A stretch of DNA of 64,000 nucleotides from a virus, in IMG/VR virus record IMGVR_UViG_3300031857_013798, positions 222,230 through 286,229 of that record. One strand, given 5' to 3'. Shown in pieces: positions 1 through 64,000 of the stretch (position 1 is its first letter; every line of letters starts with the position of its first letter). Both the position numbers and the translations under genes were made by a program. Under the pieces are notes generated by a model. The model saw only the letters and a list, made by a program, of their open reading frames with translations. It ran no database searches and had not been told where the DNA came from.

Positions 1-159
1 ATTTTGCCCAGTCTAGACAAAATCAATCAGCGCACCATTGTTGAAGCTCGCAGAAATCGAGCAGATCGTATCAAACGTGAAACTGGTGAAGTGATTGATC
101 AAAAGAAGATCCCCAACACAGATCTTGTGTTTAGAATCACCTGCTGGGAACACATACCC

Positions 160-765
160 ATGGCACCCAAAAAAGTTACCAAAGCCGCTGCCAAGAAAAA
201 GAAACTGGAAGACATACTTGATTTGGATGATGTGTCAGAAGATCCGCTGGCAGATTTAATAGATGAACCTGTGCTAGACCCCACACATGTGCGTGTGAAT
301 TTTCCCCCGTTTTTTCACTACAGACTTGACGAGCAAAAGGTACCGTTTTTGGTGGGCAAGAGTCATTGGCGTGGCGATTTGGCCACAGGAGAGTTTTCAA
401 AGGATCACGGCAACATGACCAAGAAGCTGGCCATGATGTTTATGAAACTGTGTGAACGCTATGCCACTCGTTCCAACTGGCGTGGCTACACCTACAACGA
501 GGAAATGCGTGGACAAGCTCTACTTCAACTTAGTCAAATTGGTTTACAATTTGACGAATCTAAATCGCAAAACCCCTTTGCTTACTATACCGCTGCTATC
601 ACTAATAGCTTTACACGGATTCTTAACATTGAAAAGAAAAATCAAAATATCAGAGATGACATCCTGGAGATGAACGGCTTGAACCCATCGTGGACTAGAC
701 AGAACTCCGGCAAAGCTGGCATGGCTGCCATGTCCGGACCGGTTGTATCTAGTCTGGATCAGTAG
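160..765 (+). CDS. 55: Late-transcription sigma factor, T4 gp55-like
   Basis: Phage sigma-family factor that directs host RNA polymerase to late promoters together with the sliding clamp. The recognisable core is a NPFAYYTAAITNSFTR block near residues 136-151 followed by KKNQNIRDDIL, typical of gp55. From the ATG at 160 the product is 201 residues, close to T4 gp55 (185); a lysine-rich stretch (residues 4-15) and an acidic linker precede the core. The same frame stays open upstream to the window edge (TTG at 4 would give 253 residues), so either a longer N-terminus or an upstream gene cut by the window is possible. Many TAAATA-type late promoters in the window support its role. It is followed directly by gp47. 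Confidence 0.85.
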   Translation: MAPKKVTKAAAKKKKLEDILDLDDVSEDPLADLIDEPVLDPTHVRVNFPPFFHYRLDEQKVPFLVGKSHWRGDLATGEFSKDHGNMTKKLAMMFMKLCERYATRSNWRGYTYNEEMRGQALLQLSQIGLQFDESKSQNPFAYYTAAITNSFTRILNIEKKNQNIRDDILEMNGLNPSWTRQNSGKAGMAAMSGPVVSSLDQ

Positions 766-771
766 TATACT
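743..771 (+). promoter_or_regulatory. Possible sigma70-type promoter for gp47
   Basis: TTGTAT (743-748) and TATACT (766-771) are separated by 17 bases. The -10 box ends exactly 6 bases before the ATG at 778, the same geometry as the promoters at 46532 and 50705. The -35 is weak, and it lies inside the end of the gp55 gene. Confidence 0.4.
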
Positions 772-777
772 AGCAGG

Positions 778-1794
778 ATGACTAATCTATTCCGCAAAGC
801 CGCAATCTTCACTGACATACATTTTGGACTCAAAAGCAATTCAACTCTGCACAATGAAGATTGTTTGGCCTTTGTAAAATGGGCCACTGCTAAGGCCAAA
901 GAGGAAGGGTGCGAAACTGCCATGTTTCTGGGTGACTGGCACAACAATCGAGCCAGCCTAAATATTGTTACCCTAAACTATAGCCTTCGATCATTAGAGC
1001 ACCTAAATGCTAATTTTGACCGTGTGTATTTTATACCTGGGAATCACGATCTTTATTATCGCGACAAGCGTGATATTCAGAGCGTGGAGTGGGCACGTCA
1101 TCTCCCCAATGTGGAAATATGTAACGATTGGTTTAGTAGCGGTGACGTCGTTATTGCTCCTTGGCTTTGCGGCGATGACCATAAACGTATTCCTAAACTA
1201 ACTGGCAAGTACATGTTTGGACACTTTGAACTGCCCGGCTACTTGATGAATGCCATGGTAGAGATGCCAGACCATGGCGAAGTGCGCAGAGAAGACTTTG
1301 AGAATTTTGAACATGTATTCACCGGACACTTCCACAAGCGACAGACTAAAAAGAATATTACCTACATCGGTAATGCGTTCCCTCATAATTATGCAGATGC
1401 TGGTGACGACGAACGAGGACTTACTATATTGGAGTGGGGAGCAGCGCCTGTTTTTCATGCTTGGCCTGCTCAACCGACGTATAGAGTATACGGACTCGCC
1501 AACCTTATTGACAACGCTCCGGCTCTTCTTAAGCCCAAAATGCATGTGCGTGTTGGACTAGACATTGAGATTTCATATGAAGAAGCCAACTTCATCAAAG
1601 AAACGTTTGTGAAAGACTACGACCTACGTGAGATGTCGCTTATTCCAAACAAAAACTCAGATGTAGACACAGATATGGCGCCAGGCGAGATTAAATTTGA
1701 GTCAGTGGATCAAATTGTCACAGACCAACTCACTAACATTGAATCAGAATTCTACGACAACAAGTTACTGTTAAAGATTTATCAAAACTTATGA
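778..1794 (+). CDS. 47: Recombination endonuclease subunit gp47 (SbcD/Mre11-like)
   Basis: Metallophosphoesterase subunit of the phage Mre11-Rad50-type complex, which resects DNA ends for recombination-dependent replication. The metal-binding motifs are all visible: FTDIH (D13, H15), GDWHN (D53, H55), GNHD (88-91) and GHFH (183-186). The length of 338 residues equals T4 gp47 (339). The ATG at 778 follows AGCAGG. Its stop overlaps the start of gp46 as ATGA, so the two subunits are translationally coupled, as expected for partners of one complex. Confidence 0.95.
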   Translation: MTNLFRKAAIFTDIHFGLKSNSTLHNEDCLAFVKWATAKAKEEGCETAMFLGDWHNNRASLNIVTLNYSLRSLEHLNANFDRVYFIPGNHDLYYRDKRDIQSVEWARHLPNVEICNDWFSSGDVVIAPWLCGDDHKRIPKLTGKYMFGHFELPGYLMNAMVEMPDHGEVRREDFENFEHVFTGHFHKRQTKKNITYIGNAFPHNYADAGDDERGLTILEWGAAPVFHAWPAQPTYRVYGLANLIDNAPALLKPKMHVRVGLDIEISYEEANFIKETFVKDYDLREMSLIPNKNSDVDTDMAPGEIKFESVDQIVTDQLTNIESEFYDNKLLLKIYQNL

Positions 1795-3872
1795 TACAAA
1801 TACGAAATCTCACTGTTAAAAACTTCATGAGTGTAGGCGCAGCCACACAGGCCATTGACTTTGACCGCAATGATCTTACACTGGTGCTGGGTGAAAACTT
1901 AGACTTGGGTGGCGATGGATCGAGAAACGGCACAGGTAAGACCACAATCATCAATGCACTAAGTTATGCATTATATGGCCAAGCACTGTCAAACATCCGC
2001 AAAGACAATCTAGTAAACAAAACCAATGCCAAACACATGTTGGTCAGCTTAGACTTTCATATCAACGGCACAGACTACAAAATTGAACGTGGGCGCAAAC
2101 CCAACGTACTCAAGTTCTATGTAAACAACGAACACAAGGCCGCAGAGGATGAGGCACAGGGAGATTCAAGAGAGACACAAGACGCCATAGAGCGTATTAT
2201 TGGCATGAGCCATGACATGTTCAAACATGTGCTGGCGCTGAACACCTACACAGAACCGTTTCTAAGTTTGAAGGCCAATGACCAGCGCACAATCATTGAG
2301 CAGTTGTTAGGTATTACCTTGTTGAGTGAACGTGCGGACCGCATCAAAGAACTCAACCGACAAACCAAAGATGCTATCCAGTCTGAAGAGTTTAGAATTC
2401 GTGCTGTGCAAGAAGCCAACAAACGCATCGAAGAACAGATTGAGAGTCTAAAGCGTAGGCAAGTGCTTTGGCAAAAGAAGTACGACAGTGACGTGGCTTA
2501 TCTAGTTGGTCAGTATGACGATCTAGCAAAGATTGATATTGAACTAGAACTGCTGGCTCACAAAGATCTAGCTGTGTGGTCTGCAAGAAAACAACAACAA
2601 GATGCATATACTGCTCTTGTTGGTCGACAAACTGCTTGGAAACAAAAACAACACAAAGACATTGGTGAGCTAGAATCAACCTACAACAAACTCAGTCATA
2701 TCGACATCTTGGCAGAACTTCAAGCACACACAGATTTGGCTGCTTACATTCAAAAAGCCAAAGACATTACAGACTTAGAAAAATACATTGCTCGATGTGT
2801 AGCAGACGAGGCCAAAGAACAAAAGGTCATCAACAAACTCAAAGCCGAAATTGAAGAATTAAAAAATCACAAGTGCTATGCTTGCGGGCAAGACTTCCAT
2901 GATACCAATCACGAAACAGTATTGGCAACAAAAGAAAAGGCCTTGCAAGAGGCAGCACTACAAGCATTGTCTATCAATACTCAGTGGATGGAAAATACAG
3001 ATGCGTTAACCGCATTGGGCGAGTTGGGTGCCAAACCCACAACACACTACCAAACAGAAACAGAAGCTATTCGACATTCTAGTGAGTTGGAAAACATTCA
3101 ACACAAGATTGATGCCAAACGTGCAGAAACAGATCCCTATGCTGAACAGTTAGCAGAACACACACCTGTAGAAGTTGGCACACAACCTGTCACACATTAT
3201 GATACCGAAACACAGGCAATCGATCATCGCAGTCGCATGAACACCCTGCTGACACAGATCAATGGCAAAGCACTAGAGACCGATCCGTATACAGAACAAA
3301 TTACCGAAATGCAACAACAGGCCCTACAGGTTGTGAGTTACGATCACTTAAACGAACTTACTAGAGTGCAAGACCATCAGGACTTCTTGCTCAAACTTTT
3401 GACCTCAAAAGACTCGTTTGTGCGTAAGAAGATTATTGAACAGAACTTGAGCTATTTGAATCAACGTCTCACACACTACTTGGATAGAATTGGCTTACCA
3501 CACACAGTGAAGTTCATGAACGACTTGACAGTGAGCATTGAAGAACTGGGTCGTGAACTGGATTTTGACAACTTGAGTCGTGGCGAACGCAATCGATTGA
3601 TCTTAAGCATGAGCTGGGCATTCCGTGATGTTTGGGAAAGTTTGTACTCGCCCATCAACTTGTTGTTTATTGACGAGATGATTGACAACGGGTTGGACAC
3701 ACAAGGTGTGGAAAATGCACTAGGCCTGTTGAAGAAGATGAGTCGCGAACGCCACAAGTCAATCTGGCTGGTTAGTCATAGAGATGAACTTACTAGCAGA
3801 GTTGAAAACATTCTCAAAGTGATCAAAGAGAATGGCTTTACCAGCTACAACACAGATATAGAAGTGGCATGA
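1791..3872 (+). CDS. 46: Recombination endonuclease subunit gp46 (SbcC/Rad50-like ATPase)
   Basis: SMC-like ATPase partner of gp47. The Walker A region lies at residues 35-52 and carries an insertion (about LDLGGDGS) before the NGTGKTT core. Long coiled-coil arms flank a zinc hook CYAC at about residue 362. The ABC signature LSRGERNRL is near 595 and Walker B LLFIDEM near 625. At 693 residues it is longer than T4 gp46 (560), mostly in the coiled-coil arms. It starts inside the gp47 stop (ATGA) and in turn overlaps the radical SAM gene by ATGA, so a recombination operon runs directly into an accessory module. Confidence 0.95.
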   Translation: MIQIRNLTVKNFMSVGAATQAIDFDRNDLTLVLGENLDLGGDGSRNGTGKTTIINALSYALYGQALSNIRKDNLVNKTNAKHMLVSLDFHINGTDYKIERGRKPNVLKFYVNNEHKAAEDEAQGDSRETQDAIERIIGMSHDMFKHVLALNTYTEPFLSLKANDQRTIIEQLLGITLLSERADRIKELNRQTKDAIQSEEFRIRAVQEANKRIEEQIESLKRRQVLWQKKYDSDVAYLVGQYDDLAKIDIELELLAHKDLAVWSARKQQQDAYTALVGRQTAWKQKQHKDIGELESTYNKLSHIDILAELQAHTDLAAYIQKAKDITDLEKYIARCVADEAKEQKVINKLKAEIEELKNHKCYACGQDFHDTNHETVLATKEKALQEAALQALSINTQWMENTDALTALGELGAKPTTHYQTETEAIRHSSELENIQHKIDAKRAETDPYAEQLAEHTPVEVGTQPVTHYDTETQAIDHRSRMNTLLTQINGKALETDPYTEQITEMQQQALQVVSYDHLNELTRVQDHQDFLLKLLTSKDSFVRKKIIEQNLSYLNQRLTHYLDRIGLPHTVKFMNDLTVSIEELGRELDFDNLSRGERNRLILSMSWAFRDVWESLYSPINLLFIDEMIDNGLDTQGVENALGLLKKMSRERHKSIWLVSHRDELTSRVENILKVIKENGFTSYNTDIEVA

Positions 3873-5350
3873 CTGATGTTTTGATTTTAAGTATACCACG
3901 TTTGAGTGCCACTCGGCCTCAAAGTGCCTGTGGCATACTCAAATCAATTTGCAATCGTGCGGGCGTTACTTCAAAAGTTTTTGATATTAATTTGGACTTT
4001 TATCAAAATTTTAAATCTTCTAATCCGTCAACTGCCAATGCCATTGATCAATATTGGATACAATGGAACAAAAATCTGTTGCCTGAGGAGAAAACAACTT
4101 ACTCTAGTTGGTTGCAAGCATGGGTTGAAAAATTAATGGCTTTTGATTGCAAGATCATTGCAGTAAGTGTATTCAGTTGGGAAAGTCAACGATTTTGTCT
4201 TGACTTTTTTCCATTGTTGCGTAAAAATTTTACAGGCACAATCATTGTAGGCGGACAAGGTCTTATCAATGAACAAAACGGTAGCTTTAGTACCAAGATG
4301 CATTTTGCACACAAGTTAAAAAATCAAGGACTAATTGATCATTGGATTGCTGGAGAAGCTGAAAACAGTTTTTACAATTTTTTAACTGGTAGCAATGTAC
4401 CTGGATTAGACAGTGATGTGTTGGTCAATGATGTTGATCTTGATACTAACAACATCGCAGATTATAGTGACTTTGCAATAGAACAATATGTAACTGCCTA
4501 CCCCGGCGGGGTATTGCCAATTGAAAGCAGTCGTGGATGTGTTAGAAGCTGTGCGTTTTGTGACATCCCCACACATGCTGGAGGATATAGATACAAAAAC
4601 GGAAAGGTACTAGCTAATGAAATGATTGGCTATTACCAACAGTATGGTGTGCGTAACTTTTATTTTAACGATGCGTTGATGAACGGCAGCGTCAAAGATT
4701 TTAAACTATTTTTGAACTGCATCATTGAGTTTTATCAACAAAACAATTTACCTGACAGATTCTTTACATTCAGTGGTTATTGGATTGTGCGAAGTGAAAC
4801 TCAATTCAAAGAGCACAATTTTGAACTGCTAAGTCGTGCCGGAGGAGAAATGTTTGAAACTGGAGTTGAGACTGGTAGCGAACGTTTGCGAAACATCATG
4901 AACAAGGGATTTTCAAACGCAGATCTTGAGTTTAACATACAGCAGTTCAGCAAGTACAAAATGAAATTCTTCTTGTTGTTGCTGGTAGGGTTTCCAAATG
5001 AAACACAAACCGACTTTGAAGAGACCAAGAACTTGCTACGACGCTGGCAGAAATATGTTGCACTAGGAACTATTATTGGATGCAACTTAGGCACAGGATT
5101 GACAGTAGAACAAGGAACACCTATGTTTGATAATCCTGCAAAATTTAACATTGTTCCAATCAAGGGCGACACCGCCAAAGGCATCAATTGGATTTGTACC
5201 ACAACACCTGAACTTGACTATGCAGAACGTGTGCGTCGACGCATTGAACTGCACAAGTTGGCCGAAGATCTGGGATATACTATCTGGAAAGGTGATGATC
5301 ACTTGAGTATTATCAAAGATCGATATCTTACGGAGTTGGCCAATGTCTGA
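3869..5350 (+). CDS. Radical SAM protein with N-terminal B12-binding-like domain
   Basis: Predicted 4Fe-4S/S-adenosylmethionine radical enzyme. Residues 1 to about 190 resemble the Rossmann-type cobalamin-binding domain found before many radical SAM cores, including an IIVGGQG segment, but I see no DxHxxG cobalt-ligand motif, so cobalamin binding is uncertain. The cluster motif CVRSCAFC places cysteines at 224, 228 and 231, and GVETGSERLR further on is typical of B12 radical SAM proteins. Length is 493 residues. It overlaps gp46 by ATGA and the next gene by 8 bases. Substrate unknown; methyltransfer or C-C bond chemistry on a glycan, lipid or peptide is possible. One of three radical SAM genes in the window. 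Confidence 0.85.
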   Translation: MTDVLILSIPRLSATRPQSACGILKSICNRAGVTSKVFDINLDFYQNFKSSNPSTANAIDQYWIQWNKNLLPEEKTTYSSWLQAWVEKLMAFDCKIIAVSVFSWESQRFCLDFFPLLRKNFTGTIIVGGQGLINEQNGSFSTKMHFAHKLKNQGLIDHWIAGEAENSFYNFLTGSNVPGLDSDVLVNDVDLDTNNIADYSDFAIEQYVTAYPGGVLPIESSRGCVRSCAFCDIPTHAGGYRYKNGKVLANEMIGYYQQYGVRNFYFNDALMNGSVKDFKLFLNCIIEFYQQNNLPDRFFTFSGYWIVRSETQFKEHNFELLSRAGGEMFETGVETGSERLRNIMNKGFSNADLEFNIQQFSKYKMKFFLLLLVGFPNETQTDFEETKNLLRRWQKYVALGTIIGCNLGTGLTVEQGTPMFDNPAKFNIVPIKGDTAKGINWICTTTPELDYAERVRRRIELHKLAEDLGYTIWKGDDHLSIIKDRYLTELANV

Positions 5351-5837
5351 ATTTTTGTTTGAGTTTGATTACGATGATTATTTTGGTATCCCTACAGTCA
5401 AAATTTTTATTGATCAACAATGCTTGTATCAAGACACAGTGAAAAAACAAATTGTTGTGAACACAGAGTTAGTGCCAGGTACTCACACATTGACTATAGA
5501 ACACTTTGGTAAGCATGCCTGGAAACATCAGAATGCCGAACATGATCGTCATATTGAATTAAAATCTATTGTGGTCGACGGAGTAGATTTAGATCATCAT
5601 GAACATTGCATGCTAACGCATCAAGGACGTTGGTACCCAGATTACAGTTTGGAGTGCATTACGCCATGTCATTGGTTGGGCAACAACGGTACATGGATTT
5701 TGAATTTTGATGCGCCAGTATTGAATTGGATTATTAAAACAATCAATCCTGCAGGCGTGAGTCCAGAACAAACACTGGATCGCAGTGGCAATGACATACT
5801 CAAAGACACTTTGGACTTTTTTAAAATAAATGTTTGA
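5343..5837 (+). CDS. Beta-rich protein between two radical SAM genes
   Basis: 164 residues, not confidently recognised. Alternating beta-strand pattern with a PGTHTLTIEHFGKHAW segment near residues 45-62 that resembles small calcium-dependent carbohydrate-binding modules; many Asp and His (for example DLDHHEH) would suit metal or sugar binding. No signal peptide or membrane segment. It overlaps the upstream radical SAM gene by 8 bases and the downstream one by 8, so all three are probably made together. It could be a substrate, carrier or recognition subunit for the neighbouring enzymes. Function inferred only from context. Confidence 0.6.
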   Translation: MSEFLFEFDYDDYFGIPTVKIFIDQQCLYQDTVKKQIVVNTELVPGTHTLTIEHFGKHAWKHQNAEHDRHIELKSIVVDGVDLDHHEHCMLTHQGRWYPDYSLECITPCHWLGNNGTWILNFDAPVLNWIIKTINPAGVSPEQTLDRSGNDILKDTLDFFKINV

Positions 5838-6918
5838 TTATAAAACTATTGACGAGTATCAGATAGAGATCACCAGCTATTGTAATGCTGCCTGTCCCCA
5901 GTGTCCTCGCAACCTCAACGGACATGGTATCAATCCTTACATGCCGTTAACACACTTATCACGTGAAGTAATTGACCGTGCATTCTCTGAAGAATTGTGC
6001 AGTAGATTACGTCAAGTATTCTTTTGCGGCAGTTATGGCGATCCCATCATGCATCCAGACTTTTTAGACATACTACGTGACTTTAGAAAGAAAGCTCCTA
6101 CACTTTGGTTATACTTCCATACCAATGGCGGAGTACACGATCCTGATTACTGGGCAGAAGTTTCTAGTATCATGAACGGCTACGGACAAATTGACTTTGG
6201 TATTGACGGACTAGAAGATACTTTACATTTGTATAGAAAAAATGTAAAATACAACAAAGTTATTGAAAACGCCGCTGCGTTTATAAATGCTGGAGGACGA
6301 GCACAATGGAACTATATTGTATTCAAACACAACGAGCACCAAGTTGAGCAGGCCAAACAACTGGCCAGCAGTATGAAATTTTTTAACATACTAATTCGAA
6401 ACACTGGTAGATTTTTGAATCACACCACCCTGGAAGAGATGCCTGTGTGGCCAGTGGCCAAAAGTGACTATGTACTTGAACCACCTAGTGATGCACAGTA
6501 CAAGAATCGCAGTATGACATTTTTACCTGAGTTAAAAAAGCAACAGAACTACTTTGCTACTACTACTATCAAATGTGATGCCTTGCAAGGACGCAAAGTA
6601 GCTATCAACGCCGAAGGTGTTGTATTACCATGCAACTTTTTCAATCACAATTTGTATGATGCAAGATTTTATGATGGATCAATGCCAGGAGCAAATGCAT
6701 TAAGTCAGCCCGGTGGTCGCAATCAAGTACGAGACTTTTTGTTGTGTTACGGATTAGATAATCTCAACATTCATAACAATAGCCTCGAAGGTGTTTTTGA
6801 AAATCCCATGTGGAGTGATTTAGTTGAATCGTTTACTCGTGATCGATTGTTTGAATGTGCTATGACATGCGGTGAAAAATTTACAAAAGTTTGGGATCAA
6901 GGAGGAAGCAAAAGATGA
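5830..6918 (+). CDS. Radical SAM/SPASM-like protein
   Basis: Radical SAM enzyme with the cluster motif CNAACPQC (C18, C22, C25). A C-terminal region has further cysteines (KCDAL near 249, LPCNFF near 268, CAMTC near 345-349) that look like a SPASM-type auxiliary Fe-S domain. SPASM enzymes typically modify peptides, sugars or small molecules. 362 residues. It starts 8 bases inside the preceding gene and its TGA overlaps the ATG of the SDR gene, making a four-gene coupled set (3869-7505). Substrate cannot be read from the sequence. Confidence 0.85.
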   Translation: MFDYKTIDEYQIEITSYCNAACPQCPRNLNGHGINPYMPLTHLSREVIDRAFSEELCSRLRQVFFCGSYGDPIMHPDFLDILRDFRKKAPTLWLYFHTNGGVHDPDYWAEVSSIMNGYGQIDFGIDGLEDTLHLYRKNVKYNKVIENAAAFINAGGRAQWNYIVFKHNEHQVEQAKQLASSMKFFNILIRNTGRFLNHTTLEEMPVWPVAKSDYVLEPPSDAQYKNRSMTFLPELKKQQNYFATTTIKCDALQGRKVAINAEGVVLPCNFFNHNLYDARFYDGSMPGANALSQPGGRNQVRDFLLCYGLDNLNIHNNSLEGVFENPMWSDLVESFTRDRLFECAMTCGEKFTKVWDQGGSKR

Positions 6919-7505
6919 AAATGTTAGTTACAGGCGGTAACCGAGGACTGGGGCAACACCTAGTGGATGTGTTTGGTGCTGACAGTGTCAGCAGATCCAC
7001 AAACTTGGATATCACTGATGACCAAGCAGTCAAATTGATTGCTCAACAAAGTTTGAATTATGATGTGTTTGTAAACAATGCATTTGATGGGCCACCACAA
7101 GAAGCCTGGGCCAACTTTGCACAAACAAACTTGTACATGGCAGTATACGACAAGTGGAAAAACGCTGGCAAAAGTGGGCACATCTTTAATATTGGATCAG
7201 TGGGCGAGCATCATATTGTTGCTGCTGAGCCTAGATTTGAAACGTACCGCGTGGCCAAGGCGGCACTGGCACATGCCAGCAGGCAGGGCACCCAGTCATT
7301 CAAACAAAATCTGGTGCAGTTCAGAACCACGCTAATCACACCTGATCGCTTGGACACAGAACTAAGTCGTGGACGGCCCACCTGGACAGGAAACGGCATT
7401 AATTTAAAAGATATTAGCAATTTTATAACATACGCTATCTCTGTTGGTCCAAACACAGTGATAGAAGAGGCAACTTTTTACGTAAACTTTGATCATAAAT
7501 CATAA
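6915..7505 (+). CDS. Short-chain dehydrogenase/reductase (SDR)
   Basis: NAD(P)-dependent oxidoreductase. The cofactor motif TGGNRGLG occupies residues 6-13, NNA is near 55, a Ser lies near 95 (NIGS) and the catalytic pair YRVAK gives Y111 and K115. At 196 residues it is shorter than typical SDRs (about 250), with a compact C-terminus. The ATG at 6915 is chosen because AAGGAGG (6899-6905) sits 9 bases upstream; an in-frame ATG at 6891 lacks such a site. The ATGA overlap with the SPASM gene suggests the two act in one pathway, the SDR reducing or oxidising a radical SAM product. Substrate unknown. Confidence 0.85.
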   Translation: MKMLVTGGNRGLGQHLVDVFGADSVSRSTNLDITDDQAVKLIAQQSLNYDVFVNNAFDGPPQEAWANFAQTNLYMAVYDKWKNAGKSGHIFNIGSVGEHHIVAAEPRFETYRVAKAALAHASRQGTQSFKQNLVQFRTTLITPDRLDTELSRGRPTWTGNGINLKDISNFITYAISVGPNTVIEEATFYVNFDHKS

Positions 7506-7538
7506 CTATAACACGAAAGGCAAACCCACTAAACGCAC

Positions 7539-7967
7539 ATGACATGGCTACATCAAGACACCCCAGTTGAGACTCTGCCCGAAGAATGTGTAGGTTTTGT
7601 TTATCTAATCACAAATAATCTATCTGGACGCAAGTACATAGGCAAAAAATTAGCAAAATTTAGCAAAACAACATACAAAATAGTCAAACAAAAGAACGGC
7701 ACAAAGAAGCGGAAGAAGATACGATCAAAGATTGATTCAGATTGGAGAGAGTACTACGGGTCAAGCCCAGAATTAACCGCAGACGTAATCACTTTAGGCA
7801 CCGAAAACTTTACCAGAGAAATACTTTACTATTGTAAATCAAAATCAGAATGTTCGTACATTGAAGCAAGAGAACAGTTCACAAGAAAAGTATTGGAATC
7901 AACAGATTATTATAACGGCCATATTCAAGTTCGTGTGCATGGCTCACACATCGTAGGAAAATTATGA
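7539..7967 (+). CDS. GIY-YIG endonuclease, SegE-like
   Basis: Putative free-standing homing-type endonuclease. The GIY-YIG core reads GFVYLITN (19-26) then RKYIGKK (31-37), followed by a Lys/Arg-rich insert and DWREYYGS near 70, a combination I recognise from SegE-like phage endonucleases. 142 residues, a usual length for a one-domain family member. No good Shine-Dalgarno is visible near the ATG. It overlaps the next gene by ATGA and lies just upstream of the structured non-coding region at 8231-8688, so a mobile-element origin for that segment is possible but unproven. Confidence 0.75.
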   Translation: MTWLHQDTPVETLPEECVGFVYLITNNLSGRKYIGKKLAKFSKTTYKIVKQKNGTKKRKKIRSKIDSDWREYYGSSPELTADVITLGTENFTREILYYCKSKSECSYIEAREQFTRKVLESTDYYNGHIQVRVHGSHIVGKL

Positions 7968-8230
7968 CTAAACTTGACTACAGTAAAACTAACAAAAGCG
8001 ACACTGGCTTTTTGAATGATCCGTATTGGACTAATCCAAAGACAGGATTTGATAAAGCATGGCACGAACAACGAAAAAAACTCAGGCAACAATTAGGCAT
8101 ACACGAAAATCATGAATGGGAAATAGTCAACAAACCTACCGGACCGCATGCAGGCAAAATAGTTTGCAACACTTGCGGTGGAAAATTTGTTAATTGGATT
8201 CCAAAAGGTTATATTTTACCTAACACTTAA
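7964..8230 (+). CDS. Small CxxC zinc-ribbon-like protein
   Basis: 88 residues, unknown function. The C-terminal part has VCNTCGGKFVNWIPKGY near residues 67-83, with one CxxC pair, plus His residues upstream (IHENHEW) that could complete a zinc site. It is coupled to the GIY-YIG gene by an ATGA overlap. It is the last plus-strand gene before the convergent non-coding region. Small proteins of this type recur in T4-like phages, sometimes beside homing endonucleases; no activity can be assigned. Confidence 0.6.
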   Translation: MTKLDYSKTNKSDTGFLNDPYWTNPKTGFDKAWHEQRKKLRQQLGIHENHEWEIVNKPTGPHAGKIVCNTCGGKFVNWIPKGYILPNT

Positions 8231-8600
8231 GGTTGGCGGGCCAGTTTGTAATACCGCTGTGGAAAAACCGGGGAATAACCGGACACGTGACATATTGAGG
8301 CACTCCCGTCAGTAAATCTGACTATCCTGAAAAATTGGAAGTGAGTCTGAGGCTAGAACAATAGGGCCGACGCATTGATATAGTATGAATGTTAGCATAC
8401 GAGAACACCGGCTATAAAAATCTAAACACTAGGAACGAGGTTTAGAGCACGTAGAAATATGTGTATCGTGGTAGGAAGGAAAAGCACAGAGTCCTTTAGC
8501 ATACGGTGTATAATAAATTACCTACTTCCAATGTCTTGGCTAGTGATACTCACATGAAGACAACAGCGGAACCGCGCAAAACGGTTCCGTCTGACTAGAT
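8231..8600 (+). ncRNA. Structured non-coding RNA candidate
   Basis: No ORF of note here, but many strong helices on the plus strand. A perfect 9-bp long-range helix pairs 8334-8342 with 8524-8532 and encloses a run of hairpins: GCCG/CGGC (8366-8369 with 8409-8412, extended by ATA/TAT) around GTATG/CATAC (8383-8387/8396-8400), TCTAAAC/GTTTAGA (8421-8427/8440-8446), CACG/CGTG (8448-8451/8467-8470) and AAGGA/TCCTT (8476-8480/8492-8496). Outside it are GTCAG/CTGAC (8308-8312/8318-8322) and a perfect 8-bp hairpin (8567-8574/8582-8589). I could not match it to tmRNA, RNase P RNA or a group I intron core. Strand is inferred from read-through of the upstream operon. Confidence 0.5.
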
Positions 8601-8621
8601 CTATCTACATGAATACTTAAT

Positions 8622-8689
8622 CGCTTCGCTCTTGAAAATCAATCAATTAACGAGCGCAAGCGAAGTTAATAGACTTGCGTAGCAAGTCT
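8622..8689. other. Two hairpins between convergent operons
   Basis: CGCTTCGCTC (8622-8631) pairs with GAGCGCAAGCG (8652-8662, one bulge), and AGACTTGC (8671-8678) pairs perfectly with GCAAGTCT (8682-8689) across a 3-base loop. The second hairpin begins at the stop codon of the minus-strand nucleosidase gene. Neither has a long U tract, so they may be weak bidirectional terminators or RNA 3'-end stabilisers. Confidence 0.45.
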
Positions 8690-9231
8690 TATAATAAGTT
8701 TAACTCTTTGAGTTTGTTGACATAATGTGATTGTCCTTGAGCAACTTGTTGTTGCCAATCATTGTGTGCGTGTTGGTTGGCTTGATCGCTGATGTATTTC
8801 CAACACACAAACTCAACTCCATATTTCTCGCATGCTTTGGCAATGGCATAGGCTTCCATGTCTACAACATCTGCTGGTATTTGTAGTATGGGATTCATCA
8901 CAAAGTTGTCACCAGTACTGCAAGTTAAGCCAGTAGAGTTGCCAATGTGTGTGCTAGTTTCAAAAGGTGTTTGTCCTGGGGTACACCCTAATGCTTCACA
9001 AGTCATGTCTCTTTGCACAAACTGAGTGCATTGATAGAATCCTGGTGCGACTGTTATACCACCAGCTGTGCCAAAGTTAATGATACGCCGGGGACGATAC
9101 TTTGTGATAACTTCACTGGCAGTGATGGCAGCGTTAACCTTGCCCACACCAGTGTAAAACAAGTTCATCATGTGGCTGAGATCTGGTGCTTCTGCTCGAA
9201 TAGCTATTAAAATAATATCATTCATCAACAT
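8689..9231 (-). CDS. MTA/SAH nucleosidase-like nucleoside phosphorylase
   Basis: Member of the PNP/UDP phosphorylase superfamily, nearest to MTA/SAH nucleosidase (Pfs/MTAN), which releases adenine from S-adenosylhomocysteine, methylthioadenosine and 5'-deoxyadenosine. Visible hallmarks: GVGKVNAA and FGTAGGI in the N-terminal half, DMEAYAIA (the catalytic/ribose-binding Glu) and YISD with the catalytic Asp; an early Glu in IRAEAPD may be the first acid residue. At 180 residues it is shorter than cellular enzymes (about 230), with a reduced middle. ATG codons at 9231 and 9225 are both possible; GGAAGG upstream favours 9231. It overlaps the upstream adenine phosphoribosyltransferase gene, which uses its adenine product. 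Confidence 0.8.
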   Translation of the reverse strand: MLMNDIILIAIRAEAPDLSHMMNLFYTGVGKVNAAITASEVITKYRPRRIINFGTAGGITVAPGFYQCTQFVQRDMTCEALGCTPGQTPFETSTHIGNSTGLTCSTGDNFVMNPILQIPADVVDMEAYAIAKACEKYGVEFVCWKYISDQANQHAHNDWQQQVAQGQSHYVNKLKELNLL

Positions 9232-9742
9232 TGACCATTCCTTCCCACATAATATTGTGCCGAGTCAATGCTGTCCCTCCAGGCAAGTTCTGCAAGTTTA
9301 TAATCACAGCAGCAGAAATTTTAGTGTCAATCCAATGACTGCGAATTAGATTTGCTGTGGCCATTATAGTGCCTCCAGTGGCTAGCAAGTCATCCACAAT
9401 CAATGGATGTGCGCCTACTGGAGCGTGTGGGTGCATTTCAATGGTATCAGTGCTGTATTCAGTTTGATAGCTGTGTTGTATTGTGGGGCCGGGCAATTTG
9501 CCACGTTTACGTACTAGGATTAGTGGAAGTCCTAATTGTCTTGCTACAGGTGCCGCAAACACAAAGCCACGGCTTTCCACAGCCACAAGACTGGAAGCAT
9601 TATACCAATGTGCTTGATGCTTTAACCATCCACAGCAGTAATCAAATGCTTCTGGATTGGCAAGAATGCCAGTTACGTCAAAAAAGTTAATACCTGGTTT
9701 GGGCCAATCAGGTACTACAGGTACATGATCGAGGATGTTCAT
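9218..9742 (-). CDS. apt: Adenine phosphoribosyltransferase
   Basis: Converts adenine and PRPP to AMP. The PRPP-binding motif LIVDDLLATGGT lies at residues 114-125; FFDVTGIL near 20-27 and VAVESRGFVFAAPVA near 53-67 match the APRT family, and 174 residues is the usual length. It is transcribed with, and overlaps, the downstream nucleosidase gene by about 14 bases. Together they turn adenine-containing by-products of S-adenosylmethionine chemistry into AMP. Its ATG overlaps the stop of the upstream 111-residue gene. Phage-encoded APRT is uncommon. Confidence 0.9.
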   Translation of the reverse strand: MNILDHVPVVPDWPKPGINFFDVTGILANPEAFDYCCGWLKHQAHWYNASSLVAVESRGFVFAAPVARQLGLPLILVRKRGKLPGPTIQHSYQTEYSTDTIEMHPHAPVGAHPLIVDDLLATGGTIMATANLIRSHWIDTKISAAVIINLQNLPGGTALTRHNIMWEGMVNVDE

Positions 9743-10074
9743 ACAAATGTGTCTGGCCAGTCTCTAAATAAAGCATGTTGAATATTGCCTGACACAAATT
9801 GATTGAATGACTTGTGTTTGACTTCAAGTTCACCCTCAAGCGGTGCTACTCGTTTGAAAGCCGAGTCCATTTGACCCATGTCTCGGAACTCCATGATAAT
9901 CATCCATTCAGGCATGTCCGCAATTGAACGGAATCCCATCTTGCATCTTGTGATACGATAGTCTACCATCTTGTCTTCTGATATCAAATGATCAAAGAAA
10001 CTTTTCATTCCGTTGACCCAGTCTAAGTCTGAGATGTCGCCTTCTTTGTCTGCCCAAATTGTATATAAATCCAT
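9739..10074 (-). CDS. Conserved hypothetical protein, DUF6614-like
   Basis: 111 residues. The pattern (DLYTIWAD at the start, YRITRCKMGFRS, PEWMIIMEF, then an alpha-helical end with FKRVAP) resembles a small ferredoxin-like or dimeric alpha/beta-barrel protein and recalls the uncharacterised DUF6614 family. That match is from memory and needs a profile search. No catalytic motif is obvious. It lies in the minus-strand operon between a GNAT-like gene and apt, overlapping apt by 4 bases. Function unknown. Confidence 0.6.
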   Translation of the reverse strand: MDLYTIWADKEGDISDLDWVNGMKSFFDHLISEDKMVDYRITRCKMGFRSIADMPEWMIIMEFRDMGQMDSAFKRVAPLEGELEVKHKSFNQFVSGNIQHALFRDWPDTFV

Positions 10075-10076
10075 AG

Positions 10077-10511
10077 TTACTCCAGTGGTCCTAGTATTTC
10101 AAATCCGTCCATGTTGGATTTGTATAGGTGTGCTTGCTCAAGATACAAGTATTGGAATCCTCGTTCCTTGTAGATAGCACACTCTGTTTTCATTGTTTCA
10201 ATTCCCAACCGTAGTTTAGGATTGTTGTAGTTCCATGCAAATTGATCGCACAGTGCGTTATGATCATCATAGCGTCGGATCAAACTGAATGCAACCAATC
10301 GATTTTGATCGTAATATCCTATTACATCTGTCATTGGGTCTGTGTAACGACAGTCAAATATAGGCATCACACTTGCAAAATGTTTGTATTTGCAATAGTC
10401 TCTGTAGATAGAGTTTAGCTGTTTGATGTTGGGCTCACGCAAATACTCCCACTTTACATTTGGTGTGTAGTTGGTCTGGCTGAGATCGATTCTGGCAAAC
10501 TGATAGCTCAT
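10077..10511 (-). CDS. GNAT-fold-like protein resembling aminoacyl-protein transferases
   Basis: 144 residues. The C-terminal half (LRLGIETMKTEC, then GFQYLYLEQA and DGFEILGP) resembles the GNAT-like domain of bacterial leucyl/arginyl-protein transferases, where a long helix is followed by a GYxYLYLG-type strand. IGYYDQNRLVAFSLIRR fits the preceding beta strands. The acyl-CoA or tRNA-binding part cannot be verified by eye. It overlaps the upstream 166-residue gene by ATGA-type coupling in the minus-strand operon. Could modify protein N-termini or be an unrelated GNAT acetyltransferase. Confidence 0.55.
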   Translation of the reverse strand: MSYQFARIDLSQTNYTPNVKWEYLREPNIKQLNSIYRDYCKYKHFASVMPIFDCRYTDPMTDVIGYYDQNRLVAFSLIRRYDDHNALCDQFAWNYNNPKLRLGIETMKTECAIYKERGFQYLYLEQAHLYKSNMDGFEILGPLE

Positions 10512-11008
10512 CTTGGATCCTTACGATGTTCAAACAGTCCCGCAAGATACTCTTCTGGCCAGTTGTGATAGAATCCCTTCTCAGCCATAAGTTTGGCTTT
10601 GTTGTTTAAGTCGCTGAGACTTTGCACTAGAGCTAGAGCATACTTGCCTTGATTCATACACACACCGTTCACCATCTCAACGTCTGCGGGATGATCCTCT
10701 AGTGCAAGTAGATCGTTGCGTAACAAATGTTCCTTGTTGGCATTTTTCAAACTGTCACTGAACAATTCATATGGCCATTCCACAGGATCGTAAGCATAGA
10801 TAATAACTTCCTTATCGCCCATGCCCCATCGTGCTCGATTTTTAAGATCAAAGTAAGGATCTACGCCAACATGTACATCGTAGCTTTTTTTCATGCGTGC
10901 TGAGCGTGCGTATGGACAAGGAGCCCAGCCTCCAAGAGCAGGATGTGGAACTTCTACAAAGTTCACAATCCAGTTTTCAATATCTTGTTTAACTGTATCT
11001 AAGTCCAT
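10508..11008 (-). CDS. Conserved hypothetical protein
   Basis: 166 residues, unknown role. The N-terminus has WIVNFVEVPHPALGGWAPC then PYARSAR, a pattern I associate with uncharacterised phage proteins; the PCPYA element looks like a conserved active or binding site. Mixed alpha/beta, soluble, no membrane segment. Its ATG overlaps by one base (TAATG) the stop of the -1 frame extension of gp26, so its translation is probably coupled to ribosomes that complete the frameshifted product. Confidence 0.6.
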   Translation of the reverse strand: MDLDTVKQDIENWIVNFVEVPHPALGGWAPCPYARSARMKKSYDVHVGVDPYFDLKNRARWGMGDKEVIIYAYDPVEWPYELFSDSLKNANKEHLLRNDLLALEDHPADVEMVNGVCMNQGKYALALVQSLSDLNNKAKLMAEKGFYHNWPEEYLAGLFEHRKDPR

Positions 11009-11238
11009 TAGAAATACGGCAGTTTAGTTTTGTTGGTGGTTTCCATGTTTTCTTCGGCTATCTTGCTGATCATTTTTCTTTCAGTGAAACTTAGTGCCAA
11101 CACCTGATCGTAGGTGAGTCCGCCGCGCATTAACCAAGCCAATCTTAAACTGTTTGATCTAATTGCGTTGGCCTCCTGATCAAGGCTGTCAATGTACTCG
11201 CCAATTTCCTCTACTGGGAGGATCAGGAGGCGGCTTCG
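11008..11238 (-). CDS. -1 frame extension of gp26 (tail assembly chaperone fusion)
   Basis: An open frame of 76 codons that continues gp26 in the -1 frame. It encodes EEIGEYIDSLDQEAN, LRLAWLMRGGLTYDQVLALS and ends KTKLPYF. From the last in-frame stop at 11272 down to the Met of WLMRGG (about 11130) there is no ATG or GTG, and only one late TTG, so independent initiation would remove half of it. Slippage on TTTTTTC (11244-11238) would join it to gp26 residue 277, giving a 353-residue fusion. This resembles the G/GT chaperone pair of other long-tailed phages. The first codon shown is the first after the slip. Confidence 0.75.
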   Translation of the reverse strand, partial: RSRLLILPVEEIGEYIDSLDQEANAIRSNSLRLAWLMRGGLTYDQVLALSFTERKMISKIAEENMETTNKTKLPYF

Positions 11239-11244
11239 AAAAAA
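11171..11244 (-). promoter_or_regulatory. Programmed -1 ribosomal frameshift signal
   Basis: On the minus strand the gp26 frame reads AAT TTT TTC, giving the slippery heptamer T TTT TTC (11244-11238). After a 6-base spacer, GCCTCCTGATC (11231-11221) pairs perfectly over 11 bp with GATCAGGAGGC (11181-11171), with a 39-base loop. The gp26 stop (11225-11223) lies inside the 5' arm. Heptamer, spacer and stem match canonical -1 frameshift sites. Confidence 0.8.
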
Positions 11245-12068
11245 TTTGTAAGATCCAGATTTAGTGCTTGATCATGTTCGTGATTGCATTCACTGCAAGT
11301 GAGATGCACAGGTTTCAGTTCTGTACGATTGCGCAAGTCAACTGCGTGATCTCTAACAGCAACAAAAATTTGACGATCGCAGTTTTGCAAAAATTCATCA
11401 ATGTGCTCAGTCTCTGACACAACAGCATTTGGTGTACGAATTGCTGAAATTGAGTACTTGAGAGCTCGCATGGTCAGCTGAGTTAGTATTTTCATCACTT
11501 CTGCTAGTTTTTGTAACTTTTCGTCTTCGGTGAGCTCAGTATCCATGCTGATGTTGCGCATCATGCGTTGATTTTCAAACTGCTCAAGATTGATTTCATT
11601 TTGCTTTTCGTAACTCATGGGATGAAAATAAATTTCCAAATCACCATAAGTTACTGTGGCAGAAAAGTCCGGCATGGTCAACTGATCCAGTGCATTGCGC
11701 AAGTCTAACGCAAAACTCTCAATGTGTTTGCAAGCAGGACATGTAGTTTCAATTTCAAGCTCATGCCCGTAGCTGGCAATACGAATAGCAACTAGGATAG
11801 AATTCAAATCTGCCACAGGAGCATGCCAGGCATTCTTAATTGACGGCACACAACTGTGTATTACATTGACCACAGCTTGCCCGCTAAACAGCGCATCTGG
11901 CGTGCGATAGGTGATTTCGTCAATGGCTGTCATGGGATAAACAGGCAGCTCACCGTTTTGAGGCACGTCTAAGCTGCCTTCGGGCCAGTATTTGCCCTGG
12001 CTGGGCAACCGCAAGTAAATTGCTGGTTGTCTAAAAAATTGTCTAAGTGGATTGTGATTTTGGTTCAT
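11223..12068 (-). CDS. 26: gp26-like baseplate hub/tail assembly chaperone
   Basis: 281 residues, T4 baseplate-hub gp26 family. Two CxxC pairs, TCPACKH near residue 103 and TCSECNHEH near 260, suggest a zinc site, and FHPMSYEKQNEI is a family-like segment. It is divergent from and adjacent to the tape-measure gene, where long-tailed phages normally encode the tail assembly chaperone. The 3' end carries a slippery heptamer and stem-loop for a -1 frameshift into a 76-codon extension. On the minus strand TATAAGTA (12098-12091), one base off the late octamer, lies 22 bases before the ATG and may be its promoter. Confidence 0.8.
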   Translation of the reverse strand: MNQNHNPLRQFFRQPAIYLRLPSQGKYWPEGSLDVPQNGELPVYPMTAIDEITYRTPDALFSGQAVVNVIHSCVPSIKNAWHAPVADLNSILVAIRIASYGHELEIETTCPACKHIESFALDLRNALDQLTMPDFSATVTYGDLEIYFHPMSYEKQNEINLEQFENQRMMRNISMDTELTEDEKLQKLAEVMKILTQLTMRALKYSISAIRTPNAVVSETEHIDEFLQNCDRQIFVAVRDHAVDLRNRTELKPVHLTCSECNHEHDQALNLDLTNFFEAAS

Positions 12069-12076
12069 AGTGTACC

Positions 12077-12084
12077 CATAAATA
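12077..12084 (+). promoter_or_regulatory. Late promoter (CATAAATA), tape measure
   Basis: T4-type late octamer ending 25 bases before the ATG at 12110, in the short divergent gap between gp26 and the tape-measure gene. Confidence 0.65.
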
Positions 12085-12109
12085 TACTTCTACTTATAGG
12101 TGTTTTTCA

Positions 12110-15100
12110 ATGGCGGACGTAAATCAAGCATCACAAGAAATGGCTGAAGTCATAGCACGAGTTTCTGACGACCTTAGAAATTTTGGGCGAGTTACTGAAG
12201 ATACCCAGGCAGCACTGGCAGCAGGAAGTTTCCGTCGAGCAAAAGAACTTGACAAGGCCAGTGCGTTAACAGCAGGTGCGCTGGGAAACCTAGCAGGTGC
12301 AGGTCTTGCAGCCGGCAAAGCCATGTACGATGGCCAAAAAGGCGCCGCAGCATTTAACAGTTCACTTGACAGCATGAGCAAAGCAGTTACCGCAGCCGGT
12401 GCTGCGTTGACTTTCTTGGTGCCTGGCGGGTTCTTGATCAAAGCTCTAATTGGTCTGGGCACAGCCGCAGTTGGCGCTAGTATTAAGATGACTCAGGCGG
12501 CCAACGACATGGCCGACAACTTGTTTGCTGCCAATACCAAAATGGCCAAAGCTGGCCTGGCTGGTTCAGATGGCATGATGGGCATCTTCCGCGACGCCAA
12601 GAAGCTTGGCTTGAGCATGAAAGAGCTGGGTGTATACACCAATGCAGTAGCAGCCAACAGCGCAGAATTGGCCTTGTTCAAAGGCACAGCATTTGAAGGA
12701 CGTCAGGCATTTGCCAACATTGGTGCGGCCATGAAGCCTTTCCGGGTCAGCTTAGAGGCAGCTGGTATCAGTCTGGAAGATCAGATTGAAGGAACAGCTG
12801 GCTATTTGAGACTGCAAACTTTGATTGGTCAGAGTCAAAACAAAACCAACCAAGAACTGGCTACTGGTGCTAGAAAATATCTTGTTGAAATGGACGGCCT
12901 CAGCAAGCTCACAGGCATGCAACGTCAAGAAATTGAAAAGCAAATGGAATCTGCTCTCAGCGAACAGAGATTCCGTGCCAAGCTGGATGCCATGCGAGCG
13001 ACCAAGGATCCTCAACAAATGGCTGCTGCTGATCAACTGATGAGAGCTAATCTTATGTTGAGCAAGCAGGCTCCAGAGTTAGGACAAGCATTTAGAGACA
13101 TTCAATCTGGAGCTCTTACCAGCGATGCTGCTGTCAAGGGCGTGATCAGCACTCAAGGTCAGTTGATGCAATCAAGTGAAGCATTGCAGTCAGGTCAAAT
13201 TGATGCCAATCAAGCTGTCAAACAAATTGGTACCTCAATTGGCCAATTCAATAAGGACTTGAACTTTACGGCTCAGCTGGGCCTGTTGAATGATTTTGCA
13301 ATTGATTATGCACAGGGACAAAAACTGGCTATTTTTGCCCAGCAAGACATCAGTAAGATAGCTGCTGAAATTGTCGTTGAACAAAACAAACAGATGAGTG
13401 GCCTGGGTGATGCCAACACTCGGGCCATGGCTGAACTGCGTGAAATGCAGCGCAATGCCAATGAAAAATTTGAGACCACAGTGTCGCAATCAATCAGCAC
13501 TGCCATTGCCATGAGCAAATCTTTGGTCGGAGTTACTGAACCTATTGCCACTGCATTTAAAGAACTGCAACCAGTGATGGACAAGTTTATGAAACAAATG
13601 GTCAAACTCACAGACTGGATTGCCGAAAAACTAGGATTCATTGTTGGTAAAACTGTTGATGTGGTAGAAGCCACACAAAAAGACGGCATGGGCGGATTTT
13701 ACAGATCTGGCGGCAGTGAAATGGTTGGAACTGGTGTTGGTGCATTAGCTGGTGCGGCGGGTGGTAAAATAGCTGGTACTTATGCAGGTGGAATAGTTGG
13801 CTCTCTTTTTGGACCTGCGGGCACTGTGGCTGGAGCCGCTATAGGTGGAAAGATTGGCCCATATATTGCCACTGCCCTTGGTAGTGTTCTTGGCAAATAT
13901 TTAGGCATGGGCGCTGATGCATTAGGTACCGCATTAACTCCTCCTGGGCGTGCCGCTGGCGGACCTGTCAGCAGACGAAATCCCTACATTGTGGGCGAAC
14001 GTGGTCCAGAGCTCATGGTGCCTGAGCAATCAGGAAAAATTATAAACAATGACAAACTAAGCAAGATGTTTGAGTCAATGGCTTCTTCTGTATCTTCAGG
14101 ACAAGTCAGTGTTGATATGATATCTCAAGTGATGGGCAGTTCTGTAACTGTGGTTACTAACACCAATGACGAACTGACTAACAATTTGAGAACCACACAA
14201 AACGTTGGTAGCACATATCAAGCAATACTGAGATCTGTTGACGAGCTAAACGATAAAAACAAAAAAACAACAGAATCAGTAATTGTAGCTCAACGTGATA
14301 CTTTGACAGACATACAACGCATTGAACGTTACACTGATCAAGACACCAAACGCACAAAAGAGTTTGTGGATTTTCACAAAAAATATCTTGACAGTGTCAC
14401 CCAGATATTGGGTGAAAACTTAGAGCTACTGCAAGAACAATCTGAACAAAGTGGTTCTGCGGGTTCAGGCGGTGCGCCAGGCATGGGTGGAGGCACTGGC
14501 CTAAAAATTCCAGCAGCACCACCAGCTGGGGGCATGGGCGGAGGTAGCGGTGTTAGCCCAGGTGGCGGCCAAGGCATGAAAACTGCCAATGAAAACAATT
14601 TGTTGTCCATGGGCCTCAAATTTGATCCCAATCGTGATGTACAAGCTGAAGGCGCGGCAATCAGCCCTAAGCTGATTGAGCTGGCTAAAAATGTTCAAAG
14701 TCTAGTGCCTGGATTTTCAGCATTTACAGGATTTAACGATCAATTCCACAATGAAAAAAGTCCAAATAGCTTGCATACCAAAGGCCAGGCCATGGACTTT
14801 GTGCTGAACAAAAAGCCCACACGAGAAGAAGGTGCAAGCATTGTTAGTTGGCTCAAACAGTCAGGAGCCAGTCTTGCTATAGATGAGTACCACAACGCCA
14901 CTAAAAATGCCACAGGTGGCCACTTCCATGCACAGATCCCGGCATTTGGTGATGGCGGCATGGTGGACAAAGCCACACTGGCGTTGATTGGTGAAAAAGG
15001 TCCAGAAGCTGTGATTCCCATGGATGGCAAAGAAATTCCACTGAATATATCCAAGCCAATTCCGATCAAGCTGGATTTCAAAGATGTAATGGCCGAAGGC

Positions 15101-15586
15101 GGCATTGGCCCATCAGTCATGGGCTACAATCAATATACGGGTTACAATACAGGAGCAGTAAGTACTGATCTTGCCGCAGTTAAAGAAATTGCAACAGCCA
15201 TGGGGGCTTTTGATAAAGCATCACAAACCATCACTGATCCAGCAACCTGGAAAGAAATTATAAATTCAGGCATTGCAACAAATTTTGATACTAATATTAT
15301 GAAAATAGGCACTCAAATGTTTGACGGCGCAGGCCCCCTATTAGGTCAACGATTGAATGATATTGTGGCCGAAAACGGTGTGAATCAGAAAGAAGCATTT
15401 GATTTAATGTTTGCAGAGTTCAAAGAAGCTATGACAGTATTGGGAACAGAAATGGCAAATAAAATAGCCAAAGAAAACGCTTCCCCAGAAACAGATGCGC
15501 TGATTGCCGGCATTGATGCACTAATTGCCAAGCAGAGTGAAGCCAACGACATCAGCAAGAAGATACTCCAGGTGAGTGCAAACTAA
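12110..15586 (+). CDS. Tail tape measure protein with M15-like peptidase domain
   Basis: 1158 residues. Ala/Gly-rich helical N-terminal half with hydrophobic glycine-zipper segments near 545-600, typical of tape-measure proteins that span the tail lumen and enter the host membrane. The motif GGPVSRRNPYIVGERGPE (about 618-635) and a second copy-like GDGGMVDKATLALIGEKGPE (about 945-964) are frequent in these proteins. Between them is a D-Ala-D-Ala peptidase-like (M15/VanY) domain: SLHTKGQAMDF (about 886-896, His and Asp ligands) and GGHFHAQ (about 935-941, His ligand), suggesting peptidoglycan cleavage during DNA entry. It takes the place of T4 gp29. Confidence 0.85.
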   Translation: MADVNQASQEMAEVIARVSDDLRNFGRVTEDTQAALAAGSFRRAKELDKASALTAGALGNLAGAGLAAGKAMYDGQKGAAAFNSSLDSMSKAVTAAGAALTFLVPGGFLIKALIGLGTAAVGASIKMTQAANDMADNLFAANTKMAKAGLAGSDGMMGIFRDAKKLGLSMKELGVYTNAVAANSAELALFKGTAFEGRQAFANIGAAMKPFRVSLEAAGISLEDQIEGTAGYLRLQTLIGQSQNKTNQELATGARKYLVEMDGLSKLTGMQRQEIEKQMESALSEQRFRAKLDAMRATKDPQQMAAADQLMRANLMLSKQAPELGQAFRDIQSGALTSDAAVKGVISTQGQLMQSSEALQSGQIDANQAVKQIGTSIGQFNKDLNFTAQLGLLNDFAIDYAQGQKLAIFAQQDISKIAAEIVVEQNKQMSGLGDANTRAMAELREMQRNANEKFETTVSQSISTAIAMSKSLVGVTEPIATAFKELQPVMDKFMKQMVKLTDWIAEKLGFIVGKTVDVVEATQKDGMGGFYRSGGSEMVGTGVGALAGAAGGKIAGTYAGGIVGSLFGPAGTVAGAAIGGKIGPYIATALGSVLGKYLGMGADALGTALTPPGRAAGGPVSRRNPYIVGERGPELMVPEQSGKIINNDKLSKMFESMASSVSSGQVSVDMISQVMGSSVTVVTNTNDELTNNLRTTQNVGSTYQAILRSVDELNDKNKKTTESVIVAQRDTLTDIQRIERYTDQDTKRTKEFVDFHKKYLDSVTQILGENLELLQEQSEQSGSAGSGGAPGMGGGTGLKIPAAPPAGGMGGGSGVSPGGGQGMKTANENNLLSMGLKFDPNRDVQAEGAAISPKLIELAKNVQSLVPGFSAFTGFNDQFHNEKSPNSLHTKGQAMDFVLNKKPTREEGASIVSWLKQSGASLAIDEYHNATKNATGGHFHAQIPAFGDGGMVDKATLALIGEKGPEAVIPMDGKEIPLNISKPIPIKLDFKDVMAEGGIGPSVMGYNQYTGYNTGAVSTDLAAVKEIATAMGAFDKASQTITDPATWKEIINSGIATNFDTNIMKIGTQMFDGAGPLLGQRLNDIVAENGVNQKEAFDLMFAEFKEAMTVLGTEMANKIAKENASPETDALIAGIDALIAKQSEANDISKKILQVSAN

Positions 15587-15587
15587 C

Positions 15588-15595
15588 GGTAAATA
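15588..15595 (+). promoter_or_regulatory. Late promoter (GGTAAATA), gp20
   Basis: Octamer ends 7 bases before the ATG of gp20 at 15603. No Shine-Dalgarno is seen, so the message would start at or next to the start codon. Confidence 0.6.
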
Positions 15596-15602
15596 AACAA
15601 CC

Positions 15603-17363
15603 ATGGCAGAACCCAAACAACAAGGCTGGCGCAAATATTTCAAAGTTGCAGACACATCCGGAGTGATGAGTCCAATTTCTGGACAAAATCAATTTGGATT
15701 GTCCAACTACGGCAAAAACGACGGCTCTGATTCGATGATAAATGATTTTACTTTTCGAAACTATGCCAGCAGATTGCCCGAAGTTTATTCAGGCCATCCC
15801 AACAGAGTAGAGCGTTACAATCAGTATGAGAACATGGACATGGACTCAGAGATCAATGCCTGCTTGGATATTATTGCTGAGTTTTCCACACAGATCAACG
15901 AGTCAAACGCCACCCCGTTTGACATTCAATACAACGAAACACCCACAGACCACGAAGTTGACATCATTAAAAAACAACTGCAACAGTGGGTCAAGCTGAA
16001 CAAACTAGATCAGCGCATATTTAAACTGTTCCGTAACACCATCAAGTATGGTGATCAGGTGTTTGTGCGTGATCCAGAAACATTTGAAATGTACTGGGTT
16101 GACATGACCAAAGTTGCTAGAGTTATTGTGAACGAATCTGAAGGCAAACGTCCTGAACAATATGTGATCCGTGACATCAACCCCAACTTCCAAAACATGA
16201 CTGTGGCAGCAAAGACCACCACAGACTACATGACCAATCCTGTGACAGGCAGTGTATCTGGCGCTGCCAACTACACCATGCCCAATGGTGGGTCAGGTGG
16301 CGGCGTGGGCAACAGTCGCTTTATGACTGCCATGAACGAAACTTGTTTAGATGCCAAGCATGTGATACACATGAGCTTGAACGAAGGCCTAGACGTATTT
16401 TGGCCGTTTGGACGCAGTGTACTAGAACAGATTTACAAAGTATTCAAGCAAAAAGAACTGCTGGAAGATGCAATCTTGATTTATCGTGTGAGCCGTGCTC
16501 CTGAACGACGAATCTTTAAAATTGACGTAGGCAACATGCCATCACACTTGGCCATGGCGTTTGTGGAACGTGTTAAAAACGAAATGCATCAACGTAGAAT
16601 CCCCACGGTATCAGGTGGCGGAGCCAACATGATGGATAGCAGTTACAATCCACTGTCAATCAACGAAGACTACTTTTTCCCACAAGGACAAGACGGCCGC
16701 GGAAGCTCAGTTGAGACATTGCCAGGCGGTCAAAACCTAGGCGAAATTGACGACTTAAAGTACTTTAACAACAAAATGGCCCGTGGTCTGCGTGTGCCAT
16801 CGAGCTATTTGCCCACTGGTCCTGACGATTCAGACCGTGCTTTTTCAGACGGAAAAGTAGGCACAGCTCTTATACAAGAGTACAGATTCAACCAGTATTG
16901 TGAGCGTTTGCAAGGGCATATTTCACAAAAATTAGACGACGAATTCAAGATGTTTTTGAAATGGCGTGGGTTTAACATAGACTCTAGCCTGTTTAATTTG
17001 AAGTTTTCACCGCCTCAAAACTTTGCAAGTTATCGTCAAAGCGAACTAGACAACACAAGAATTCAAGCATTCACAGCCATGGAGCAACTGCCTTACATGT
17101 CAAAACGTTTTATGCTACAGCGTTTCTTGGGATTGAGTGAAGACGAAATCAAAGAAAACGAAGAACTCTGGCGAGAAGAACGTGATAGCCCTGAAATGCA
17201 AAATTCAGGCGGTGCTGACTTACGTTCTGTGGGTATCACGCCTGGCGGCATGGAAACTGATATTACCACTGGCGAAGAAATTGGGCAAATGCAACAGCCT
17301 GGCGCAGGCGAAATGGTTGGCCCTGGCGCGGCTGCACCTGGGGCTGCACCTGGCGGAGTATAA
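15603..17363 (+). CDS. 20: Portal vertex protein gp20
   Basis: Forms the dodecameric ring through which DNA enters and leaves the head. 586 residues (T4 gp20 is 524). Recognisable family segments include YENMDMDSEINACLDIIAE near 80-98, ILIYRVSRAPERRIFKIDVG near 295-314, and LKYFNNKMARGLRVPSSYLP near 380-399. The C-terminus ends in an Ala/Gly/Pro-rich tail (about 560-586) that is probably disordered. It heads the conserved head cassette (portal, small protein, acidic core protein, protease, scaffold, capsid). Confidence 0.95.
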   Translation: MAEPKQQGWRKYFKVADTSGVMSPISGQNQFGLSNYGKNDGSDSMINDFTFRNYASRLPEVYSGHPNRVERYNQYENMDMDSEINACLDIIAEFSTQINESNATPFDIQYNETPTDHEVDIIKKQLQQWVKLNKLDQRIFKLFRNTIKYGDQVFVRDPETFEMYWVDMTKVARVIVNESEGKRPEQYVIRDINPNFQNMTVAAKTTTDYMTNPVTGSVSGAANYTMPNGGSGGGVGNSRFMTAMNETCLDAKHVIHMSLNEGLDVFWPFGRSVLEQIYKVFKQKELLEDAILIYRVSRAPERRIFKIDVGNMPSHLAMAFVERVKNEMHQRRIPTVSGGGANMMDSSYNPLSINEDYFFPQGQDGRGSSVETLPGGQNLGEIDDLKYFNNKMARGLRVPSSYLPTGPDDSDRAFSDGKVGTALIQEYRFNQYCERLQGHISQKLDDEFKMFLKWRGFNIDSSLFNLKFSPPQNFASYRQSELDNTRIQAFTAMEQLPYMSKRFMLQRFLGLSEDEIKENEELWREERDSPEMQNSGGADLRSVGITPGGMETDITTGEEIGQMQQPGAGEMVGPGAAAPGAAPGGV

Positions 17364-17366
17364 ATA
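17359..17366 (+). promoter_or_regulatory. Late promoter (TATAAATA, exact T4 consensus)
   Basis: Exact T4 late consensus. It overlaps the gp20 stop and ends 5 bases before the ATG at 17372, implying a leaderless start. Confidence 0.7.
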
Positions 17367-17371
17367 TAATC

Positions 17372-17590
17372 ATGCTGCTACAAGAATTTTTCAAAAAAGA
17401 TCCTGAGGCCTATCAAGATCTATCGCAAGACAACAGTCAACCGCAACTGGGTGATCTGCGCAAAACTCGTTTGACTTTGAGACAACTAAACAAGTTGAGA
17501 AAAATGAATGACGTCCGTGCATTTGAGTACAAAGAAAAACTCAAACTAGTGCGCCAACAATACTCACCTCCCCCAGCCCCAATGGCTTAA
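17372..17590 (+). CDS. Small head-cassette protein, possibly a prohead core component
   Basis: 72 residues, basic and helical: MLLQEFFKKDPEAY at the start, then LRKTRLTLRQLNKLRKMND, ending in SPPPAPMA. It sits between portal and protease genes where T4 has gp67/gp68 prohead core proteins, so a core or capsid-internal role is likely. The first residues (LLQEFF) resemble capsid-targeting leaders. Identity with gp67 cannot be shown by eye because these proteins diverge fast. Confidence 0.65.
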   Translation: MLLQEFFKKDPEAYQDLSQDNSQPQLGDLRKTRLTLRQLNKLRKMNDVRAFEYKEKLKLVRQQYSPPPAPMA

Positions 17591-17642
17591 TTGGCATTTA
17601 TCGCCATTTTGACTCCTTAAACAGCAGAGTTTTTGGTTGTTA

Positions 17643-17650
17643 TGTAAATA
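17643..17650 (+). promoter_or_regulatory. Late promoter (TGTAAATA), core proteins
   Basis: Octamer ends 32 bases before the ATG at 17683. AGGAG (about 17670) lies between them as a Shine-Dalgarno sequence. Confidence 0.55.
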
Positions 17651-17682
17651 ACAGCACACTTTACCTATAGGAGTTTTCCCTT

Positions 17683-18564
17683 ATGAACAAATTTGAACAG
17701 TTGATTGAATACGTGATCAACGACGAAGACCAAAAAGCTCGCGAGCTTTTCCATGACATCGTGGTGGCCAAAAGCCGTGAAATCTACGAAAATCTAATGC
17801 AAGAAGAGGCTGATGAAGACCTTGACGAAGCAGAAGTAAACGAAGCTGACGATTCCGACGACGAAGAAACTGACGACGAAGAACTCGACGAAGGTGCAAT
17901 GGGCGGCGATGCTAGCGATGATTTAATTGACGAAATTGAAGCTGACGAAGAACAAGACATGAGCATGGAAGCCGAAGGCGATGATGACATGGGCGATGAT
18001 GACGAAGGCGGAGATTTTGGCGGCGACGACATGGGCGGTGACGACATGGGCGGTGACGACATGGGCGGCAGCGATGAGCCAGCAACCAAAGATGACGTTA
18101 TGAATCTAGAAGACAAACTAGATGAGTTGATGGCCGAGTTTGAAGGCTTGATGGGCGGCGACGACATGGGTGACATGGGCGACGGCGACGGGTTTGGTCC
18201 CGAAGAAGGTGGCGATGCCATTGAAATGGACGACACAGGCGAAATGGAACCAGGCATGATGGAAGCCATCAGCATGAAAGCAGCCCCAAAGCCAGTTACC
18301 GCTGAACAAGGCAACGGCAAAGCAGGTCCTGTAGCATTTAACTCAGGTGCAGCTGGTATGGCCAGCAAGCCAGTACACACTGGCACCAGCATGGGCGGCG
18401 TGCATGACAGTGCCGCATATCGTAATACAGTAAAAGAACTTGGCGTAACTCCCACTCAAGACGCTGGAAAGAAAGCATTTAAATCTGCTGCTCCTGCGCC
18501 TGTAAAGAGTCAAGCCAGTGGTGTAAACACCAAAAGCCCACTACCAAGCGGTCGTAAGGGTTAA
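17683..18564 (+). CDS. Highly acidic prohead core/scaffold protein
   Basis: 293 residues. Short helical N-terminus (FEQLIEYVINDEDQKARELF) followed by a long Asp/Glu-rich region (about 42-190) containing GGDDM repeats, then an Ala/Gly/Lys-rich tail ending LPSGRKG. Location just before gp21 and the acidic, low-complexity character match the T4 gp67/gp68-type core components that are degraded or kept inside the head. A DNA-mimic role is another possibility because of the charge. No catalytic motif. Confidence 0.7.
   Translation: MNKFEQLIEYVINDEDQKARELFHDIVVAKSREIYENLMQEEADEDLDEAEVNEADDSDDEETDDEELDEGAMGGDASDDLIDEIEADEEQDMSMEAEGDDDMGDDDEGGDFGGDDMGGDDMGGDDMGGSDEPATKDDVMNLEDKLDELMAEFEGLMGGDDMGDMGDGDGFGPEEGGDAIEMDDTGEMEPGMMEAISMKAAPKPVTAEQGNGKAGPVAFNSGAAGMASKPVHTGTSMGGVHDSAAYRNTVKELGVTPTQDAGKKAFKSAAPAPVKSQASGVNTKSPLPSGRKG
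18025..18069 (+). repeat. Tandem 15-bp coding repeat (GDDMG)
   Basis: Three head-to-tail copies of GACGACATGGGCGGT (last base varies) encode DDMGG repeats in the acidic core protein; a related copy starts near 18160. A likely site of replication slippage in whole-codon steps. Confidence 0.8.
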
Positions 18565-18568
18565 TTAG

Positions 18569-19207
18569 ATGTCATCTAAGTACCTAAGAGAAGATCTTAC
18601 TTTTAGCCAGGCCAACATCCAAGTTTTGGAAGAAGCTGATGTTGGCGGCAAAAAGCATCTCTATCTCAAAGGCATCTGCATTGAAGGCGACAAGCGCAAT
18701 GCAAATGAGCGTATCTACCCCCGACACGAAATTATCAAAGCAGTAGAAACTATCAACGAGCAGATCCGTGACGGTAACTCCGTTTTAGGTGAAGTGGACC
18801 ATCCAGATGATTTAAAAATCAATTTAGATCGTGTGTGTCACACAGTTGAAGGCATGTGGATGGACGGACATGCCGGTTGCGGCAAGTTGAAAATTCTGCC
18901 AACCCCAATGGGTGAATTGATAAAGACTCTGTTGACATCAGGCGTGAAGCTGGGTGTTAGCAGTCGTGGATCAGGTAATGTCGATGACAGAACCGGACAT
19001 GTAAGTGACTTTGAAATAGTCACTATAGATGTGGTTGCCCAACCCAGTGCTCCTAATGCGTATCCTACAGCAATCTATGAAGGTCTCATGAATATGAGAA
19101 ACGGTCATAAGATCTTAGAGATGGCTAGAGAGTCTGGTCAGGACGACAAAGTGAAGAAGTATCTCGCAGGTGAGGTTAAACGCCTTATCCGAGAACTCAA
19201 AATCTAA
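18569..19207 (+). CDS. 21: Prohead protease gp21
   Basis: Serine protease of the herpes-assemblin-like fold that cleaves scaffold and capsid proteins during head maturation. GEVDHPDD gives the likely catalytic His78, and LGVSSRGSG the Ser at 131-132; DFEIVTIDVVAQPSAP near 145-160 is another family block. 212 residues equals T4 gp21 (212). It starts 5 bases after the acidic core gene and is followed by gp22 with AAGGAG in the gap, so the cassette is one operon. It probably recognises (L/I)xE or (L/I)xxE sites, seen in several proteins near the window's end. Confidence 0.93.
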   Translation: MSSKYLREDLTFSQANIQVLEEADVGGKKHLYLKGICIEGDKRNANERIYPRHEIIKAVETINEQIRDGNSVLGEVDHPDDLKINLDRVCHTVEGMWMDGHAGCGKLKILPTPMGELIKTLLTSGVKLGVSSRGSGNVDDRTGHVSDFEIVTIDVVAQPSAPNAYPTAIYEGLMNMRNGHKILEMARESGQDDKVKKYLAGEVKRLIRELKI

Positions 19208-19219
19208 GGAGAACCAGGC

Positions 19220-20314
19220 ATGTTTGATGCTATTAAACCATTGCTTGACAGCGGATTAATCAACGAAGATGTTAGTAAAGAACTCAACGAAGCTTGGGAA
19301 TCTAAACTGACAGAAGCTCGTGAGATTGTGCGTGCAGAACTTCGCGAGGAGTTTGCACAACGCTATGAGCATGACAAAACAGTGATGGTAGAAGCCCTAG
19401 ATAAGATGGTAACAGAAGGTCTCGCAGGAGAATTAGCCAGCATTGCTACTGAAAAGCAAGCATTGGCTGAAGACCGTGTGAAGTTTCAACACAAGATGAA
19501 AGAGTCAGCCACTAAGTTTAACAGCTTCTTGGTTACTAAACTTGCTGAAGAAATTTCTGAACTGCGCAAAGACCGTAAGATGCACACAGAAGGAGTTGCA
19601 AAACTTGAGAACTTCGTGGTGCATGCATTGGCAAAAGAAATTCAAGAATTTGCTGCTGACAAACGTGACTTGGTGGAAACCAAAGTGCGTTTAGTTAGTG
19701 AAGCACGTAACAAACTTGAAACTTTGAAAGCACGATTTGTTAAAGAAAGTGCCAACAAAATGAGCCAGGCTGTTAGCAAACATCTTAAGGCTGAATTAAA
19801 CCAGTTGCAAGAAGACATCAAAGTTGCTCGCGAGAACAATTTTGGTCGTCGTATCTTTGAAGCATATGCTACCGAATTTGGTGCTACTCACTTGAATGAG
19901 AAAGCCGAAGTTCGTAAGTTGCATAACACAATTGCGCACAAGGACAAGAAATTGTCTGAGGCAATTAAACTCACCATGAAAGCAAAAGTCCTGGTTGAGA
20001 ATAAAGAGCGCGAACTGCGTATGATTAAAGAATCTAATGAGCGTGACAGCTCATTGGATGAATTGCTACGTCCCTTGAACAAGGAAAAGCAAGAAGTCAT
20101 GCGTAATTTGCTCGAAAGCGTCCAAACTAACCGTTTGAAAAACGCTTTTGAAAAGTATCTACCAGCAGTGTTGGAAGACCGTTCCGTGAAAGCCCATAAA
20201 GTGATCACAGAAAACGTCACCGCAGTTACTGGTGATAAAAATGTTTCGAACCAGCAGACCGCCCAGGAAGATCGCAGCAATGTGATTGACTTGAAGCGCC
20301 TGGCAGGGCTTTAA
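19220..20314 (+). CDS. 22: Prohead core scaffold protein gp22
   Basis: 364 residues, almost entirely charged alpha-helix/coiled coil, rich in Lys, Glu and Ala, as expected of the main scaffold that is cut to peptides by gp21. MFDAIKPLLDSGLINEDV at the start and the RNLLESVQTNRLKNAFEKYL block (about 295-314) are family-like. Position between protease and capsid genes is diagnostic. AAGGAG lies upstream of the ATG. Confidence 0.9.
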   Translation: MFDAIKPLLDSGLINEDVSKELNEAWESKLTEAREIVRAELREEFAQRYEHDKTVMVEALDKMVTEGLAGELASIATEKQALAEDRVKFQHKMKESATKFNSFLVTKLAEEISELRKDRKMHTEGVAKLENFVVHALAKEIQEFAADKRDLVETKVRLVSEARNKLETLKARFVKESANKMSQAVSKHLKAELNQLQEDIKVARENNFGRRIFEAYATEFGATHLNEKAEVRKLHNTIAHKDKKLSEAIKLTMKAKVLVENKERELRMIKESNERDSSLDELLRPLNKEKQEVMRNLLESVQTNRLKNAFEKYLPAVLEDRSVKAHKVITENVTAVTGDKNVSNQQTAQEDRSNVIDLKRLAGL

Positions 20315-20333
20315 AATTTTTTAGGAGACTTAA

Positions 20334-21530
20334 ATGTCACAAGATCTATTAGAAAGTCGTTGGGATGAGACCAAAGAGGCCCTGTTAGAAGGCCTCCAAG
20401 GCACCAAACGCAATAGCATGAAAGTTATTCTTGAGAATACTCGTCGCTATTTGAAAGAGAATGCTTCTTCTGGAAGTACTGTTTCTGGCAACATCGCCAC
20501 ACTTAACCGTGTGATTCTGCCAGTGATTCGTCGTGTTATGCCTACCGTTATTGCTAACGAGTTGGTTGGCGTTCAGCCCATGACAGGCCCAGTTGGCCAA
20601 ATTCACACCTTGCGTGTGCGTTACGCCAACAGCTTGACTGACAACTCAGCTGCCGCTACAAGCGTTACAGCTGGTCAAGAAGCATTGAGCCCATTCACAA
20701 TTGCAACTGCTTACTCTACTGTGCCAGCAGGCACAGCTACAGCTACTACCTACACCGGCGGCTCAACAGCCAGCATGGAAGGTACCGGCGGTAAGCAAAT
20801 CAGCGTTCAAATCTTGAAACAAGCTGTTGAAGCCAAGACCCGCAAGCTGCAAGCTCGCTGGACTTTTGAATCTGCACAAGACGCACAAGCCATGCATGGT
20901 ATTGACGTTGAAGCAGAAATCATGGCTGCTCTGGCTCAAGAGATTACCGCTGAAATCGACCAAGAGATTCTTTTGAGCTTGCGCTCATTGGCATCCACTG
21001 AGTTCACATACAACCAAGCTACCGTTTCAGGTACAGCTACATTCGTTGGTGACGAACATGCCGCATTGGCAGTTTTGATCAACCGTGTTGCTAACTTGAT
21101 CGCCCAACGTACTCGTCGTGGCGCTGGTAACTACGCTGTTGTGAGTTCAGCTGCTCTGACAGTGTTGCAATCAGCAACAACTTCAGCTTTTGCTCGTACC
21201 ACAGAAGGCACCTTCGAAGCACCTACAAACACCAAGTTTGTTGGCACATTAAACGGCGCTATGCGTGTGTTCGTTGACAGCTATGCCAGCGATACAACTC
21301 CAGTTCTGGTTGGCTACAAAGGCTCTTCAGAAGCTGACGCTCCTGCATTCTACTGCCCATACATTCCGTTGATGAGCAGTGGTGTTGTGTTGGATCCATC
21401 AACCTTTGAACCAGTGGTGTCATTCATGACACGTTATGGTTACATTGAGTTGACCAACACTGCATCGTCATTCGGTAACGCCGGTGACTATGTGGGTGAG
21501 ATCGCAGTATCTAACTTGTCATTCTCCTAA
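20334..21530 (+). CDS. 23: Major capsid protein gp23
   Basis: HK97-fold capsid subunit. 398 residues, shorter than T4 gp23 (521), mainly through a smaller insertion domain. TLNRVILPVIRRVMPTVIA near 60-78 and QPMTGPVGQIHTLRVRYAN near 83-101 are strong family markers; RTRRGAGNYAVVS near 260 and FVDSYA near 303 also fit. A gp21-type site (YLKE near residue 41) could mark the end of a cleaved leader. AGGAG precedes the ATG. A strong terminator follows, ending the head operon. Even base usage suggests a highly expressed gene. Confidence 0.95.
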   Translation: MSQDLLESRWDETKEALLEGLQGTKRNSMKVILENTRRYLKENASSGSTVSGNIATLNRVILPVIRRVMPTVIANELVGVQPMTGPVGQIHTLRVRYANSLTDNSAAATSVTAGQEALSPFTIATAYSTVPAGTATATTYTGGSTASMEGTGGKQISVQILKQAVEAKTRKLQARWTFESAQDAQAMHGIDVEAEIMAALAQEITAEIDQEILLSLRSLASTEFTYNQATVSGTATFVGDEHAALAVLINRVANLIAQRTRRGAGNYAVVSSAALTVLQSATTSAFARTTEGTFEAPTNTKFVGTLNGAMRVFVDSYASDTTPVLVGYKGSSEADAPAFYCPYIPLMSSGVVLDPSTFEPVVSFMTRYGYIELTNTASSFGNAGDYVGEIAVSNLSFS

Positions 21531-21562
21531 TCAGAGAACCAACCCAGGGATGGGAAGGAACG

Positions 21563-21590
21563 AAAAAGCACCCGAGGGGTGCTTTTTTGT
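21563..21590 (+). terminator. Intrinsic terminator after gp23
   Basis: GCACCC (21568-21573), 3-base loop, GGGTGC (21577-21582), then six T. A-T pairs extend the stem on both sides. Confidence 0.92.
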
Positions 21591-21595
21591 CCTCT

Positions 21596-21603
21596 GATAA
21601 ATA
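21596..21603 (+). promoter_or_regulatory. Late promoter (GATAAATA)
   Basis: Octamer ends 4 bases before the ATG at 21608, directly after the gp23 terminator. No Shine-Dalgarno, so probably leaderless. Confidence 0.6.
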
Positions 21604-21607
21604 ATTC

Positions 21608-21874
21608 ATGGCTAATCGAATTCCGCTGGTTGTCAACTCAGCGAGCAGTCAAATTGAAGAAATAGCAGTTGGTGACAATCTTAATTTAAGTAATAACGAC
21701 ATTATAAATGTAGGCAATGTCAGTGCGGTTGGCAAAACTACTTCCAGTACTATGCAGTTATTAGGATTGGTAGCTGATCCTGCAGGTGTAGCAGGCTTGA
21801 TTTACTACAACATTAACACAGGTAAATTTCGTGGATATAATGGCGTAGTTGGCGCCTGGCAAGATCTAAATTAA
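21608..21874 (+). CDS. Small fibre-type virion protein
   Basis: 88 residues. Its start, MANRIPLVVNSASSQIEEI, closely matches the start of the 2782-residue fibre protein (MANKIPLVVNTGSAQIQEL), and SNNDIINVGNVSAVG is a fibre-type repeat; the C-terminus (GLIYYNINTGKFRGYNG) is a frequent end of short phage fibre proteins. It may be a minimal adaptor or a remnant of the large fibre gene. Its stop overlaps the 3' end of the convergent TPR-glycosyltransferase gene by 4 bases. Confidence 0.7.
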   Translation: MANRIPLVVNSASSQIEEIAVGDNLNLSNNDIINVGNVSAVGKTTSSTMQLLGLVADPAGVAGLIYYNINTGKFRGYNGVVGAWQDLN

Positions 21875-23022
21875 ACTTTCATCCACCCTAGATATTGGCT
21901 GACTTTTTTGGTAACTGCTGTCCAGTCATCAAAGTTTTCTTGTCTAAAAAGTCTAGCAGTTGAATACCAAGGACTAGAATCTTGATTCAACAACCAACGC
22001 CAGTCTGTGCTGAATTTTTGTAGCATTATCCATGTGGGCCGACCTAATGCGCCACTCAAGTGTGACACAGCAGTGTCTACGCCAATAACAACGTCCATGG
22101 CCATAATTAATGCCGCAGTGTCTACAAAACTTTTAACGCTGCCAGGATAGGCCTGCACTCCTGCTTCAAGCAAGGCTGCTTCTTCTTCTTCAGGATCGGC
22201 GTCAACTTGCAAATTGATCCATTCGTATTGAGGATTAGATTTGATCATGTCCAGCATTACAGGGAACGGCACACTCTTGTGTTGATTAAGCCAAGAATCT
22301 CTGCGCCCACTCCAACAAAAACCCACACGCATGCGGGTTTTAGGACCCAGTATCTGCAACCACTCTTGCTGACGGCCTTGATCTACGTTGAGATAGTTCA
22401 CTGGCCTGGGCAAATTTTCCAACGTTACTCCAAGTATGCCAGGGATGCTCATGATAGGAATCCAATAATCAAACTCACCCATGTCGTCAGTGTATGTTCC
22501 CAACTGCTGAATGACGTCGCTAGATTGCAACAAAGGAATCAATCCGTCGGTAACCTGAAGCTTGATTTTTGCTCCAGCCACATGCAAGTTGTACAAGAAT
22601 CTGCAAAACTGAATGTTGTCTCCGTGGCCTTGTTCGCCTACCACAAGAATAGTTTTGTCTTTGAGATCTTCGCCACGCCAGCGAGGCTGTTGGTGTTTGG
22701 GTTCAGTGCCAGCAAGATGTTCGTATTGCCATCTGGCTTCATAAGCTGGCCATCCATTGGTGTAGTCGCCCATCAACAACAGTGCCACTGCCAAATTGAA
22801 TCTAGCAGTTACGTTATTTGGATCCAAGAGAACAGCATGTTGCAAGAACGGTATGGCTCGTTGAGGATGTCCAATTTCTCGCATGACATTGCCGTAGTTG
22901 TTGAATGCCGCTGCTGAATCCATGTCTTTGGCAAATGCCAATGCATAACATTGCAGGGCTTCACCGTATTGTCGGTCAGCTCGATGTTGGTTGCCTTGTG
23001 AAATTAAAAAATCAGTTTCCAT
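21871..23022 (-). CDS. TPR protein with GT9-like glycosyltransferase domain
   Basis: 383 residues. Residues 1-100 hold TPR-like helical repeats (FNNYGNVMREIGHPQRAIPF, then ARFNLAVALLLMGDY). From about 120 on the sequence resembles heptosyltransferase-type GT-B enzymes: TILVVGEQGHGDNIQFCRF, RVGFCWSGRR and DVVIGVDTAVSHLSGALGRP, the last matching the donor-binding GxDTxxxHLA element. It probably transfers a sugar in the cytoplasm. It is inserted antisense between fibre genes and has its own late promoter, so it is likely made with virion proteins, possibly glycosylating them or altering host LPS. Confidence 0.8.
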   Translation of the reverse strand: METDFLISQGNQHRADRQYGEALQCYALAFAKDMDSAAAFNNYGNVMREIGHPQRAIPFLQHAVLLDPNNVTARFNLAVALLLMGDYTNGWPAYEARWQYEHLAGTEPKHQQPRWRGEDLKDKTILVVGEQGHGDNIQFCRFLYNLHVAGAKIKLQVTDGLIPLLQSSDVIQQLGTYTDDMGEFDYWIPIMSIPGILGVTLENLPRPVNYLNVDQGRQQEWLQILGPKTRMRVGFCWSGRRDSWLNQHKSVPFPVMLDMIKSNPQYEWINLQVDADPEEEEAALLEAGVQAYPGSVKSFVDTAALIMAMDVVIGVDTAVSHLSGALGRPTWIMLQKFSTDWRWLLNQDSSPWYSTARLFRQENFDDWTAVTKKVSQYLGWMKV

Positions 23023-23027
23023 GGTAC

Positions 23028-23035
23028 TATTTAAT
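23028..23035 (-). promoter_or_regulatory. Late promoter (ATTAAATA), minus strand
   Basis: Octamer reads on the minus strand and ends 5 bases before the ATG of the TPR-glycosyltransferase gene at 23022. No Shine-Dalgarno. Confidence 0.5.
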
Positions 23036-23062
23036 GGCTATATGACTACATTCTAACATTTC

Positions 23063-23070
23063 CATAAATA
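23063..23070 (+). promoter_or_regulatory. Late promoter (CATAAATA), long leader
   Basis: Octamer 88 bases upstream of the ATG at 23159. The leader contains small GC hairpins (for example GCGG/CCGC near 23098-23113) and a strong TAAGGAG before the start. It is the longest leader among the late genes here. Confidence 0.6.
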
Positions 23071-23158
23071 CTTGTCAACACAATACGGTGTTTTATGCGG
23101 TTTAACCCGCCGCGTAGCGACTAGAACTCGCATCGGACTTCTGTAAGGAGAAACAAAA

Positions 23159-23944
23159 ATGGGACGTCCTCTTAAAATACAAAAAACAAGCACTGGTTCA
23201 GGCAACGGCGGCGCAGCCGTTAGCGTTGACATTGGCTTTCCAAATTTTGGATCATTAACTGCCCCTGTGACCAACACAGGCGACACACTCAGTGCTACTG
23301 AATATCTTGGCGTGGTGGGTGGTGCAGCCCCCACTGATACGCCTTCGGCAACCAATCCTAGAATTGACGTAATTGTGAACATTGCAGCCCCTGACGGCAG
23401 CGGTATTGGCGTTGCTAATGGATATATTATCCGTCAAAAAGGTTCACACAAATACCTAGTTGGTGATGCCAATGGCGTTAACGACGGCAGTTTTGTAGTT
23501 GGGCAAGCATATCAAATTAGTGTTGTTGGAACAACAACTAACTGGACCGCAGCCGGTGCTCCTAGTAACTTTGGATTAGGCACAATTTTCACAGCAACTT
23601 CTGTTGGTGGATCTGGCAACGGCGCAGCATTCTCAGTGGGTGTTTGTGTACTGGCCGATGACACTACTCCAGCAGCTGGATTGATGGCTATCACATTTAC
23701 AGTTACTGATTCTACTGCTACTACTATCTCCAAATTGACCAACAAGTTCTTGTTGGATTGGACTGGCGGCGCAAACTATGACCCTGCCAGCGTTGTGGCT
23801 GACAAGCGTTATGCAACCAACTTCTTTACAGACGAAGGTACAGTTATCAAATCAGGTACCACTGGTGCAGCAAACTCAGGCACAGTACAAAGCGGACAAC
23901 AAAATCTGCTTGACTTGGCCATTGTTGACAACGTTACTTCTTAA
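23159..23944 (+). CDS. Putative virion decoration/structural protein
   Basis: 261 residues, beta-rich, low in charged residues, starting MGRPLKIQKTSTGSGNGG. I associate this start with structural proteins of marine T4-like phages but cannot name a T4 counterpart. The strong Shine-Dalgarno, an 88-base leader and a following terminator suggest a highly expressed single-gene unit, as for a head decoration or tail surface protein. GVANGYIIRQKGSHKYLVGDA (about 82-102) looks like a compact beta domain. Confidence 0.65.
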   Translation: MGRPLKIQKTSTGSGNGGAAVSVDIGFPNFGSLTAPVTNTGDTLSATEYLGVVGGAAPTDTPSATNPRIDVIVNIAAPDGSGIGVANGYIIRQKGSHKYLVGDANGVNDGSFVVGQAYQISVVGTTTNWTAAGAPSNFGLGTIFTATSVGGSGNGAAFSVGVCVLADDTTPAAGLMAITFTVTDSTATTISKLTNKFLLDWTGGANYDPASVVADKRYATNFFTDEGTVIKSGTTGAANSGTVQSGQQNLLDLAIVDNVTS

Positions 23945-23960
23945 TTGATTTAACCCCTGG

Positions 23961-23992
23961 ATCCTCCTAGATAACTACTAGGAGGATTTTTT
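23961..23992 (+). terminator. Terminator whose 3' arm contains the next gene's Shine-Dalgarno
   Basis: ATCCTCCTAG (23961-23970), 7-base loop, CTAGGAGGAT (23978-23987), then T tract to 23992. AGGAGG (23980-23985) is also placed 7 bases before the ATG at 23993, so read-through RNA would hide the ribosome site in the stem. Confidence 0.88.
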
Positions 23993-24580
23993 ATGAGTTT
24001 TGGTTTTGTATTAGGCAATGGTGTCAGTCGGTTAGAATTGAATTTGCAAACTCTCAAAGAGCTTGGTCCAATCTATGGATGTAATGCATTGTATCGAGAA
24101 TTTGCACCCACGGTTTTGGTCAGCACAGACAAGCCCATTAGCGAATCCATTCAACACAGTGGATATGCCAGTGAACACAGGATGTACACTCGAAAACCCA
24201 TACCGGGACTAGGAGCACATAGAGTCCCGGATGATTATTTTGGATTCAGTTCAGGACCCATTGCAGTGGCTCTTGCGGCTATAGATCAAAATCGTGCAGT
24301 GTATCTCATTGGATTTGATATGGGTCCCACAGCCGGGGACCGATTTAACAATGTGTACGCAGACACTGAGTTCTATAAAAAAAGCTCTGCCCGCCCAACT
24401 TACACAGGAAATTGGGTCAAACAACTGCAAAGAGTGTGCAAGGACTTTCCAGACGTTGGATTTTTCCGGGTAATGGGCAAAACCACAGCGGCAATTGCTG
24501 AGTTACGGGGCATTAAAAATCTAGCTGCCATGCAAATGGAAGACTTTCAAAACCGCATAAATAACACAAAGGATCTTTAA
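23993..24580 (+). CDS. MptE/DUF115-like Rossmann protein, possible glycan enzyme
   Basis: 195 residues. It begins FGFVLGNGVSRLELNL, the GNGxS-type nucleotide loop of the MptE-like/DUF115 family, and has YLIGFDMGP near 103-111. Similar small proteins are found beside sialyl- or motility-associated glycosylation genes, so a sugar- or pterin-phosphate function is possible. Its stop is followed immediately by the ATG of a fibre gene, a coupling that suggests action on that fibre. Only the AGGAGG inside the preceding terminator hairpin can serve as its ribosome site. Confidence 0.6.
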   Translation: MSFGFVLGNGVSRLELNLQTLKELGPIYGCNALYREFAPTVLVSTDKPISESIQHSGYASEHRMYTRKPIPGLGAHRVPDDYFGFSSGPIAVALAAIDQNRAVYLIGFDMGPTAGDRFNNVYADTEFYKKSSARPTYTGNWVKQLQRVCKDFPDVGFFRVMGKTTAAIAELRGIKNLAAMQMEDFQNRINNTKDL

Positions 24581-26095
24581 ATGACTACCTACAATCGTGT
24601 CGCAGGCAATTTGGTATTCCAATCCGTAGGAAATACCGACACAGTAACTTTTGAAGGCTTGACAGCCAATGCAGCCACGGTTGTGATCAACGGTAACCTT
24701 TCAGTGACTGGCAATGCCGCACTCACAGGTAATATTTCTGGCGATAATATCTTTAACGGAACCACCAGTATTGCTATTCCCACTGCCAGTGGCAATGCAG
24801 TAATTTCAGTAGGTGGTGTGTCCAATGTGGCAGTTTGGTCAACCACTGGTGTGGTTATCACAGGAACAGAATCTGTGACTGGCAATGTCACAGGCGGTAA
24901 CGTATTAACTGCTGGATTGATTTCAGCAACAGGCAATGTCAGTGGTGGAAATATTGTTGCATCAAGCAATATTATTTTAAGTTATACTTCAGGTGCAACT
25001 ACAGACAGAATTCTGCGTTTTTCTGATGCAAATACTGCTATTACCACAGTTGGTGCCAACATTGGAGCAATTGAATGGTTTACATCTGATGCAGCACCAG
25101 GATCTAGAGTTACCGCTGCCATCAGAGCTGTGTACTCCGACTCTCTTGGCAATGCCAATATTTTAATTCAAACAGCCAACACCACAGCAGCCACTCGTAT
25201 TGCTATCATTGGAGCATCTGGCAACGTTGGTATTGCCAACACTGCACCATTGCACACATTTGCAGTTAGTGGCACCATGTACGGATCCAGCACATTGACC
25301 ATAGTTGGCAACATAGATGGCGGCAATCTAAGCACAGCCGGGTTGGTAACAGCCACGGGCAATGTAACTGGTGGTAATGTGGCCACAGCTGGATTGATAA
25401 CAGCTACAGGTAACATCACCGGCGGCAATTTGATCAGTGTTGGTGCAATTGGCGCAGGAGCCGGCGGCATCAGCACAACTGGCAACGTTACAGGTGGTAA
25501 TTTGGTCAGCCAAGGTGTTATCACATCAACTGGTAACATTACCAGCGGCAACGTGTTTATTGGTACCACAGCCAGCTTGACAGCCAATGTCAATGCTGGA
25601 AACGCAGTTATCACATCAAATGTTTCTGGCGCCAACGTCAGTATTGGAACCCTGCTGACTGGTAACGGTATTGGAGTACCAAATTTTGTTGTGCAATCTA
25701 GCGATGCTCCAATTTCTTCAGCTACCCCGGCCAACATTGGAACATTGACATTTACAGCCGCTGCTAACAATCGATATTCTTTTGTGAGTTATGTTACACT
25801 GGTCCCAGACGGATCAATGACCATTTCTCCAAGCGTTAATTTTTCATCAGGCACCTGTAACTTCACTACAGAAACTCAAACCACTGGTACGTCTGCATTT
25901 GCCACAGCTACAAAAACCACAAGTGATGACGTGGCAACCACTTATGCCAGCACCGGCACCGTTGCTAGAACACTGAGAATTTCGGGTACTTTCTTCAACA
26001 CAGTAGATACCGCAGTGACCTTGAGATTGCAAAATTCCACCGGTATAATAACCGCTAAAACAGGTTCTTACCTTACTTTCACCAAAGTTGCCTAA
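24581..26095 (+). CDS. Tail fibre protein with TGN-TGGN repeats
   Basis: 504 residues. Begins with a 40-residue start unit, then alternating SATGNVTGGNLxTAG repeats (about 100-130 and 240-350). A beta domain in the middle (LRFSDANTAITTVGANIGAI and GNVGIANTAPLHTF) is typical of long phage fibres, and a different, repeat-free C-terminal domain (about 365-504) could bind receptor. Ser/Thr/Gly/Asn/Ala dominate with almost no Cys or Trp. AAGGATCT precedes the ATG. Shares its repeats with the 233-, 2782- and 1138-residue proteins downstream. Confidence 0.8.
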   Translation: MTTYNRVAGNLVFQSVGNTDTVTFEGLTANAATVVINGNLSVTGNAALTGNISGDNIFNGTTSIAIPTASGNAVISVGGVSNVAVWSTTGVVITGTESVTGNVTGGNVLTAGLISATGNVSGGNIVASSNIILSYTSGATTDRILRFSDANTAITTVGANIGAIEWFTSDAAPGSRVTAAIRAVYSDSLGNANILIQTANTTAATRIAIIGASGNVGIANTAPLHTFAVSGTMYGSSTLTIVGNIDGGNLSTAGLVTATGNVTGGNVATAGLITATGNITGGNLISVGAIGAGAGGISTTGNVTGGNLVSQGVITSTGNITSGNVFIGTTASLTANVNAGNAVITSNVSGANVSIGTLLTGNGIGVPNFVVQSSDAPISSATPANIGTLTFTAAANNRYSFVSYVTLVPDGSMTISPSVNFSSGTCNFTTETQTTGTSAFATATKTTSDDVATTYASTGTVARTLRISGTFFNTVDTAVTLRLQNSTGIITAKTGSYLTFTKVA

Positions 26096-26115
26096 AACGG
26101 TAAACTGGGTCTTAT

Positions 26116-26123
26116 GGTAAATA
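26116..26123 (+). promoter_or_regulatory. Late promoter (GGTAAATA)
   Basis: Octamer ends 22 bases before the ATG at 26146; AGAGGATC lies between as a possible ribosome site. Confidence 0.55.
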
Positions 26124-26145
26124 CACCAGAGGATCCTGTAAACCT

Positions 26146-26847
26146 ATGGCACAACAAATAATTGACACCGGCGCCGCGGCCAATGATGGCACGGGCGAGC
26201 CGTTGCGTGATGCATTCGATGCTGTAAATGACAATTTTACAGAAATTTATGCCGCAGGTCCTGTTGGCAGCAATGTTGTTATTGCCAACAATGTAATTTC
26301 TGTCAACGGTCTTAATTCCAATTTGGTGCTGGCTGCCAATGGTATTGGAAACATTCAGGCCAATAGTTCCATCATGCCTTCAATTGATGCTGTGTATGAC
26401 ATAGGATCGCCAACCAAACGAATTGACACAGTTTATGCTTCGTATTTTGTGGGCAACGGCAGCCTGCTTACAGGTATTGCTGGTGGATCTGGCAACGGCA
26501 CAGCCATTGCTAACGGCACATCAAATGTAGCTGTTCGCAGTTCAGGTGGTAATGTCACAATTGGCATTGGCGGAACTGGCAATGTGGCTGTGTTTTACAA
26601 CAACGGCCTCACTCTCAGCGGCAACCTACAAGCTGCAAATATTTTCAGCACTGGCTTGGTCAGTGCTTCGGGCAACGTTACTGGCGGCAATATCAATGCC
26701 ACTGGCAATATTTACATTGGTAACACTGTTTTTACTAGAACACTAACTGTGGGCACTAGAACCACTCCGGTATCCGTACCATTGTCCAGTAACAACAGTT
26801 TTAATGTTTTGACTCGCACCGGCAACGTGGTTGTGTATACCACATAA
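26146..26847 (+). CDS. Fibre protein with IDTGAxANDGTG-type N-terminus
   Basis: 233 residues. The start, IIDTGAAANDGTGEPLRDAF followed by DAVNDNFTEIY, is a well-known N-terminal module of phage tail fibres and spikes, thought to attach to the virion. Then YDIGSPTKRIDTVYASYFVG and repeats such as SGNVTGGNINATGNIYIG. It ends in a short beta tail. Could be a fibre base segment that joins the giant fibre encoded 22 bases downstream. Confidence 0.75.
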   Translation: MAQQIIDTGAAANDGTGEPLRDAFDAVNDNFTEIYAAGPVGSNVVIANNVISVNGLNSNLVLAANGIGNIQANSSIMPSIDAVYDIGSPTKRIDTVYASYFVGNGSLLTGIAGGSGNGTAIANGTSNVAVRSSGGNVTIGIGGTGNVAVFYNNGLTLSGNLQAANIFSTGLVSASGNVTGGNINATGNIYIGNTVFTRTLTVGTRTTPVSVPLSSNNSFNVLTRTGNVVVYTT

Positions 26848-26869
26848 ATGATAAAATTGGATTAAGATA

Positions 26870-29800
26870 ATGGCAAACAAGATTCCGTTAGTAGTAAACA
26901 CAGGTAGCGCACAGATTCAAGAGCTGGCCAGTGGCGATAATTTGCTGTTGACCAACAATGATATTTTGGGTGTAGGCAGTATCACTGCTGCCAATAACAT
27001 TGTTGCTAGTGGCAATGTTTACGGTACGTATTTTATTGGTAACGGTTCACAGTTAACTGGGCTTGCCACCGGCAATTCAACTGCTATTGAAAGTGGAACA
27101 TCTAACGTTGCTGTTGTAAGTTCAGGCGGCAATGTCACTGTTGGTATTGCTGGCACCGGTAATGTGGTTGTGGTTGGAACCAACACAGTCACAGTCAAAG
27201 CCAATATTCTTCCTGCTGCCAATCTAACCTACAGCCTTGGCAGCCCAACAGCACAGTTCAACGATCTTTATCTTTCCAACAGCACTATTTTCCTAGGCAA
27301 TGCCACAATCAGTGCCAACTCAACTGCTGTTATAATGACCAACGAAAGTGGTCAACAAACTGTAATCAGCGGTGGCGGTACGCTCACAAGTTATGGCAAT
27401 GCCAATGTGGCATCTTATCTTGCCAGTGGCGCAGACACTAGCAACATTATCACTACTGGCAATGTTCAGGGCACTTATGTTTTAGGTAATGGTTCACAAC
27501 TGACTGGCTTGCCTGCAACATACGGCAATGCCAATGTTGTGGCTAATTTGGCTGCACTAGGCACCAACCCAATATCAACTACTGGTAACATCACTGCTGG
27601 ATATGTGTTTGGTAATGGTAGCCAACTGACTGGCTTGCCTGCAACATACGGCAATTCAAACGTTGCTGCATACCTGCCAACCTACACTGGTAACCTAGGT
27701 GGCGGCAACGTTGGAGTGAGTGGAGCAGTAACTGCTGCCACAGTTAGTACTTCAGGCAACATCACCGGCAGTTATATATTAGGTAATGGTAGTCAACTGA
27801 CTGGCTTGCCAGCAACATATTCAAACGCTAATGTTCAGGCATATTTGCCAACCTACTCGGGCAACATTGGCGCACTACTTGCCAACGGCAACATACAAGT
27901 TGTCAACGGTATTTTCATTGGTAACGGTGCTGGACTTACTGGCGTTACTGCCAGCTCAAATGTTGGATCAGCAAGCAAACTTTCAAACGGCACAACAGAA
28001 TTTAATATTCCTGTGGCCAACGGCAACGTGGTTGGTAACATTGGTGGCGTGACCAACGTTTATACTTTTGCCTCAACAGGAATGAGTGTTGCTGGTAACG
28101 TAACAGCAAACTACTTTATTGGTAATGGTAGTCAACTGACCGGTTTACCTGCCAGCTATGCAGATTCAAATGTTACAACATTATTGGCCGCGTTAGGGTC
28201 AAATGTTATTAGCGGAACAGGCAACATAACAACCACTGCCAACATCAGTGGCGGCAATGTTGCCGGTACATTGAGCACAGCCGCACAACCTAATATCACA
28301 AGTGTTGGTACACTCGGATCATTGAGTGTAACTGCCAATATTGATGGTGGCAACTTACGCACTGTTGGACTGATATCAGCAACTGGCAATGTGTCAGGTG
28401 GTAATTTAAATGCCACAGGATTGAGCTTGAGTGGTAACGTTGTTAGTGCGTTAGTTTCAGCAGCCAATATTACAACTACTGCTAACATTTCAGGCAACTA
28501 CATTTTAGGTAATGGCTCACAACTCACAGGGGTCAATTCCGTAACTGTTGATGTAACAGACACAAACGGCCTAACAACCATTTACTACCCTACGTTTGTA
28601 GAGAATCGCACCACAGCTCAGATAGCACGGGCGGATGTGGATCTCACCTACCGGACTGATGATAACCTATTGACCGTGGGCAATGTTTCAGTCACTGGCA
28701 ACATAGATGGCGGTAATCTACGCACAGCAGGGCAGGTTACAGCTACTGGTAACGTCACTGGTGGTAACTTGAATGCCACAGGCTTGAGCCTAAGTGGCAA
28801 CGTTGTCAGTGCATTAGTGTCTGCGGCAAATATAACAACCACAGCCAACATCAGTGGCGGATACATTTTAGGTAATGGCAGTGCGTTGACTGGCTTGCCA
28901 GCAGGATATGCCAACTCAGATGTTTCAACATACTTGGCCAGTGGTACTGAAACTGCTAATATTATCACAACTGCCAATGTCAGTGGCGGAAATTTAGTTT
29001 CAACTGGTTTGGTCAGCGTTGCTGGCAACGTTATTGCTAACAACATTAATACAACTCAAAGCGTAACTGGCACAGTAATCAGTGCTTCGGGCAACATCAC
29101 AGGTGGGAATGTAAACACAGGCGGCCAAGTGGTTGCTACTGCTAATGTGTCAGGTGGCAATTTAACCACAGCAGGACAAGTAAGCGCAACAGGCAATATT
29201 ACTTCAGCAGCCAATGTGTCAGGTGGAAACTTGACCACAGGTGGTCTGATTAGTGCAACTGGTAACATCACCGGTGGTAATATCTTAGGTGGTGCTAATG
29301 TTAATGCAACCACTCACACAGGTACTACAGTATCAGTAACTGCCAACGTAACTGGTGGAAACTTGACCACAGCAGGATTGATCACTGCTACAGGCAACAT
29401 TGACGGCGCAAACATACGCACTCAAGGTACAGTAAGTGCCGCAGGTAATATTATCACTACAGGTTACTTTGTGGGTAACTTTGCCGGCAACATTACTGGT
29501 AACTTAACTGTTCCTGGTTCAAACACACAAGTGCTTTACAACGCCAATGGCAATGCTGGCGCAGTAGCAGGATTTACATATAACACAGACTCCAACACAA
29601 TGACTGTGTTGGGAGTTGTATCTGCACAAGGAAATGTGATAGCTGGCAACGTGACCACAGTTGGTCAAGTCAGTGCCACAGGCAACGTGACTGGCAATTA
29701 CTTTGTTGGTAATGGTGCATTGTTGACAGGCGTTGCAACAGGTACACCCACACAAATTGTCAGCGGAACATCAAATGTTTCTATTGTAAGCTCAGGTGGC

Positions 29801-32800
29801 AACGTAGCAGTTGGGGTTGGCGGAACTGCCAATGTGGCGGTATATGCTGCAACTGGCGAATATGTTACTGGCTTGATCAGTGCTACAGGCAATGTGTCAG
29901 GTGGTAATTTGACCACAGCAGGACAAGTTGTTGCTACAGCCAACGTGTCAGGTGGTAATTTGACCACAGCTGGCGAAGTAAGTGCTACAGGCAATGTAAC
30001 TGGTGGCAACATCATGGGTGGCGCTAACGTTAACGCCACAACTCACACAGGTACCACAGTCAGTGTAACTGCCAACGTGTCAGGTGGCAATCTAACTACA
30101 GCAGGTCAAATAAGTGCTACTGGTAACATTACTGGTGGTAACTTGAATATTGCTGGCAATATTGTAGACACTGGTGCTTTAACAATTATTACAGGTAGCA
30201 ACGGCAACATTGCGTTGGCACCAAATGGTACAGGTATAGTCACAGCGTCTGGCGCATTTAGTGCTGTTGGCAACATCACTGGTGGTAATATTTTAGGTGG
30301 TGCTAATGTCAACGCAACTACCCACACAGGTACTACAGTATCAGTAACTGCCAACGTGACTGGTGGCAATCTAACCACAGCAGGACAAGTAAGTGCTACT
30401 GGCAACATCACTGGTGGCAATATCTTAGGTGGTGCTAACGTTAATGCAACCACTCACACAGGTACTACAGTCTCGGTAACTGGCAACATCACTGGTGGCA
30501 ATATCTTAGGTGGCGCCAATGTCAACGCAACCACTCACACAGGTACCACAGTATCAGTAACTGCCAACGTAACTGGTGGTAATTTGGTAACAGCTGGTAC
30601 GGCCAACGTAGCAAGCATAGTCACAAGCGGCACTGCAATTGTAACTGGTAACGTAACTGGTGGCAATTTGTTGACTGCTGGCGTAGTTTCTGCAACTGGT
30701 AACGTCACAGGTGGCAACATTGTTACCACAGGCGCTGGCGGCAACATTACTGGTGCCAACGTTATCACAGCAACAACATTGAGTGCAACTGGTGTTGTTG
30801 TTGCAACAGGCAATGTCAGCGGTGGCAATTTGACCACAGTTGGCAATGTCAGCGCATCAGGTAACGTAGCTGGTAATTACATTTTGGGTAACGGTGCATT
30901 GCTGTCAGGCATTGCAGCCGGTACTCCTACAAAGATTGCTAACGGTACTACAGAAGCCAATATTGGTGTCACTGGTGGTAACGCCAACATTTCTGTTGGT
31001 GGTATTGCCAATGTGGCAGTGTTTGCCAATACTGGTGCGTTTGTAACTGGACTGATCAGTGCTACTGGTAATGTAACCGGTGGCAATTTGGTAACTATTG
31101 GAACTGGTAACATAGCTGCATTGGTAGTTTCTACTACAGCCAATATTACAGGTAACGTAACTGGTGGTAATTTATTAACTGCTGGATTGATTTCTGCAAC
31201 TGGCAACATCACTGGCGGCAATTTGAATGCTACCGGCTTGAGTCTAAGTGGCAATGTTGTAAGTGCATTGACCAGCGCGGCAAATATCACAACCACTGCC
31301 AACATCAGCGGTGGATACGTGTTAGGCAATGGTGCTCTGTTAACTGGCGTTGTGGCCACCAGCATTGGTACACTGCCAAGTGTGAGTGTAACTGGCAATA
31401 CTGTAACTGGCAACTTGAATGCATTGGAACAAGTTAGTGCCGTGGGCAACATCACCGGTGGCAACATTTTGTTTGGCACATTCAAATTACTTGGTAATGG
31501 TGATGCACAAGTTGGTAATTTAACAGTTACTAATGGCCCAGGTACTGGCAACATTGTTGCTGGTAGCATCATAAGTGCCACAGGTAATATATTAAGCGGT
31601 AGTAATATCATTGCAACTGCCAATGTCACTGGCGGCAATATTACCACTGCTGGATTGATTTCTGCAACTGGCAACATCACCGGCGGTAACATATTGGGCG
31701 GCGGAGTTGGTACTCAAATCAGCACAGGCGGCAATGTTAATGGCGCGGCGTTCAATGGTAATGTATATTTTGGCACTGGTATAGTAACAGGCACTGGTAA
31801 CATCACCGGCGGCAATATTGCAGTTTCGGGTGTGTTGTTGTCTACTAATACAGTTTCAGCAACTGGTAATATCACTGGCGGCAATATTGGAACAGCTGGA
31901 AATATCACTAGCACAAACACTGTTATTGCTGAAAATATCATAGTTGGACCAGGCATCACCGGTGGTAACATCAGTGCACTGGCCAATATCACAGGTGGCA
32001 ATTTGCTCACAGGTGGTATAGTAACTGCTACAGGCAATGTAACTGGTGGCAATTTGGTCACAGGTGGATTGATCAGTGCCGCAGCCAACGTCATTGGCGG
32101 TAATTTAATCACAGTTGGAACAGTCAACGGCGCCACACTTAACATCACTGGTAATGCAGTTGTGGGTGGTGACTTGACTGTTGATGGCAATGTTATCTAC
32201 ATTAACATCACAGACTTAAATGTTCAAGATCCAATTATTGGATTAGGCCGTGGTGCCAACAACACACCTCTTACAGTCAACGATAACAAAGATCGTGGCG
32301 AACAAATGTGGTATTATACCACTGCTGAGAATTCAGCGTTTATTGGTTATCAAAACTCCACAGGCAATTTGATTGCAGCCAGCAACGTAAGCATTGCTAA
32401 CGAAATTGTCACAGTCAACAGCTACGGTACATTTGTGGTTGGTGCATTGGCAGCAGCATCTGTAACTTCTACTGCTACCATAGCAGCCGGCAACGTGACC
32501 ACAGCAGGATTGATCAGTGCCGCAGGCAATGTCACAGGTGGTAATGTTAGAACTGTTGGACAAGTTAGTGCCACAGGCAACATCACTGGTGGCAATGTTG
32601 GTACTGGTATCTTAACAGCAACCACAGTTAGCGCAACAGCCAATATCACTGGTGGTAATATTCTTACTGGCGGAGCAATTAGTGCAACTGGTTTGATTGT
32701 AGCAACTGGCAATATCACCGGCGGAAATATTGACACCACAGGAACAATCAGTGCATCTGGACTGAATGTAACTGCTAACACAGCCACTGGAAATTTAACC

Positions 32801-35218
32801 ACAGCGGGCATAGTAAGTGCAACTGGCAACATCACTGGTGGCAACATCACTGGTGGTATTTTGTCAGCCACAGGCAACGTAGTTGGTGGAAATGTATCAA
32901 CTGCAGGTTTGATCCTGGCAACTGGCAACATCACAGGCGGTAATTTGAATGCCGCAGGATTGAGTTTGAGTGGTAATGTTCAGAGTGCATTGAACTCTAC
33001 TTCTAACGTCACAACCACAGGCAACATCAGTGCCGGCTACTATGCTGGTAATGGTAGTTTGTTAACTGGCGTGGTTGCCACTGCAATTGGTACTTTACCT
33101 AGCTTGAGTGTAACTGGTAACGTTGATAGTGGAAATCTACGCACAGCAGGGTTAGTTTCAGCCACAGGCAACATTGACGGTGGCAACTTGCTGACAGGTG
33201 GCACAATCACAGCCACAGGCAACATTTTTGGTGGTAATCTGCAAGGTGCATTGATTTCTGCCACAACAGCAATATCAGCTACTGGCAACGTGATTGGTGG
33301 CAACATTGTCACAGGTGGATTGATCACAGCCACAGGCAACATTGTTTCTACTGCCAACGTTGCAGGTGGTAATGTGGTTGCTACCACTTTGGTACAAGGT
33401 GCTGGACTTAGTGCTACAGGCAACATTGATGGCGGCAACTTAACAGTTAGCGGTGGAGTAACAGCCACAGCCAATGTGTCAGGTGGCAATTTGGTCACTG
33501 GTGGTTTGGCTGCAATCACTGGCAACGTAACTGGTGGCAATTTACGCACAGTTGGTTTGGTAACAGCAACTGGTAATGTCACTGGCGGCAATATCACAAC
33601 AGCTGGTGAAGTAAGTGCAACAGGTAATGTAACTGGTGGCAATGTCAACGGCAGTATTGTTAGTGCAACAACCAATGTCACAGCAGGCGGCACAGTAAGT
33701 GCGCAAGGTAATGTAACTGGCGGTAATATTGTTACTGGTGGATTGATCACTGCTACTGGTACTATCACTTCTGCTGCTAACGTAGCAGGTGGAAACTTAA
33801 CAACTGGTGGTGCTGTTAGCGCAGCTGGTAATATCACAGCCGCAGCCAACATTGCTGGTGGCAATATTTCAACTGCTGGGTTGATTGTAGCAACAGGTAA
33901 CATCACAGCTATAGCTAACATTGCTGGCGGCAATATTTCAACAGGCAATGCAATTGCAGGTGGCAGCATATTATCAAGTACCACTCTCAGTGCAGTGGGC
34001 AATGTGATTGGTGGCAATATCAATACTGGCGGACAAGTTAGTGCTACTGGTGCCATTACAGGCGCAAATATTTCTGGTACAAATTATACAGGTACCACAC
34101 TCAGTGTTACAGGCAATATTGACGGCGGCAACATCAGAACAGTTGGTCAACTTTCAGCAACAGGTAACATCACTGGTGCAAATGTCATAGCAACCACATT
34201 TATTGGTAACTTGCAAGGTAATATCTCCCTAGCAGGCAGTAATACTCAAGTGTTGTTTAATGACGGCGGCATTGTTGGTGGTACTGCTGGCATGGTGTTT
34301 GACAAAACTACCAATGCACTCAGCATCACTGGCACATTTGCCACAAACGGTGTGGCAGCAGACATCAACGTTGGCGGCAGAATTTCAGTAGCTGGTAACA
34401 TTTTGACTGGTACTGGCAACATCAGTGGCGGCAACGTTTTGAGTGGTGCTCAAATTAGCGGTATTGGTAACGTCACAGGCGGTAACATTGTCACAGGTGG
34501 ATTGATAACTGCAACAGGTACAATCACTTCTGCTGCCAACGTTGTGGGCGGAAACATCACCACAGGTGGTCAAGTAAGTGCAACAGGTAACATCACTGGC
34601 GGTAACATTATTACCGCAGGCGCAAGTGGTAACATCACTGGTGCCAATGTAATCTCGGCTACCACATTGAGTGCAACTGCCAACGTAAATGGCGGCAATG
34701 TTATCAGTGTAGCATTGGTACAAGGTGCAACGGTCAGCGCAACTGGTAACGTGATTGGTGGCAATGTAACCACAGCAGGTTTAGTGTCAGCAACTGGCAA
34801 TCTTGCTACTGGTGCCAACGTAGTAGCATCTGGATATGCTACCGTAACTGGCAATATCACAGGCGGCAATATTATCACTGCAGGAACAGCCACAGTAACT
34901 GGTAACATAACCAGTGGAAACATAGCAGCTACAAATCACACAGGAACCACAGTCAGTATCACTGGCAACGTGATTGGTGGCAACTTGACCACAGGTGGAT
35001 TAATAACTGCAACAGGCAATATAACTGGTGGCAATGTCAACGCCACAGGATTGAGCTTGAGTGGCAACGTGGTTTCTGCAATCACAATGACTGCAAATAT
35101 CACCACTACAGGCAATATTTCAGGTGGAAATATCTCAGCTACAGGTAACATAAATATTGCTGGACAGTTGGCGGCAACCATAGCAGACGCAACAGCATTG
35201 GCAATAGCATTAGGATAA
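26870..35218 (+). CDS. Giant repetitive tail fibre protein (2782 aa)
   Basis: 2782 residues, the largest gene in the window. After an N-terminal module shared with the 88-residue protein at 21608 it consists mostly of repeats of the TGN-TGGN type, plus cassettes with YILGNGSQLTGLPATY. Inserts break the pattern, for example NITDLNVQDPIIGLGRGANN near 1780 and two TQVLYNANGN/TQVLFNDGG blocks, motifs seen in S74-type fibre proteins. The composition (Gly, Asn, Thr, Ala, Val, Ser; almost no Cys or Trp) suggests a very long trimeric beta-structured fibre. I see no autoproteolytic chaperone at its end, so folding help may come from neighbours. Confidence 0.85.
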   Translation: MANKIPLVVNTGSAQIQELASGDNLLLTNNDILGVGSITAANNIVASGNVYGTYFIGNGSQLTGLATGNSTAIESGTSNVAVVSSGGNVTVGIAGTGNVVVVGTNTVTVKANILPAANLTYSLGSPTAQFNDLYLSNSTIFLGNATISANSTAVIMTNESGQQTVISGGGTLTSYGNANVASYLASGADTSNIITTGNVQGTYVLGNGSQLTGLPATYGNANVVANLAALGTNPISTTGNITAGYVFGNGSQLTGLPATYGNSNVAAYLPTYTGNLGGGNVGVSGAVTAATVSTSGNITGSYILGNGSQLTGLPATYSNANVQAYLPTYSGNIGALLANGNIQVVNGIFIGNGAGLTGVTASSNVGSASKLSNGTTEFNIPVANGNVVGNIGGVTNVYTFASTGMSVAGNVTANYFIGNGSQLTGLPASYADSNVTTLLAALGSNVISGTGNITTTANISGGNVAGTLSTAAQPNITSVGTLGSLSVTANIDGGNLRTVGLISATGNVSGGNLNATGLSLSGNVVSALVSAANITTTANISGNYILGNGSQLTGVNSVTVDVTDTNGLTTIYYPTFVENRTTAQIARADVDLTYRTDDNLLTVGNVSVTGNIDGGNLRTAGQVTATGNVTGGNLNATGLSLSGNVVSALVSAANITTTANISGGYILGNGSALTGLPAGYANSDVSTYLASGTETANIITTANVSGGNLVSTGLVSVAGNVIANNINTTQSVTGTVISASGNITGGNVNTGGQVVATANVSGGNLTTAGQVSATGNITSAANVSGGNLTTGGLISATGNITGGNILGGANVNATTHTGTTVSVTANVTGGNLTTAGLITATGNIDGANIRTQGTVSAAGNIITTGYFVGNFAGNITGNLTVPGSNTQVLYNANGNAGAVAGFTYNTDSNTMTVLGVVSAQGNVIAGNVTTVGQVSATGNVTGNYFVGNGALLTGVATGTPTQIVSGTSNVSIVSSGGNVAVGVGGTANVAVYAATGEYVTGLISATGNVSGGNLTTAGQVVATANVSGGNLTTAGEVSATGNVTGGNIMGGANVNATTHTGTTVSVTANVSGGNLTTAGQISATGNITGGNLNIAGNIVDTGALTIITGSNGNIALAPNGTGIVTASGAFSAVGNITGGNILGGANVNATTHTGTTVSVTANVTGGNLTTAGQVSATGNITGGNILGGANVNATTHTGTTVSVTGNITGGNILGGANVNATTHTGTTVSVTANVTGGNLVTAGTANVASIVTSGTAIVTGNVTGGNLLTAGVVSATGNVTGGNIVTTGAGGNITGANVITATTLSATGVVVATGNVSGGNLTTVGNVSASGNVAGNYILGNGALLSGIAAGTPTKIANGTTEANIGVTGGNANISVGGIANVAVFANTGAFVTGLISATGNVTGGNLVTIGTGNIAALVVSTTANITGNVTGGNLLTAGLISATGNITGGNLNATGLSLSGNVVSALTSAANITTTANISGGYVLGNGALLTGVVATSIGTLPSVSVTGNTVTGNLNALEQVSAVGNITGGNILFGTFKLLGNGDAQVGNLTVTNGPGTGNIVAGSIISATGNILSGSNIIATANVTGGNITTAGLISATGNITGGNILGGGVGTQISTGGNVNGAAFNGNVYFGTGIVTGTGNITGGNIAVSGVLLSTNTVSATGNITGGNIGTAGNITSTNTVIAENIIVGPGITGGNISALANITGGNLLTGGIVTATGNVTGGNLVTGGLISAAANVIGGNLITVGTVNGATLNITGNAVVGGDLTVDGNVIYINITDLNVQDPIIGLGRGANNTPLTVNDNKDRGEQMWYYTTAENSAFIGYQNSTGNLIAASNVSIANEIVTVNSYGTFVVGALAAASVTSTATIAAGNVTTAGLISAAGNVTGGNVRTVGQVSATGNITGGNVGTGILTATTVSATANITGGNILTGGAISATGLIVATGNITGGNIDTTGTISASGLNVTANTATGNLTTAGIVSATGNITGGNITGGILSATGNVVGGNVSTAGLILATGNITGGNLNAAGLSLSGNVQSALNSTSNVTTTGNISAGYYAGNGSLLTGVVATAIGTLPSLSVTGNVDSGNLRTAGLVSATGNIDGGNLLTGGTITATGNIFGGNLQGALISATTAISATGNVIGGNIVTGGLITATGNIVSTANVAGGNVVATTLVQGAGLSATGNIDGGNLTVSGGVTATANVSGGNLVTGGLAAITGNVTGGNLRTVGLVTATGNVTGGNITTAGEVSATGNVTGGNVNGSIVSATTNVTAGGTVSAQGNVTGGNIVTGGLITATGTITSAANVAGGNLTTGGAVSAAGNITAAANIAGGNISTAGLIVATGNITAIANIAGGNISTGNAIAGGSILSSTTLSAVGNVIGGNINTGGQVSATGAITGANISGTNYTGTTLSVTGNIDGGNIRTVGQLSATGNITGANVIATTFIGNLQGNISLAGSNTQVLFNDGGIVGGTAGMVFDKTTNALSITGTFATNGVAADINVGGRISVAGNILTGTGNISGGNVLSGAQISGIGNVTGGNIVTGGLITATGTITSAANVVGGNITTGGQVSATGNITGGNIITAGASGNITGANVISATTLSATANVNGGNVISVALVQGATVSATGNVIGGNVTTAGLVSATGNLATGANVVASGYATVTGNITGGNIITAGTATVTGNITSGNIAATNHTGTTVSITGNVIGGNLTTGGLITATGNITGGNVNATGLSLSGNVVSAITMTANITTTGNISGGNISATGNINIAGQLAATIADATALAIALG
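30281..30560 (+). repeat. Near-identical tandem cassette within the giant fibre gene
   Basis: Three copies of a cassette encoding GGNILGGANVNATTHTGTT begin near 30288, 30421 and 30500; further copies lie near 29282 and 30010. They differ at few bases, so they look recently duplicated. Confidence 0.8.
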
Positions 35219-35221
35219 AAA

Positions 35222-35557
35222 ATGGCAAACACTTTTACACGAAAACTCAGCAGACTTGTTGGAACCACAGCTACCTCAGTTGGTGCGTACACAGTTGCGG
35301 CAAATACAACCGCAGTTGTGGTTGGACTTTCTTTGACCAATGTCACATCAAGTGCAATTGCAGCCAACGTGATTATTTTAGATAACGCAGCGCAAACCAC
35401 TCGATTGGCAGTAAATGCACCTATTTCAGCAGGGTCAAGTTTGGTTGTAGGAGGCGGCGATCAAAAGATTGTGTTGGTCACAGGAGATCAATTGCAAGTT
35501 CAAAGTAGCGCAGCTACCAGTATTGATGCAGTAATGAGCATAATGGAAATCACATAA
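35222..35557 (+). CDS. Small beta-rich virion protein in fibre operon
   Basis: 111 residues: TFTRKLSRLVGTTATSVGAY, then alternating strands with VVVGLSLTNVTSS and GDQLQVQSSAATSID. This pattern resembles small jelly-roll or fibre-tip/attachment proteins found next to fibre genes. It begins 4 bases after the giant fibre stop and overlaps the next fibre start by one base (TAATG), so the stoichiometry may be coupled. No specific function can be assigned. Confidence 0.65.
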   Translation: MANTFTRKLSRLVGTTATSVGAYTVAANTTAVVVGLSLTNVTSSAIAANVIILDNAAQTTRLAVNAPISAGSSLVVGGGDQKIVLVTGDQLQVQSSAATSIDAVMSIMEIT

Positions 35558-38500
35558 TGAGTTACGTTGGCCTAAATCCGCAACAACAACTGCTGAACAC
35601 CAGCACACAGACCTTTAGTGGCAATGCGGTAGCATATCAGTTCACTTTGGGTCGAGCCGTTGCATCAGCGTCTGACTTGGACGTGATGATTGACCAAACT
35701 CTACAACGTCCATTCACTGACTACGAAGCCGAAAATGTAAGTTTGTTGTTTCAAACACCACCTCCTAGTGGTACCAACAACATCACGGTTACCTATCGTG
35801 CAGGCGCACTTAACTCTTTAAATCTCACAGCCAACGCATTTGGCGCTGGCACAGTTGGCGCACCTAGTGTGTACTCAGTAGCAGCCAACAACACTGGTAT
35901 ATATTGGCCAAATGCTACCACAATGGTCATGACTGTGGCAGGTGGCAATCGTGCCACTTTCAGTAGTAATGTTGAATCAACCAGCAATGTAACAGGTGCG
36001 TTGACAGTAACAGGTGGAGTTGGCGTTACTGGTAATATCAACACCAGCGGAGCAGTGACCATTACCAATGCTACTAACAGTGGCAATGTAACCACTGGCG
36101 CATTAACTGTGGCAGGTGGTGCAGGCATTGTTGGTAACTTAAATATTGGCGGCGACATTACCTGTGTGGGCGATTTTACAGTTAATGGAACATTTACCAC
36201 AACAGGCACAGACAGTTTAGAGGTAAACGATCCGTTTATCTTCTTGGCCAATGCCAATCCGGGTGACACATTCGATTCTGGTGTGATCACTGAATACTTT
36301 GATGGCGTCAACACACGTTATTCTGGATATTTCCGTGACATCACAGATGCCAAATACAAACTCTTTGGTAATCTAATCGTCAAACCAACCACAGTTGTTG
36401 ACACAGCCAATGCCAGTTTCACATACAATGATTTGATTCTGGCCAATTTGAGTGCTACAGGCAACGTTAGTGGAACATATATTTTGGGCAACGGTGCATT
36501 GCTGAGTGGTATTACAACTGAGACCAGTCAAATTTTCAATGGTACCAGTCGAGTTATTATTCCATCAGCAGCTGGTAATATTGTTAACAACGTTAATGGA
36601 GTAACAATTGCCACAGTTTGGTCAGGCGGCCTTGTTGTAACTGGTGCCATAAGTGGATCAACTACACTTTTGGTAACTGGCAACGTCACAGGTGGTAACA
36701 TAACCACAGCTGGCGAAGTAACTGGCACAGGCAACATAACTTCAGCAGCTAACATATCTGCTGGTAACATTTTAACAGGCGGCATGTTCAGCGCCGCAGG
36801 TAACATTACTGGTGCAAACGTCAACACTGGCGGTTTGGTATTGGCCACTGGCAATGTCACAGGTGGTAACTTGCGCACAGCTGGTCAAGCCAGCGCTGGT
36901 GGTAACGTCATTGGTGGTAACGTAACCACAGCTGGATCAGTTTCGGCAGCTGGTGTTGTATACGGAGACAGTTTTAGTGCAGCAAATGGTGTTAGTGCTG
37001 GCACAACAGTTGCGGCAACTACAGATATCACTGCTGGTGGCACAATATCAGCGGTGGGAACAATCACTGGTGACGGTGGCGTAACATCTTCTGCAAACAT
37101 AGCAGGCGGCAACATCACAACTGGTGGTGTAGTTAGCGCCACTGCTAACGTAATTGGTGGTAACATAACCACAGCTGGTCAGATAATATCATCTAAACTT
37201 GGCAGCTCAGCGGCTAATGCAGGCCAAATTTTCTTGAATGGTGCTGGTAACAATCGAATTGATTTCAACACAAACGGTACCGATGCTCCGGCATATACCA
37301 CAAGAAGTGCTGGTACTAAAATTACATTATTCCCTTCGGTGGGTGCAACCAATGCAGATTATGCCATTGGTATTGACATCAGTACGCTATGGAACAGCGT
37401 GCCAGGCAATGACGGTTCGCAATTTTTCAAATGGTACGGCGGCACAACACTGGTTGGAAGTTTAAGTAGCACAGGTATATTGTCAATTGTGGGTAATGTG
37501 ATTGGTGGTAACATCAATACTGGTGGAATAGTTTCATCTACAGGTAATGTGGTTGGCGGAAACGTAATTGCAACCACATTGGTTCAAAGTACTTCAGTCA
37601 GTGCCACTGGTAACATCACAGGTGGAAACGTACTTACTGGTGGAATTGCCAGTGCCACAGGTAATATCACAGGCGGCAACATTATCACAGGTGGTGCTAT
37701 ATCTGCAGGTGGTGCTGTTAGTGCCACAGGCAACGTGGTTGGTGGCAATGTCACTGCAACCACAGCAGTCACAGCAGGTTCAGGTGGTGTGAGTGCAACA
37801 GGCAACGTCACAGGCGGTAATTTAGTTACTGCTGGAATTATTACATCAACTGGTAACATAACATCAGCTGGCAACATTGCTGGCGGTAATATTTTAGGCA
37901 CCACACTAGTGCAAGGATCAATTGTTAGTGCCACAGCCAACGTGTTGGCAGCAGCTAACATTTCAGCAGCTGGCACTGTGTTGGCAGCTCAGTTGAGTTT
38001 GAGCGGTAACATTATCAGTGCTGTAGCAACCACAGGCAATATCACAGGCGCTAACGTCAATGCCACGCTTGCATTGAGTGCAGTTGGCAACATCACAGGC
38101 GGCAATATTTCAACTGCTGGTAACTTGGCAGCACCAACCGCAGCTCAAAATACCAATACTACACAAGTGGCAACTACTGCATTTGTTATTGGTCAAGCCA
38201 GCTCAACTTCACCAGGTGCAGTTGGGTCAGCCGCAGTTGGAACAGGTACAACTTTTGCCCGAGCAGACCACACTCACTCAGGTGTTACAAACATCACCAC
38301 CAGCAGTGGATTAAGCACCAATACCAATGCTACTGGTGCAGTTTCAATTACCAACACTGGTGTTACATCAGCTGTGGCTGGCACAGGTGTTGGCGTAAGT
38401 GGAGCAACAGGTGCTGTTACAATTAGTATTGGACAGTCAGTAGCAACAGGTGCAACTCCAACATTTGCTGGATTAACAGTTGGCACAGGATCAATTACTG

Positions 38501-38973
38501 GCGGCAACATTATCAATGGCAACGGCAACGGCGTTGGTAACATTGGTAGTTCAACAGTGTATTTCAACACTGGTTTCTTGAAAGCAACCACAGCACAATA
38601 CGCTGACTTGGCAGAAAATTATTCTGCCGATGCCGTGTATGCACCAGGCACTGTGTTGGTGTTTGGCGGTGACAACGAAGTCACAATGGCAAACAAGGTC
38701 AGTGACCCCAAAGTGGCTGGTGTGGTTTCTACCAATCCTGCACACTTGATGAACAGTGTGATGGAAGCTGAACACATTGTGGCAGTGGCACTAACTGGAC
38801 GAGTTCCAGCGCAAGTGATTGGACCTGTGAAGAAAGGCGACATGATGGTGTCAGCAATCAACGGTCGTGCGCAGGCCTGTGCTACTCCTGCAATGGGCAC
38901 AGTGATAGGCAAAGCATTGCAAGACTTTGATGGCGATCAAGGTACGATTGAAATTGTTGTAGGAAGATTATAA
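35557..38973 (+). CDS. Tail fibre protein with conserved C-terminal domain
   Basis: 1138 residues. N-terminal attachment-type domain (SYVGLNPQQQLLNTSTQTFS to about 90), a NGTFTTTGTDSLEVNDPFIF beta segment near 210, many TGN-TGGN repeats, a 160-residue linker ending in TTAFVIGQASSTSPGAVGSA, and a C-terminal domain starting YADLAENYSADAVYAPGTVL and ending GTIEIVVGRL. This terminal domain is widespread at the ends of phage fibres and may be a trimerisation or chaperone domain. It overlaps both neighbours by one base. Confidence 0.85.
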   Translation: MSYVGLNPQQQLLNTSTQTFSGNAVAYQFTLGRAVASASDLDVMIDQTLQRPFTDYEAENVSLLFQTPPPSGTNNITVTYRAGALNSLNLTANAFGAGTVGAPSVYSVAANNTGIYWPNATTMVMTVAGGNRATFSSNVESTSNVTGALTVTGGVGVTGNINTSGAVTITNATNSGNVTTGALTVAGGAGIVGNLNIGGDITCVGDFTVNGTFTTTGTDSLEVNDPFIFLANANPGDTFDSGVITEYFDGVNTRYSGYFRDITDAKYKLFGNLIVKPTTVVDTANASFTYNDLILANLSATGNVSGTYILGNGALLSGITTETSQIFNGTSRVIIPSAAGNIVNNVNGVTIATVWSGGLVVTGAISGSTTLLVTGNVTGGNITTAGEVTGTGNITSAANISAGNILTGGMFSAAGNITGANVNTGGLVLATGNVTGGNLRTAGQASAGGNVIGGNVTTAGSVSAAGVVYGDSFSAANGVSAGTTVAATTDITAGGTISAVGTITGDGGVTSSANIAGGNITTGGVVSATANVIGGNITTAGQIISSKLGSSAANAGQIFLNGAGNNRIDFNTNGTDAPAYTTRSAGTKITLFPSVGATNADYAIGIDISTLWNSVPGNDGSQFFKWYGGTTLVGSLSSTGILSIVGNVIGGNINTGGIVSSTGNVVGGNVIATTLVQSTSVSATGNITGGNVLTGGIASATGNITGGNIITGGAISAGGAVSATGNVVGGNVTATTAVTAGSGGVSATGNVTGGNLVTAGIITSTGNITSAGNIAGGNILGTTLVQGSIVSATANVLAAANISAAGTVLAAQLSLSGNIISAVATTGNITGANVNATLALSAVGNITGGNISTAGNLAAPTAAQNTNTTQVATTAFVIGQASSTSPGAVGSAAVGTGTTFARADHTHSGVTNITTSSGLSTNTNATGAVSITNTGVTSAVAGTGVGVSGATGAVTISIGQSVATGATPTFAGLTVGTGSITGGNIINGNGNGVGNIGSSTVYFNTGFLKATTAQYADLAENYSADAVYAPGTVLVFGGDNEVTMANKVSDPKVAGVVSTNPAHLMNSVMEAEHIVAVALTGRVPAQVIGPVKKGDMMVSAINGRAQACATPAMGTVIGKALQDFDGDQGTIEIVVGRL

Positions 38974-39365
38974 TGGCTTATGTAGGTTATTCACCTGTAT
39001 TGGGACAATACCGTAAAATGGATGCGTTGACTTTTAATGGATCCACGCAGACATTCAACATCACTGTGGGTGGTGTGAGTTTTACACCACCAACTGCGTA
39101 TGCAATGTTGGTAGTGCTAAACAACATTCCATTAAATCCTGGTGTAGATTTCAGCGTAACAGCTTCTACCATAAGTTTTTCTGTAGCACCTGTAAACAAC
39201 ACACCGTTCTTTGCGTTGTTGTTTGGCGACACACTATATACAGGCACACCCAGCGATGCCACTGTTATCAACAGTAAAATAGCCACAGGTGCTGTGAGTT
39301 ATGACAAGTTCAGTGCTAGTACACAAGCTAGACTAACTGCCGGACAAATTATATTTGGAGTTTAA
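38973..39365 (+). CDS. Small fibre-associated virion protein
   Basis: 130 residues, beta-rich: AYVGYSPVLGQYRKMDAL, then NGSTQTFNITVGG and GVDFSVTAS. The start resembles the N-terminal attachment domain of the upstream 1138-residue fibre (AYVGYSP versus SYVGLNP), and the C-terminus has a short helical SKIATGAVSYDKFSAS segment often seen in fibre connectors. It is coupled to the previous gene by TAATG and lies 3 bases before the next gene. Probably an adaptor between the virion and a fibre. Confidence 0.65.
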   Translation: MAYVGYSPVLGQYRKMDALTFNGSTQTFNITVGGVSFTPPTAYAMLVVLNNIPLNPGVDFSVTASTISFSVAPVNNTPFFALLFGDTLYTGTPSDATVINSKIATGAVSYDKFSASTQARLTAGQIIFGV

Positions 39366-39368
39366 AAG

Positions 39369-42300
39369 ATGGCAAGAAAAAGATTATACGAGTATTCGTT
39401 TACCCCAGGAACTGCTGGTTTAGGCACAGTGAAGGTGCCAGACAGATACAACCTGGCTGACATTCTGGCTATCTATGATACAACATACAATGTTGCTATC
39501 TACAACTTTGCCGATCCTACCATGGGTGGTACAGTGTCATGGGCAGCGGGCCCAACTGCAACATTCCCCACAGCCTATGCTGGTGTAACAACTATCACTT
39601 TGGATTTAGATACCAGTGCATACGTTAACACTGATAAATTAGCAGTTTATGTTGAAGAACGTAGTTTAGTAGTTGAACCTTGGGCGTTTGGCGAAGACGC
39701 AATTGGACGTAATCGTATTTCAAATCCAGAAGCCTTGATTGACGCTGACTTTGAATATGGTTTGCAAAACACCAAGTGGCAAAACGTTTCAACCAACAAC
39801 AACATTCCTGGGTTTTTTGAAGACATTGGAGGTGATTTAACAATCAATACCAATGGTTATATTAGTTTGATAGCCGGCGATGATGTTATTACATCCAACG
39901 TTGATACCAGTCTCAAATTGCAAAATCCTGGCACTGCCCAATGGGTAGCCAATGACTATGCGTTGATCATCAGTCAAACACAAGGTAATGTCACACCATT
40001 TACTAGCAACTATCTCACAACCGCAGTCAACAGTTCAGCAGAAAGAACATTTACTTTGGCCAGTACCACTGGGTTCACTGCATTGGATAACGTGATATTG
40101 ATTGGCAGACCCACTTCTGGTGGTACCACAATTGCAGTAGCCAATATTACCAGCACTGCAACAACCACAGTTAACGTGGCCAATGCGTCAGGTATTGTGG
40201 ATGGTTCTTATGTTATTGCTGAAACAATCACTGGCAACGTGTATGAAGTCATGGCAGTGACTAACGTAGCTGCTAATGCTTTAACAGTTACTCGACAGAC
40301 CAACAACACTAACGGTGCTGGCGCAAACATCATCATTGGCGCAAACATCTATCCTGTAAGTACTTTAGAAATTGCGCAAGTGCAGAGTGTGGGCAACGGC
40401 ACAGCTATTAACTTGAACAGAGGTTGGTACAATACCACTGCTGCTAATGCTTTTGCTACAGGCACAGTCATGCAAAAACTCAGCAGTAACGTAGAAATTG
40501 TGCAACATACTGTGATCAGCACTGCTGTAAACGGAACTCAAACAATTTCTAGAGGCATCAATAATACCACAGCATTGACAGCAGCCGGCGCAGGATCACC
40601 AATGGTGAGATTGACTGGAATATTTTATGCCACAGGATCTAACAATCTTCCTCAAGTTGGCGTTAATCAAAGTGACACTCCAATTGATGTGAACGAGTAT
40701 GTAAGCAATCAAAATTCAGCCAGTTCTAATGCTGAAGGTATTGGTTTGGTATATTCTGCAAACACCAACAATTTCTTTTACTATCCACGTAGAAGTTTGA
40801 ATCTAGCACCTGGTTATCCAATCAATCAATTTGATTCCACAATCAGACAGGCATTCCCGTATACTGGTGCAGATTTGGACGTTGTGTCTATTGTGAGTGA
40901 TGGCGGCAATCCTAGCACAATCACAGTGACCACAACCTATGCACATGGCATGGTACCTGGCACTCCAATCTTGGTCAGTCTGAGCTCAGGTACTAACGAA
41001 GCTTATGCTGAAGGATCGTTTTTTATAATTTCTGTGCCCAGCACAACTACATTTACATACACTGCCAAAACTGGAGCCGCAGTAAGCGGTAGTTTGGCTG
41101 GTACAATTAATGTGCGAAGTAACGCAGTGTTTTTACCAAGACCATTTGACGGCGGCGTTATATTAGGCCCAGGCACTCCCACACGTGGTGCTTCCGCTAC
41201 TAGACAGACCAAAAAATATTTCCGTTATCAATCTGGTAAAGGTATCCTGTTTTCATCTGGTACCATGCTCAAGCCAACATTTGACATTTCTGCTCTGAGT
41301 GCTGACGGAACAACAGTCAACAGCAATATCACAGTTACCACAGATGTTGAACACGGTCTCAATGCTGGCGCAACAGTAACCATCAGTGGTATTACTACTA
41401 GTGGTTACGATGCTTCAGGGTATATTGTGACCAGTATCACATCAGATGTCAGTTTTGTTGTACAGGCGCAAGGCTCGCTAGGAAGTGTTGCACCAGAGTT
41501 AGGGCAACAACCAAGATTGTTTATCACAGCCTGGCACGGTTCAAGCATCCGTGCTGGAATTTTTGATGATCAAAACGGACTATTTTGGGAATCTGATGGC
41601 ATATCATTGAATGCAGTTCAACGCACCAGCACGTTCCAAACAGCTGGCCTTGTGTCAGTTGGAGTGGGATCCAACCTTGTTACAGGTGATGGAAACTGTA
41701 GATTCCAAGATCAACTCAACAACGGTGACGTAGTGGTAATCAAGGGCATGACTCACACAGTGACCAGTGTGATTGACAACAATGCCATGACCATTGTGCC
41801 CACTTTCCGCGGAGTGAGCAATCAGACTCGTGTAAAAATGACTTTGCGTAATGAAATTAGAGTTCGTCAAAGTGACTATAACATTGATCCAATTGATGGC
41901 ACAGGCGCAAGCGGGTATACTATTGATACCAACAAAATGCAGATGTTGGCAATTGAGTATTCATGGTACGGTGCTGGCTACGTGACTTGGATGGTGCGTG
42001 GACAAGATGGCAGATTTATTCATGCACATCGTCGTCCTAACAACAACTTGAACAACGAAGCTTACATGCGTTCAGGTAACTTGCCAGCAAGATACGAAGC
42101 CATTAACGAAACTGCTACCAGCAGTCTTGATGGCGGCATTACAGATGCAGACACCACAATTAGTTTACGTGACGCAACAGACTATCCTGCGGCCAGCGTA
42201 ACATATCCAGTGTATGTGATGATTGACAGTGAGATTATTAAGTATTCAGGTAAGAGTGGCAATGACCTAACTGGTTGCACACGAAATGCAACGTTTACAC

Positions 42301-43322
42301 AATGGGTTGAAGGTGCAAGTCGCAGCTTCACAGGAGGTCCAGCTGCTTCGCATACTGACAACACTGGTGTGATATTGATCAGCAATACTTGTACTCCGCT
42401 GGTTAATCACTGGGGTAGTTCAGTGATCATGGACGGTAATTTTGATGGTGACGAAGGCTATCAATTTACCTACAATAGATCAAACTACGGCTTGCCAGCC
42501 ACAATTGGTGCAAAGCAAGTGGCATTTGCCATGCGATTGGCTCCTAGCGTTAGCAATGGTATCATTGGTGACTTGGGAGTAAGAGATTTGATCAATCGTG
42601 CGCAGTTGACACTGATCGATCTAAACGTGCAAGTGGGAGCTGGTAGATATCTAATTGAAGGTATTTTGAATCCCAACAATATAGATTCTGCCAACACTTC
42701 TTGGCAGGGGCTGAACAATTCGGGCGGTGGCTTCCAGCCTAGCTTTAGTCAATTCTCAGTGGCGCCTCGTTTCACTTCAGAATCAACTGGTGGTTTGACT
42801 GGTGCTCCTTTTAATACCACTGGTGGTATGAGTCGCTCGGGCGTAAAAGTAACCACCAGTGGCCAAAGAGTGTATGCTAACCTTGCTCCAACCAACATAT
42901 CAAGTTCTGGAACAGGTGCAAATTTAACAGTGACACTGACTGCTGCTGGCACCGCATATAATACCACAACCACTCAAATTTCAGTTCAAGTAGCTGGTAC
43001 TGGATATGCTGTGGGAGATACTATTAAAATTCTTGGTAATGCGCTAGGTGGATCAACCACTGCTAATGATTTAACGCTGACAATTCAAGCTATCACTGCT
43101 GACATTAATGGTGGCGAGCGACTGTTTGCTATTCCAGTCAGTTCTACAAACCAAGGAGTGTTGAACCTAAGCTCAGTCAAACAAATTGGTACCAGTGCAG
43201 TGCCTGGCACAGGAACTTTCCCAAATGGACCAGAAGTGTTGGCTGTACAAATTACTGCACTGTCAACTCAGTCAACTCCAGTGGGTGAAATTCAACTGAG
43301 CTTCCAAGAAAGTCAGGCTTAA
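39369..43322 (+). CDS. Large virion structural protein (1317 aa)
   Basis: 1317 residues, starting ARKRLYEYSFTPGTAGLGTV, a start I associate with large structural proteins of marine T4-like phages. Unlike its neighbours it lacks the TGN-TGGN repeats. It has several beta domains with Ig-like or fibre features (NPSTITVTTTYAHGMVPGTP near 515-535; a similar NSNITVTTDVEHGLNAGAT near 650) and a WHGSSIRAGIFDDQNGLFWE segment near 720-740 with aromatic residues. Likely a baseplate-attached or tail appendage protein. Its stop overlaps the convergent Nudix gene by 4 bases. Confidence 0.7.
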   Translation: MARKRLYEYSFTPGTAGLGTVKVPDRYNLADILAIYDTTYNVAIYNFADPTMGGTVSWAAGPTATFPTAYAGVTTITLDLDTSAYVNTDKLAVYVEERSLVVEPWAFGEDAIGRNRISNPEALIDADFEYGLQNTKWQNVSTNNNIPGFFEDIGGDLTINTNGYISLIAGDDVITSNVDTSLKLQNPGTAQWVANDYALIISQTQGNVTPFTSNYLTTAVNSSAERTFTLASTTGFTALDNVILIGRPTSGGTTIAVANITSTATTTVNVANASGIVDGSYVIAETITGNVYEVMAVTNVAANALTVTRQTNNTNGAGANIIIGANIYPVSTLEIAQVQSVGNGTAINLNRGWYNTTAANAFATGTVMQKLSSNVEIVQHTVISTAVNGTQTISRGINNTTALTAAGAGSPMVRLTGIFYATGSNNLPQVGVNQSDTPIDVNEYVSNQNSASSNAEGIGLVYSANTNNFFYYPRRSLNLAPGYPINQFDSTIRQAFPYTGADLDVVSIVSDGGNPSTITVTTTYAHGMVPGTPILVSLSSGTNEAYAEGSFFIISVPSTTTFTYTAKTGAAVSGSLAGTINVRSNAVFLPRPFDGGVILGPGTPTRGASATRQTKKYFRYQSGKGILFSSGTMLKPTFDISALSADGTTVNSNITVTTDVEHGLNAGATVTISGITTSGYDASGYIVTSITSDVSFVVQAQGSLGSVAPELGQQPRLFITAWHGSSIRAGIFDDQNGLFWESDGISLNAVQRTSTFQTAGLVSVGVGSNLVTGDGNCRFQDQLNNGDVVVIKGMTHTVTSVIDNNAMTIVPTFRGVSNQTRVKMTLRNEIRVRQSDYNIDPIDGTGASGYTIDTNKMQMLAIEYSWYGAGYVTWMVRGQDGRFIHAHRRPNNNLNNEAYMRSGNLPARYEAINETATSSLDGGITDADTTISLRDATDYPAASVTYPVYVMIDSEIIKYSGKSGNDLTGCTRNATFTQWVEGASRSFTGGPAASHTDNTGVILISNTCTPLVNHWGSSVIMDGNFDGDEGYQFTYNRSNYGLPATIGAKQVAFAMRLAPSVSNGIIGDLGVRDLINRAQLTLIDLNVQVGAGRYLIEGILNPNNIDSANTSWQGLNNSGGGFQPSFSQFSVAPRFTSESTGGLTGAPFNTTGGMSRSGVKVTTSGQRVYANLAPTNISSSGTGANLTVTLTAAGTAYNTTTTQISVQVAGTGYAVGDTIKILGNALGGSTTANDLTLTIQAITADINGGERLFAIPVSSTNQGVLNLSSVKQIGTSAVPGTGTFPNGPEVLAVQITALSTQSTPVGEIQLSFQESQA

Positions 43323-43759
43323 TGTTCAGTGGCAAGATAGCGTTCAACAATGTCTATCTTGTCCTGAATTGCTACAATATTCACAGTTGACCACAAGCCT
43401 GGATGCATGGGCTTGGGCCAGGTGCCTTTGTCTATCCATGCATATCCTAAGTGTTCGTGATTTAGTGTGGGTTGAAATTCTTCAGCAACCACACATACCC
43501 AGGTGTGATATTCAAAGTTTAAATCTGCTGATGTGAATTTTTCCAAAGGAACCAGGCGTTGGTAAACAGGAAAACTTCCCAGTTCTTCAATGCATTCGCG
43601 TTCCATACCACCCAGTAGAGTTTCGCCAGTTTCCACTTTGCCCCCCGGCAATCCCCATGCACCTGGATGTTTTGAATCGTTGCGCAACAAATAAAGATAA
43701 CGGCCAGTGTTGCTGGCTCTAAACCAAACACCCACAGCTTTTACAGCACCAGTCTCCAT
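43319..43759 (-). CDS. Nudix hydrolase
   Basis: Hydrolyses a nucleoside diphosphate linked to another moiety. The Nudix box is complete: GGKVETGETLLGGMERECIE followed by ELG, matching Gx5Ex7REUxEExGU. From ATG 43759 (after GGGAGG) the product is 146 residues; an in-frame ATG at 43798 would add 13 residues and overlap gp15 further. It overlaps the end of gp15 by 19 bases. Substrate not readable; candidates include oxidised nucleotides, ADP-ribose, NAD(H), capped RNA or ppGpp-like molecules. Confidence 0.88.
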   Translation of the reverse strand: METGAVKAVGVWFRASNTGRYLYLLRNDSKHPGAWGLPGGKVETGETLLGGMERECIEELGSFPVYQRLVPLEKFTSADLNFEYHTWVCVVAEEFQPTLNHEHLGYAWIDKGTWPKPMHPGLWSTVNIVAIQDKIDIVERYLATEH

Positions 43760-45138
43760 TGGCCTCCCGGGTAGTATCCTTGATAACTTTTCATCCATGC
43801 GTCACCAGTCCACATATACTGTTGACTGGTGGTTATGTTGGTCACATACTGGCCAGCAGGTTGTCCATTGGCTCTAAAAACCACACGCCAGTAGTTGTTT
43901 GAGTACTCAATTACATCATTGGCTTCGGCAACAAGTGGCCTGCCATTGGCTCCTATCCAGGCCTCAGCAGGTCCTGAATTGCCAGCAGATCCTGTGCTTT
44001 CGGTAAGCAAATATCTTTGCCCTTCTAGCGCACTGTCTAATCCGTTTAACGGGCCACTTGCTTGTGGGTTAATCACAGCGTCAATTGCATCCAGTGTGTT
44101 TTGTGGCGCAGTGTCAATGTCTATATCATACAACACAAATCGATCATCATTTGGGTCAAGGGCAATGGTACCAACAACCTCAGACCCATCTGGTTGTTCT
44201 AAATAAATTTGACTTATTCCGGGCCGCAGAACACCGTATGCATCAATAACTGCTGGCCACAACAAGTTGCTGTTGCCTACAATGTTAGTTGGAGTAAGAC
44301 TGCTGTTGCTGGGTTCTTCTACAGAACTTGGAGGTCGCAAAATTTGTATTTTGTTGCCAATCAACACTGTGGCATAGTTGTAGGGTGTGATCACTTGTCT
44401 AGTACCCAACAACAAATCATTGTTTGTGATAGCATCAACAGCATCGCCTTGTGCATCAAACACACTGGCAATAACTCTTTCCACCACACCCAATTTTTTA
44501 ACTTTGGCAGGTGAACTGATCCAGATTGGCAATGTGAATCTCAGTGTGCATATATCTATGGGATTTTCTGCACCCATGGGGATAGTTCTAGACGTCCAAG
44601 TGGTGCCATCTAGTTCTACCACACTCAATGAAGTCCAGTCAATGTAATTGTCTGTGCTTTGAATTTCCAAACTGGGGTTGAACAGCGTTAGAATTTGCTC
44701 AAGCAATTGCAATTTTTGATTGGTATTTGAAGTCCACAAATCTAAATTCAAAGTCAGCTTGTACGGAACAGGCATCAGGCGTTCAATGGTAAATGCATTG
44801 CCTTGAGTGGTTTCGTAAGTTTCAGTGCTGGTATCGTAGGTGCGTTGACGTACAGAAACCTTACTCACATGGTAAGGCTCTTGGATTCTGGGTCTATCAT
44901 AATCTAGTGCAGTGATGTAAAATGTCATCAACGGAGTTGACGGCAAGCTGTTGCGTGAGTTGTCCTGCAATATGGTTTGTGCGTTTCTACTTGAATCACC
45001 ATATCTGATTGGAACTCTAAGCAAGGCCGCATTCTCGCTGCCTTCTTCTCTGCCATACTCAATTTGGAACCCCGAAAAGATTCTAGTGAATTGCAGTAAG
45101 AATCTGCGTATCTGTTCGTCGTAAAAAAATTGTTGCAT
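43741..45138 (-). CDS. 15: Proximal tail sheath stabiliser gp15
   Basis: Tail terminator that caps the sheath and joins tail to head. Its N-terminus (FFYDEQIRRFLLQFTRIFSG, then LLRVPIRYGD near 41-50) lines up with T4 gp15 (FYNSSFRRY and IRVPITYAS), and MTFYITALDYDRPR and LQLLEQILTLFNPSLE fit the family. At 465 residues it is much longer than T4 gp15 (272), with an added C-terminal half. It follows gp14 by 2 bases in the minus-strand neck operon. Confidence 0.82.
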   Translation of the reverse strand: MQQFFYDEQIRRFLLQFTRIFSGFQIEYGREEGSENAALLRVPIRYGDSSRNAQTILQDNSRNSLPSTPLMTFYITALDYDRPRIQEPYHVSKVSVRQRTYDTSTETYETTQGNAFTIERLMPVPYKLTLNLDLWTSNTNQKLQLLEQILTLFNPSLEIQSTDNYIDWTSLSVVELDGTTWTSRTIPMGAENPIDICTLRFTLPIWISSPAKVKKLGVVERVIASVFDAQGDAVDAITNNDLLLGTRQVITPYNYATVLIGNKIQILRPPSSVEEPSNSSLTPTNIVGNSNLLWPAVIDAYGVLRPGISQIYLEQPDGSEVVGTIALDPNDDRFVLYDIDIDTAPQNTLDAIDAVINPQASGPLNGLDSALEGQRYLLTESTGSAGNSGPAEAWIGANGRPLVAEANDVIEYSNNYWRVVFRANGQPAGQYVTNITTSQQYMWTGDAWMKSYQGYYPGGQWRLVL

Positions 45139-45140
45139 TG

Positions 45141-46511
45141 TTAACTTGACTTTTGTCCAGGTTGTGTGCCAGGTCTAGGGTTAGCAGGTTTGTCCCCACC
45201 TTGATCACCGTTGTCAGCACGGGGTTTCAATATCTCGCTGAGACTCTGTCTACTTGGTATGTTACCCAGGTCTGTAGTATTCACAGTGTATGTATTGTTC
45301 ACAAAGGTCGAGCGCAAAGTATCATTGGTAGGACCATTGTTAAGATTTGTACGCACATTGCTTTCAATTTTGACCCAGCGTCGGCCATCATAGCGGAACA
45401 GTCGATTTGGTTGATAATCTAGTCGCAAGGCATAATCTCCACTTACAGGATTGGTTGGGAAACTCACGCCAGGTGTAACAGGCAGGCCATTTGGTGCCAT
45501 ATCGTCGCCAGTGAGGTAACCCATGGTATAACCAAATGACTTTGGTGTGACATTCATGCCACCTTGTGTGCCATCTACTGTGACAGTGCTTTCTGACCCA
45601 AGGCCTACTGGATTGGCAGGTTGACCATCTTGTGTGGGCTCAATGTAAAATTTAGTTACGTCATAGCCACTCAATGGAACTTCTGCGTCGGCCTGTGTGA
45701 GTATGGCGTCATTGATCTGAGTGTCTTTGGCACGAGTTCCTTGAACATCACTAATGGTGGCAGGAGTATAGGGCACCCAAAATTCAGTGTTGGTTATTTC
45801 TGTGCCTGCTGGCGTATTTTTCTGAGCTTGATAATACACATCTCCATAGTTCACAATAGAACCCATGGGGTAAAAATCGCCCGGATCCCAAATGTACTCA
45901 GCCACAAAAGGTTTATCAGTGATTGATTTGTATTCTTGTTGATCGTTCAGTGGCGTGGCTTTCACACGCCACAAGTGTGGCAACCAAGTTTGGCTAAATC
46001 CTTCAGAAGCAAACGACGCATCTTGTATCACGTAGTATTTTGGAAATGCTTTTGGGATAGCAGGATTCAGTGGATTGTAATCTTTTAAATTTGGAATCTC
46101 AAGCACATCGCCGTTCATGAGTTTACGACCAAATGTGTCAATCATGTCGTTGTAGTGGAACGTGATAAACAGCGTGTCGTTGTTCAAAAACAAACCAAAT
46201 TGTGTGAGATCAAAGTCAATATCTTGTGTGTTGTACACACCACGCATGACATAAACATCTGTGTCATACACTCTATCTCTGTTTTCCAGCAACAGCAAGT
46301 CTTGAATGTTCAGTACACTTTGCGTTTCATAAACAGGTTGTGTAGCATCAGCATTGCCGCTGAATGCAGAATCTTGGCCGCCAGTTTCTGGCCCTAGATA
46401 CTTGTGAACAAGGATATCCAAGCCGCCCACAGTGTACATTTCACTGATAGTACGGTCAAAAAATTGGTAGTCTCTTGTGCGATTTGGGCGGTATAAACTT
46501 AGGCGTGGCAT
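45141..46511 (-). CDS. 14: Neck protein gp14
   Basis: Component of the neck/head-tail connector. The central block (FDLTQFGLFLNNDTLFITF, then GDVLEIPNLKDYNP) resembles T4 gp14 (FFSNFGMQVQDEVTLSI and GDLIYFPMDNS), and DVYVMRGVYN is similar to the family's early segment. At 456 residues it is much longer than T4 gp14 (256); the added C-terminus is Pro/Gly/Asn-rich and ends NPRPGTQPGQKSS, probably disordered. It has its own minus-strand late promoter and is followed by gp15. Confidence 0.8.
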   Translation of the reverse strand: MPRLSLYRPNRTRDYQFFDRTISEMYTVGGLDILVHKYLGPETGGQDSAFSGNADATQPVYETQSVLNIQDLLLLENRDRVYDTDVYVMRGVYNTQDIDFDLTQFGLFLNNDTLFITFHYNDMIDTFGRKLMNGDVLEIPNLKDYNPLNPAIPKAFPKYYVIQDASFASEGFSQTWLPHLWRVKATPLNDQQEYKSITDKPFVAEYIWDPGDFYPMGSIVNYGDVYYQAQKNTPAGTEITNTEFWVPYTPATISDVQGTRAKDTQINDAILTQADAEVPLSGYDVTKFYIEPTQDGQPANPVGLGSESTVTVDGTQGGMNVTPKSFGYTMGYLTGDDMAPNGLPVTPGVSFPTNPVSGDYALRLDYQPNRLFRYDGRRWVKIESNVRTNLNNGPTNDTLRSTFVNNTYTVNTTDLGNIPSRQSLSEILKPRADNGDQGGDKPANPRPGTQPGQKSS

Positions 46512-46517
46512 AACATA

Positions 46518-46525
46518 TATTTATG
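46518..46525 (-). promoter_or_regulatory. Late promoter (CATAAATA), gp14, minus strand
   Basis: Octamer reads on the minus strand and ends 6 bases before the ATG of gp14 at 46511. No Shine-Dalgarno; probably leaderless. Confidence 0.65.
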
Positions 46526-46531
46526 GGCAGG

Positions 46532-46560
46532 TTGACCAATAATTCCAAACCTGCTATACT
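46532..46560 (+). promoter_or_regulatory. Sigma70-type promoter, leaderless geometry
   Basis: TTGACC (46532-46537), 17-base spacer, TATACT (46555-46560). The ATG at 46567 is 6 bases after the -10 box, so the transcript should start at or very near the start codon. Confidence 0.75.
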
Positions 46561-46566
46561 TTGGGC

Positions 46567-46836
46567 ATGAAAGTAGTTAAACTGAACAACCGATTCCGCC
46601 AATTCAAACAGCATGGGCATGTGATTGCTGTGCGATGTGATAGTTGGCTGGGAGAAGGCACATCTTTTGAACAAGTATGCAAAGCCAAACTGGGAGGCCA
46701 AGGTTACATGCCCACCAACGACTGGCATGCTTACTTTGGTAAAAACAACGGCCGCGCCAATCGTCCATTCTGGATTTCCTTCCGCAGGGAATCAGATCTT
46801 ACTTTAGTACTACTTTCTGCCTGCTTGACCAAATAA
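46567..46836 (+). CDS. Small basic protein under an early-type promoter
   Basis: 89 residues from ATG 46567: MKVVKLNNRFRQFKQHGHVI, then a mixed region rich in Gly, Trp and Arg (WISFRRES near 70-77). It resembles short host-takeover or early proteins of T4-like phages, but I cannot assign it to a family. Its promoter is of the host sigma70 type, unlike the TAAATA late promoters of virion genes, so it is probably expressed early. A TTG at 46561 is in frame but lies on the promoter. Confidence 0.6.
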   Translation: MKVVKLNNRFRQFKQHGHVIAVRCDSWLGEGTSFEQVCKAKLGGQGYMPTNDWHAYFGKNNGRANRPFWISFRRESDLTLVLLSACLTK

Positions 46837-46853
46837 TCAAAATCTGCTATAAT
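46825..46853 (+). promoter_or_regulatory. Sigma70-type promoter, leadered
   Basis: TTGACC (46825-46830), 17-base spacer, TATAAT (46848-46853). 27 bases follow before the ATG at 46881, with CAGGAG as ribosome site. Its -35/-10 and spacer strongly resemble the promoter at 46532. Confidence 0.8.
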
Positions 46854-46880
46854 ACACACTTGTTCACTACAGGAGTCTGT

Positions 46881-47168
46881 ATGCAAAAGGCAGCAAAATT
46901 TGTTGCAAAGTACTCTACTGCCAACAAGTCCAAAGCAGTGGTTCCTTATGATCGTATACAAGCCACAGAAAAATGGGTGGAATACAGCCTGGACATTGTG
47001 GATATGAATCGTATTTTGATGCAGTCAGACTTTGACACCAAATGGCGTCTAATGGAGGCTTTGGACATTGCAGAGCGCAAGAGAAAGTACATGTACAACC
47101 ACAAAAACTTTAAACTCAAACGTGCTACGGAATTGTTTGAACTCTGCCGAGATTTACCTGTAAAATAA
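46881..47168 (+). CDS. Small helical protein, unknown
   Basis: 95 residues from ATG 46881, chosen because CAGGAG is suitably placed; a TTG at 46860 would precede the ribosome site. Rich in Lys, Arg and Met with mostly helical pattern (QATEKWVEYSLDIVDMNRIL near 28-47; ERKRKYMYNHKNFKLKRATE near 67-86). Strong sigma70-type promoter upstream and gp13-side genes downstream. No family recognised; perhaps an early host-interaction protein. Confidence 0.6.
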   Translation: MQKAAKFVAKYSTANKSKAVVPYDRIQATEKWVEYSLDIVDMNRILMQSDFDTKWRLMEALDIAERKRKYMYNHKNFKLKRATELFELCRDLPVK

Positions 47169-47180
47169 GTAAGGACACAC

Positions 47181-48317
47181 ATGAGCACCACATTCAAAAT
47201 TAAACTGCTAAACCCTCGCAGTTCTGACACTAACATCCTAGGTATGGAGCCTACTTGGCAAATCCAGCCCACAGAGTATCGCACCAGTCGACTGAGCAAA
47301 GCGTTCTCTTGGTACAACTATTTCTACGGCAAAAAAGATGCCCGGGACATGATTGTAAACTATCTCGAAGCACATGACCGCAAAGCCGATGTGCGGTTAC
47401 TCAAAGGCATTCCAGACTCAGCAATTCGACTGACCACAGGTTGGCTGTGTCGCATGAGTATGGTGGGCTTGGAACTGCATGGCGAGGAACAGCTCAAGCT
47501 GGAAAACCAACTGCGAGAAATCCTGGACAGCAAGCAGAATGAAGTTGCGTCCGAAGCAGTAGTGGAAGACGCTACACCAAGAATTACCATCCAAGACCGA
47601 CTGCGCGAAAAGGCAGCAGAGTGTAACGGTGAATTGGAAGGCTTATTTGATGAATTTATGTTGAGTGGCGCTAAGATGACTGCTGACTTCAAGCCTGTGG
47701 TAATCATGCGTGGATTGAACATAGCACCACAACTGATCAGTCAAATTTCTGACAACTGGAAACGCAAGCTCGCAGAGTTTGAGCGTGTGGCAGAAGGCAA
47801 AGACCCTCAATTGGTTGAAGGCTACAGTTACCTTTCTAAAATACAACTGCGCAATGTGATCAAGTTTTGCGAAGCTGTGGTCAACGACTGTGGTGCTTAT
47901 GTGCAGATCAAGAAAGTGGAACGCAAGCCACGCAAGGTCAAGGCAGTGCCACCTGAAAAACGTGCGGCCAAGTTCAAGATTTTGGCAGAATTTGCAGAGC
48001 TCAAACTCAAGAGTTTGCCCGCCGCAAGCCTTGTGGACAAAACAGAAGCCTGGTTGTATGACAGCAAAAAACGCAAGCTCATCCACCTTGTGGCAGACAG
48101 CCACACACAGGCATTCACTGTGAAGAACAACTCAATCATTGGGTTCTCAACTGTGGAAACCATGCAAAAAACTCTGCGGAAACCAGCAGAACAACTGAAA
48201 GGTATTACAGGTGCTGGCAAGCCAGCCGCCCGCAAAGCATTCAAGGATATCAAAGCCACAGAAACTGCATGGAATGCCCGTGGCACAGAGAACTTGATCA
48301 TACTCAAGAGCTGGTAA
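47181..48317 (+). CDS. Conserved phage hypothetical protein
   Basis: 378 residues. I do not recognise a family with known function. N-terminus STTFKIKLLNPRSSDTNILG then AFSWYNYFYGKKDARDMIVN; the middle is charged and helical, and the C-terminal third is rich in Lys/Arg with KVERKPRKVKAVPPEKRAAK near 245-264, suggesting nucleic-acid contact. The protein looks soluble. It follows the 95-residue gene by 12 bases and probably shares its sigma70 promoter, so expression is likely early or middle. Confidence 0.6.
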   Translation: MSTTFKIKLLNPRSSDTNILGMEPTWQIQPTEYRTSRLSKAFSWYNYFYGKKDARDMIVNYLEAHDRKADVRLLKGIPDSAIRLTTGWLCRMSMVGLELHGEEQLKLENQLREILDSKQNEVASEAVVEDATPRITIQDRLREKAAECNGELEGLFDEFMLSGAKMTADFKPVVIMRGLNIAPQLISQISDNWKRKLAEFERVAEGKDPQLVEGYSYLSKIQLRNVIKFCEAVVNDCGAYVQIKKVERKPRKVKAVPPEKRAAKFKILAEFAELKLKSLPAASLVDKTEAWLYDSKKRKLIHLVADSHTQAFTVKNNSIIGFSTVETMQKTLRKPAEQLKGITGAGKPAARKAFKDIKATETAWNARGTENLIILKSW

Positions 48318-48320
48318 ATA
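48313..48320 (+). promoter_or_regulatory. Late promoter (GGTAAATA), radical SAM gene
   Basis: Octamer ends 7 bases before the ATG at 48328 and overlaps the previous stop. No Shine-Dalgarno. Confidence 0.55.
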
Positions 48321-48327
48321 TGGCTAT

Positions 48328-49245
48328 ATGAAATTGAAATTTGATGAAAAAGTAGAATTTTACATTACCAATGTCTGCAACTACACCTGCGATAATTGCA
48401 ACCGTTTTAACAATCATAAATTTTCAGGATGGCAACGCTGGAGCGATTACGAAGGCATCTATCAACAGTGGGCAAAACAAATTGAACTACGTGCCATAAC
48501 TATCTTAGGTGGCGAGCCCACACTAAATCCCACACTGTCAGAATGGGTAGTGGGCTTGAATGAAATATTCAATTGCGATGTAGAAATACTGACCAATGGC
48601 ACTCGACTGAATCATGTCCCAGGACTGTATGAGGCAATGACCAGACCCCGACCGCCAGAAAGGCCAGTGAATCACATTGGAGTGAGTCTGCACAACATAG
48701 CAGACTTTGAAATGTTGCGTCAAAACATATTGGATTTTCTTGATACCGTTGTAGTAGAATTTGGTTTTAAATTAGACCTCCCCCCACCACCAAATTGGCA
48801 AGGATGGGATTCATACTGGACTGTGGTTGATAAAAATGGTGTGATTGTTTGCATGCACCTAGCCAACAATTTCCAAACATCCGCTGTGCAGTTAAACAAC
48901 ACTGGCCGATTTATTGTTCATGACAGCGACCCTATACGCAGTCATCAACAGTGCGGATTTGTTAAATTTAAATGCTATCACTTTGTTCGCGGAAAAATAT
49001 ACAAATGCGGCCCCGCGGCGCTGTTTCCAGAATTTGATGAACAAAATCAATTTGACATTTCTGAATCAGATCGCCAGATCATGAACAGCTACCGACCACT
49101 GACCTTGGACAACTTTGAACTCTACAAAGATGATTGGGTGGAAAGTTTAAAGCACCCAATTCCACAATGTAAATTTTGTCCAGACAAAGGAATCAATAGA
49201 ATTATTACCCCCACAGTCAAAGGCACTGCATCCAATGACACATAA
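48328..49245 (+). CDS. Radical SAM protein (third in window)
   Basis: 305 residues. The cluster motif CNYTCDNC is at residues 17-24, GGEPTLNP near 71-78 binds the SAM carboxylate side, and a C-terminal set of cysteines (QCGFVKFKCYHF, KCGP, CKFCPD) resembles a SPASM or auxiliary-cluster region. Unlike the 3869 and 5830 genes it sits among virion genes behind a late promoter. It overlaps the SGNH hydrolase gene by 11 bases, so the two products probably work together, perhaps on a peptide or glycan. Confidence 0.8.
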   Translation: MKLKFDEKVEFYITNVCNYTCDNCNRFNNHKFSGWQRWSDYEGIYQQWAKQIELRAITILGGEPTLNPTLSEWVVGLNEIFNCDVEILTNGTRLNHVPGLYEAMTRPRPPERPVNHIGVSLHNIADFEMLRQNILDFLDTVVVEFGFKLDLPPPPNWQGWDSYWTVVDKNGVIVCMHLANNFQTSAVQLNNTGRFIVHDSDPIRSHQQCGFVKFKCYHFVRGKIYKCGPAALFPEFDEQNQFDISESDRQIMNSYRPLTLDNFELYKDDWVESLKHPIPQCKFCPDKGINRIITPTVKGTASNDT

Positions 49246-49909
49246 AACGTTATTAACATTTGGCGACAGCTGGCCACAAGGCGGAGAGCTAACCCCACCC
49301 CATGAGGTACCATACGGCGACCTACTGCAACGTCAAATGGGTTTTGATAAATTTTTCAACTACGGATCTGCTGGAGCCAGTAATGAGGACATGTTGTATC
49401 AGTTTCAAGAATACATTGCTGATCATCACAACACTGATGACGAAATCACTGCTGTGTTTTTTTTAACAAATCCAGGTAGGTCTACACACTGGCCTAGATT
49501 TGGAACATGGAACGAACAAGATCGTGAGTGGAAACACTGGCCTACAGACGCCAAAGAATGGGCACGTGAGGTGTTCATGCACTTTCATCGCAAAGGACAC
49601 GAAGTCATGCGTTCTTCGGCCACAATAACAGCCTTGCAATCTTGGTCCAAGCATTACAAAATCAATGACTTTTACTTTGCTGGATGGGTGCGATATCCTG
49701 AATGGCTGCCTGGAGTTGACACAAGTAAAATTTGGAAACAAGGAACAGAAACAGCCGCAGACTGGTTTGGTGCAACAGACTACCACGGAGAACACCTACT
49801 AAATGTTGCAGACAATGAATTTATTAGACCTAATTTTGCACACCCCAATCAACTTGGGCATGAACTGATTGCATCCAAGCTAGAAAAATGGATAACCCCT
49901 GGTAAATAA
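49235..49909 (+). CDS. SGNH/GDSL-type hydrolase-like protein
   Basis: 224 residues. GDSWPQG at residues 10-16 gives the block I Ser, GSAGASNEDML (about 44-54) resembles block II with Gly and Asn, and HPNQLGHE near 207-214 supplies the block V His. Such enzymes remove acyl groups from glycans, peptidoglycan or lipids. Trp-rich middle (ATHWPRFGTW-like segment). No signal peptide. It overlaps the radical SAM gene by 11 bases and precedes gp13, under the same late promoter. Confidence 0.75.
   Translation: MTHKTLLTFGDSWPQGGELTPPHEVPYGDLLQRQMGFDKFFNYGSAGASNEDMLYQFQEYIADHHNTDDEITAVFFLTNPGRSTHWPRFGTWNEQDREWKHWPTDAKEWAREVFMHFHRKGHEVMRSSATITALQSWSKHYKINDFYFAGWVRYPEWLPGVDTSKIWKQGTETAADWFGATDYHGEHLLNVADNEFIRPNFAHPNQLGHELIASKLEKWITPGK
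49901..49908 (+). promoter_or_regulatory. Late promoter (GGTAAATA), gp13
   Basis: Octamer ends 18 bases before the gp13 ATG at 49927 and overlaps the hydrolase stop; CGGAG follows as ribosome site. Confidence 0.6.
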
Positions 49910-49926
49910 CATTATCGGAGTCCACA

Positions 49927-50697
49927 ATGGCTGAACAGCAACAAGATACACTTTCCACGCTCAAGCAAAATCTCATAGATTATGCACAGCTTCAGCTGGG
50001 CAGTCAAATTATCGATCTTGAACTAGATCCCGAACATTACGAAGCAGCATATCAAAAGACCATTGGCACCTATCGTCAACGTGCCAACAATGCCTATGAA
50101 GAAAGCTACAGCTTCATGTACCTGGTCAAGGACGAAAACATCTACCAGCTGCCGCAAGAAGTCATAAGTGTGCGTCAGATATTTCGCAGAACATTTGGTG
50201 ACTCAACTGGACCCTTTGCATCAAACTTTGATCCGTTTAGTCAGGCCAGCTTGAATGTGTATCTGATGAACTTCAACGTGGCAGGCGGCTTGGCCACATA
50301 CGACTTTTACTCACAGTATGTGGAACTGGCTGCCAGAATGTTTGGTGGCTACATGAACTACACATACAATCCTGTAACCAAAAAACTGCAATTGATTCGT
50401 GATCCCAAAGGCACCGGCGAAGCTGTGTTGTTGTGGACTTACAATCTAAAACCTGAAATCAACTTGTTGAGTGATTTCCAAATCCAACAATGGATCAAAG
50501 ACTACATGGTTGCCAACTGCAAAATGATCATTGGTGAAGCCCGTGAGAAGTTTGGTCAAATTGCAGGCCCACAAGGCGGCGGCACTCTAAATGGCACTGC
50601 CATGAAAGTCGAAGCGCAAACTCAAATGGATGCTCTTCTTGAACAACTCAAAATGTATGTAGACGGCTCACAACCGTTGACTTGGGTAATTGGTTAA
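49927..50697 (+). CDS. 13: Neck protein gp13
   Basis: 256 residues (T4 gp13 is 309). LIDYAQLQLGSQIIDLEL near 16-33 and KDYMVANCKMIIGEAREKF near 194-212 match the gp13 pattern (LGAPIINVEL and WVKDYATALAKELNGQI). Forms a ring between portal and gp14. Gene 14 is 3.4 kb away on the other strand, whereas in T4 the two are adjacent. CGGAG precedes the ATG. Confidence 0.85.
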   Translation: MAEQQQDTLSTLKQNLIDYAQLQLGSQIIDLELDPEHYEAAYQKTIGTYRQRANNAYEESYSFMYLVKDENIYQLPQEVISVRQIFRRTFGDSTGPFASNFDPFSQASLNVYLMNFNVAGGLATYDFYSQYVELAARMFGGYMNYTYNPVTKKLQLIRDPKGTGEAVLLWTYNLKPEINLLSDFQIQQWIKDYMVANCKMIIGEAREKFGQIAGPQGGGTLNGTAMKVEAQTQMDALLEQLKMYVDGSQPLTWVIG

Positions 50698-50704
50698 CAC
50701 ACAG

Positions 50705-50733
50705 TAGACACATAGTCATAAATCTGTTATAAT
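50705..50733 (+). promoter_or_regulatory. Sigma70-type promoter, leaderless geometry
   Basis: TAGACA (50705-50710), 17-base spacer, TATAAT (50728-50733). The ATG at 50740 follows after exactly 6 bases, as at 46567, so the transcript should begin at about the start codon. Confidence 0.75.
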
Positions 50734-50739
50734 CATCAA

Positions 50740-51261
50740 ATGGACCTGATGATTGATCTTGAGGGCTTGGGAACAGGCCCCGACACTACTATTCTTACCA
50801 TTGCTGCTCAGGCGTTTGATCCGTTTGGCTCTGGCTGTTACGAACAATCATTTTATGCTAGAGTCACACTGGAAAGTCAAGAAACTCGTAGCATACAGCA
50901 AGGCACCATAGAATGGTGGGCCACACAACCTGCTGTGGTGCGTGACGAAGCCTTTGCTGATGAAGATCGCATACCATTAGACCAAGCACTGGATGGACTA
51001 GGCCGATTAATTTGGCATGCCAAGCGTGTGTGGGCGCAAGGACCGACATACGACATGAACATCCTGGAGCATGCCTACAAGAGCTACAACAAACCCTTAC
51101 CCTGGCAGTACTACATGGTACGAGACAGCCGCACAGTGTTCAGTTTATGGCCCGGCCAACCCATGCCTCCCACCACTCACCATGCACTAGAAGACTGCCG
51201 CAGACAAATAGGCATGTTACAAAATACACTTAAATATCTCAATGTTCGGGAGTTGAAATAA
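50740..51261 (+). CDS. DEDD-type 3'-5' exonuclease, DexA/Rv2179c-like
   Basis: 173 residues. Acidic residues for two-metal catalysis are in place: MIDLEG (D6, E8), TYDMNIL (D105) and HHALEDC (H148, D152). RDSRTVF near 128-134 is also typical. Related to the Rv2179c-like exoribonucleases and T4 DexA (227 residues), so it may act in RNA or DNA turnover early in infection. Its promoter is sigma70-type with leaderless spacing, fitting early expression. Confidence 0.85.
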   Translation: MDLMIDLEGLGTGPDTTILTIAAQAFDPFGSGCYEQSFYARVTLESQETRSIQQGTIEWWATQPAVVRDEAFADEDRIPLDQALDGLGRLIWHAKRVWAQGPTYDMNILEHAYKSYNKPLPWQYYMVRDSRTVFSLWPGQPMPPTTHHALEDCRRQIGMLQNTLKYLNVRELK

Positions 51262-51267
51262 GTTGCT

Positions 51268-52341
51268 ATGACTCAGGTGGTTACGTTTGATTTTGGCGGA
51301 AAATTTAGCCCGGTATCCTATGAAAACTTGTTGACCAGCATTGCTGTTCTTGCTAAAAAAAGCAAAGATGTTTTGGTATTAGGTTGTCGGGAAGAAGATT
51401 GCAATCCATTAGAGCACTATGCTCAAACTCTTGCACTGCAAGAACACATACACAATCTAGGCATGAAATTTTGTGTGTTTTTTAATTTTTACACTCAATA
51501 CACTCAAGAACATTTGCCAGGAATAGATGTTGATTATATTGACTTCATGTTGTTAAAAACAATCCACAATGCTCCTGCGCCTGTTGCAAAGCAAGGCAGT
51601 CGCATTTTATTTTTAATTGGCAAACCTGATAGACCACATCGAGCACCACTGTTATACAAGTTTTATGAGCGTGAGCAACTGGATAAACTGAGCTGGTCGT
51701 TGTTTATACCTGTTCAAATTGAAAATCAAGTACGCAAGTTGATTCCTCATGCAGCTGATCAGCAATGGCAAGAGTTTATGCAACTGCAAGGCAGTCCTGA
51801 TGGGGTGACACCAATAGTGAGTGGGTCCAGCATTCACGTTTGTAATTATTGTGATTATGATGCAAAAATATTTGCTGATACCAGCGTGAGTTTGGTCAGT
51901 GAAAGCATGTTTGAACAATCCAATGCGTTGACTGCTCGGGCCACAGAAAAAACTTACAAAGCAATCAACAATCGCCATCCTTTTGTGATTGCCGGCCCAG
52001 CAGGAACCTTGGAACGATTGCAGTCGCTAGGCTACAAAACGTTTGAAAAACACCTACCCAATCCAGGGTATGATCAGGAAGTTAACAATGACATCCGTTT
52101 GGAACTAATTTATGAAAACATTTTGGCGTTGCATAAGTTGGCCACAGAGCATCCAGAATCTCTTGCAAATGATATAGAACATAACTATACTGTCAACAAG
52201 CAACGATATCAACAACAACTTGATCGTGCCGCTGCCATGTTAGCAAAATACGGTTACAACGGATCAGCAATTGACGTTCTCATGCTGCATGACCAAGTGG
52301 CCCCAAACACACTGACAGAAAAATTTATGGAACTTGTATGA
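51268..52341 (+). CDS. Glycosyltransferase-like protein, unclassified
   Basis: 357 residues. The stretch LVSESMFEQSNALTARATEK then TYKAINNRHPFVIAGPAGTL with LERLQSLGYKTF (about 210-260) resembles the acceptor/donor region of fucosyltransferase- or exostosin-like phage proteins (pattern ESxx...TEKTYKPI...HPFIL.GpG.L..L..LGF). The N-terminal half is less clear. The C-terminus is helical. Follows the exonuclease by 6 bases and overlaps dNMP kinase by ATGA. Could modify phage DNA, host surface or virion glycans. Confidence 0.55.
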   Translation: MTQVVTFDFGGKFSPVSYENLLTSIAVLAKKSKDVLVLGCREEDCNPLEHYAQTLALQEHIHNLGMKFCVFFNFYTQYTQEHLPGIDVDYIDFMLLKTIHNAPAPVAKQGSRILFLIGKPDRPHRAPLLYKFYEREQLDKLSWSLFIPVQIENQVRKLIPHAADQQWQEFMQLQGSPDGVTPIVSGSSIHVCNYCDYDAKIFADTSVSLVSESMFEQSNALTARATEKTYKAINNRHPFVIAGPAGTLERLQSLGYKTFEKHLPNPGYDQEVNNDIRLELIYENILALHKLATEHPESLANDIEHNYTVNKQRYQQQLDRAAAMLAKYGYNGSAIDVLMLHDQVAPNTLTEKFMELV

Positions 52342-52988
52342 TCATTGGTATATGTGGATTCATTGGGTCTGGCAAAGACACCATAGCTGATTATCTTGTA
52401 AACTTGCACCACTTTCGTAGAGAAAGTTTTGCGAGCACATTAAAAGATGCTGTGGCACAAGTGTTTGGGTGGGACAGAACCATGCTGGAAGGCCGCACAA
52501 AAATGGCCCGTGAATGGCGAGAACAAGTGGATCCGTGGTGGGCAGAACGCTTGCACATGCCCACTCTAACGCCTCGTTGGATACTACAATACTGGGGCAC
52601 AGAAGTGTGCAGAGCCGGGTTTCATGATGATATTTGGATTGCCAGCTTGGAAAACAAACTGCGCCACAGCCAGGATGATGTTGTGATCTCAGACTGCCGT
52701 TTCCCCAATGAAATTTTAGCCATTAAGAACGCAGGCGGACGTGTGGTGCGTGTGGTGCGTGGTCCTGAACCTGCTTGGTATAATGCAGCCGTAAGTGTCA
52801 ATCGTGGTGCCAATGGCAATTCAACCTGGGCGCTGAGTCAACGCAAACTGGAAAAACTAGCAATTCATGCGTCAGAAACTGCCTGGGTGGGAACTGAATT
52901 TGATGCTGTGCTAGACAACAACGGCACACTAGACGACTTGTATCAACAGGTCAAGAGTCTGGTTCAAGATCCCCGGGCTTCCACGTAG
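52338..52988 (+). CDS. 1: Deoxynucleoside monophosphate kinase, T4 gp1-like
   Basis: 216 residues (T4 gp1 is 241). The P-loop GFIGSGKDT lies at residues 7-15; GWDRTMLEG and WILQYWGTEVCR near 78-90 and VVISDCRFPNE near 117-127 are family blocks. Makes dNDPs for phage DNA synthesis. The ATGA overlap links it to the glycosyltransferase-like gene. Its last 38 bases overlap, in antisense, the HNH-like gene. Confidence 0.88.
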   Translation: MIIGICGFIGSGKDTIADYLVNLHHFRRESFASTLKDAVAQVFGWDRTMLEGRTKMAREWREQVDPWWAERLHMPTLTPRWILQYWGTEVCRAGFHDDIWIASLENKLRHSQDDVVISDCRFPNEILAIKNAGGRVVRVVRGPEPAWYNAAVSVNRGANGNSTWALSQRKLEKLAIHASETAWVGTEFDAVLDNNGTLDDLYQQVKSLVQDPRAST

Positions 52989-53295
52989 AATCTGTGCGTT
53001 TTAAATCCGCCACACAGTTCATACACACAGTCTTTAAATTACGAAGCTCACAGTTATTGAGGTTGCCATCCACATGGTATACCAGCAACTGACTGTGATG
53101 TCTGGCCTTAAACCCACATCGATCACATGTGGGTTTTTTCTTATATCCGCTTGACTGCCAGCGCGGCACCGGTGCTTTGATTTTGCGATTTTTCTTCGTG
53201 CAAGTTTCGCAACGACTGCGATAGTATATCTTGCCATCTCTATGGCAGTTTACAGCTCGAGGTCGTTGATTGCAGGCCGGGCACATGGGTCTCAT
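52951..53295 (-). CDS. HNH-like zinc protein (putative endonuclease)
   Basis: 114 residues with four CxxC pairs: C5/C8, C29/C32, C57/C60 and C91/C94. The second half (RHHSQLLVYHVDGNLNNCEL then NLKTVCMNC) has the His and Asn order of HNH endonucleases bound in a treble-clef zinc finger. Probably a free-standing homing-type nuclease; activity unproven. It overlaps the 3' end of dNMP kinase on the opposite strand and has its own minus-strand late promoter facing away from the sheath gene. Confidence 0.7.
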   Translation of the reverse strand: MRPMCPACNQRPRAVNCHRDGKIYYRSRCETCTKKNRKIKAPVPRWQSSGYKKKPTCDRCGFKARHHSQLLVYHVDGNLNNCELRNLKTVCMNCVADLKRTDSTWKPGDLEPDS

Positions 53296-53299
53296 GGTG

Positions 53300-53307
53300 T
53301 ATTTATG
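53300..53307 (-). promoter_or_regulatory. Late promoter (CATAAATA), HNH gene, minus strand
   Basis: Octamer on the minus strand ends 4 bases before the ATG at 53295. The divergent late promoter for gp18 lies 50 bases away. Confidence 0.6.
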
Positions 53308-53357
53308 CTCAAACCTTACGGTAAGGGCAGTCTACGACACCGTTTTTTGAATCTACC

Positions 53358-53365
53358 CATAAATA
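53358..53365 (+). promoter_or_regulatory. Late promoter (CATAAATA), gp18
   Basis: Octamer ends 25 bases before the ATG at 53391; AAAGG is the ribosome site. Confidence 0.65.
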
Positions 53366-53390
53366 TCTACAACTTGAAAAGGAACCCACC

Positions 53391-56300
53391 ATGGCTCTAG
53401 TATCCCCAGGCGTAGAAGTAACAGTAATTGACGAAAGTCAATATATCCCTTCAGCCGTTAACACCGTACCGTATTTCCTCATTGCCACTGCACAAAACAA
53501 AGTGTCAGGCGATGGAGTAACTGTTGCTGCTGGCACAACTGCTGCCAACGCCAACAAAACCTATTTAATCACCAGTCAACGAGATTTGGTGGCCACATTT
53601 GGTGTGCCATTCTTTTATTCTACCACAACTGGCACTCCAATCAACGGTTACGAACTCAACGAATATGGTCTACTGGCTGCTTATTCGGCACTAGGCGTTA
53701 CAAATCGTGCCTATATCCAACGTTGTGATATTGATCTCACAGAGCTTACTGCTAGTTTGACTCGTCCGGTAGGTGAGCCAGCTGACGGTACCTATTGGTT
53801 AGATACTTCAACATCAGTTTGGGGCATCCAAGAGTGGAATGAAACTACCAATGTTTTCACTGTCAAAACACCAATTCAAATCATTAGCGAAGATGATGTT
53901 GTTGATGCCGCAGGCGGAGACTATGAGCCATTGCCATCAATTGGCAGTGTTGGTGACTATGCTGTAATTGCATTTGCGCAGTTTATACCAGGCTACTACA
54001 AAAATTCTAGCAATCTTTGGGTGCAAATTGGTACTGATGAGTGGAAAACATCGTGGGCCACAGTGGCAGGCACAGCAAGTCCTGCCACATTGACTGTTGG
54101 TGCAAGCATGTTTATCAACGATACGTTGATCACAGTGGGTGCTACCAATACTGTTGCTGGACTAGCGGCAGTTATTACTGCTGCTTCTATAACTGGTGTA
54201 ACAGCCGCCGCAGTAAGTGGTAAGTTACAAATTTTTGCCACCAGCGACGCTACCAATGACGGATCTACTGGCTCAGGTGGCATTGTGTCAATTGAAGCTG
54301 GACCAACCAGCGGTGCAGCATTACTGACAGCATTAGGCATTGAAGCTAAAGATTATCTTGCACCCACATACTTTGTGGGGTACAGTTATCAAGCTCCACG
54401 CTGGAGAACCACTGATACAAGTCCTCGTCCAACTGGATCTATATGGAACAACATCAGCTCTGCCAACAATGGCATGAGTTTGAAAGTGCAAAAATACAGC
54501 ACCACCTTGGGTGCTTGGGTAAGTCAAGTTAGTGGCGTTTATACTTCAGACCGTGCTGCCAATTATGATCTAGATCCATCTGGTGGTGGTAAAAATATTC
54601 CAGTAGGAACGACCTATGTGCTAACACAAGCTGTAGAATCTGCTTCTGGATTCCCACAATTTAATTTTGAAATCCTTGAAAGAATTGCACTTGGTGCTAC
54701 TGTAGTTACTGGTACTACTGTGCCTCCATCGTTTACTGTTGGTGATTCGCTTCTTATAAGAGCGTCTGTTGCTGGATCAGCAACTACAGTTAACCAAGGC
54801 ACTGCAACTGTTGGTGGTACTGGAACAGTGGCTGATTTTATTGCAGCAATAAGTGCTGCCAATGTGCCTTATGTATCAGCCAGTGTGAACTCAGCTGGTA
54901 ACATTGTGTTTTCACACAGTCAAGGCGGATCTATTGCATTGCAAGAAGTTTCAGGGACACCAATTCTTGAAGCTGGATTTACAGACGCAACACCCAAATG
55001 CCGCCTTAATAAAACTGATGACACGTTTTTAGATTTGAGCAACTGGGTCACAGCTGACTTGTTCACTTACACAGCCAGCGACACTGCACCTGACGTTGAT
55101 CCAGATGACGGACGTTTGTGGTATTACAGCACTCCAAGTCAAGTTGATATCATGATTCAAAACAACGGCAGCTGGATTGGATATCAAAACGTAACTAATG
55201 ATGTTCGTGGTTACGATTTGACAATTACCAATGCAAGTGGACCTATTGTGGCTGCGACTGCACCAACAACACAAAATAATGCTGCTGAATCTCCTTTGGA
55301 GTACGGTGATTTGTGGATTGATTCAAGTGATCTTGAAAACTATCCATTGATTTATCGTTGGGAATCAGTAAACAACGTTGATCAGTGGGTAGCAATCAAT
55401 ACCACTGATCAAGTTACAGAAAATGGTATACTATTTGCCGACGCTCGTTGGGCCACAAATGGTACCACAGATCCGATCAGTGATCCATTCCCAACCATTG
55501 AAGCATTGGCAAGTTCTAACTATTTAGACTTGGATGCTCCAGATCCTGCCCTGTATCCACAAGGCATGTTGTTATGGAACACTCGTCGATCAGGATACAA
55601 TGTCAAGAGCTATCAAAGCGACTACTTTAATGCCACAGACTTCCCAGATGATACATTGCCAGCTGTGAAGAATACCTGGTTGACAGCTAGCGGCAACAAA
55701 GATACTGGTGCAATGTTTGCTGGACGTCAAGCACAACGCAAGATGGTTGTGGCAGCAATGAAGTCAGGTATTGATACCAGTGCTGCTGCAAGAGAAGAGC
55801 AGAATGGATTCAACTTGATTTCTGCCACAGCATATCCTGAGTTGACACCAAACATGATTGCACTCAGCAACGAGCGCAACAACACATTGTTTGTGGTTGG
55901 TGATACACCAATGCGTCTTGGACCAGATGGCAACAGCTTGGTTAGCTGGGCTACCAACAACCTTGGACTTGGTTTAGATACTGAAGATGGATTGACATCA
56001 ACCAGCAACTACGCCGCCAACTTCTACCCAAGTTGCCAAACAAGCGATCTCAGCGGAAACACTGTGGTTAGTGCGCCAAGTCACATGATGATGCGTACAA
56101 TTCTACGATCAGACGCTGTGAGCTATCCATGGTTGGCACCAGCAGGCACACGTCGTGGTGTTGTTGACAATGCTGTGGCCATCGGCTACATCAATGCCGC
56201 AACTGGCGAATTTGAACAACTCAGCGTTGGACAAGCTGTACGTGACATCCTGTATGAGCGTAACATCAACCCAATCACCTTTATTCCAGGTGTGGGTATT

Positions 56301-56666
56301 ACCAACTTTGGTAACAAGACATCGACCACTGTTACCACAGCATTGGATCGTATCAACGTTGCACGACTGGTTGCATTCTTGCGTGGACGTCTTGAAGAAA
56401 TTGGTAAACTGTATTTGTTTGAGCCCAATGACGAAATCACACGCAATGAGATCACCAACACTTGCAACAGTTTGATGATTGACTTGATTGCTAAACGTGC
56501 AATCTATGACTACTTGGTAGTGTGCGACTTGAGTAACAACACTCCAGCTCGTATTGACCGTAATGAGTTGTGGGTTGATATTGCCATAGAACCAGTGAAG
56601 GCAGTGGAGTTTATCTATATTCCATTGCGTATCAAGAACACTGGTGAAATCGCTGCTGGAGGCTAA
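53391..56666 (+). CDS. 18: Tail sheath protein gp18
   Basis: Contractile sheath subunit. 1091 residues against 659 in T4, so it carries large inserted surface domains (about residues 170-560, with repeated Thr/Ala-rich beta segments such as ASPATLTVGASMFINDTLI). N-terminal MALVSPGVEVTVIDES and the C-terminal third (FLRGRLEEIGKLYLFEPNDE and KAVEFIYIPLRIKNTGE) are strong sheath markers that form the core contacts. Late promoter and AAAGG upstream; a hairpin follows. Confidence 0.95.
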   Translation: MALVSPGVEVTVIDESQYIPSAVNTVPYFLIATAQNKVSGDGVTVAAGTTAANANKTYLITSQRDLVATFGVPFFYSTTTGTPINGYELNEYGLLAAYSALGVTNRAYIQRCDIDLTELTASLTRPVGEPADGTYWLDTSTSVWGIQEWNETTNVFTVKTPIQIISEDDVVDAAGGDYEPLPSIGSVGDYAVIAFAQFIPGYYKNSSNLWVQIGTDEWKTSWATVAGTASPATLTVGASMFINDTLITVGATNTVAGLAAVITAASITGVTAAAVSGKLQIFATSDATNDGSTGSGGIVSIEAGPTSGAALLTALGIEAKDYLAPTYFVGYSYQAPRWRTTDTSPRPTGSIWNNISSANNGMSLKVQKYSTTLGAWVSQVSGVYTSDRAANYDLDPSGGGKNIPVGTTYVLTQAVESASGFPQFNFEILERIALGATVVTGTTVPPSFTVGDSLLIRASVAGSATTVNQGTATVGGTGTVADFIAAISAANVPYVSASVNSAGNIVFSHSQGGSIALQEVSGTPILEAGFTDATPKCRLNKTDDTFLDLSNWVTADLFTYTASDTAPDVDPDDGRLWYYSTPSQVDIMIQNNGSWIGYQNVTNDVRGYDLTITNASGPIVAATAPTTQNNAAESPLEYGDLWIDSSDLENYPLIYRWESVNNVDQWVAINTTDQVTENGILFADARWATNGTTDPISDPFPTIEALASSNYLDLDAPDPALYPQGMLLWNTRRSGYNVKSYQSDYFNATDFPDDTLPAVKNTWLTASGNKDTGAMFAGRQAQRKMVVAAMKSGIDTSAAAREEQNGFNLISATAYPELTPNMIALSNERNNTLFVVGDTPMRLGPDGNSLVSWATNNLGLGLDTEDGLTSTSNYAANFYPSCQTSDLSGNTVVSAPSHMMMRTILRSDAVSYPWLAPAGTRRGVVDNAVAIGYINAATGEFEQLSVGQAVRDILYERNINPITFIPGVGITNFGNKTSTTVTTALDRINVARLVAFLRGRLEEIGKLYLFEPNDEITRNEITNTCNSLMIDLIAKRAIYDYLVVCDLSNNTPARIDRNELWVDIAIEPVKAVEFIYIPLRIKNTGEIAAGG

Positions 56667-56674
56667 ACCAAATT

Positions 56675-56697
56675 GGGGGCGGTTTTAATCCGCCTCC
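56675..56697 (+). terminator. Hairpin after gp18
   Basis: GGGGGCGG (56675-56682) pairs with CCGCCTCC (56690-56697), one G-T wobble, loop TTTTAAT. No U tract follows, so it is either a weak terminator or a 3'-end stabiliser. The gp19 late promoter begins 7 bases later. Confidence 0.6.
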
Positions 56698-56703
56698 ATT
56701 CCA

Positions 56704-56711
56704 GGTAAATA
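56704..56711 (+). promoter_or_regulatory. Late promoter (GGTAAATA), gp19
   Basis: Octamer ends 22 bases before the ATG at 56734; TAGGAG is the ribosome site. Confidence 0.65.
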
Positions 56712-56733
56712 ACAATATAGGAGATTACTACAA

Positions 56734-57366
56734 ATGGCAGTTTCATCACTACAGAGAATGACAGTACCACTGGCAAGCGACCAAAGCTCGAATGCTCAGG
56801 GTCTGTTGATGCCCAAACTCAAATATCGCTTTCGAGTGTTTTTTGAGAACTTTGGTGTTTCAAAACCAACTACAGAACTTACAAAGCAAGTTGTCAGCGC
56901 CACACGCCCAAATTTGACTTTTGAAGAAATTACAATTCCAATTTATAATTCAACATTGAAATTGGCCGGCAAGCACACCTGGGCCGACATCACAGTGTCG
57001 CTGCGTGATGATGCATCAGGACAAATTTCACGCTTGATTGGCGAGCAACTTCAAAAGCAAATGGACTTTTTGGAAATGGCTTCTGCTGCATCTGGTATCG
57101 ACTACAAGTTCTTGACCAAGATTCAAGTGCTTGACGGCGGCAATGGCGCAACAGAAATCAACGTTCTTGAAACTTGGGAGTTGTATGGTTGCTACCTCAA
57201 AGGTGCCAACTATGGTGACTTGAACTATGGTACCAACGAAGCAGCCACAATTGAAATGAGCATTGCTTACGATAACGCCAACCAGACACCTGAAGGCTCA
57301 GGAGTTGGCAGTGCAATTGGCCGCACAATTAACGATGTTGTAACAGGCGCTGGTCAAGGCGCATAA
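56734..57366 (+). CDS. 19: Tail tube protein gp19
   Basis: 210 residues (T4 gp19 is 163). KLKYRFRVFFENFG near 28-41, NLTFEEITIPIYNSTLKLAG near 64-83 and ETWELYGCYLKGANYGDLNY near 146-165 are the standard tube-protein pattern. The subunits stack as hexameric rings inside the sheath. Encoded directly after the sheath, as in T4, with its own late promoter and a strong Shine-Dalgarno. Confidence 0.95.
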   Translation: MAVSSLQRMTVPLASDQSSNAQGLLMPKLKYRFRVFFENFGVSKPTTELTKQVVSATRPNLTFEEITIPIYNSTLKLAGKHTWADITVSLRDDASGQISRLIGEQLQKQMDFLEMASAASGIDYKFLTKIQVLDGGNGATEINVLETWELYGCYLKGANYGDLNYGTNEAATIEMSIAYDNANQTPEGSGVGSAIGRTINDVVTGAGQGA

Positions 57367-57375
57367 GGATAACTT

Positions 57376-58560
57376 ATGGCCAACGGTGGCGGCCCTTTTG
57401 GCATTGGTAATGAAATCCTTCAGGGATTCATTGGCAACAATACCTTGCGTGACTACACTCACGCAAGTAAAACTTTCACCACGAACAGTTACGAACTTAA
57501 ACCTCGGTTTAAGTTCTTGTTCCACGTTAGTTTTACCATAAACACAGATGCCATTCCTTATTTGAGATCAGCAGGCGTATTTGGAAATCAAGAACGCAAT
57601 GACCTCAGTCTCTTGGTCAAAACAGCTGAACTGCCAAAATACAAAATGGCCACTGAGACGCTGAATCAATACAATCGCAAAAGAATAATTCAAACCAAAA
57701 TTGATTACCAGCCAGTGACTCTCACCTTTCATGACGATGGTGGAGACAATGCTCGCAAGTTGTGGTACTATTACTATTCCTACTACTACAAAGATCCGAC
57801 CCAACAGTATTTGGCAGCATCTGCTACCAACGGCACTAATGGTACAGTAAACAATCAAACCACTGGATCGAGTCTCAACACCAGAGACATCTATTCTGAT
57901 ACCATTCAAAATCGCAACGGCTGGGGATATTCAGGTGAAAGCTGGCTGGATGGCACTGGTTCAGGCACCGGCGGTGGCAAGCCTCCTTTCTTTAGAGACA
58001 TCCGAATCTACGGCCTGGATCAGCGCAAGTTTGCTGAGTATGTGCTAATCAATCCTGTAATATCAAACTGGAACCACGATACCTATAACTACACTGAAGG
58101 TGGTGGCATCATGGAAAATACCATGACTATAGATTATGAAACTGTAAAATACTATGATGGCGCAGTTGGCAGCAGTAGACCTGATGTTAACGTGCAAGGA
58201 TTTGCTGATCGCAGTCACTATGACACCACAGTCAGTCCAATTGCTCGTCCGGGTGGCAATCGTACAATTTTTGGTCAAGGCGGCTTGCTAGATGCAGGTG
58301 CAGGCATCATTGGTGATTTGCAAAGCGGCACAGTGGGTGGACTAATTGGAGCAGCACAAAAAGCCATGCGCACATATCAAACTTTTGGCGGCAACAAGGG
58401 CCCAGGCCTGGCAGCAGTGGTAAAAAGCGAAGCCACTGCACTTGGAACTCAAGTGTTGTTGGGCGGAGTAGCATCTGCCACACGATCAGTGATGAACCGT
58501 CCTACTGGTGTGTTTATTCCAACTCCAAAGACATCACCATCAACTCCTAATGGAACATAA
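57376..58560 (+). CDS. 54: Tail-tube-fold protein, gp54-like baseplate tube initiator
   Basis: 394 residues. The central block LSLLVKTAELPKYKMATETL then KRIIQTKIDYQPVTLTFHDD aligns in pattern with T4 gp54 (LMVKAVQLPDNSLG and ITITSRNYEPLVITFRMD), the tube-like protein that starts tube assembly on the baseplate. The C-terminal 120 residues are Gly/Ala/Ser-rich. T4 gp48 is an alternative. In T4 genes 48 and 54 lie in the baseplate cluster, here it sits 9 bases after gp19. Confidence 0.7.
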   Translation: MANGGGPFGIGNEILQGFIGNNTLRDYTHASKTFTTNSYELKPRFKFLFHVSFTINTDAIPYLRSAGVFGNQERNDLSLLVKTAELPKYKMATETLNQYNRKRIIQTKIDYQPVTLTFHDDGGDNARKLWYYYYSYYYKDPTQQYLAASATNGTNGTVNNQTTGSSLNTRDIYSDTIQNRNGWGYSGESWLDGTGSGTGGGKPPFFRDIRIYGLDQRKFAEYVLINPVISNWNHDTYNYTEGGGIMENTMTIDYETVKYYDGAVGSSRPDVNVQGFADRSHYDTTVSPIARPGGNRTIFGQGGLLDAGAGIIGDLQSGTVGGLIGAAQKAMRTYQTFGGNKGPGLAAVVKSEATALGTQVLLGGVASATRSVMNRPTGVFIPTPKTSPSTPNGT

Positions 58561-58563
58561 CAC

Positions 58564-58923
58564 ATGAGCACTGTAAACGCCGTTAACCCTAACATTGATG
58601 CAACTGTAAGAGTTTTTGATAACTTTTACAAATTTGAAGTCAACGTGCCGGCTGCTGAATATGATGTGGTCTACAGCTATTTCTTAAAAGAAATGGGCAA
58701 CAAAAATTCAGCTGGAAACTTTACATCAAGTTTGTTTCAAGTTGCTTCAAGTACTAACATTCCAGCCTTGACATTGCTCAAAGAATTTCAGGGCACCAAT
58801 GGAGTAAATCTAAATGCCAGCTTGGCCTACTACCTCAATCAAATACGCAGCCGTGCCACACTGCTGGGTGTGGGTGTGGCAGTGGTACCAAACGCATACG
58901 TGGCTAGAAACGTATTGCAATGA
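58564..58923 (+). CDS. Small tail-cluster protein, unknown
   Basis: 119 residues, alpha/beta, with FEVNVPAAEYDVVYSYFLKE near 23-42 and a Leu-rich C-terminal half (LLKEFQGTNGVNLNASLAYY). No known motif. It begins 3 bases after the gp54-like gene and overlaps gp4 by 4 bases (ATGA), so it is in the same late operon and is probably a virion or assembly component. I do not recognise it from T4. Confidence 0.6.
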   Translation: MSTVNAVNPNIDATVRVFDNFYKFEVNVPAAEYDVVYSYFLKEMGNKNSAGNFTSSLFQVASSTNIPALTLLKEFQGTNGVNLNASLAYYLNQIRSRATLLGVGVAVVPNAYVARNVLQ

Positions 58924-59351
58924 GTCGCTGGGCCCAAGGTCAATACGTAGTTCAAAACCCTGCCAAATACGTGGGCAAGGGCACACCTAGATTTCGTTCT
59001 GGGTGGGAACACAGCTTTATGAGATTTTGTGACAGCAACGATCACATACTGCAATGGGCCAGTGAAAGCATAGCCATACCATACCGCCATCCGCTCACAG
59101 GTAAAATGACCCAATACATACCTGATTTTCTGATTACCTATCGCAATAGAGACAACACTGTGCGAGCAGAGTTGATTGAAATCAAGCCCAAAAAGCAAAG
59201 TGTAGTGGAATCAAAAATGAGCAGTAGAGACCGAGCAGTGGTAGCAATCAACTATGCCAAATGGGACGCTGCAACCAAATGGGCTAGACGCAATGGTATG
59301 ACGTTTCGAGTCATCACCGAAAATGACATGTTTCATAACGGTCGTCCGTAA
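58920..59351 (+). CDS. 4: Head completion protein gp4
   Basis: 143 residues (T4 gp4 is 150). SRWAQGQYVVQNPAKYVGKG at the start, FRSGWEHSFMRFCDSND near 24-40, WASESIAIPYRHPLTGK near 46-62 and PDFLITYR then ELIEIKPKK are nearly those of T4 gp4, which is needed to finish filled heads before tail joining. The Asp and Glu-x-Lys arrangement is like that of restriction-type nucleases. It overlaps the upstream gene by ATGA. Confidence 0.93.
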   Translation: MSRWAQGQYVVQNPAKYVGKGTPRFRSGWEHSFMRFCDSNDHILQWASESIAIPYRHPLTGKMTQYIPDFLITYRNRDNTVRAELIEIKPKKQSVVESKMSSRDRAVVAINYAKWDAATKWARRNGMTFRVITENDMFHNGRP

Positions 59352-59354
59352 GTC

Positions 59355-59362
59355 CATAAATA
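59355..59362 (+). promoter_or_regulatory. Late promoter (CATAAATA), gp16
   Basis: Octamer ends 4 bases before the ATG at 59367. No Shine-Dalgarno; likely leaderless. Confidence 0.65.
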
Positions 59363-59366
59363 TGGC

Positions 59367-59852
59367 ATGACACGAAAACTAGAAGAACTCTTCGATTTAC
59401 CCCCTTCTGACAAAGAAATAGACTTGGCTGTTCCTGCCTTAGAGGAAAATCGCAACACCATCGTTGCATTAGATCAAGCCATTGACAAAATAGATGCGGC
59501 CTTGCCGGCTGTGCGAGGCTTGGAATCTACTGATAAAGAAATGGACGAGCTTAGTGACCTCGCCACTTCCAGTTACCGAGACCTAATGGATCTTGGCATG
59601 CAGGTAGACAGTCGATTTGCCAGCGAAATATTTTCAGTAGCATCAAACATGCTGGGACATGCAATCACAGCCAAAACTGCCAAGCTGGACAAAAAACTCA
59701 AGATGATCGATTTGCAAATGAAAAAAGCACGATTAGATCAGCAACAACCTGAAGAAAAACAGCCACAGCAAGGCCAAGGCCATGTGCTCAGTCGCAATGA
59801 GTTGTTGGACAGAATTATTGGTGCCAAGAACCAAAAAGCACAAAATGAATAA
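59367..59852 (+). CDS. 16: Small terminase subunit gp16
   Basis: 161 residues (T4 gp16 is 164). Helical throughout with a central coiled-coil pair (ASEIFSVASNMLGHAITAKT to LDKKLKMIDLQMKKARLD, about 87-130) and a Gln-rich linker before a short C-terminal helix SRNELLDRIIGAK, the expected arrangement for T4-type small terminases that form a ring and stimulate packaging by gp17. Identification also rests on position beside gp4. The large subunit gene 17 is not in this window. Confidence 0.78.
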   Translation: MTRKLEELFDLPPSDKEIDLAVPALEENRNTIVALDQAIDKIDAALPAVRGLESTDKEMDELSDLATSSYRDLMDLGMQVDSRFASEIFSVASNMLGHAITAKTAKLDKKLKMIDLQMKKARLDQQQPEEKQPQQGQGHVLSRNELLDRIIGAKNQKAQNE

Positions 59853-59855
59853 ATA
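59848..59855 (+). promoter_or_regulatory. Late promoter (AATAAATA)
   Basis: Octamer overlaps the gp16 stop and ends 17 bases before the ATG at 59873; CAGGAA is the ribosome site. Confidence 0.55.
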
Positions 59856-59872
59856 TATCACAGGAACCTGAC

Positions 59873-60481
59873 ATGAAACCATTTGCCAAATATCTAGCAG
59901 AAAGCGAACGCACATACGACTATCGTATCAAAATGTGCGGCCGCATTCCAGACGATCTTGTGCGTCAACTCAAAACCAAGCTGGATCAATTTGATCCAAC
60001 TAAGTTGGGCGATGCCAAGACCACTCCTATTCAAAAGATCCTCACAGACTTTCCAAACAATCAGAATGATGCTGTGACAATGTTTGATGTGAGTTTCAAG
60101 TATCCTGCTATTGAGCCGCAGATCAAACAACTGTTTCAAATGCTCGGTGGCAATCCCAATCTTATTGTGATGCAGACTCAAGCTCACGTTGATGGCCTGG
60201 TTGATGAAGCAGACAAGATTGAAGCTGAAAACAAAAACTTGTTGGCTGACACAGACTATCCAACACCTGATGCTGCTCAGCGAGCACTTAGCAAAGACTA
60301 CTCAACTGGTCCATACGATCATGCTGTGTTGAAAAATGCTTACCGCAGTGATTTTACTATTGCTGGAGAAAAGACTCCACCTGCTAAAACCACTAACCAA
60401 CTTCCCCAGGGCAACAAGAGCCCTATGACCAATATCAAACGTCAACCCAAGCCTGCAACCGGCGCCAACCCAAGAGGATAA
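59873..60481 (+). CDS. Putative internal head protein with capsid-targeting-like leader
   Basis: 202 residues. The start MKPFAKYLAESERTYDY resembles the T4 capsid-targeting sequence (MKTYQEFIAE), with YLAE as a possible gp21 site. The rest is alpha/beta (YDYRIKMCGRIPDDLVRQL near 15-33, NLIVMQTQAHVDGLVDE near 96-112) with a Pro/Lys/Asn-rich C-terminus. Similar proteins recur in marine T4-like phages. May be packaged in the head and injected, or be structural; not certain. Confidence 0.6.
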   Translation: MKPFAKYLAESERTYDYRIKMCGRIPDDLVRQLKTKLDQFDPTKLGDAKTTPIQKILTDFPNNQNDAVTMFDVSFKYPAIEPQIKQLFQMLGGNPNLIVMQTQAHVDGLVDEADKIEAENKNLLADTDYPTPDAAQRALSKDYSTGPYDHAVLKNAYRSDFTIAGEKTPPAKTTNQLPQGNKSPMTNIKRQPKPATGANPRG

Positions 60482-60486
60482 TCAAA

Positions 60487-62418
60487 ATGACATTTTTTTA
60501 CGACTTAAACAAAAAGCTGGATTCCATTCGTGAGAAGCCAGAAACCACACACGGTCAACTTAACGAACGTGACATGAGCCGTGCAGCCAAGGGTTATGAA
60601 AAGTATGGCAAGCAAGGTATGGAAGCATTGGCCAAAGCTGGACGTGAAGGCAAGGCATTAGATCCTGTTCGCAAAAAATACGACAAGTATGACGAAGGCG
60701 CCACTGGTGCTGCTGTTGGTGGCGGATTAGGAGCATTGGCTGCCGGACCGCTGGGTGGCGCTGCTGGAGCTGCTCTTGGTCACTATGCTGAAAAAGGCAT
60801 GGACACTGAAAAAACTGCCAAAGAAAGCATGGGCGACATGGCCAAGAAAGTTGGCGGTATGGCCAAGAAAGTTGGCGGCGCTGTGTTAAACAAACTAGGC
60901 CACGGCGACGATGCTGACATGATGCGTGACCTACAACGCAAGATGGGTGTTCCGCAGACTGGTATGAAGCCAGGCGCAGAACCCAATCCCAAGCAAGTTA
61001 AAGAAAAAATGTCACCAGCCAAGGCCAAGAGCTTTGCTGCACTTGCTGAACCTAAAGACAAAATTACTTTTGCTGACAAGATTGCCGGCGCCAAGAAAGA
61101 AGTTGACGAGCGTTTGGGCGATGTAGCTGCTGAAGCAATGAAGGCTGCACTTAGTCCCAAGCAAAAGAAAATTGACATGAACAAAAATGGCAAACTAGAT
61201 GCCAACGACTTTGCTATGTTACGCAAAGGCGGCAAACAAGAAACTGCCGAAGACGATGATAACAATCCGTTTACATCATGGAAAAAGCCACGTGCTGATC
61301 GACCAAAGGTTGGATCAGTTGAACGCGGTCACAAACACGACATTGAACACACTGCCACTGGCCGTAAAGTAACTCGTAGAGTGGATGACCAAGGTCATTC
61401 AGTGGGCGCAGATGACACTGCTGATGCTCAACCAGCCAAGCGCGGCCGTGGACGTCCTGCAGGAACAGGTAGCAAAATGGGCGCCAAAGGACCATCAGGT
61501 CGTTCAAAGTTGATGACCAAAGAAAACGACATTGATCCTGGTGAAGACCACGGCGATCTTAAAGCTGCAATGGCATTGTTGAAGAAAGCTGGCTACAAAG
61601 TTAGCAAGTCTGACAGCAAGCCTGAAAGCAATAATGACTCTGCACCAAAGAAAAAATCTTCTGGCAGCAAGCCTGATTTTGCCGATGTTGATGGCGATGG
61701 CGACAAAAAAGAACCTATGAAAAAGGCCGCCAAAGAAAAAGGATCTTCAGAAGACAAACCTAAAAAAGTCAAAGAAGAAGGCGGTACTGGAACACCAACA
61801 GCGTCTAGCGGATTTGGGTTTGGCAAAGGCATCTATGATTCATTGAATCGTGACTTAGAAGCCATGATTGCTGAATCAATGAGCATCAACATGAGCGACT
61901 CCACAGAAGGCGGCAAGAGCCTGACCATTACAGCGTCTGACGAAGATGCACTTAAATTAGGCATGCTGTTGAAAAACGCAGGTCTTGGTGGCAGTGGTGA
62001 TGAAGGCAGTTACATGGGCAGCAAAGTTTCTTGTCCAACTTGTGGCAGCGGCGATTGCGGATGCGGTGATATTGAAAAGGCTATTGATGAAAATGCTCCT
62101 GATTGGCCCACAGAAGAAGAAGGCACAGAAGATGCCATGATGTACAGTGGCGGTCTGAACGGTCCCAAGTCAACTGGTCAAACCACTGTGCCTGTGATTG
62201 CCAGCCAAGAAAATCGTCAACACACCTACGAAGCAGAGTTACAGCGCATGCGTGACATTGCTGGTATTAAGGAAGCCAAGAAACCTGATTTTTTAGATGT
62301 TGACAAAGATGGCGACAAGAAAGAACCTTTCAAGAAAGCCGTTGATGACAAAAAAGAAAAAAAAGTTGAAGAAAGTATTTTTGATTTGACCAATCAATGG
62401 AAAGCCTACAAGGGGTAA
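60487..62418 (+). CDS. Large low-complexity protein with AT-hook, EF-hand-like and zinc motifs
   Basis: 643 residues, rich in Lys, Asp, Gly and Ala. A glycine-zipper/Ala-rich hydrophobic segment is at about 75-100 (GAAVGGGLGALAAGPLGGAA). Near 230 DMNKNGKLDANDF has the spacing of a calcium-binding dockerin/EF loop; DVDGDGDKKEP (about 398) and DVDKDGDKKEP (about 602) repeat a similar acidic motif. RGRGRPAG near 320 looks like an AT-hook, and CPTCGSGDCGC near 516 could bind zinc. It may be a DNA-associated, possibly injected, virion protein. Function unproven. Confidence 0.6.
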   Translation: MTFFYDLNKKLDSIREKPETTHGQLNERDMSRAAKGYEKYGKQGMEALAKAGREGKALDPVRKKYDKYDEGATGAAVGGGLGALAAGPLGGAAGAALGHYAEKGMDTEKTAKESMGDMAKKVGGMAKKVGGAVLNKLGHGDDADMMRDLQRKMGVPQTGMKPGAEPNPKQVKEKMSPAKAKSFAALAEPKDKITFADKIAGAKKEVDERLGDVAAEAMKAALSPKQKKIDMNKNGKLDANDFAMLRKGGKQETAEDDDNNPFTSWKKPRADRPKVGSVERGHKHDIEHTATGRKVTRRVDDQGHSVGADDTADAQPAKRGRGRPAGTGSKMGAKGPSGRSKLMTKENDIDPGEDHGDLKAAMALLKKAGYKVSKSDSKPESNNDSAPKKKSSGSKPDFADVDGDGDKKEPMKKAAKEKGSSEDKPKKVKEEGGTGTPTASSGFGFGKGIYDSLNRDLEAMIAESMSINMSDSTEGGKSLTITASDEDALKLGMLLKNAGLGGSGDEGSYMGSKVSCPTCGSGDCGCGDIEKAIDENAPDWPTEEEGTEDAMMYSGGLNGPKSTGQTTVPVIASQENRQHTYEAELQRMRDIAGIKEAKKPDFLDVDKDGDKKEPFKKAVDDKKEKKVEESIFDLTNQWKAYKG

Positions 62419-62422
62419 TAAC

Positions 62423-62593
62423 ATGGTATACAAGCCTTATAACGAAAACTTGAACACGCCCACACAGCAGAACCCTCACAGTCCTGCTACCAGTGGGTAC
62501 CGACAACAGCCAGTAGAAATTCCTGGAGTGTTGCATCAAACACGTGAGTTGTTTCGCCCTGTGGTGATTCAACCCAATCAGGATAGCAAATAA
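62423..62593 (+). CDS. Small Pro/Gln-rich protein (56 aa)
   Basis: 56 residues: MVYKPYNENLNTPTQQNPHS then GYRQQPVEIPGVLHQTRELF and VIQPNQDSK. AAGGGG (62410-62415) is 7 bases before the ATG, and its stop overlaps the next ATG by one base (TAATG), so a real coupled gene is likely. It is too small and Pro/Gln-rich to place in a family. Probably a minor structural or assembly peptide. Confidence 0.6.
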   Translation: MVYKPYNENLNTPTQQNPHSPATSGYRQQPVEIPGVLHQTRELFRPVVIQPNQDSK

Positions 62594-62883
62594 TGGCCAA
62601 TGTATATACTACCTTAAGCAATACTACTGTTTACACTGACAAACTTGAAATCAGCACCAGTACAGCCAATGCTTGGTTGCAGGTGTATGCTGTTGCGTTA
62701 GGAACAGCCAACGCAGTTGGCAATTTGTATTCTGTACCAGTTAATATCCCAGCCAACACTGTGTATCAAACTTATTCTGGTGCTGGCAACAAAGTAACAG
62801 TGATATCTACTGCCCCGTTTACCGCAACAGAACTTGGCACAGCCAGTTCAGCCACATCTGGAGTGATTGGCGGAGGCAGCTGA
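62593..62883 (+). CDS. Small beta-rich virion protein
   Basis: 96 residues: ANVYTTLSNTTVYTDKLEIS then QVYAVALGTANAVGNLYSVP, alternating strands with many Thr, Ala, Val and Ser, ending GVIGGGS. Looks like a small jelly-roll/decoration or fibre-type subunit. It is coupled upstream by TAATG and lies 2 bases before the following GTG-start gene in the same late operon. Function unknown. Confidence 0.62.
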   Translation: MANVYTTLSNTTVYTDKLEISTSTANAWLQVYAVALGTANAVGNLYSVPVNIPANTVYQTYSGAGNKVTVISTAPFTATELGTASSATSGVIGGGS

Positions 62884-62885
62884 TT

Positions 62886-63257
62886 GTGCGAGCACAAGAG
62901 TTCATTGCAGAAGACAAAGTTGGCACGATTAGCAAACGCAATCAAAATGCCACAGTAGGCTTGAACAAGTTTCGAGACAAGCAGTTTGCTGACCGCGTGT
63001 ATGAACTCAACAGAATCATGATGGCAGTGGCATCTACTGATGGCACGTTTGTACCTGATCTTGACGGCGAATCATGGAGCGGTCGCAACAATGTGGCAGC
63101 ACCATACACTCCTGAAGAACAGGCCATGTTGAAAAAGGCCTATCAAGCAGTGGGCAGTCATCACCAAGACCTAAATCATGGCGATTTGGCTTCGCAAGAA
63201 CATCCAGCAGTGAATGCCACCAGTCCAGTCAAAGCATTCCAGGGCTATCCAAGATGA
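62886..63257 (+). CDS. Capsid-targeted internal protein candidate (GTG start)
   Basis: 123 residues, start codon GTG. The first residues MRAQEFIAEDKVG match the T4 internal-protein capsid-targeting sequence (MKTYQEFIAE), and FIAE is a gp21-type cut site (I-x-E). The C-terminus ends SPVKAFQGYPR. Its 3' end overlaps the next gene by 4 bases, and that gene has the same leader and terminus, so the two are paralogues. In T4, such proteins are packaged and injected to counter host defences. Confidence 0.65.
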   Translation: MRAQEFIAEDKVGTISKRNQNATVGLNKFRDKQFADRVYELNRIMMAVASTDGTFVPDLDGESWSGRNNVAAPYTPEEQAMLKKAYQAVGSHHQDLNHGDLASQEHPAVNATSPVKAFQGYPR

Positions 63258-63643
63258 GAGCACGAGAATTCATTACTGAACAAGCAGCTATTTTGCCACC
63301 AGAGCAATCTGACCCCATGCGTTACACTTATGTGATTCCAGGACTGAGTGCAGCCGACCCCTATCGCAACTATAGATTTGGTGTGGCATTGGCACGAGCC
63401 AGAAGTGATGCTGGCAAAGATGGAATTACCAATCACATTCCCAATTGGCATGATGAAACAGCATTTGGTGAACATGGTGTGGTCGAAGGCATGGGTCCTA
63501 ACGTTGCTGAAATTATTGATCAAGCGTTGGCAATGACCAACACACCTGGTGGCAAAAAACTAGTGTCAACACCTGACAGCACAGAACCCAGCTTTGTAAG
63601 CACAACCAGTCCTGTAAAGGCATTTGCTGGCTACCCTCGCTAA
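63254..63643 (+). CDS. Capsid-targeted internal protein candidate (paralogue)
   Basis: 129 residues. Begins MRAREFITEQAAILPPE, again the T4 capsid-targeting pattern with FITE as a likely gp21 site, and ends TSPVKAFAGYPR like its upstream neighbour, but the middle (about 20-115) is unrelated. Shared ends with different middles suggest shuffling of cargo between fixed targeting segments. It follows the previous gene with ATGA overlap. Function of the middle unknown. Confidence 0.65.
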   Translation: MRAREFITEQAAILPPEQSDPMRYTYVIPGLSAADPYRNYRFGVALARARSDAGKDGITNHIPNWHDETAFGEHGVVEGMGPNVAEIIDQALAMTNTPGGKKLVSTPDSTEPSFVSTTSPVKAFAGYPR

Positions 63644-63654
63644 ACTTTTTTTTT

Positions 63655-63662
63655 GCTAAATA
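63655..63662 (+). promoter_or_regulatory. Late promoter (GCTAAATA)
   Basis: Octamer ends 18 bases before the ATG at 63681. A run of T precedes it (63646-63654) after the preceding stop. Confidence 0.55.
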
Positions 63663-63680
63663 ATTCAAATTGGAATTATA

Positions 63681-63959
63681 ATGGCAAACCCACCCCCACC
63701 ATACGACAACATCACAGGCATAAGCCGTGCTGTAATGAAAGACAACGCACAAGTAACATTGGCAAATTACAATGGCAATGCTAGACCTGGTGAACTGGTA
63801 GTTGATCAAAGTACTGATCAAGTGTATATTGGCAACAGCTCTGGCGCACTAACACAGATTGCTGCCGGTATTAGTAACGGCGGTAGTTCAGGACTTCCTG
63901 CAGGATTTTTTCAATTGGCTTACAATCCCACCACTGGTGAAATTGTATATTACACTTAA
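63681..63959 (+). CDS. Small fibre/virion protein
   Basis: 92 residues: ANPPPPYDNITGISRAVMKD then NGNARPGELVVDQSTDQVYI, a segment typical of the N-terminal region of phage fibre and appendage proteins (GELVVxxxTxxVYIG). A Gly/Ser turn and PTTGEIVYYT complete it. Its end resembles that of the small protein at 21608 (YYNINTGKF). Behind its own late promoter; probably a short virion appendage or connector. Confidence 0.62.
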   Translation: MANPPPPYDNITGISRAVMKDNAQVTLANYNGNARPGELVVDQSTDQVYIGNSSGALTQIAAGISNGGSSGLPAGFFQLAYNPTTGEIVYYT

Positions 63960-63969
63960 AGAATAATCA

Positions 63970-64000
63970 ATGATACAATTTAACCCACTGATAGGATTTT
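63970..64000 (+). CDS. Partial gene cut by window end
   Basis: An ATG at 63970 starts MIQFNPLIGF, open to the end of the window, 10 bases after the previous stop. Spacing and operon direction suggest a real gene, but too little is present to identify. Confidence 0.35.
   Translation, partial: MIQFNPLIGF

Follow-up and report, generated by a model that had tools for sequence, protein, structure and literature searches.

Conserved −1 frameshift site in the gp26 gene of T4-related giant phages, very likely yielding two tail assembly chaperones, one short and one long

Close to its tape measure gene, phage lambda makes a short protein (G) and, in low abundance, a long form produced by −1 frameshifting (GT; PMC5009743). 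For T4, the list of hub assembly chaperones includes gp26 and gp51. The latter is essential and does not occur in the particle, and the data on gp26 conflict as to whether it is a part of the hub or a chaperone (PMC3004832). Two earlier statements form the context of our finding: a 2016 review (PMC5009743) names T4 as the exception to G/T frameshifting, and a short cyanophage gp51 without the first ~200 residues has been described, no explanation being given in the available part of that paper (Sullivan et al. 2010, PMC3037559). That T4-like phages have tail chaperones of the G/GT kind was published in 2022 (Vladimirov, Gautam & Davidson, Virology 566:9–15, as cited in PMC10885494).

The DNA analysed here (the window) is a 64-kb stretch of the 286-kb record of a giant, T4-related freshwater phage. 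On its minus strand, positions 12068–11223 encode a 281-aa homologue of gp26, which starts with an ATG at 12068 and whose short form is terminated by a 0-frame TGA (11223..11225). The protein matches PF12322 (T4_baseplate) with E 9.6e-15, above the curated cut-off, and the baseplate hub family phrog_150 with E 8.8e-18, and it is the only PF12322 copy in the whole 286-kb record. We propose that it is the TAC-N, or lambda G, equivalent. Its AlphaFold2 model (pLDDT 87.9) matched T4-like baseplate hub assembly proteins among viral models (E 4e-24); a fold search of the PDB returned no solved structure alike (best E 0.47).

The same model also matched uncharacterised proteins of 450–690 aa from the large phages phiEaH2, RSF1, Special G and Motura, which, judging from the predicted fold, are possibly undescribed chaperones. 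Two CxxC motifs (residues 110–113 and 258–263) occur in the protein; they are found in the T4 and jumbo homologues as well and are degenerate in cyanophages. The pair suggests a putative zinc site.

On the plus strand, 12110..15586 encodes a probable tape measure protein of 1158 aa, whose assignment rests on PHROG matches to tape measure families (E 2.4e-8 to 1.2e-4). The RaK2 neighbour, which is annotated as tape-measure-like, is weakly similar to it (E 3e-4). The gp26 gene adjoins this probable tape measure gene, but is divergent from it rather than upstream in the same operon. The slippery sequence of lambda G/GT differs from the T TTT TTC described below, and we found the gp26 homologue linked to lambda G neither by sequence nor by fold. 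Further along the plus strand (26870–35218) is a 2782-aa ORF built from repeated GN(I/V)xGGN-type units; it may encode a fibre or another structural protein.

At 11244–11238 the minus strand reads T TTT TTC, in phase with the gp26 codons TTT TTC. The heptamer has the X XXY YYZ form of −1 programmed ribosomal frameshift sites and stands in the 0 frame, as the preliminary description had claimed. It is overlapped by A AAT TTT, and a slip there would yield an identical fusion. Since a DNA-level search of a phage collection with the locus gave no matches, relatives had to be found by protein search, which yielded RaK2, CBB, GAP32, BF, Munch, slurp01, XaC1, XacN1, Atu_ph07 and Phosso as well as three sets of IMG/VR loci.

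The heptamer is present at the same Phe-Phe pair throughout these relatives, as T TTT TTC in 185 of 186 loci and as T TTT TTT in the remaining one. The former spelling accounts for 105 of the 106 jumbo-type loci (the other being XacN1) and for all 80 cyanophage-type loci, counts that include near-identical copies and become 84 and 80 upon their removal. In every one of the 186 loci the −1 frame beyond the heptamer is open, and the codon preceding Phe-Phe always ends in T, though the residue varies (S, N, A, T, H, R, L, D). At the remaining Phe-Phe pairs of these genes, T TTT TTC occurs in 3/51 and 0/79 cases, and at the 21 pairs in 30 genes of the window it does not occur at all. Because the heptamer stands at 186/186 here against these frequencies elsewhere, and because RNA stability peaks at this position (see below), the heptamer and the −1 frame are beyond chance. 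The site also occurs in KVP40, S-PM2, P-SSM2, HTVC008M, Cr30, phiW-14, Mendera and nACB2. Conservation of the slippery site and the −1 frame, which the preliminary description had proposed to check in relatives, thus extends to all the jumbo and cyanophage-type phages examined.

In Ackermannviridae, gp26 ends E/Q-I-F-I-stop in conserved DNA (ATTTTCATTTAA) with a homologous −1 frame extension, and no X XXY YYZ heptamer was found at these ends. T7 gene 10 has an N NUU UUC slip site; judging from their sequence, slippage of the Ackermannviridae genes at such a site is possible. The gp26 end of Vibrio phage K355 resembles this pattern (A CTT TTC).

In the window, the −1 frame is open from past a TGA at 11274 up to a stop ending at 11008, so the product of a −1 slip is a 353-aa fusion, with the predicted junction peptide TELKPVHLTCSECNHEHDQALNLDLTNFFR and then SR/LLILPVEEIGEYIDSLDQEANAIR. 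The extension (11008..11238, minus strand; 76 codons and a stop) would be the TAC-C, or GT-specific, domain. It contains no ATG, GTG or TTG before codon 33, the first TTG being at codon 33 (11142) and the first ATG at codon 37 (11130); a 76-codon frame devoid of early starts and a 353-residue fusion had been claimed at the outset, and both were borne out. The extension measures 76 aa in 94 freshwater/jumbo loci, 70–79 aa in other jumbo isolates and 58–66 aa in cyanophage-type loci. As expected of the long form in the TAC family, it is a conserved addition past the domain: RLL, WyMRGG and ETTKKSGLPFF stand out, and residues 1–5 (R.RLL) are among the most conserved.

The dN/dS of the extension had a median of 0.23 over the 24 pairs with measurable synonymous change, and was 0–0.20 in the ten least diverged pairs, versus 1.25 and 1.81 for the same DNA in the other frames; this comparison, too, had been suggested beforehand. 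The −1 frame is open in 71/71 non-redundant copies, the other frames having 5–6 stops per copy. The extension is under purifying selection. That the frame results from an indel in sequencing or assembly, or that the gene is broken, is refuted by this selection and by the recurrence of the same structure in ~160 non-redundant loci and many isolate genomes; the presence of a T run is all that speaks for such an artefact, which we regard as vanishingly improbable.

Downstream of the heptamer, a 6-nt spacer (GAAGCC, 11237–11232, minus strand, of the length first reported) leads to the 5′ arm of a stem, GCCTCCTGATC (11231–11221, minus strand), which includes the gp26 stop codon and pairs perfectly over 11 bp with its exact reverse complement, GATCAGGAGGC (11181–11171, minus strand). 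The RNA of this region folds with −26.2 kcal/mol (z −2.82), and 3 of 200 shuffles were equally good. A stem past 6 nt falls within the 5–9 nt at which stimulatory structures lie; in RaK2-type isolates it is weak or absent. The perfect 11-bp stem of the preliminary description stands for the window, with exact arms, but the full 11 bp were seen only in its closest relatives. About half of the clade retains a core of 7–8 bp (CGCCTCCT/AGGAGGC), CGCCTCCT in the 5′ arm being dual-coded and nearly invariant, and other lineages have different stems at similar spacing.

Position, more than pairing partner, is what recurs. A helix of at least 6 bp starts 4–9 nt past the heptamer in 33/73 and 32/79 sequences, as compared with 3–16 and 3–4 at control offsets, and a start at +6 is the commonest in the freshwater clade (34/73). 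With 70-nt windows, the jumbo fold z was −1.86 at +3 past the heptamer versus −0.73 to +0.54 elsewhere, most of the other offsets lying between about −0.4 and +0.5; in the cyanophage group it was −2.48 just past the heptamer, overlapping windows slightly upstream being low too. The 8-bp core pairs in 76% of cells; permuting the partners between sequences leaves this at 73%, and sliding them lowers it to 31–54%, which makes the pairing evidence more positional than covariational. The 11-bp stem was accordingly rejected as a family-wide feature: it is lineage-specific, and structure at that position is general.

The stem region offered two further observations. In cyanophage-type loci, where the hairpin begins ~5 nt past the slippery site, the ATG annotated as the start of gp51 lies inside the hairpin 5′ arm. 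In the window (11177–11161, minus strand), the 3′ arm contains AGGAGG, a motif kept in about half of the clade, with an in-frame ATT 8 nt later. T4 gene 26 has an internal AUU start, and the T4 record lists a gene 26′; the likeness is probably a coincidence.

The six consecutive T (in a few relatives there are seven) could in principle also cause RNA polymerase to slip, giving mixed mRNAs instead of ribosomal frameshifting. Runs as short as six T are, however, poor polymerase slippage sites. Moreover, the run always has the same codon phase and a C in the seventh position, and the RNA structure peaks just 3′ of it, at the spacing expected for −1 frameshifting, all of which renders this explanation highly improbable.

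Another reading takes the −1 frame for a small gene of its own, expressed from its own start or by re-initiation past the gp26 stop. This is how it is annotated in the records of P-SSM2, S-PM2, KVP40, BF, slurp01 and Munch, as a separate small ORF (a short 'gp51', as in the cyanophage and KVP40 records, or a hypothetical protein), and many cyanophage-type copies do have an ATG at extension codon 4. That ATG, however, sits inside the stem arm; start positions in the jumbo phages are scattered, those of the window coming no earlier than codon 33; and the invariant phase and spelling of the heptamer would be left without a reason. Conservation beginning with the very first post-slip residues (R.RLL) disfavours an internal start, and together with the lack of a conserved start codon it makes an independently initiated small product, the outcome that the preliminary description had named as contrary to frameshifting, unlikely. 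As the equivalent tail in T4 is, in addition, fused in frame to the domain, we attach very little weight to a separate gene and retain ribosomal frameshifting.

The T4 genes are a natural instance of the two products. T4 has two PF12322 genes, 26 and 51, compared with one each in KVP40, S-PM2, P-SSM2, HTVC008M, Cr30, phiW-14, ViI, Atu_ph07, RaK2 and the relatives of the window. T4 gp26 keeps the Phe-Phe, but this is spelled TTC TTT and preceded by GAG, so that it is not slippery; T4 gp51 consists of the PF12322 domain plus a tail. As proposed for the window, there is a short domain version and a domain-plus-tail version of one family, but in T4 they come from two divergent genes without a slippery site. 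Since T4 possesses gene 26 (short) and gene 51 (domain and tail), the fused form exists naturally, which strengthens the analogy with lambda G/GT first drawn in the preliminary description. In Klebsiella phage KM3 (locus 1201–2495), the duplicated pair is arranged in yet another way: gp51, gp26 and gp25 follow one another on a single strand.

The tail of T4 gp51 is homologous to the cyanophage −1 extensions (E 1.1e-6; reversed control 0.34), and the freshwater extension to that of the RaK2 type (E 8e-14). Directly compared with the T4 gp51 tail, the freshwater/jumbo extension gave a non-significant E of 0.08, and its link to T4 rests on position and on the cyanophage and RaK2 intermediates. 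Direct alignment (hhalign) of a jumbo fusion profile with the single T4 gp26 and gp51 sequences was weak, and Pfam and the cyanophage intermediates were used in its place.

Cyanophage and KVP40 loci resemble the window in having one gp26, T TTT TTC before its stop, a −1 extension and a hairpin directly 3′, and differ in that their extension (58–66 aa) has another sequence and the next tail genes are on the same strand. With the T4-like chaperones of the gp26/gp51 family, the window shares the PF12322 domain and, as predicted, short plus long products; unlike them, it belongs to the RaK2/Atu_ph07/freshwater jumbo lineage, has a single gene with no separate gp51, and carries that gene divergent from the tape measure gene.

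The frameshift could be real and both proteins nevertheless be structural parts of the baseplate hub, not transient chaperones. Databases label the family as baseplate hub, the CBB copy is annotated as a structural protein, and T4 gp26 has itself been placed in the hub by some of the conflicting data (PMC3004832). The T4 long form, gp51, is however essential and absent from the particle (PMC3004832), the pairing of a short and a long form next to a tape measure gene is how chaperones occur, and later work on T4-like phages assigned genes to the chaperone role (as cited in PMC10885494); we consider a purely structural role distinctly unlikely. Family and context instead suggest a chaperone role for the jumbo gp26 proteins.

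We are thus largely confident that −1 programmed frameshifting lets the gene specify a short/long pair of tail assembly chaperones of the lambda G/GT type. The site, its phase, the conserved extension and the purifying selection on it, the local RNA structure and the in-frame fusion in T4 gp51 support this. We infer from them that slippage occurs, as well as its rate and the chaperone action, along the following lines. The majority of ribosomes would read gp26 to its stop, giving 281 aa. A minority, stalled by the downstream RNA stem, would move back by one base at T TTT TTC, the Phe-Phe tRNAs re-pairing on TTT TTT, and would read 76 further codons to yield 353 aa, in which the gp26 domain is followed by a C-terminal domain. 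If lambda G/GT and T4 gp26/gp51 are taken as the model, the tape measure protein would be coated by many copies of the short form and few of the long one, tail-tube subunits would be recruited through the C-terminal domain, and the two forms would depart before the virion is complete.

As to origin, we can offer a tentative scenario, for which our confidence falls somewhat short of balanced: a frameshifted gp26 may be ancestral to the whole T4 superfamily, jumbo lineages included, the T4 group having replaced it through a duplication that gave genes 26 and 51, and Ackermannviridae having kept the extension and moved to a non-standard slip site (N NUU UUC).

Vladimirov, Gautam and Davidson reportedly found frameshifting kept in several T4-like groups, with T4 using genes 26 and 51. 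The doubt initially voiced about whether this is a standard annotation of gp26 was justified in that most records leave the frameshift unannotated or list a separate 'gp51' or hypothetical protein; the idea itself had been published in 2022 (as cited in PMC10885494). With a −1 slip in T4-like phages described then, this kind of frameshift is already known, and what may be new here is the membership of the RaK2/Atu_ph07/freshwater jumbo lineages together with the measured invariance of the site. Because cyanophages, KVP40 and jumbo phages share this site almost without variation, the two frames should be annotated as one frameshifted gene, and such strict conservation provides clear targets for measuring short:long ratios in relatives of T4.
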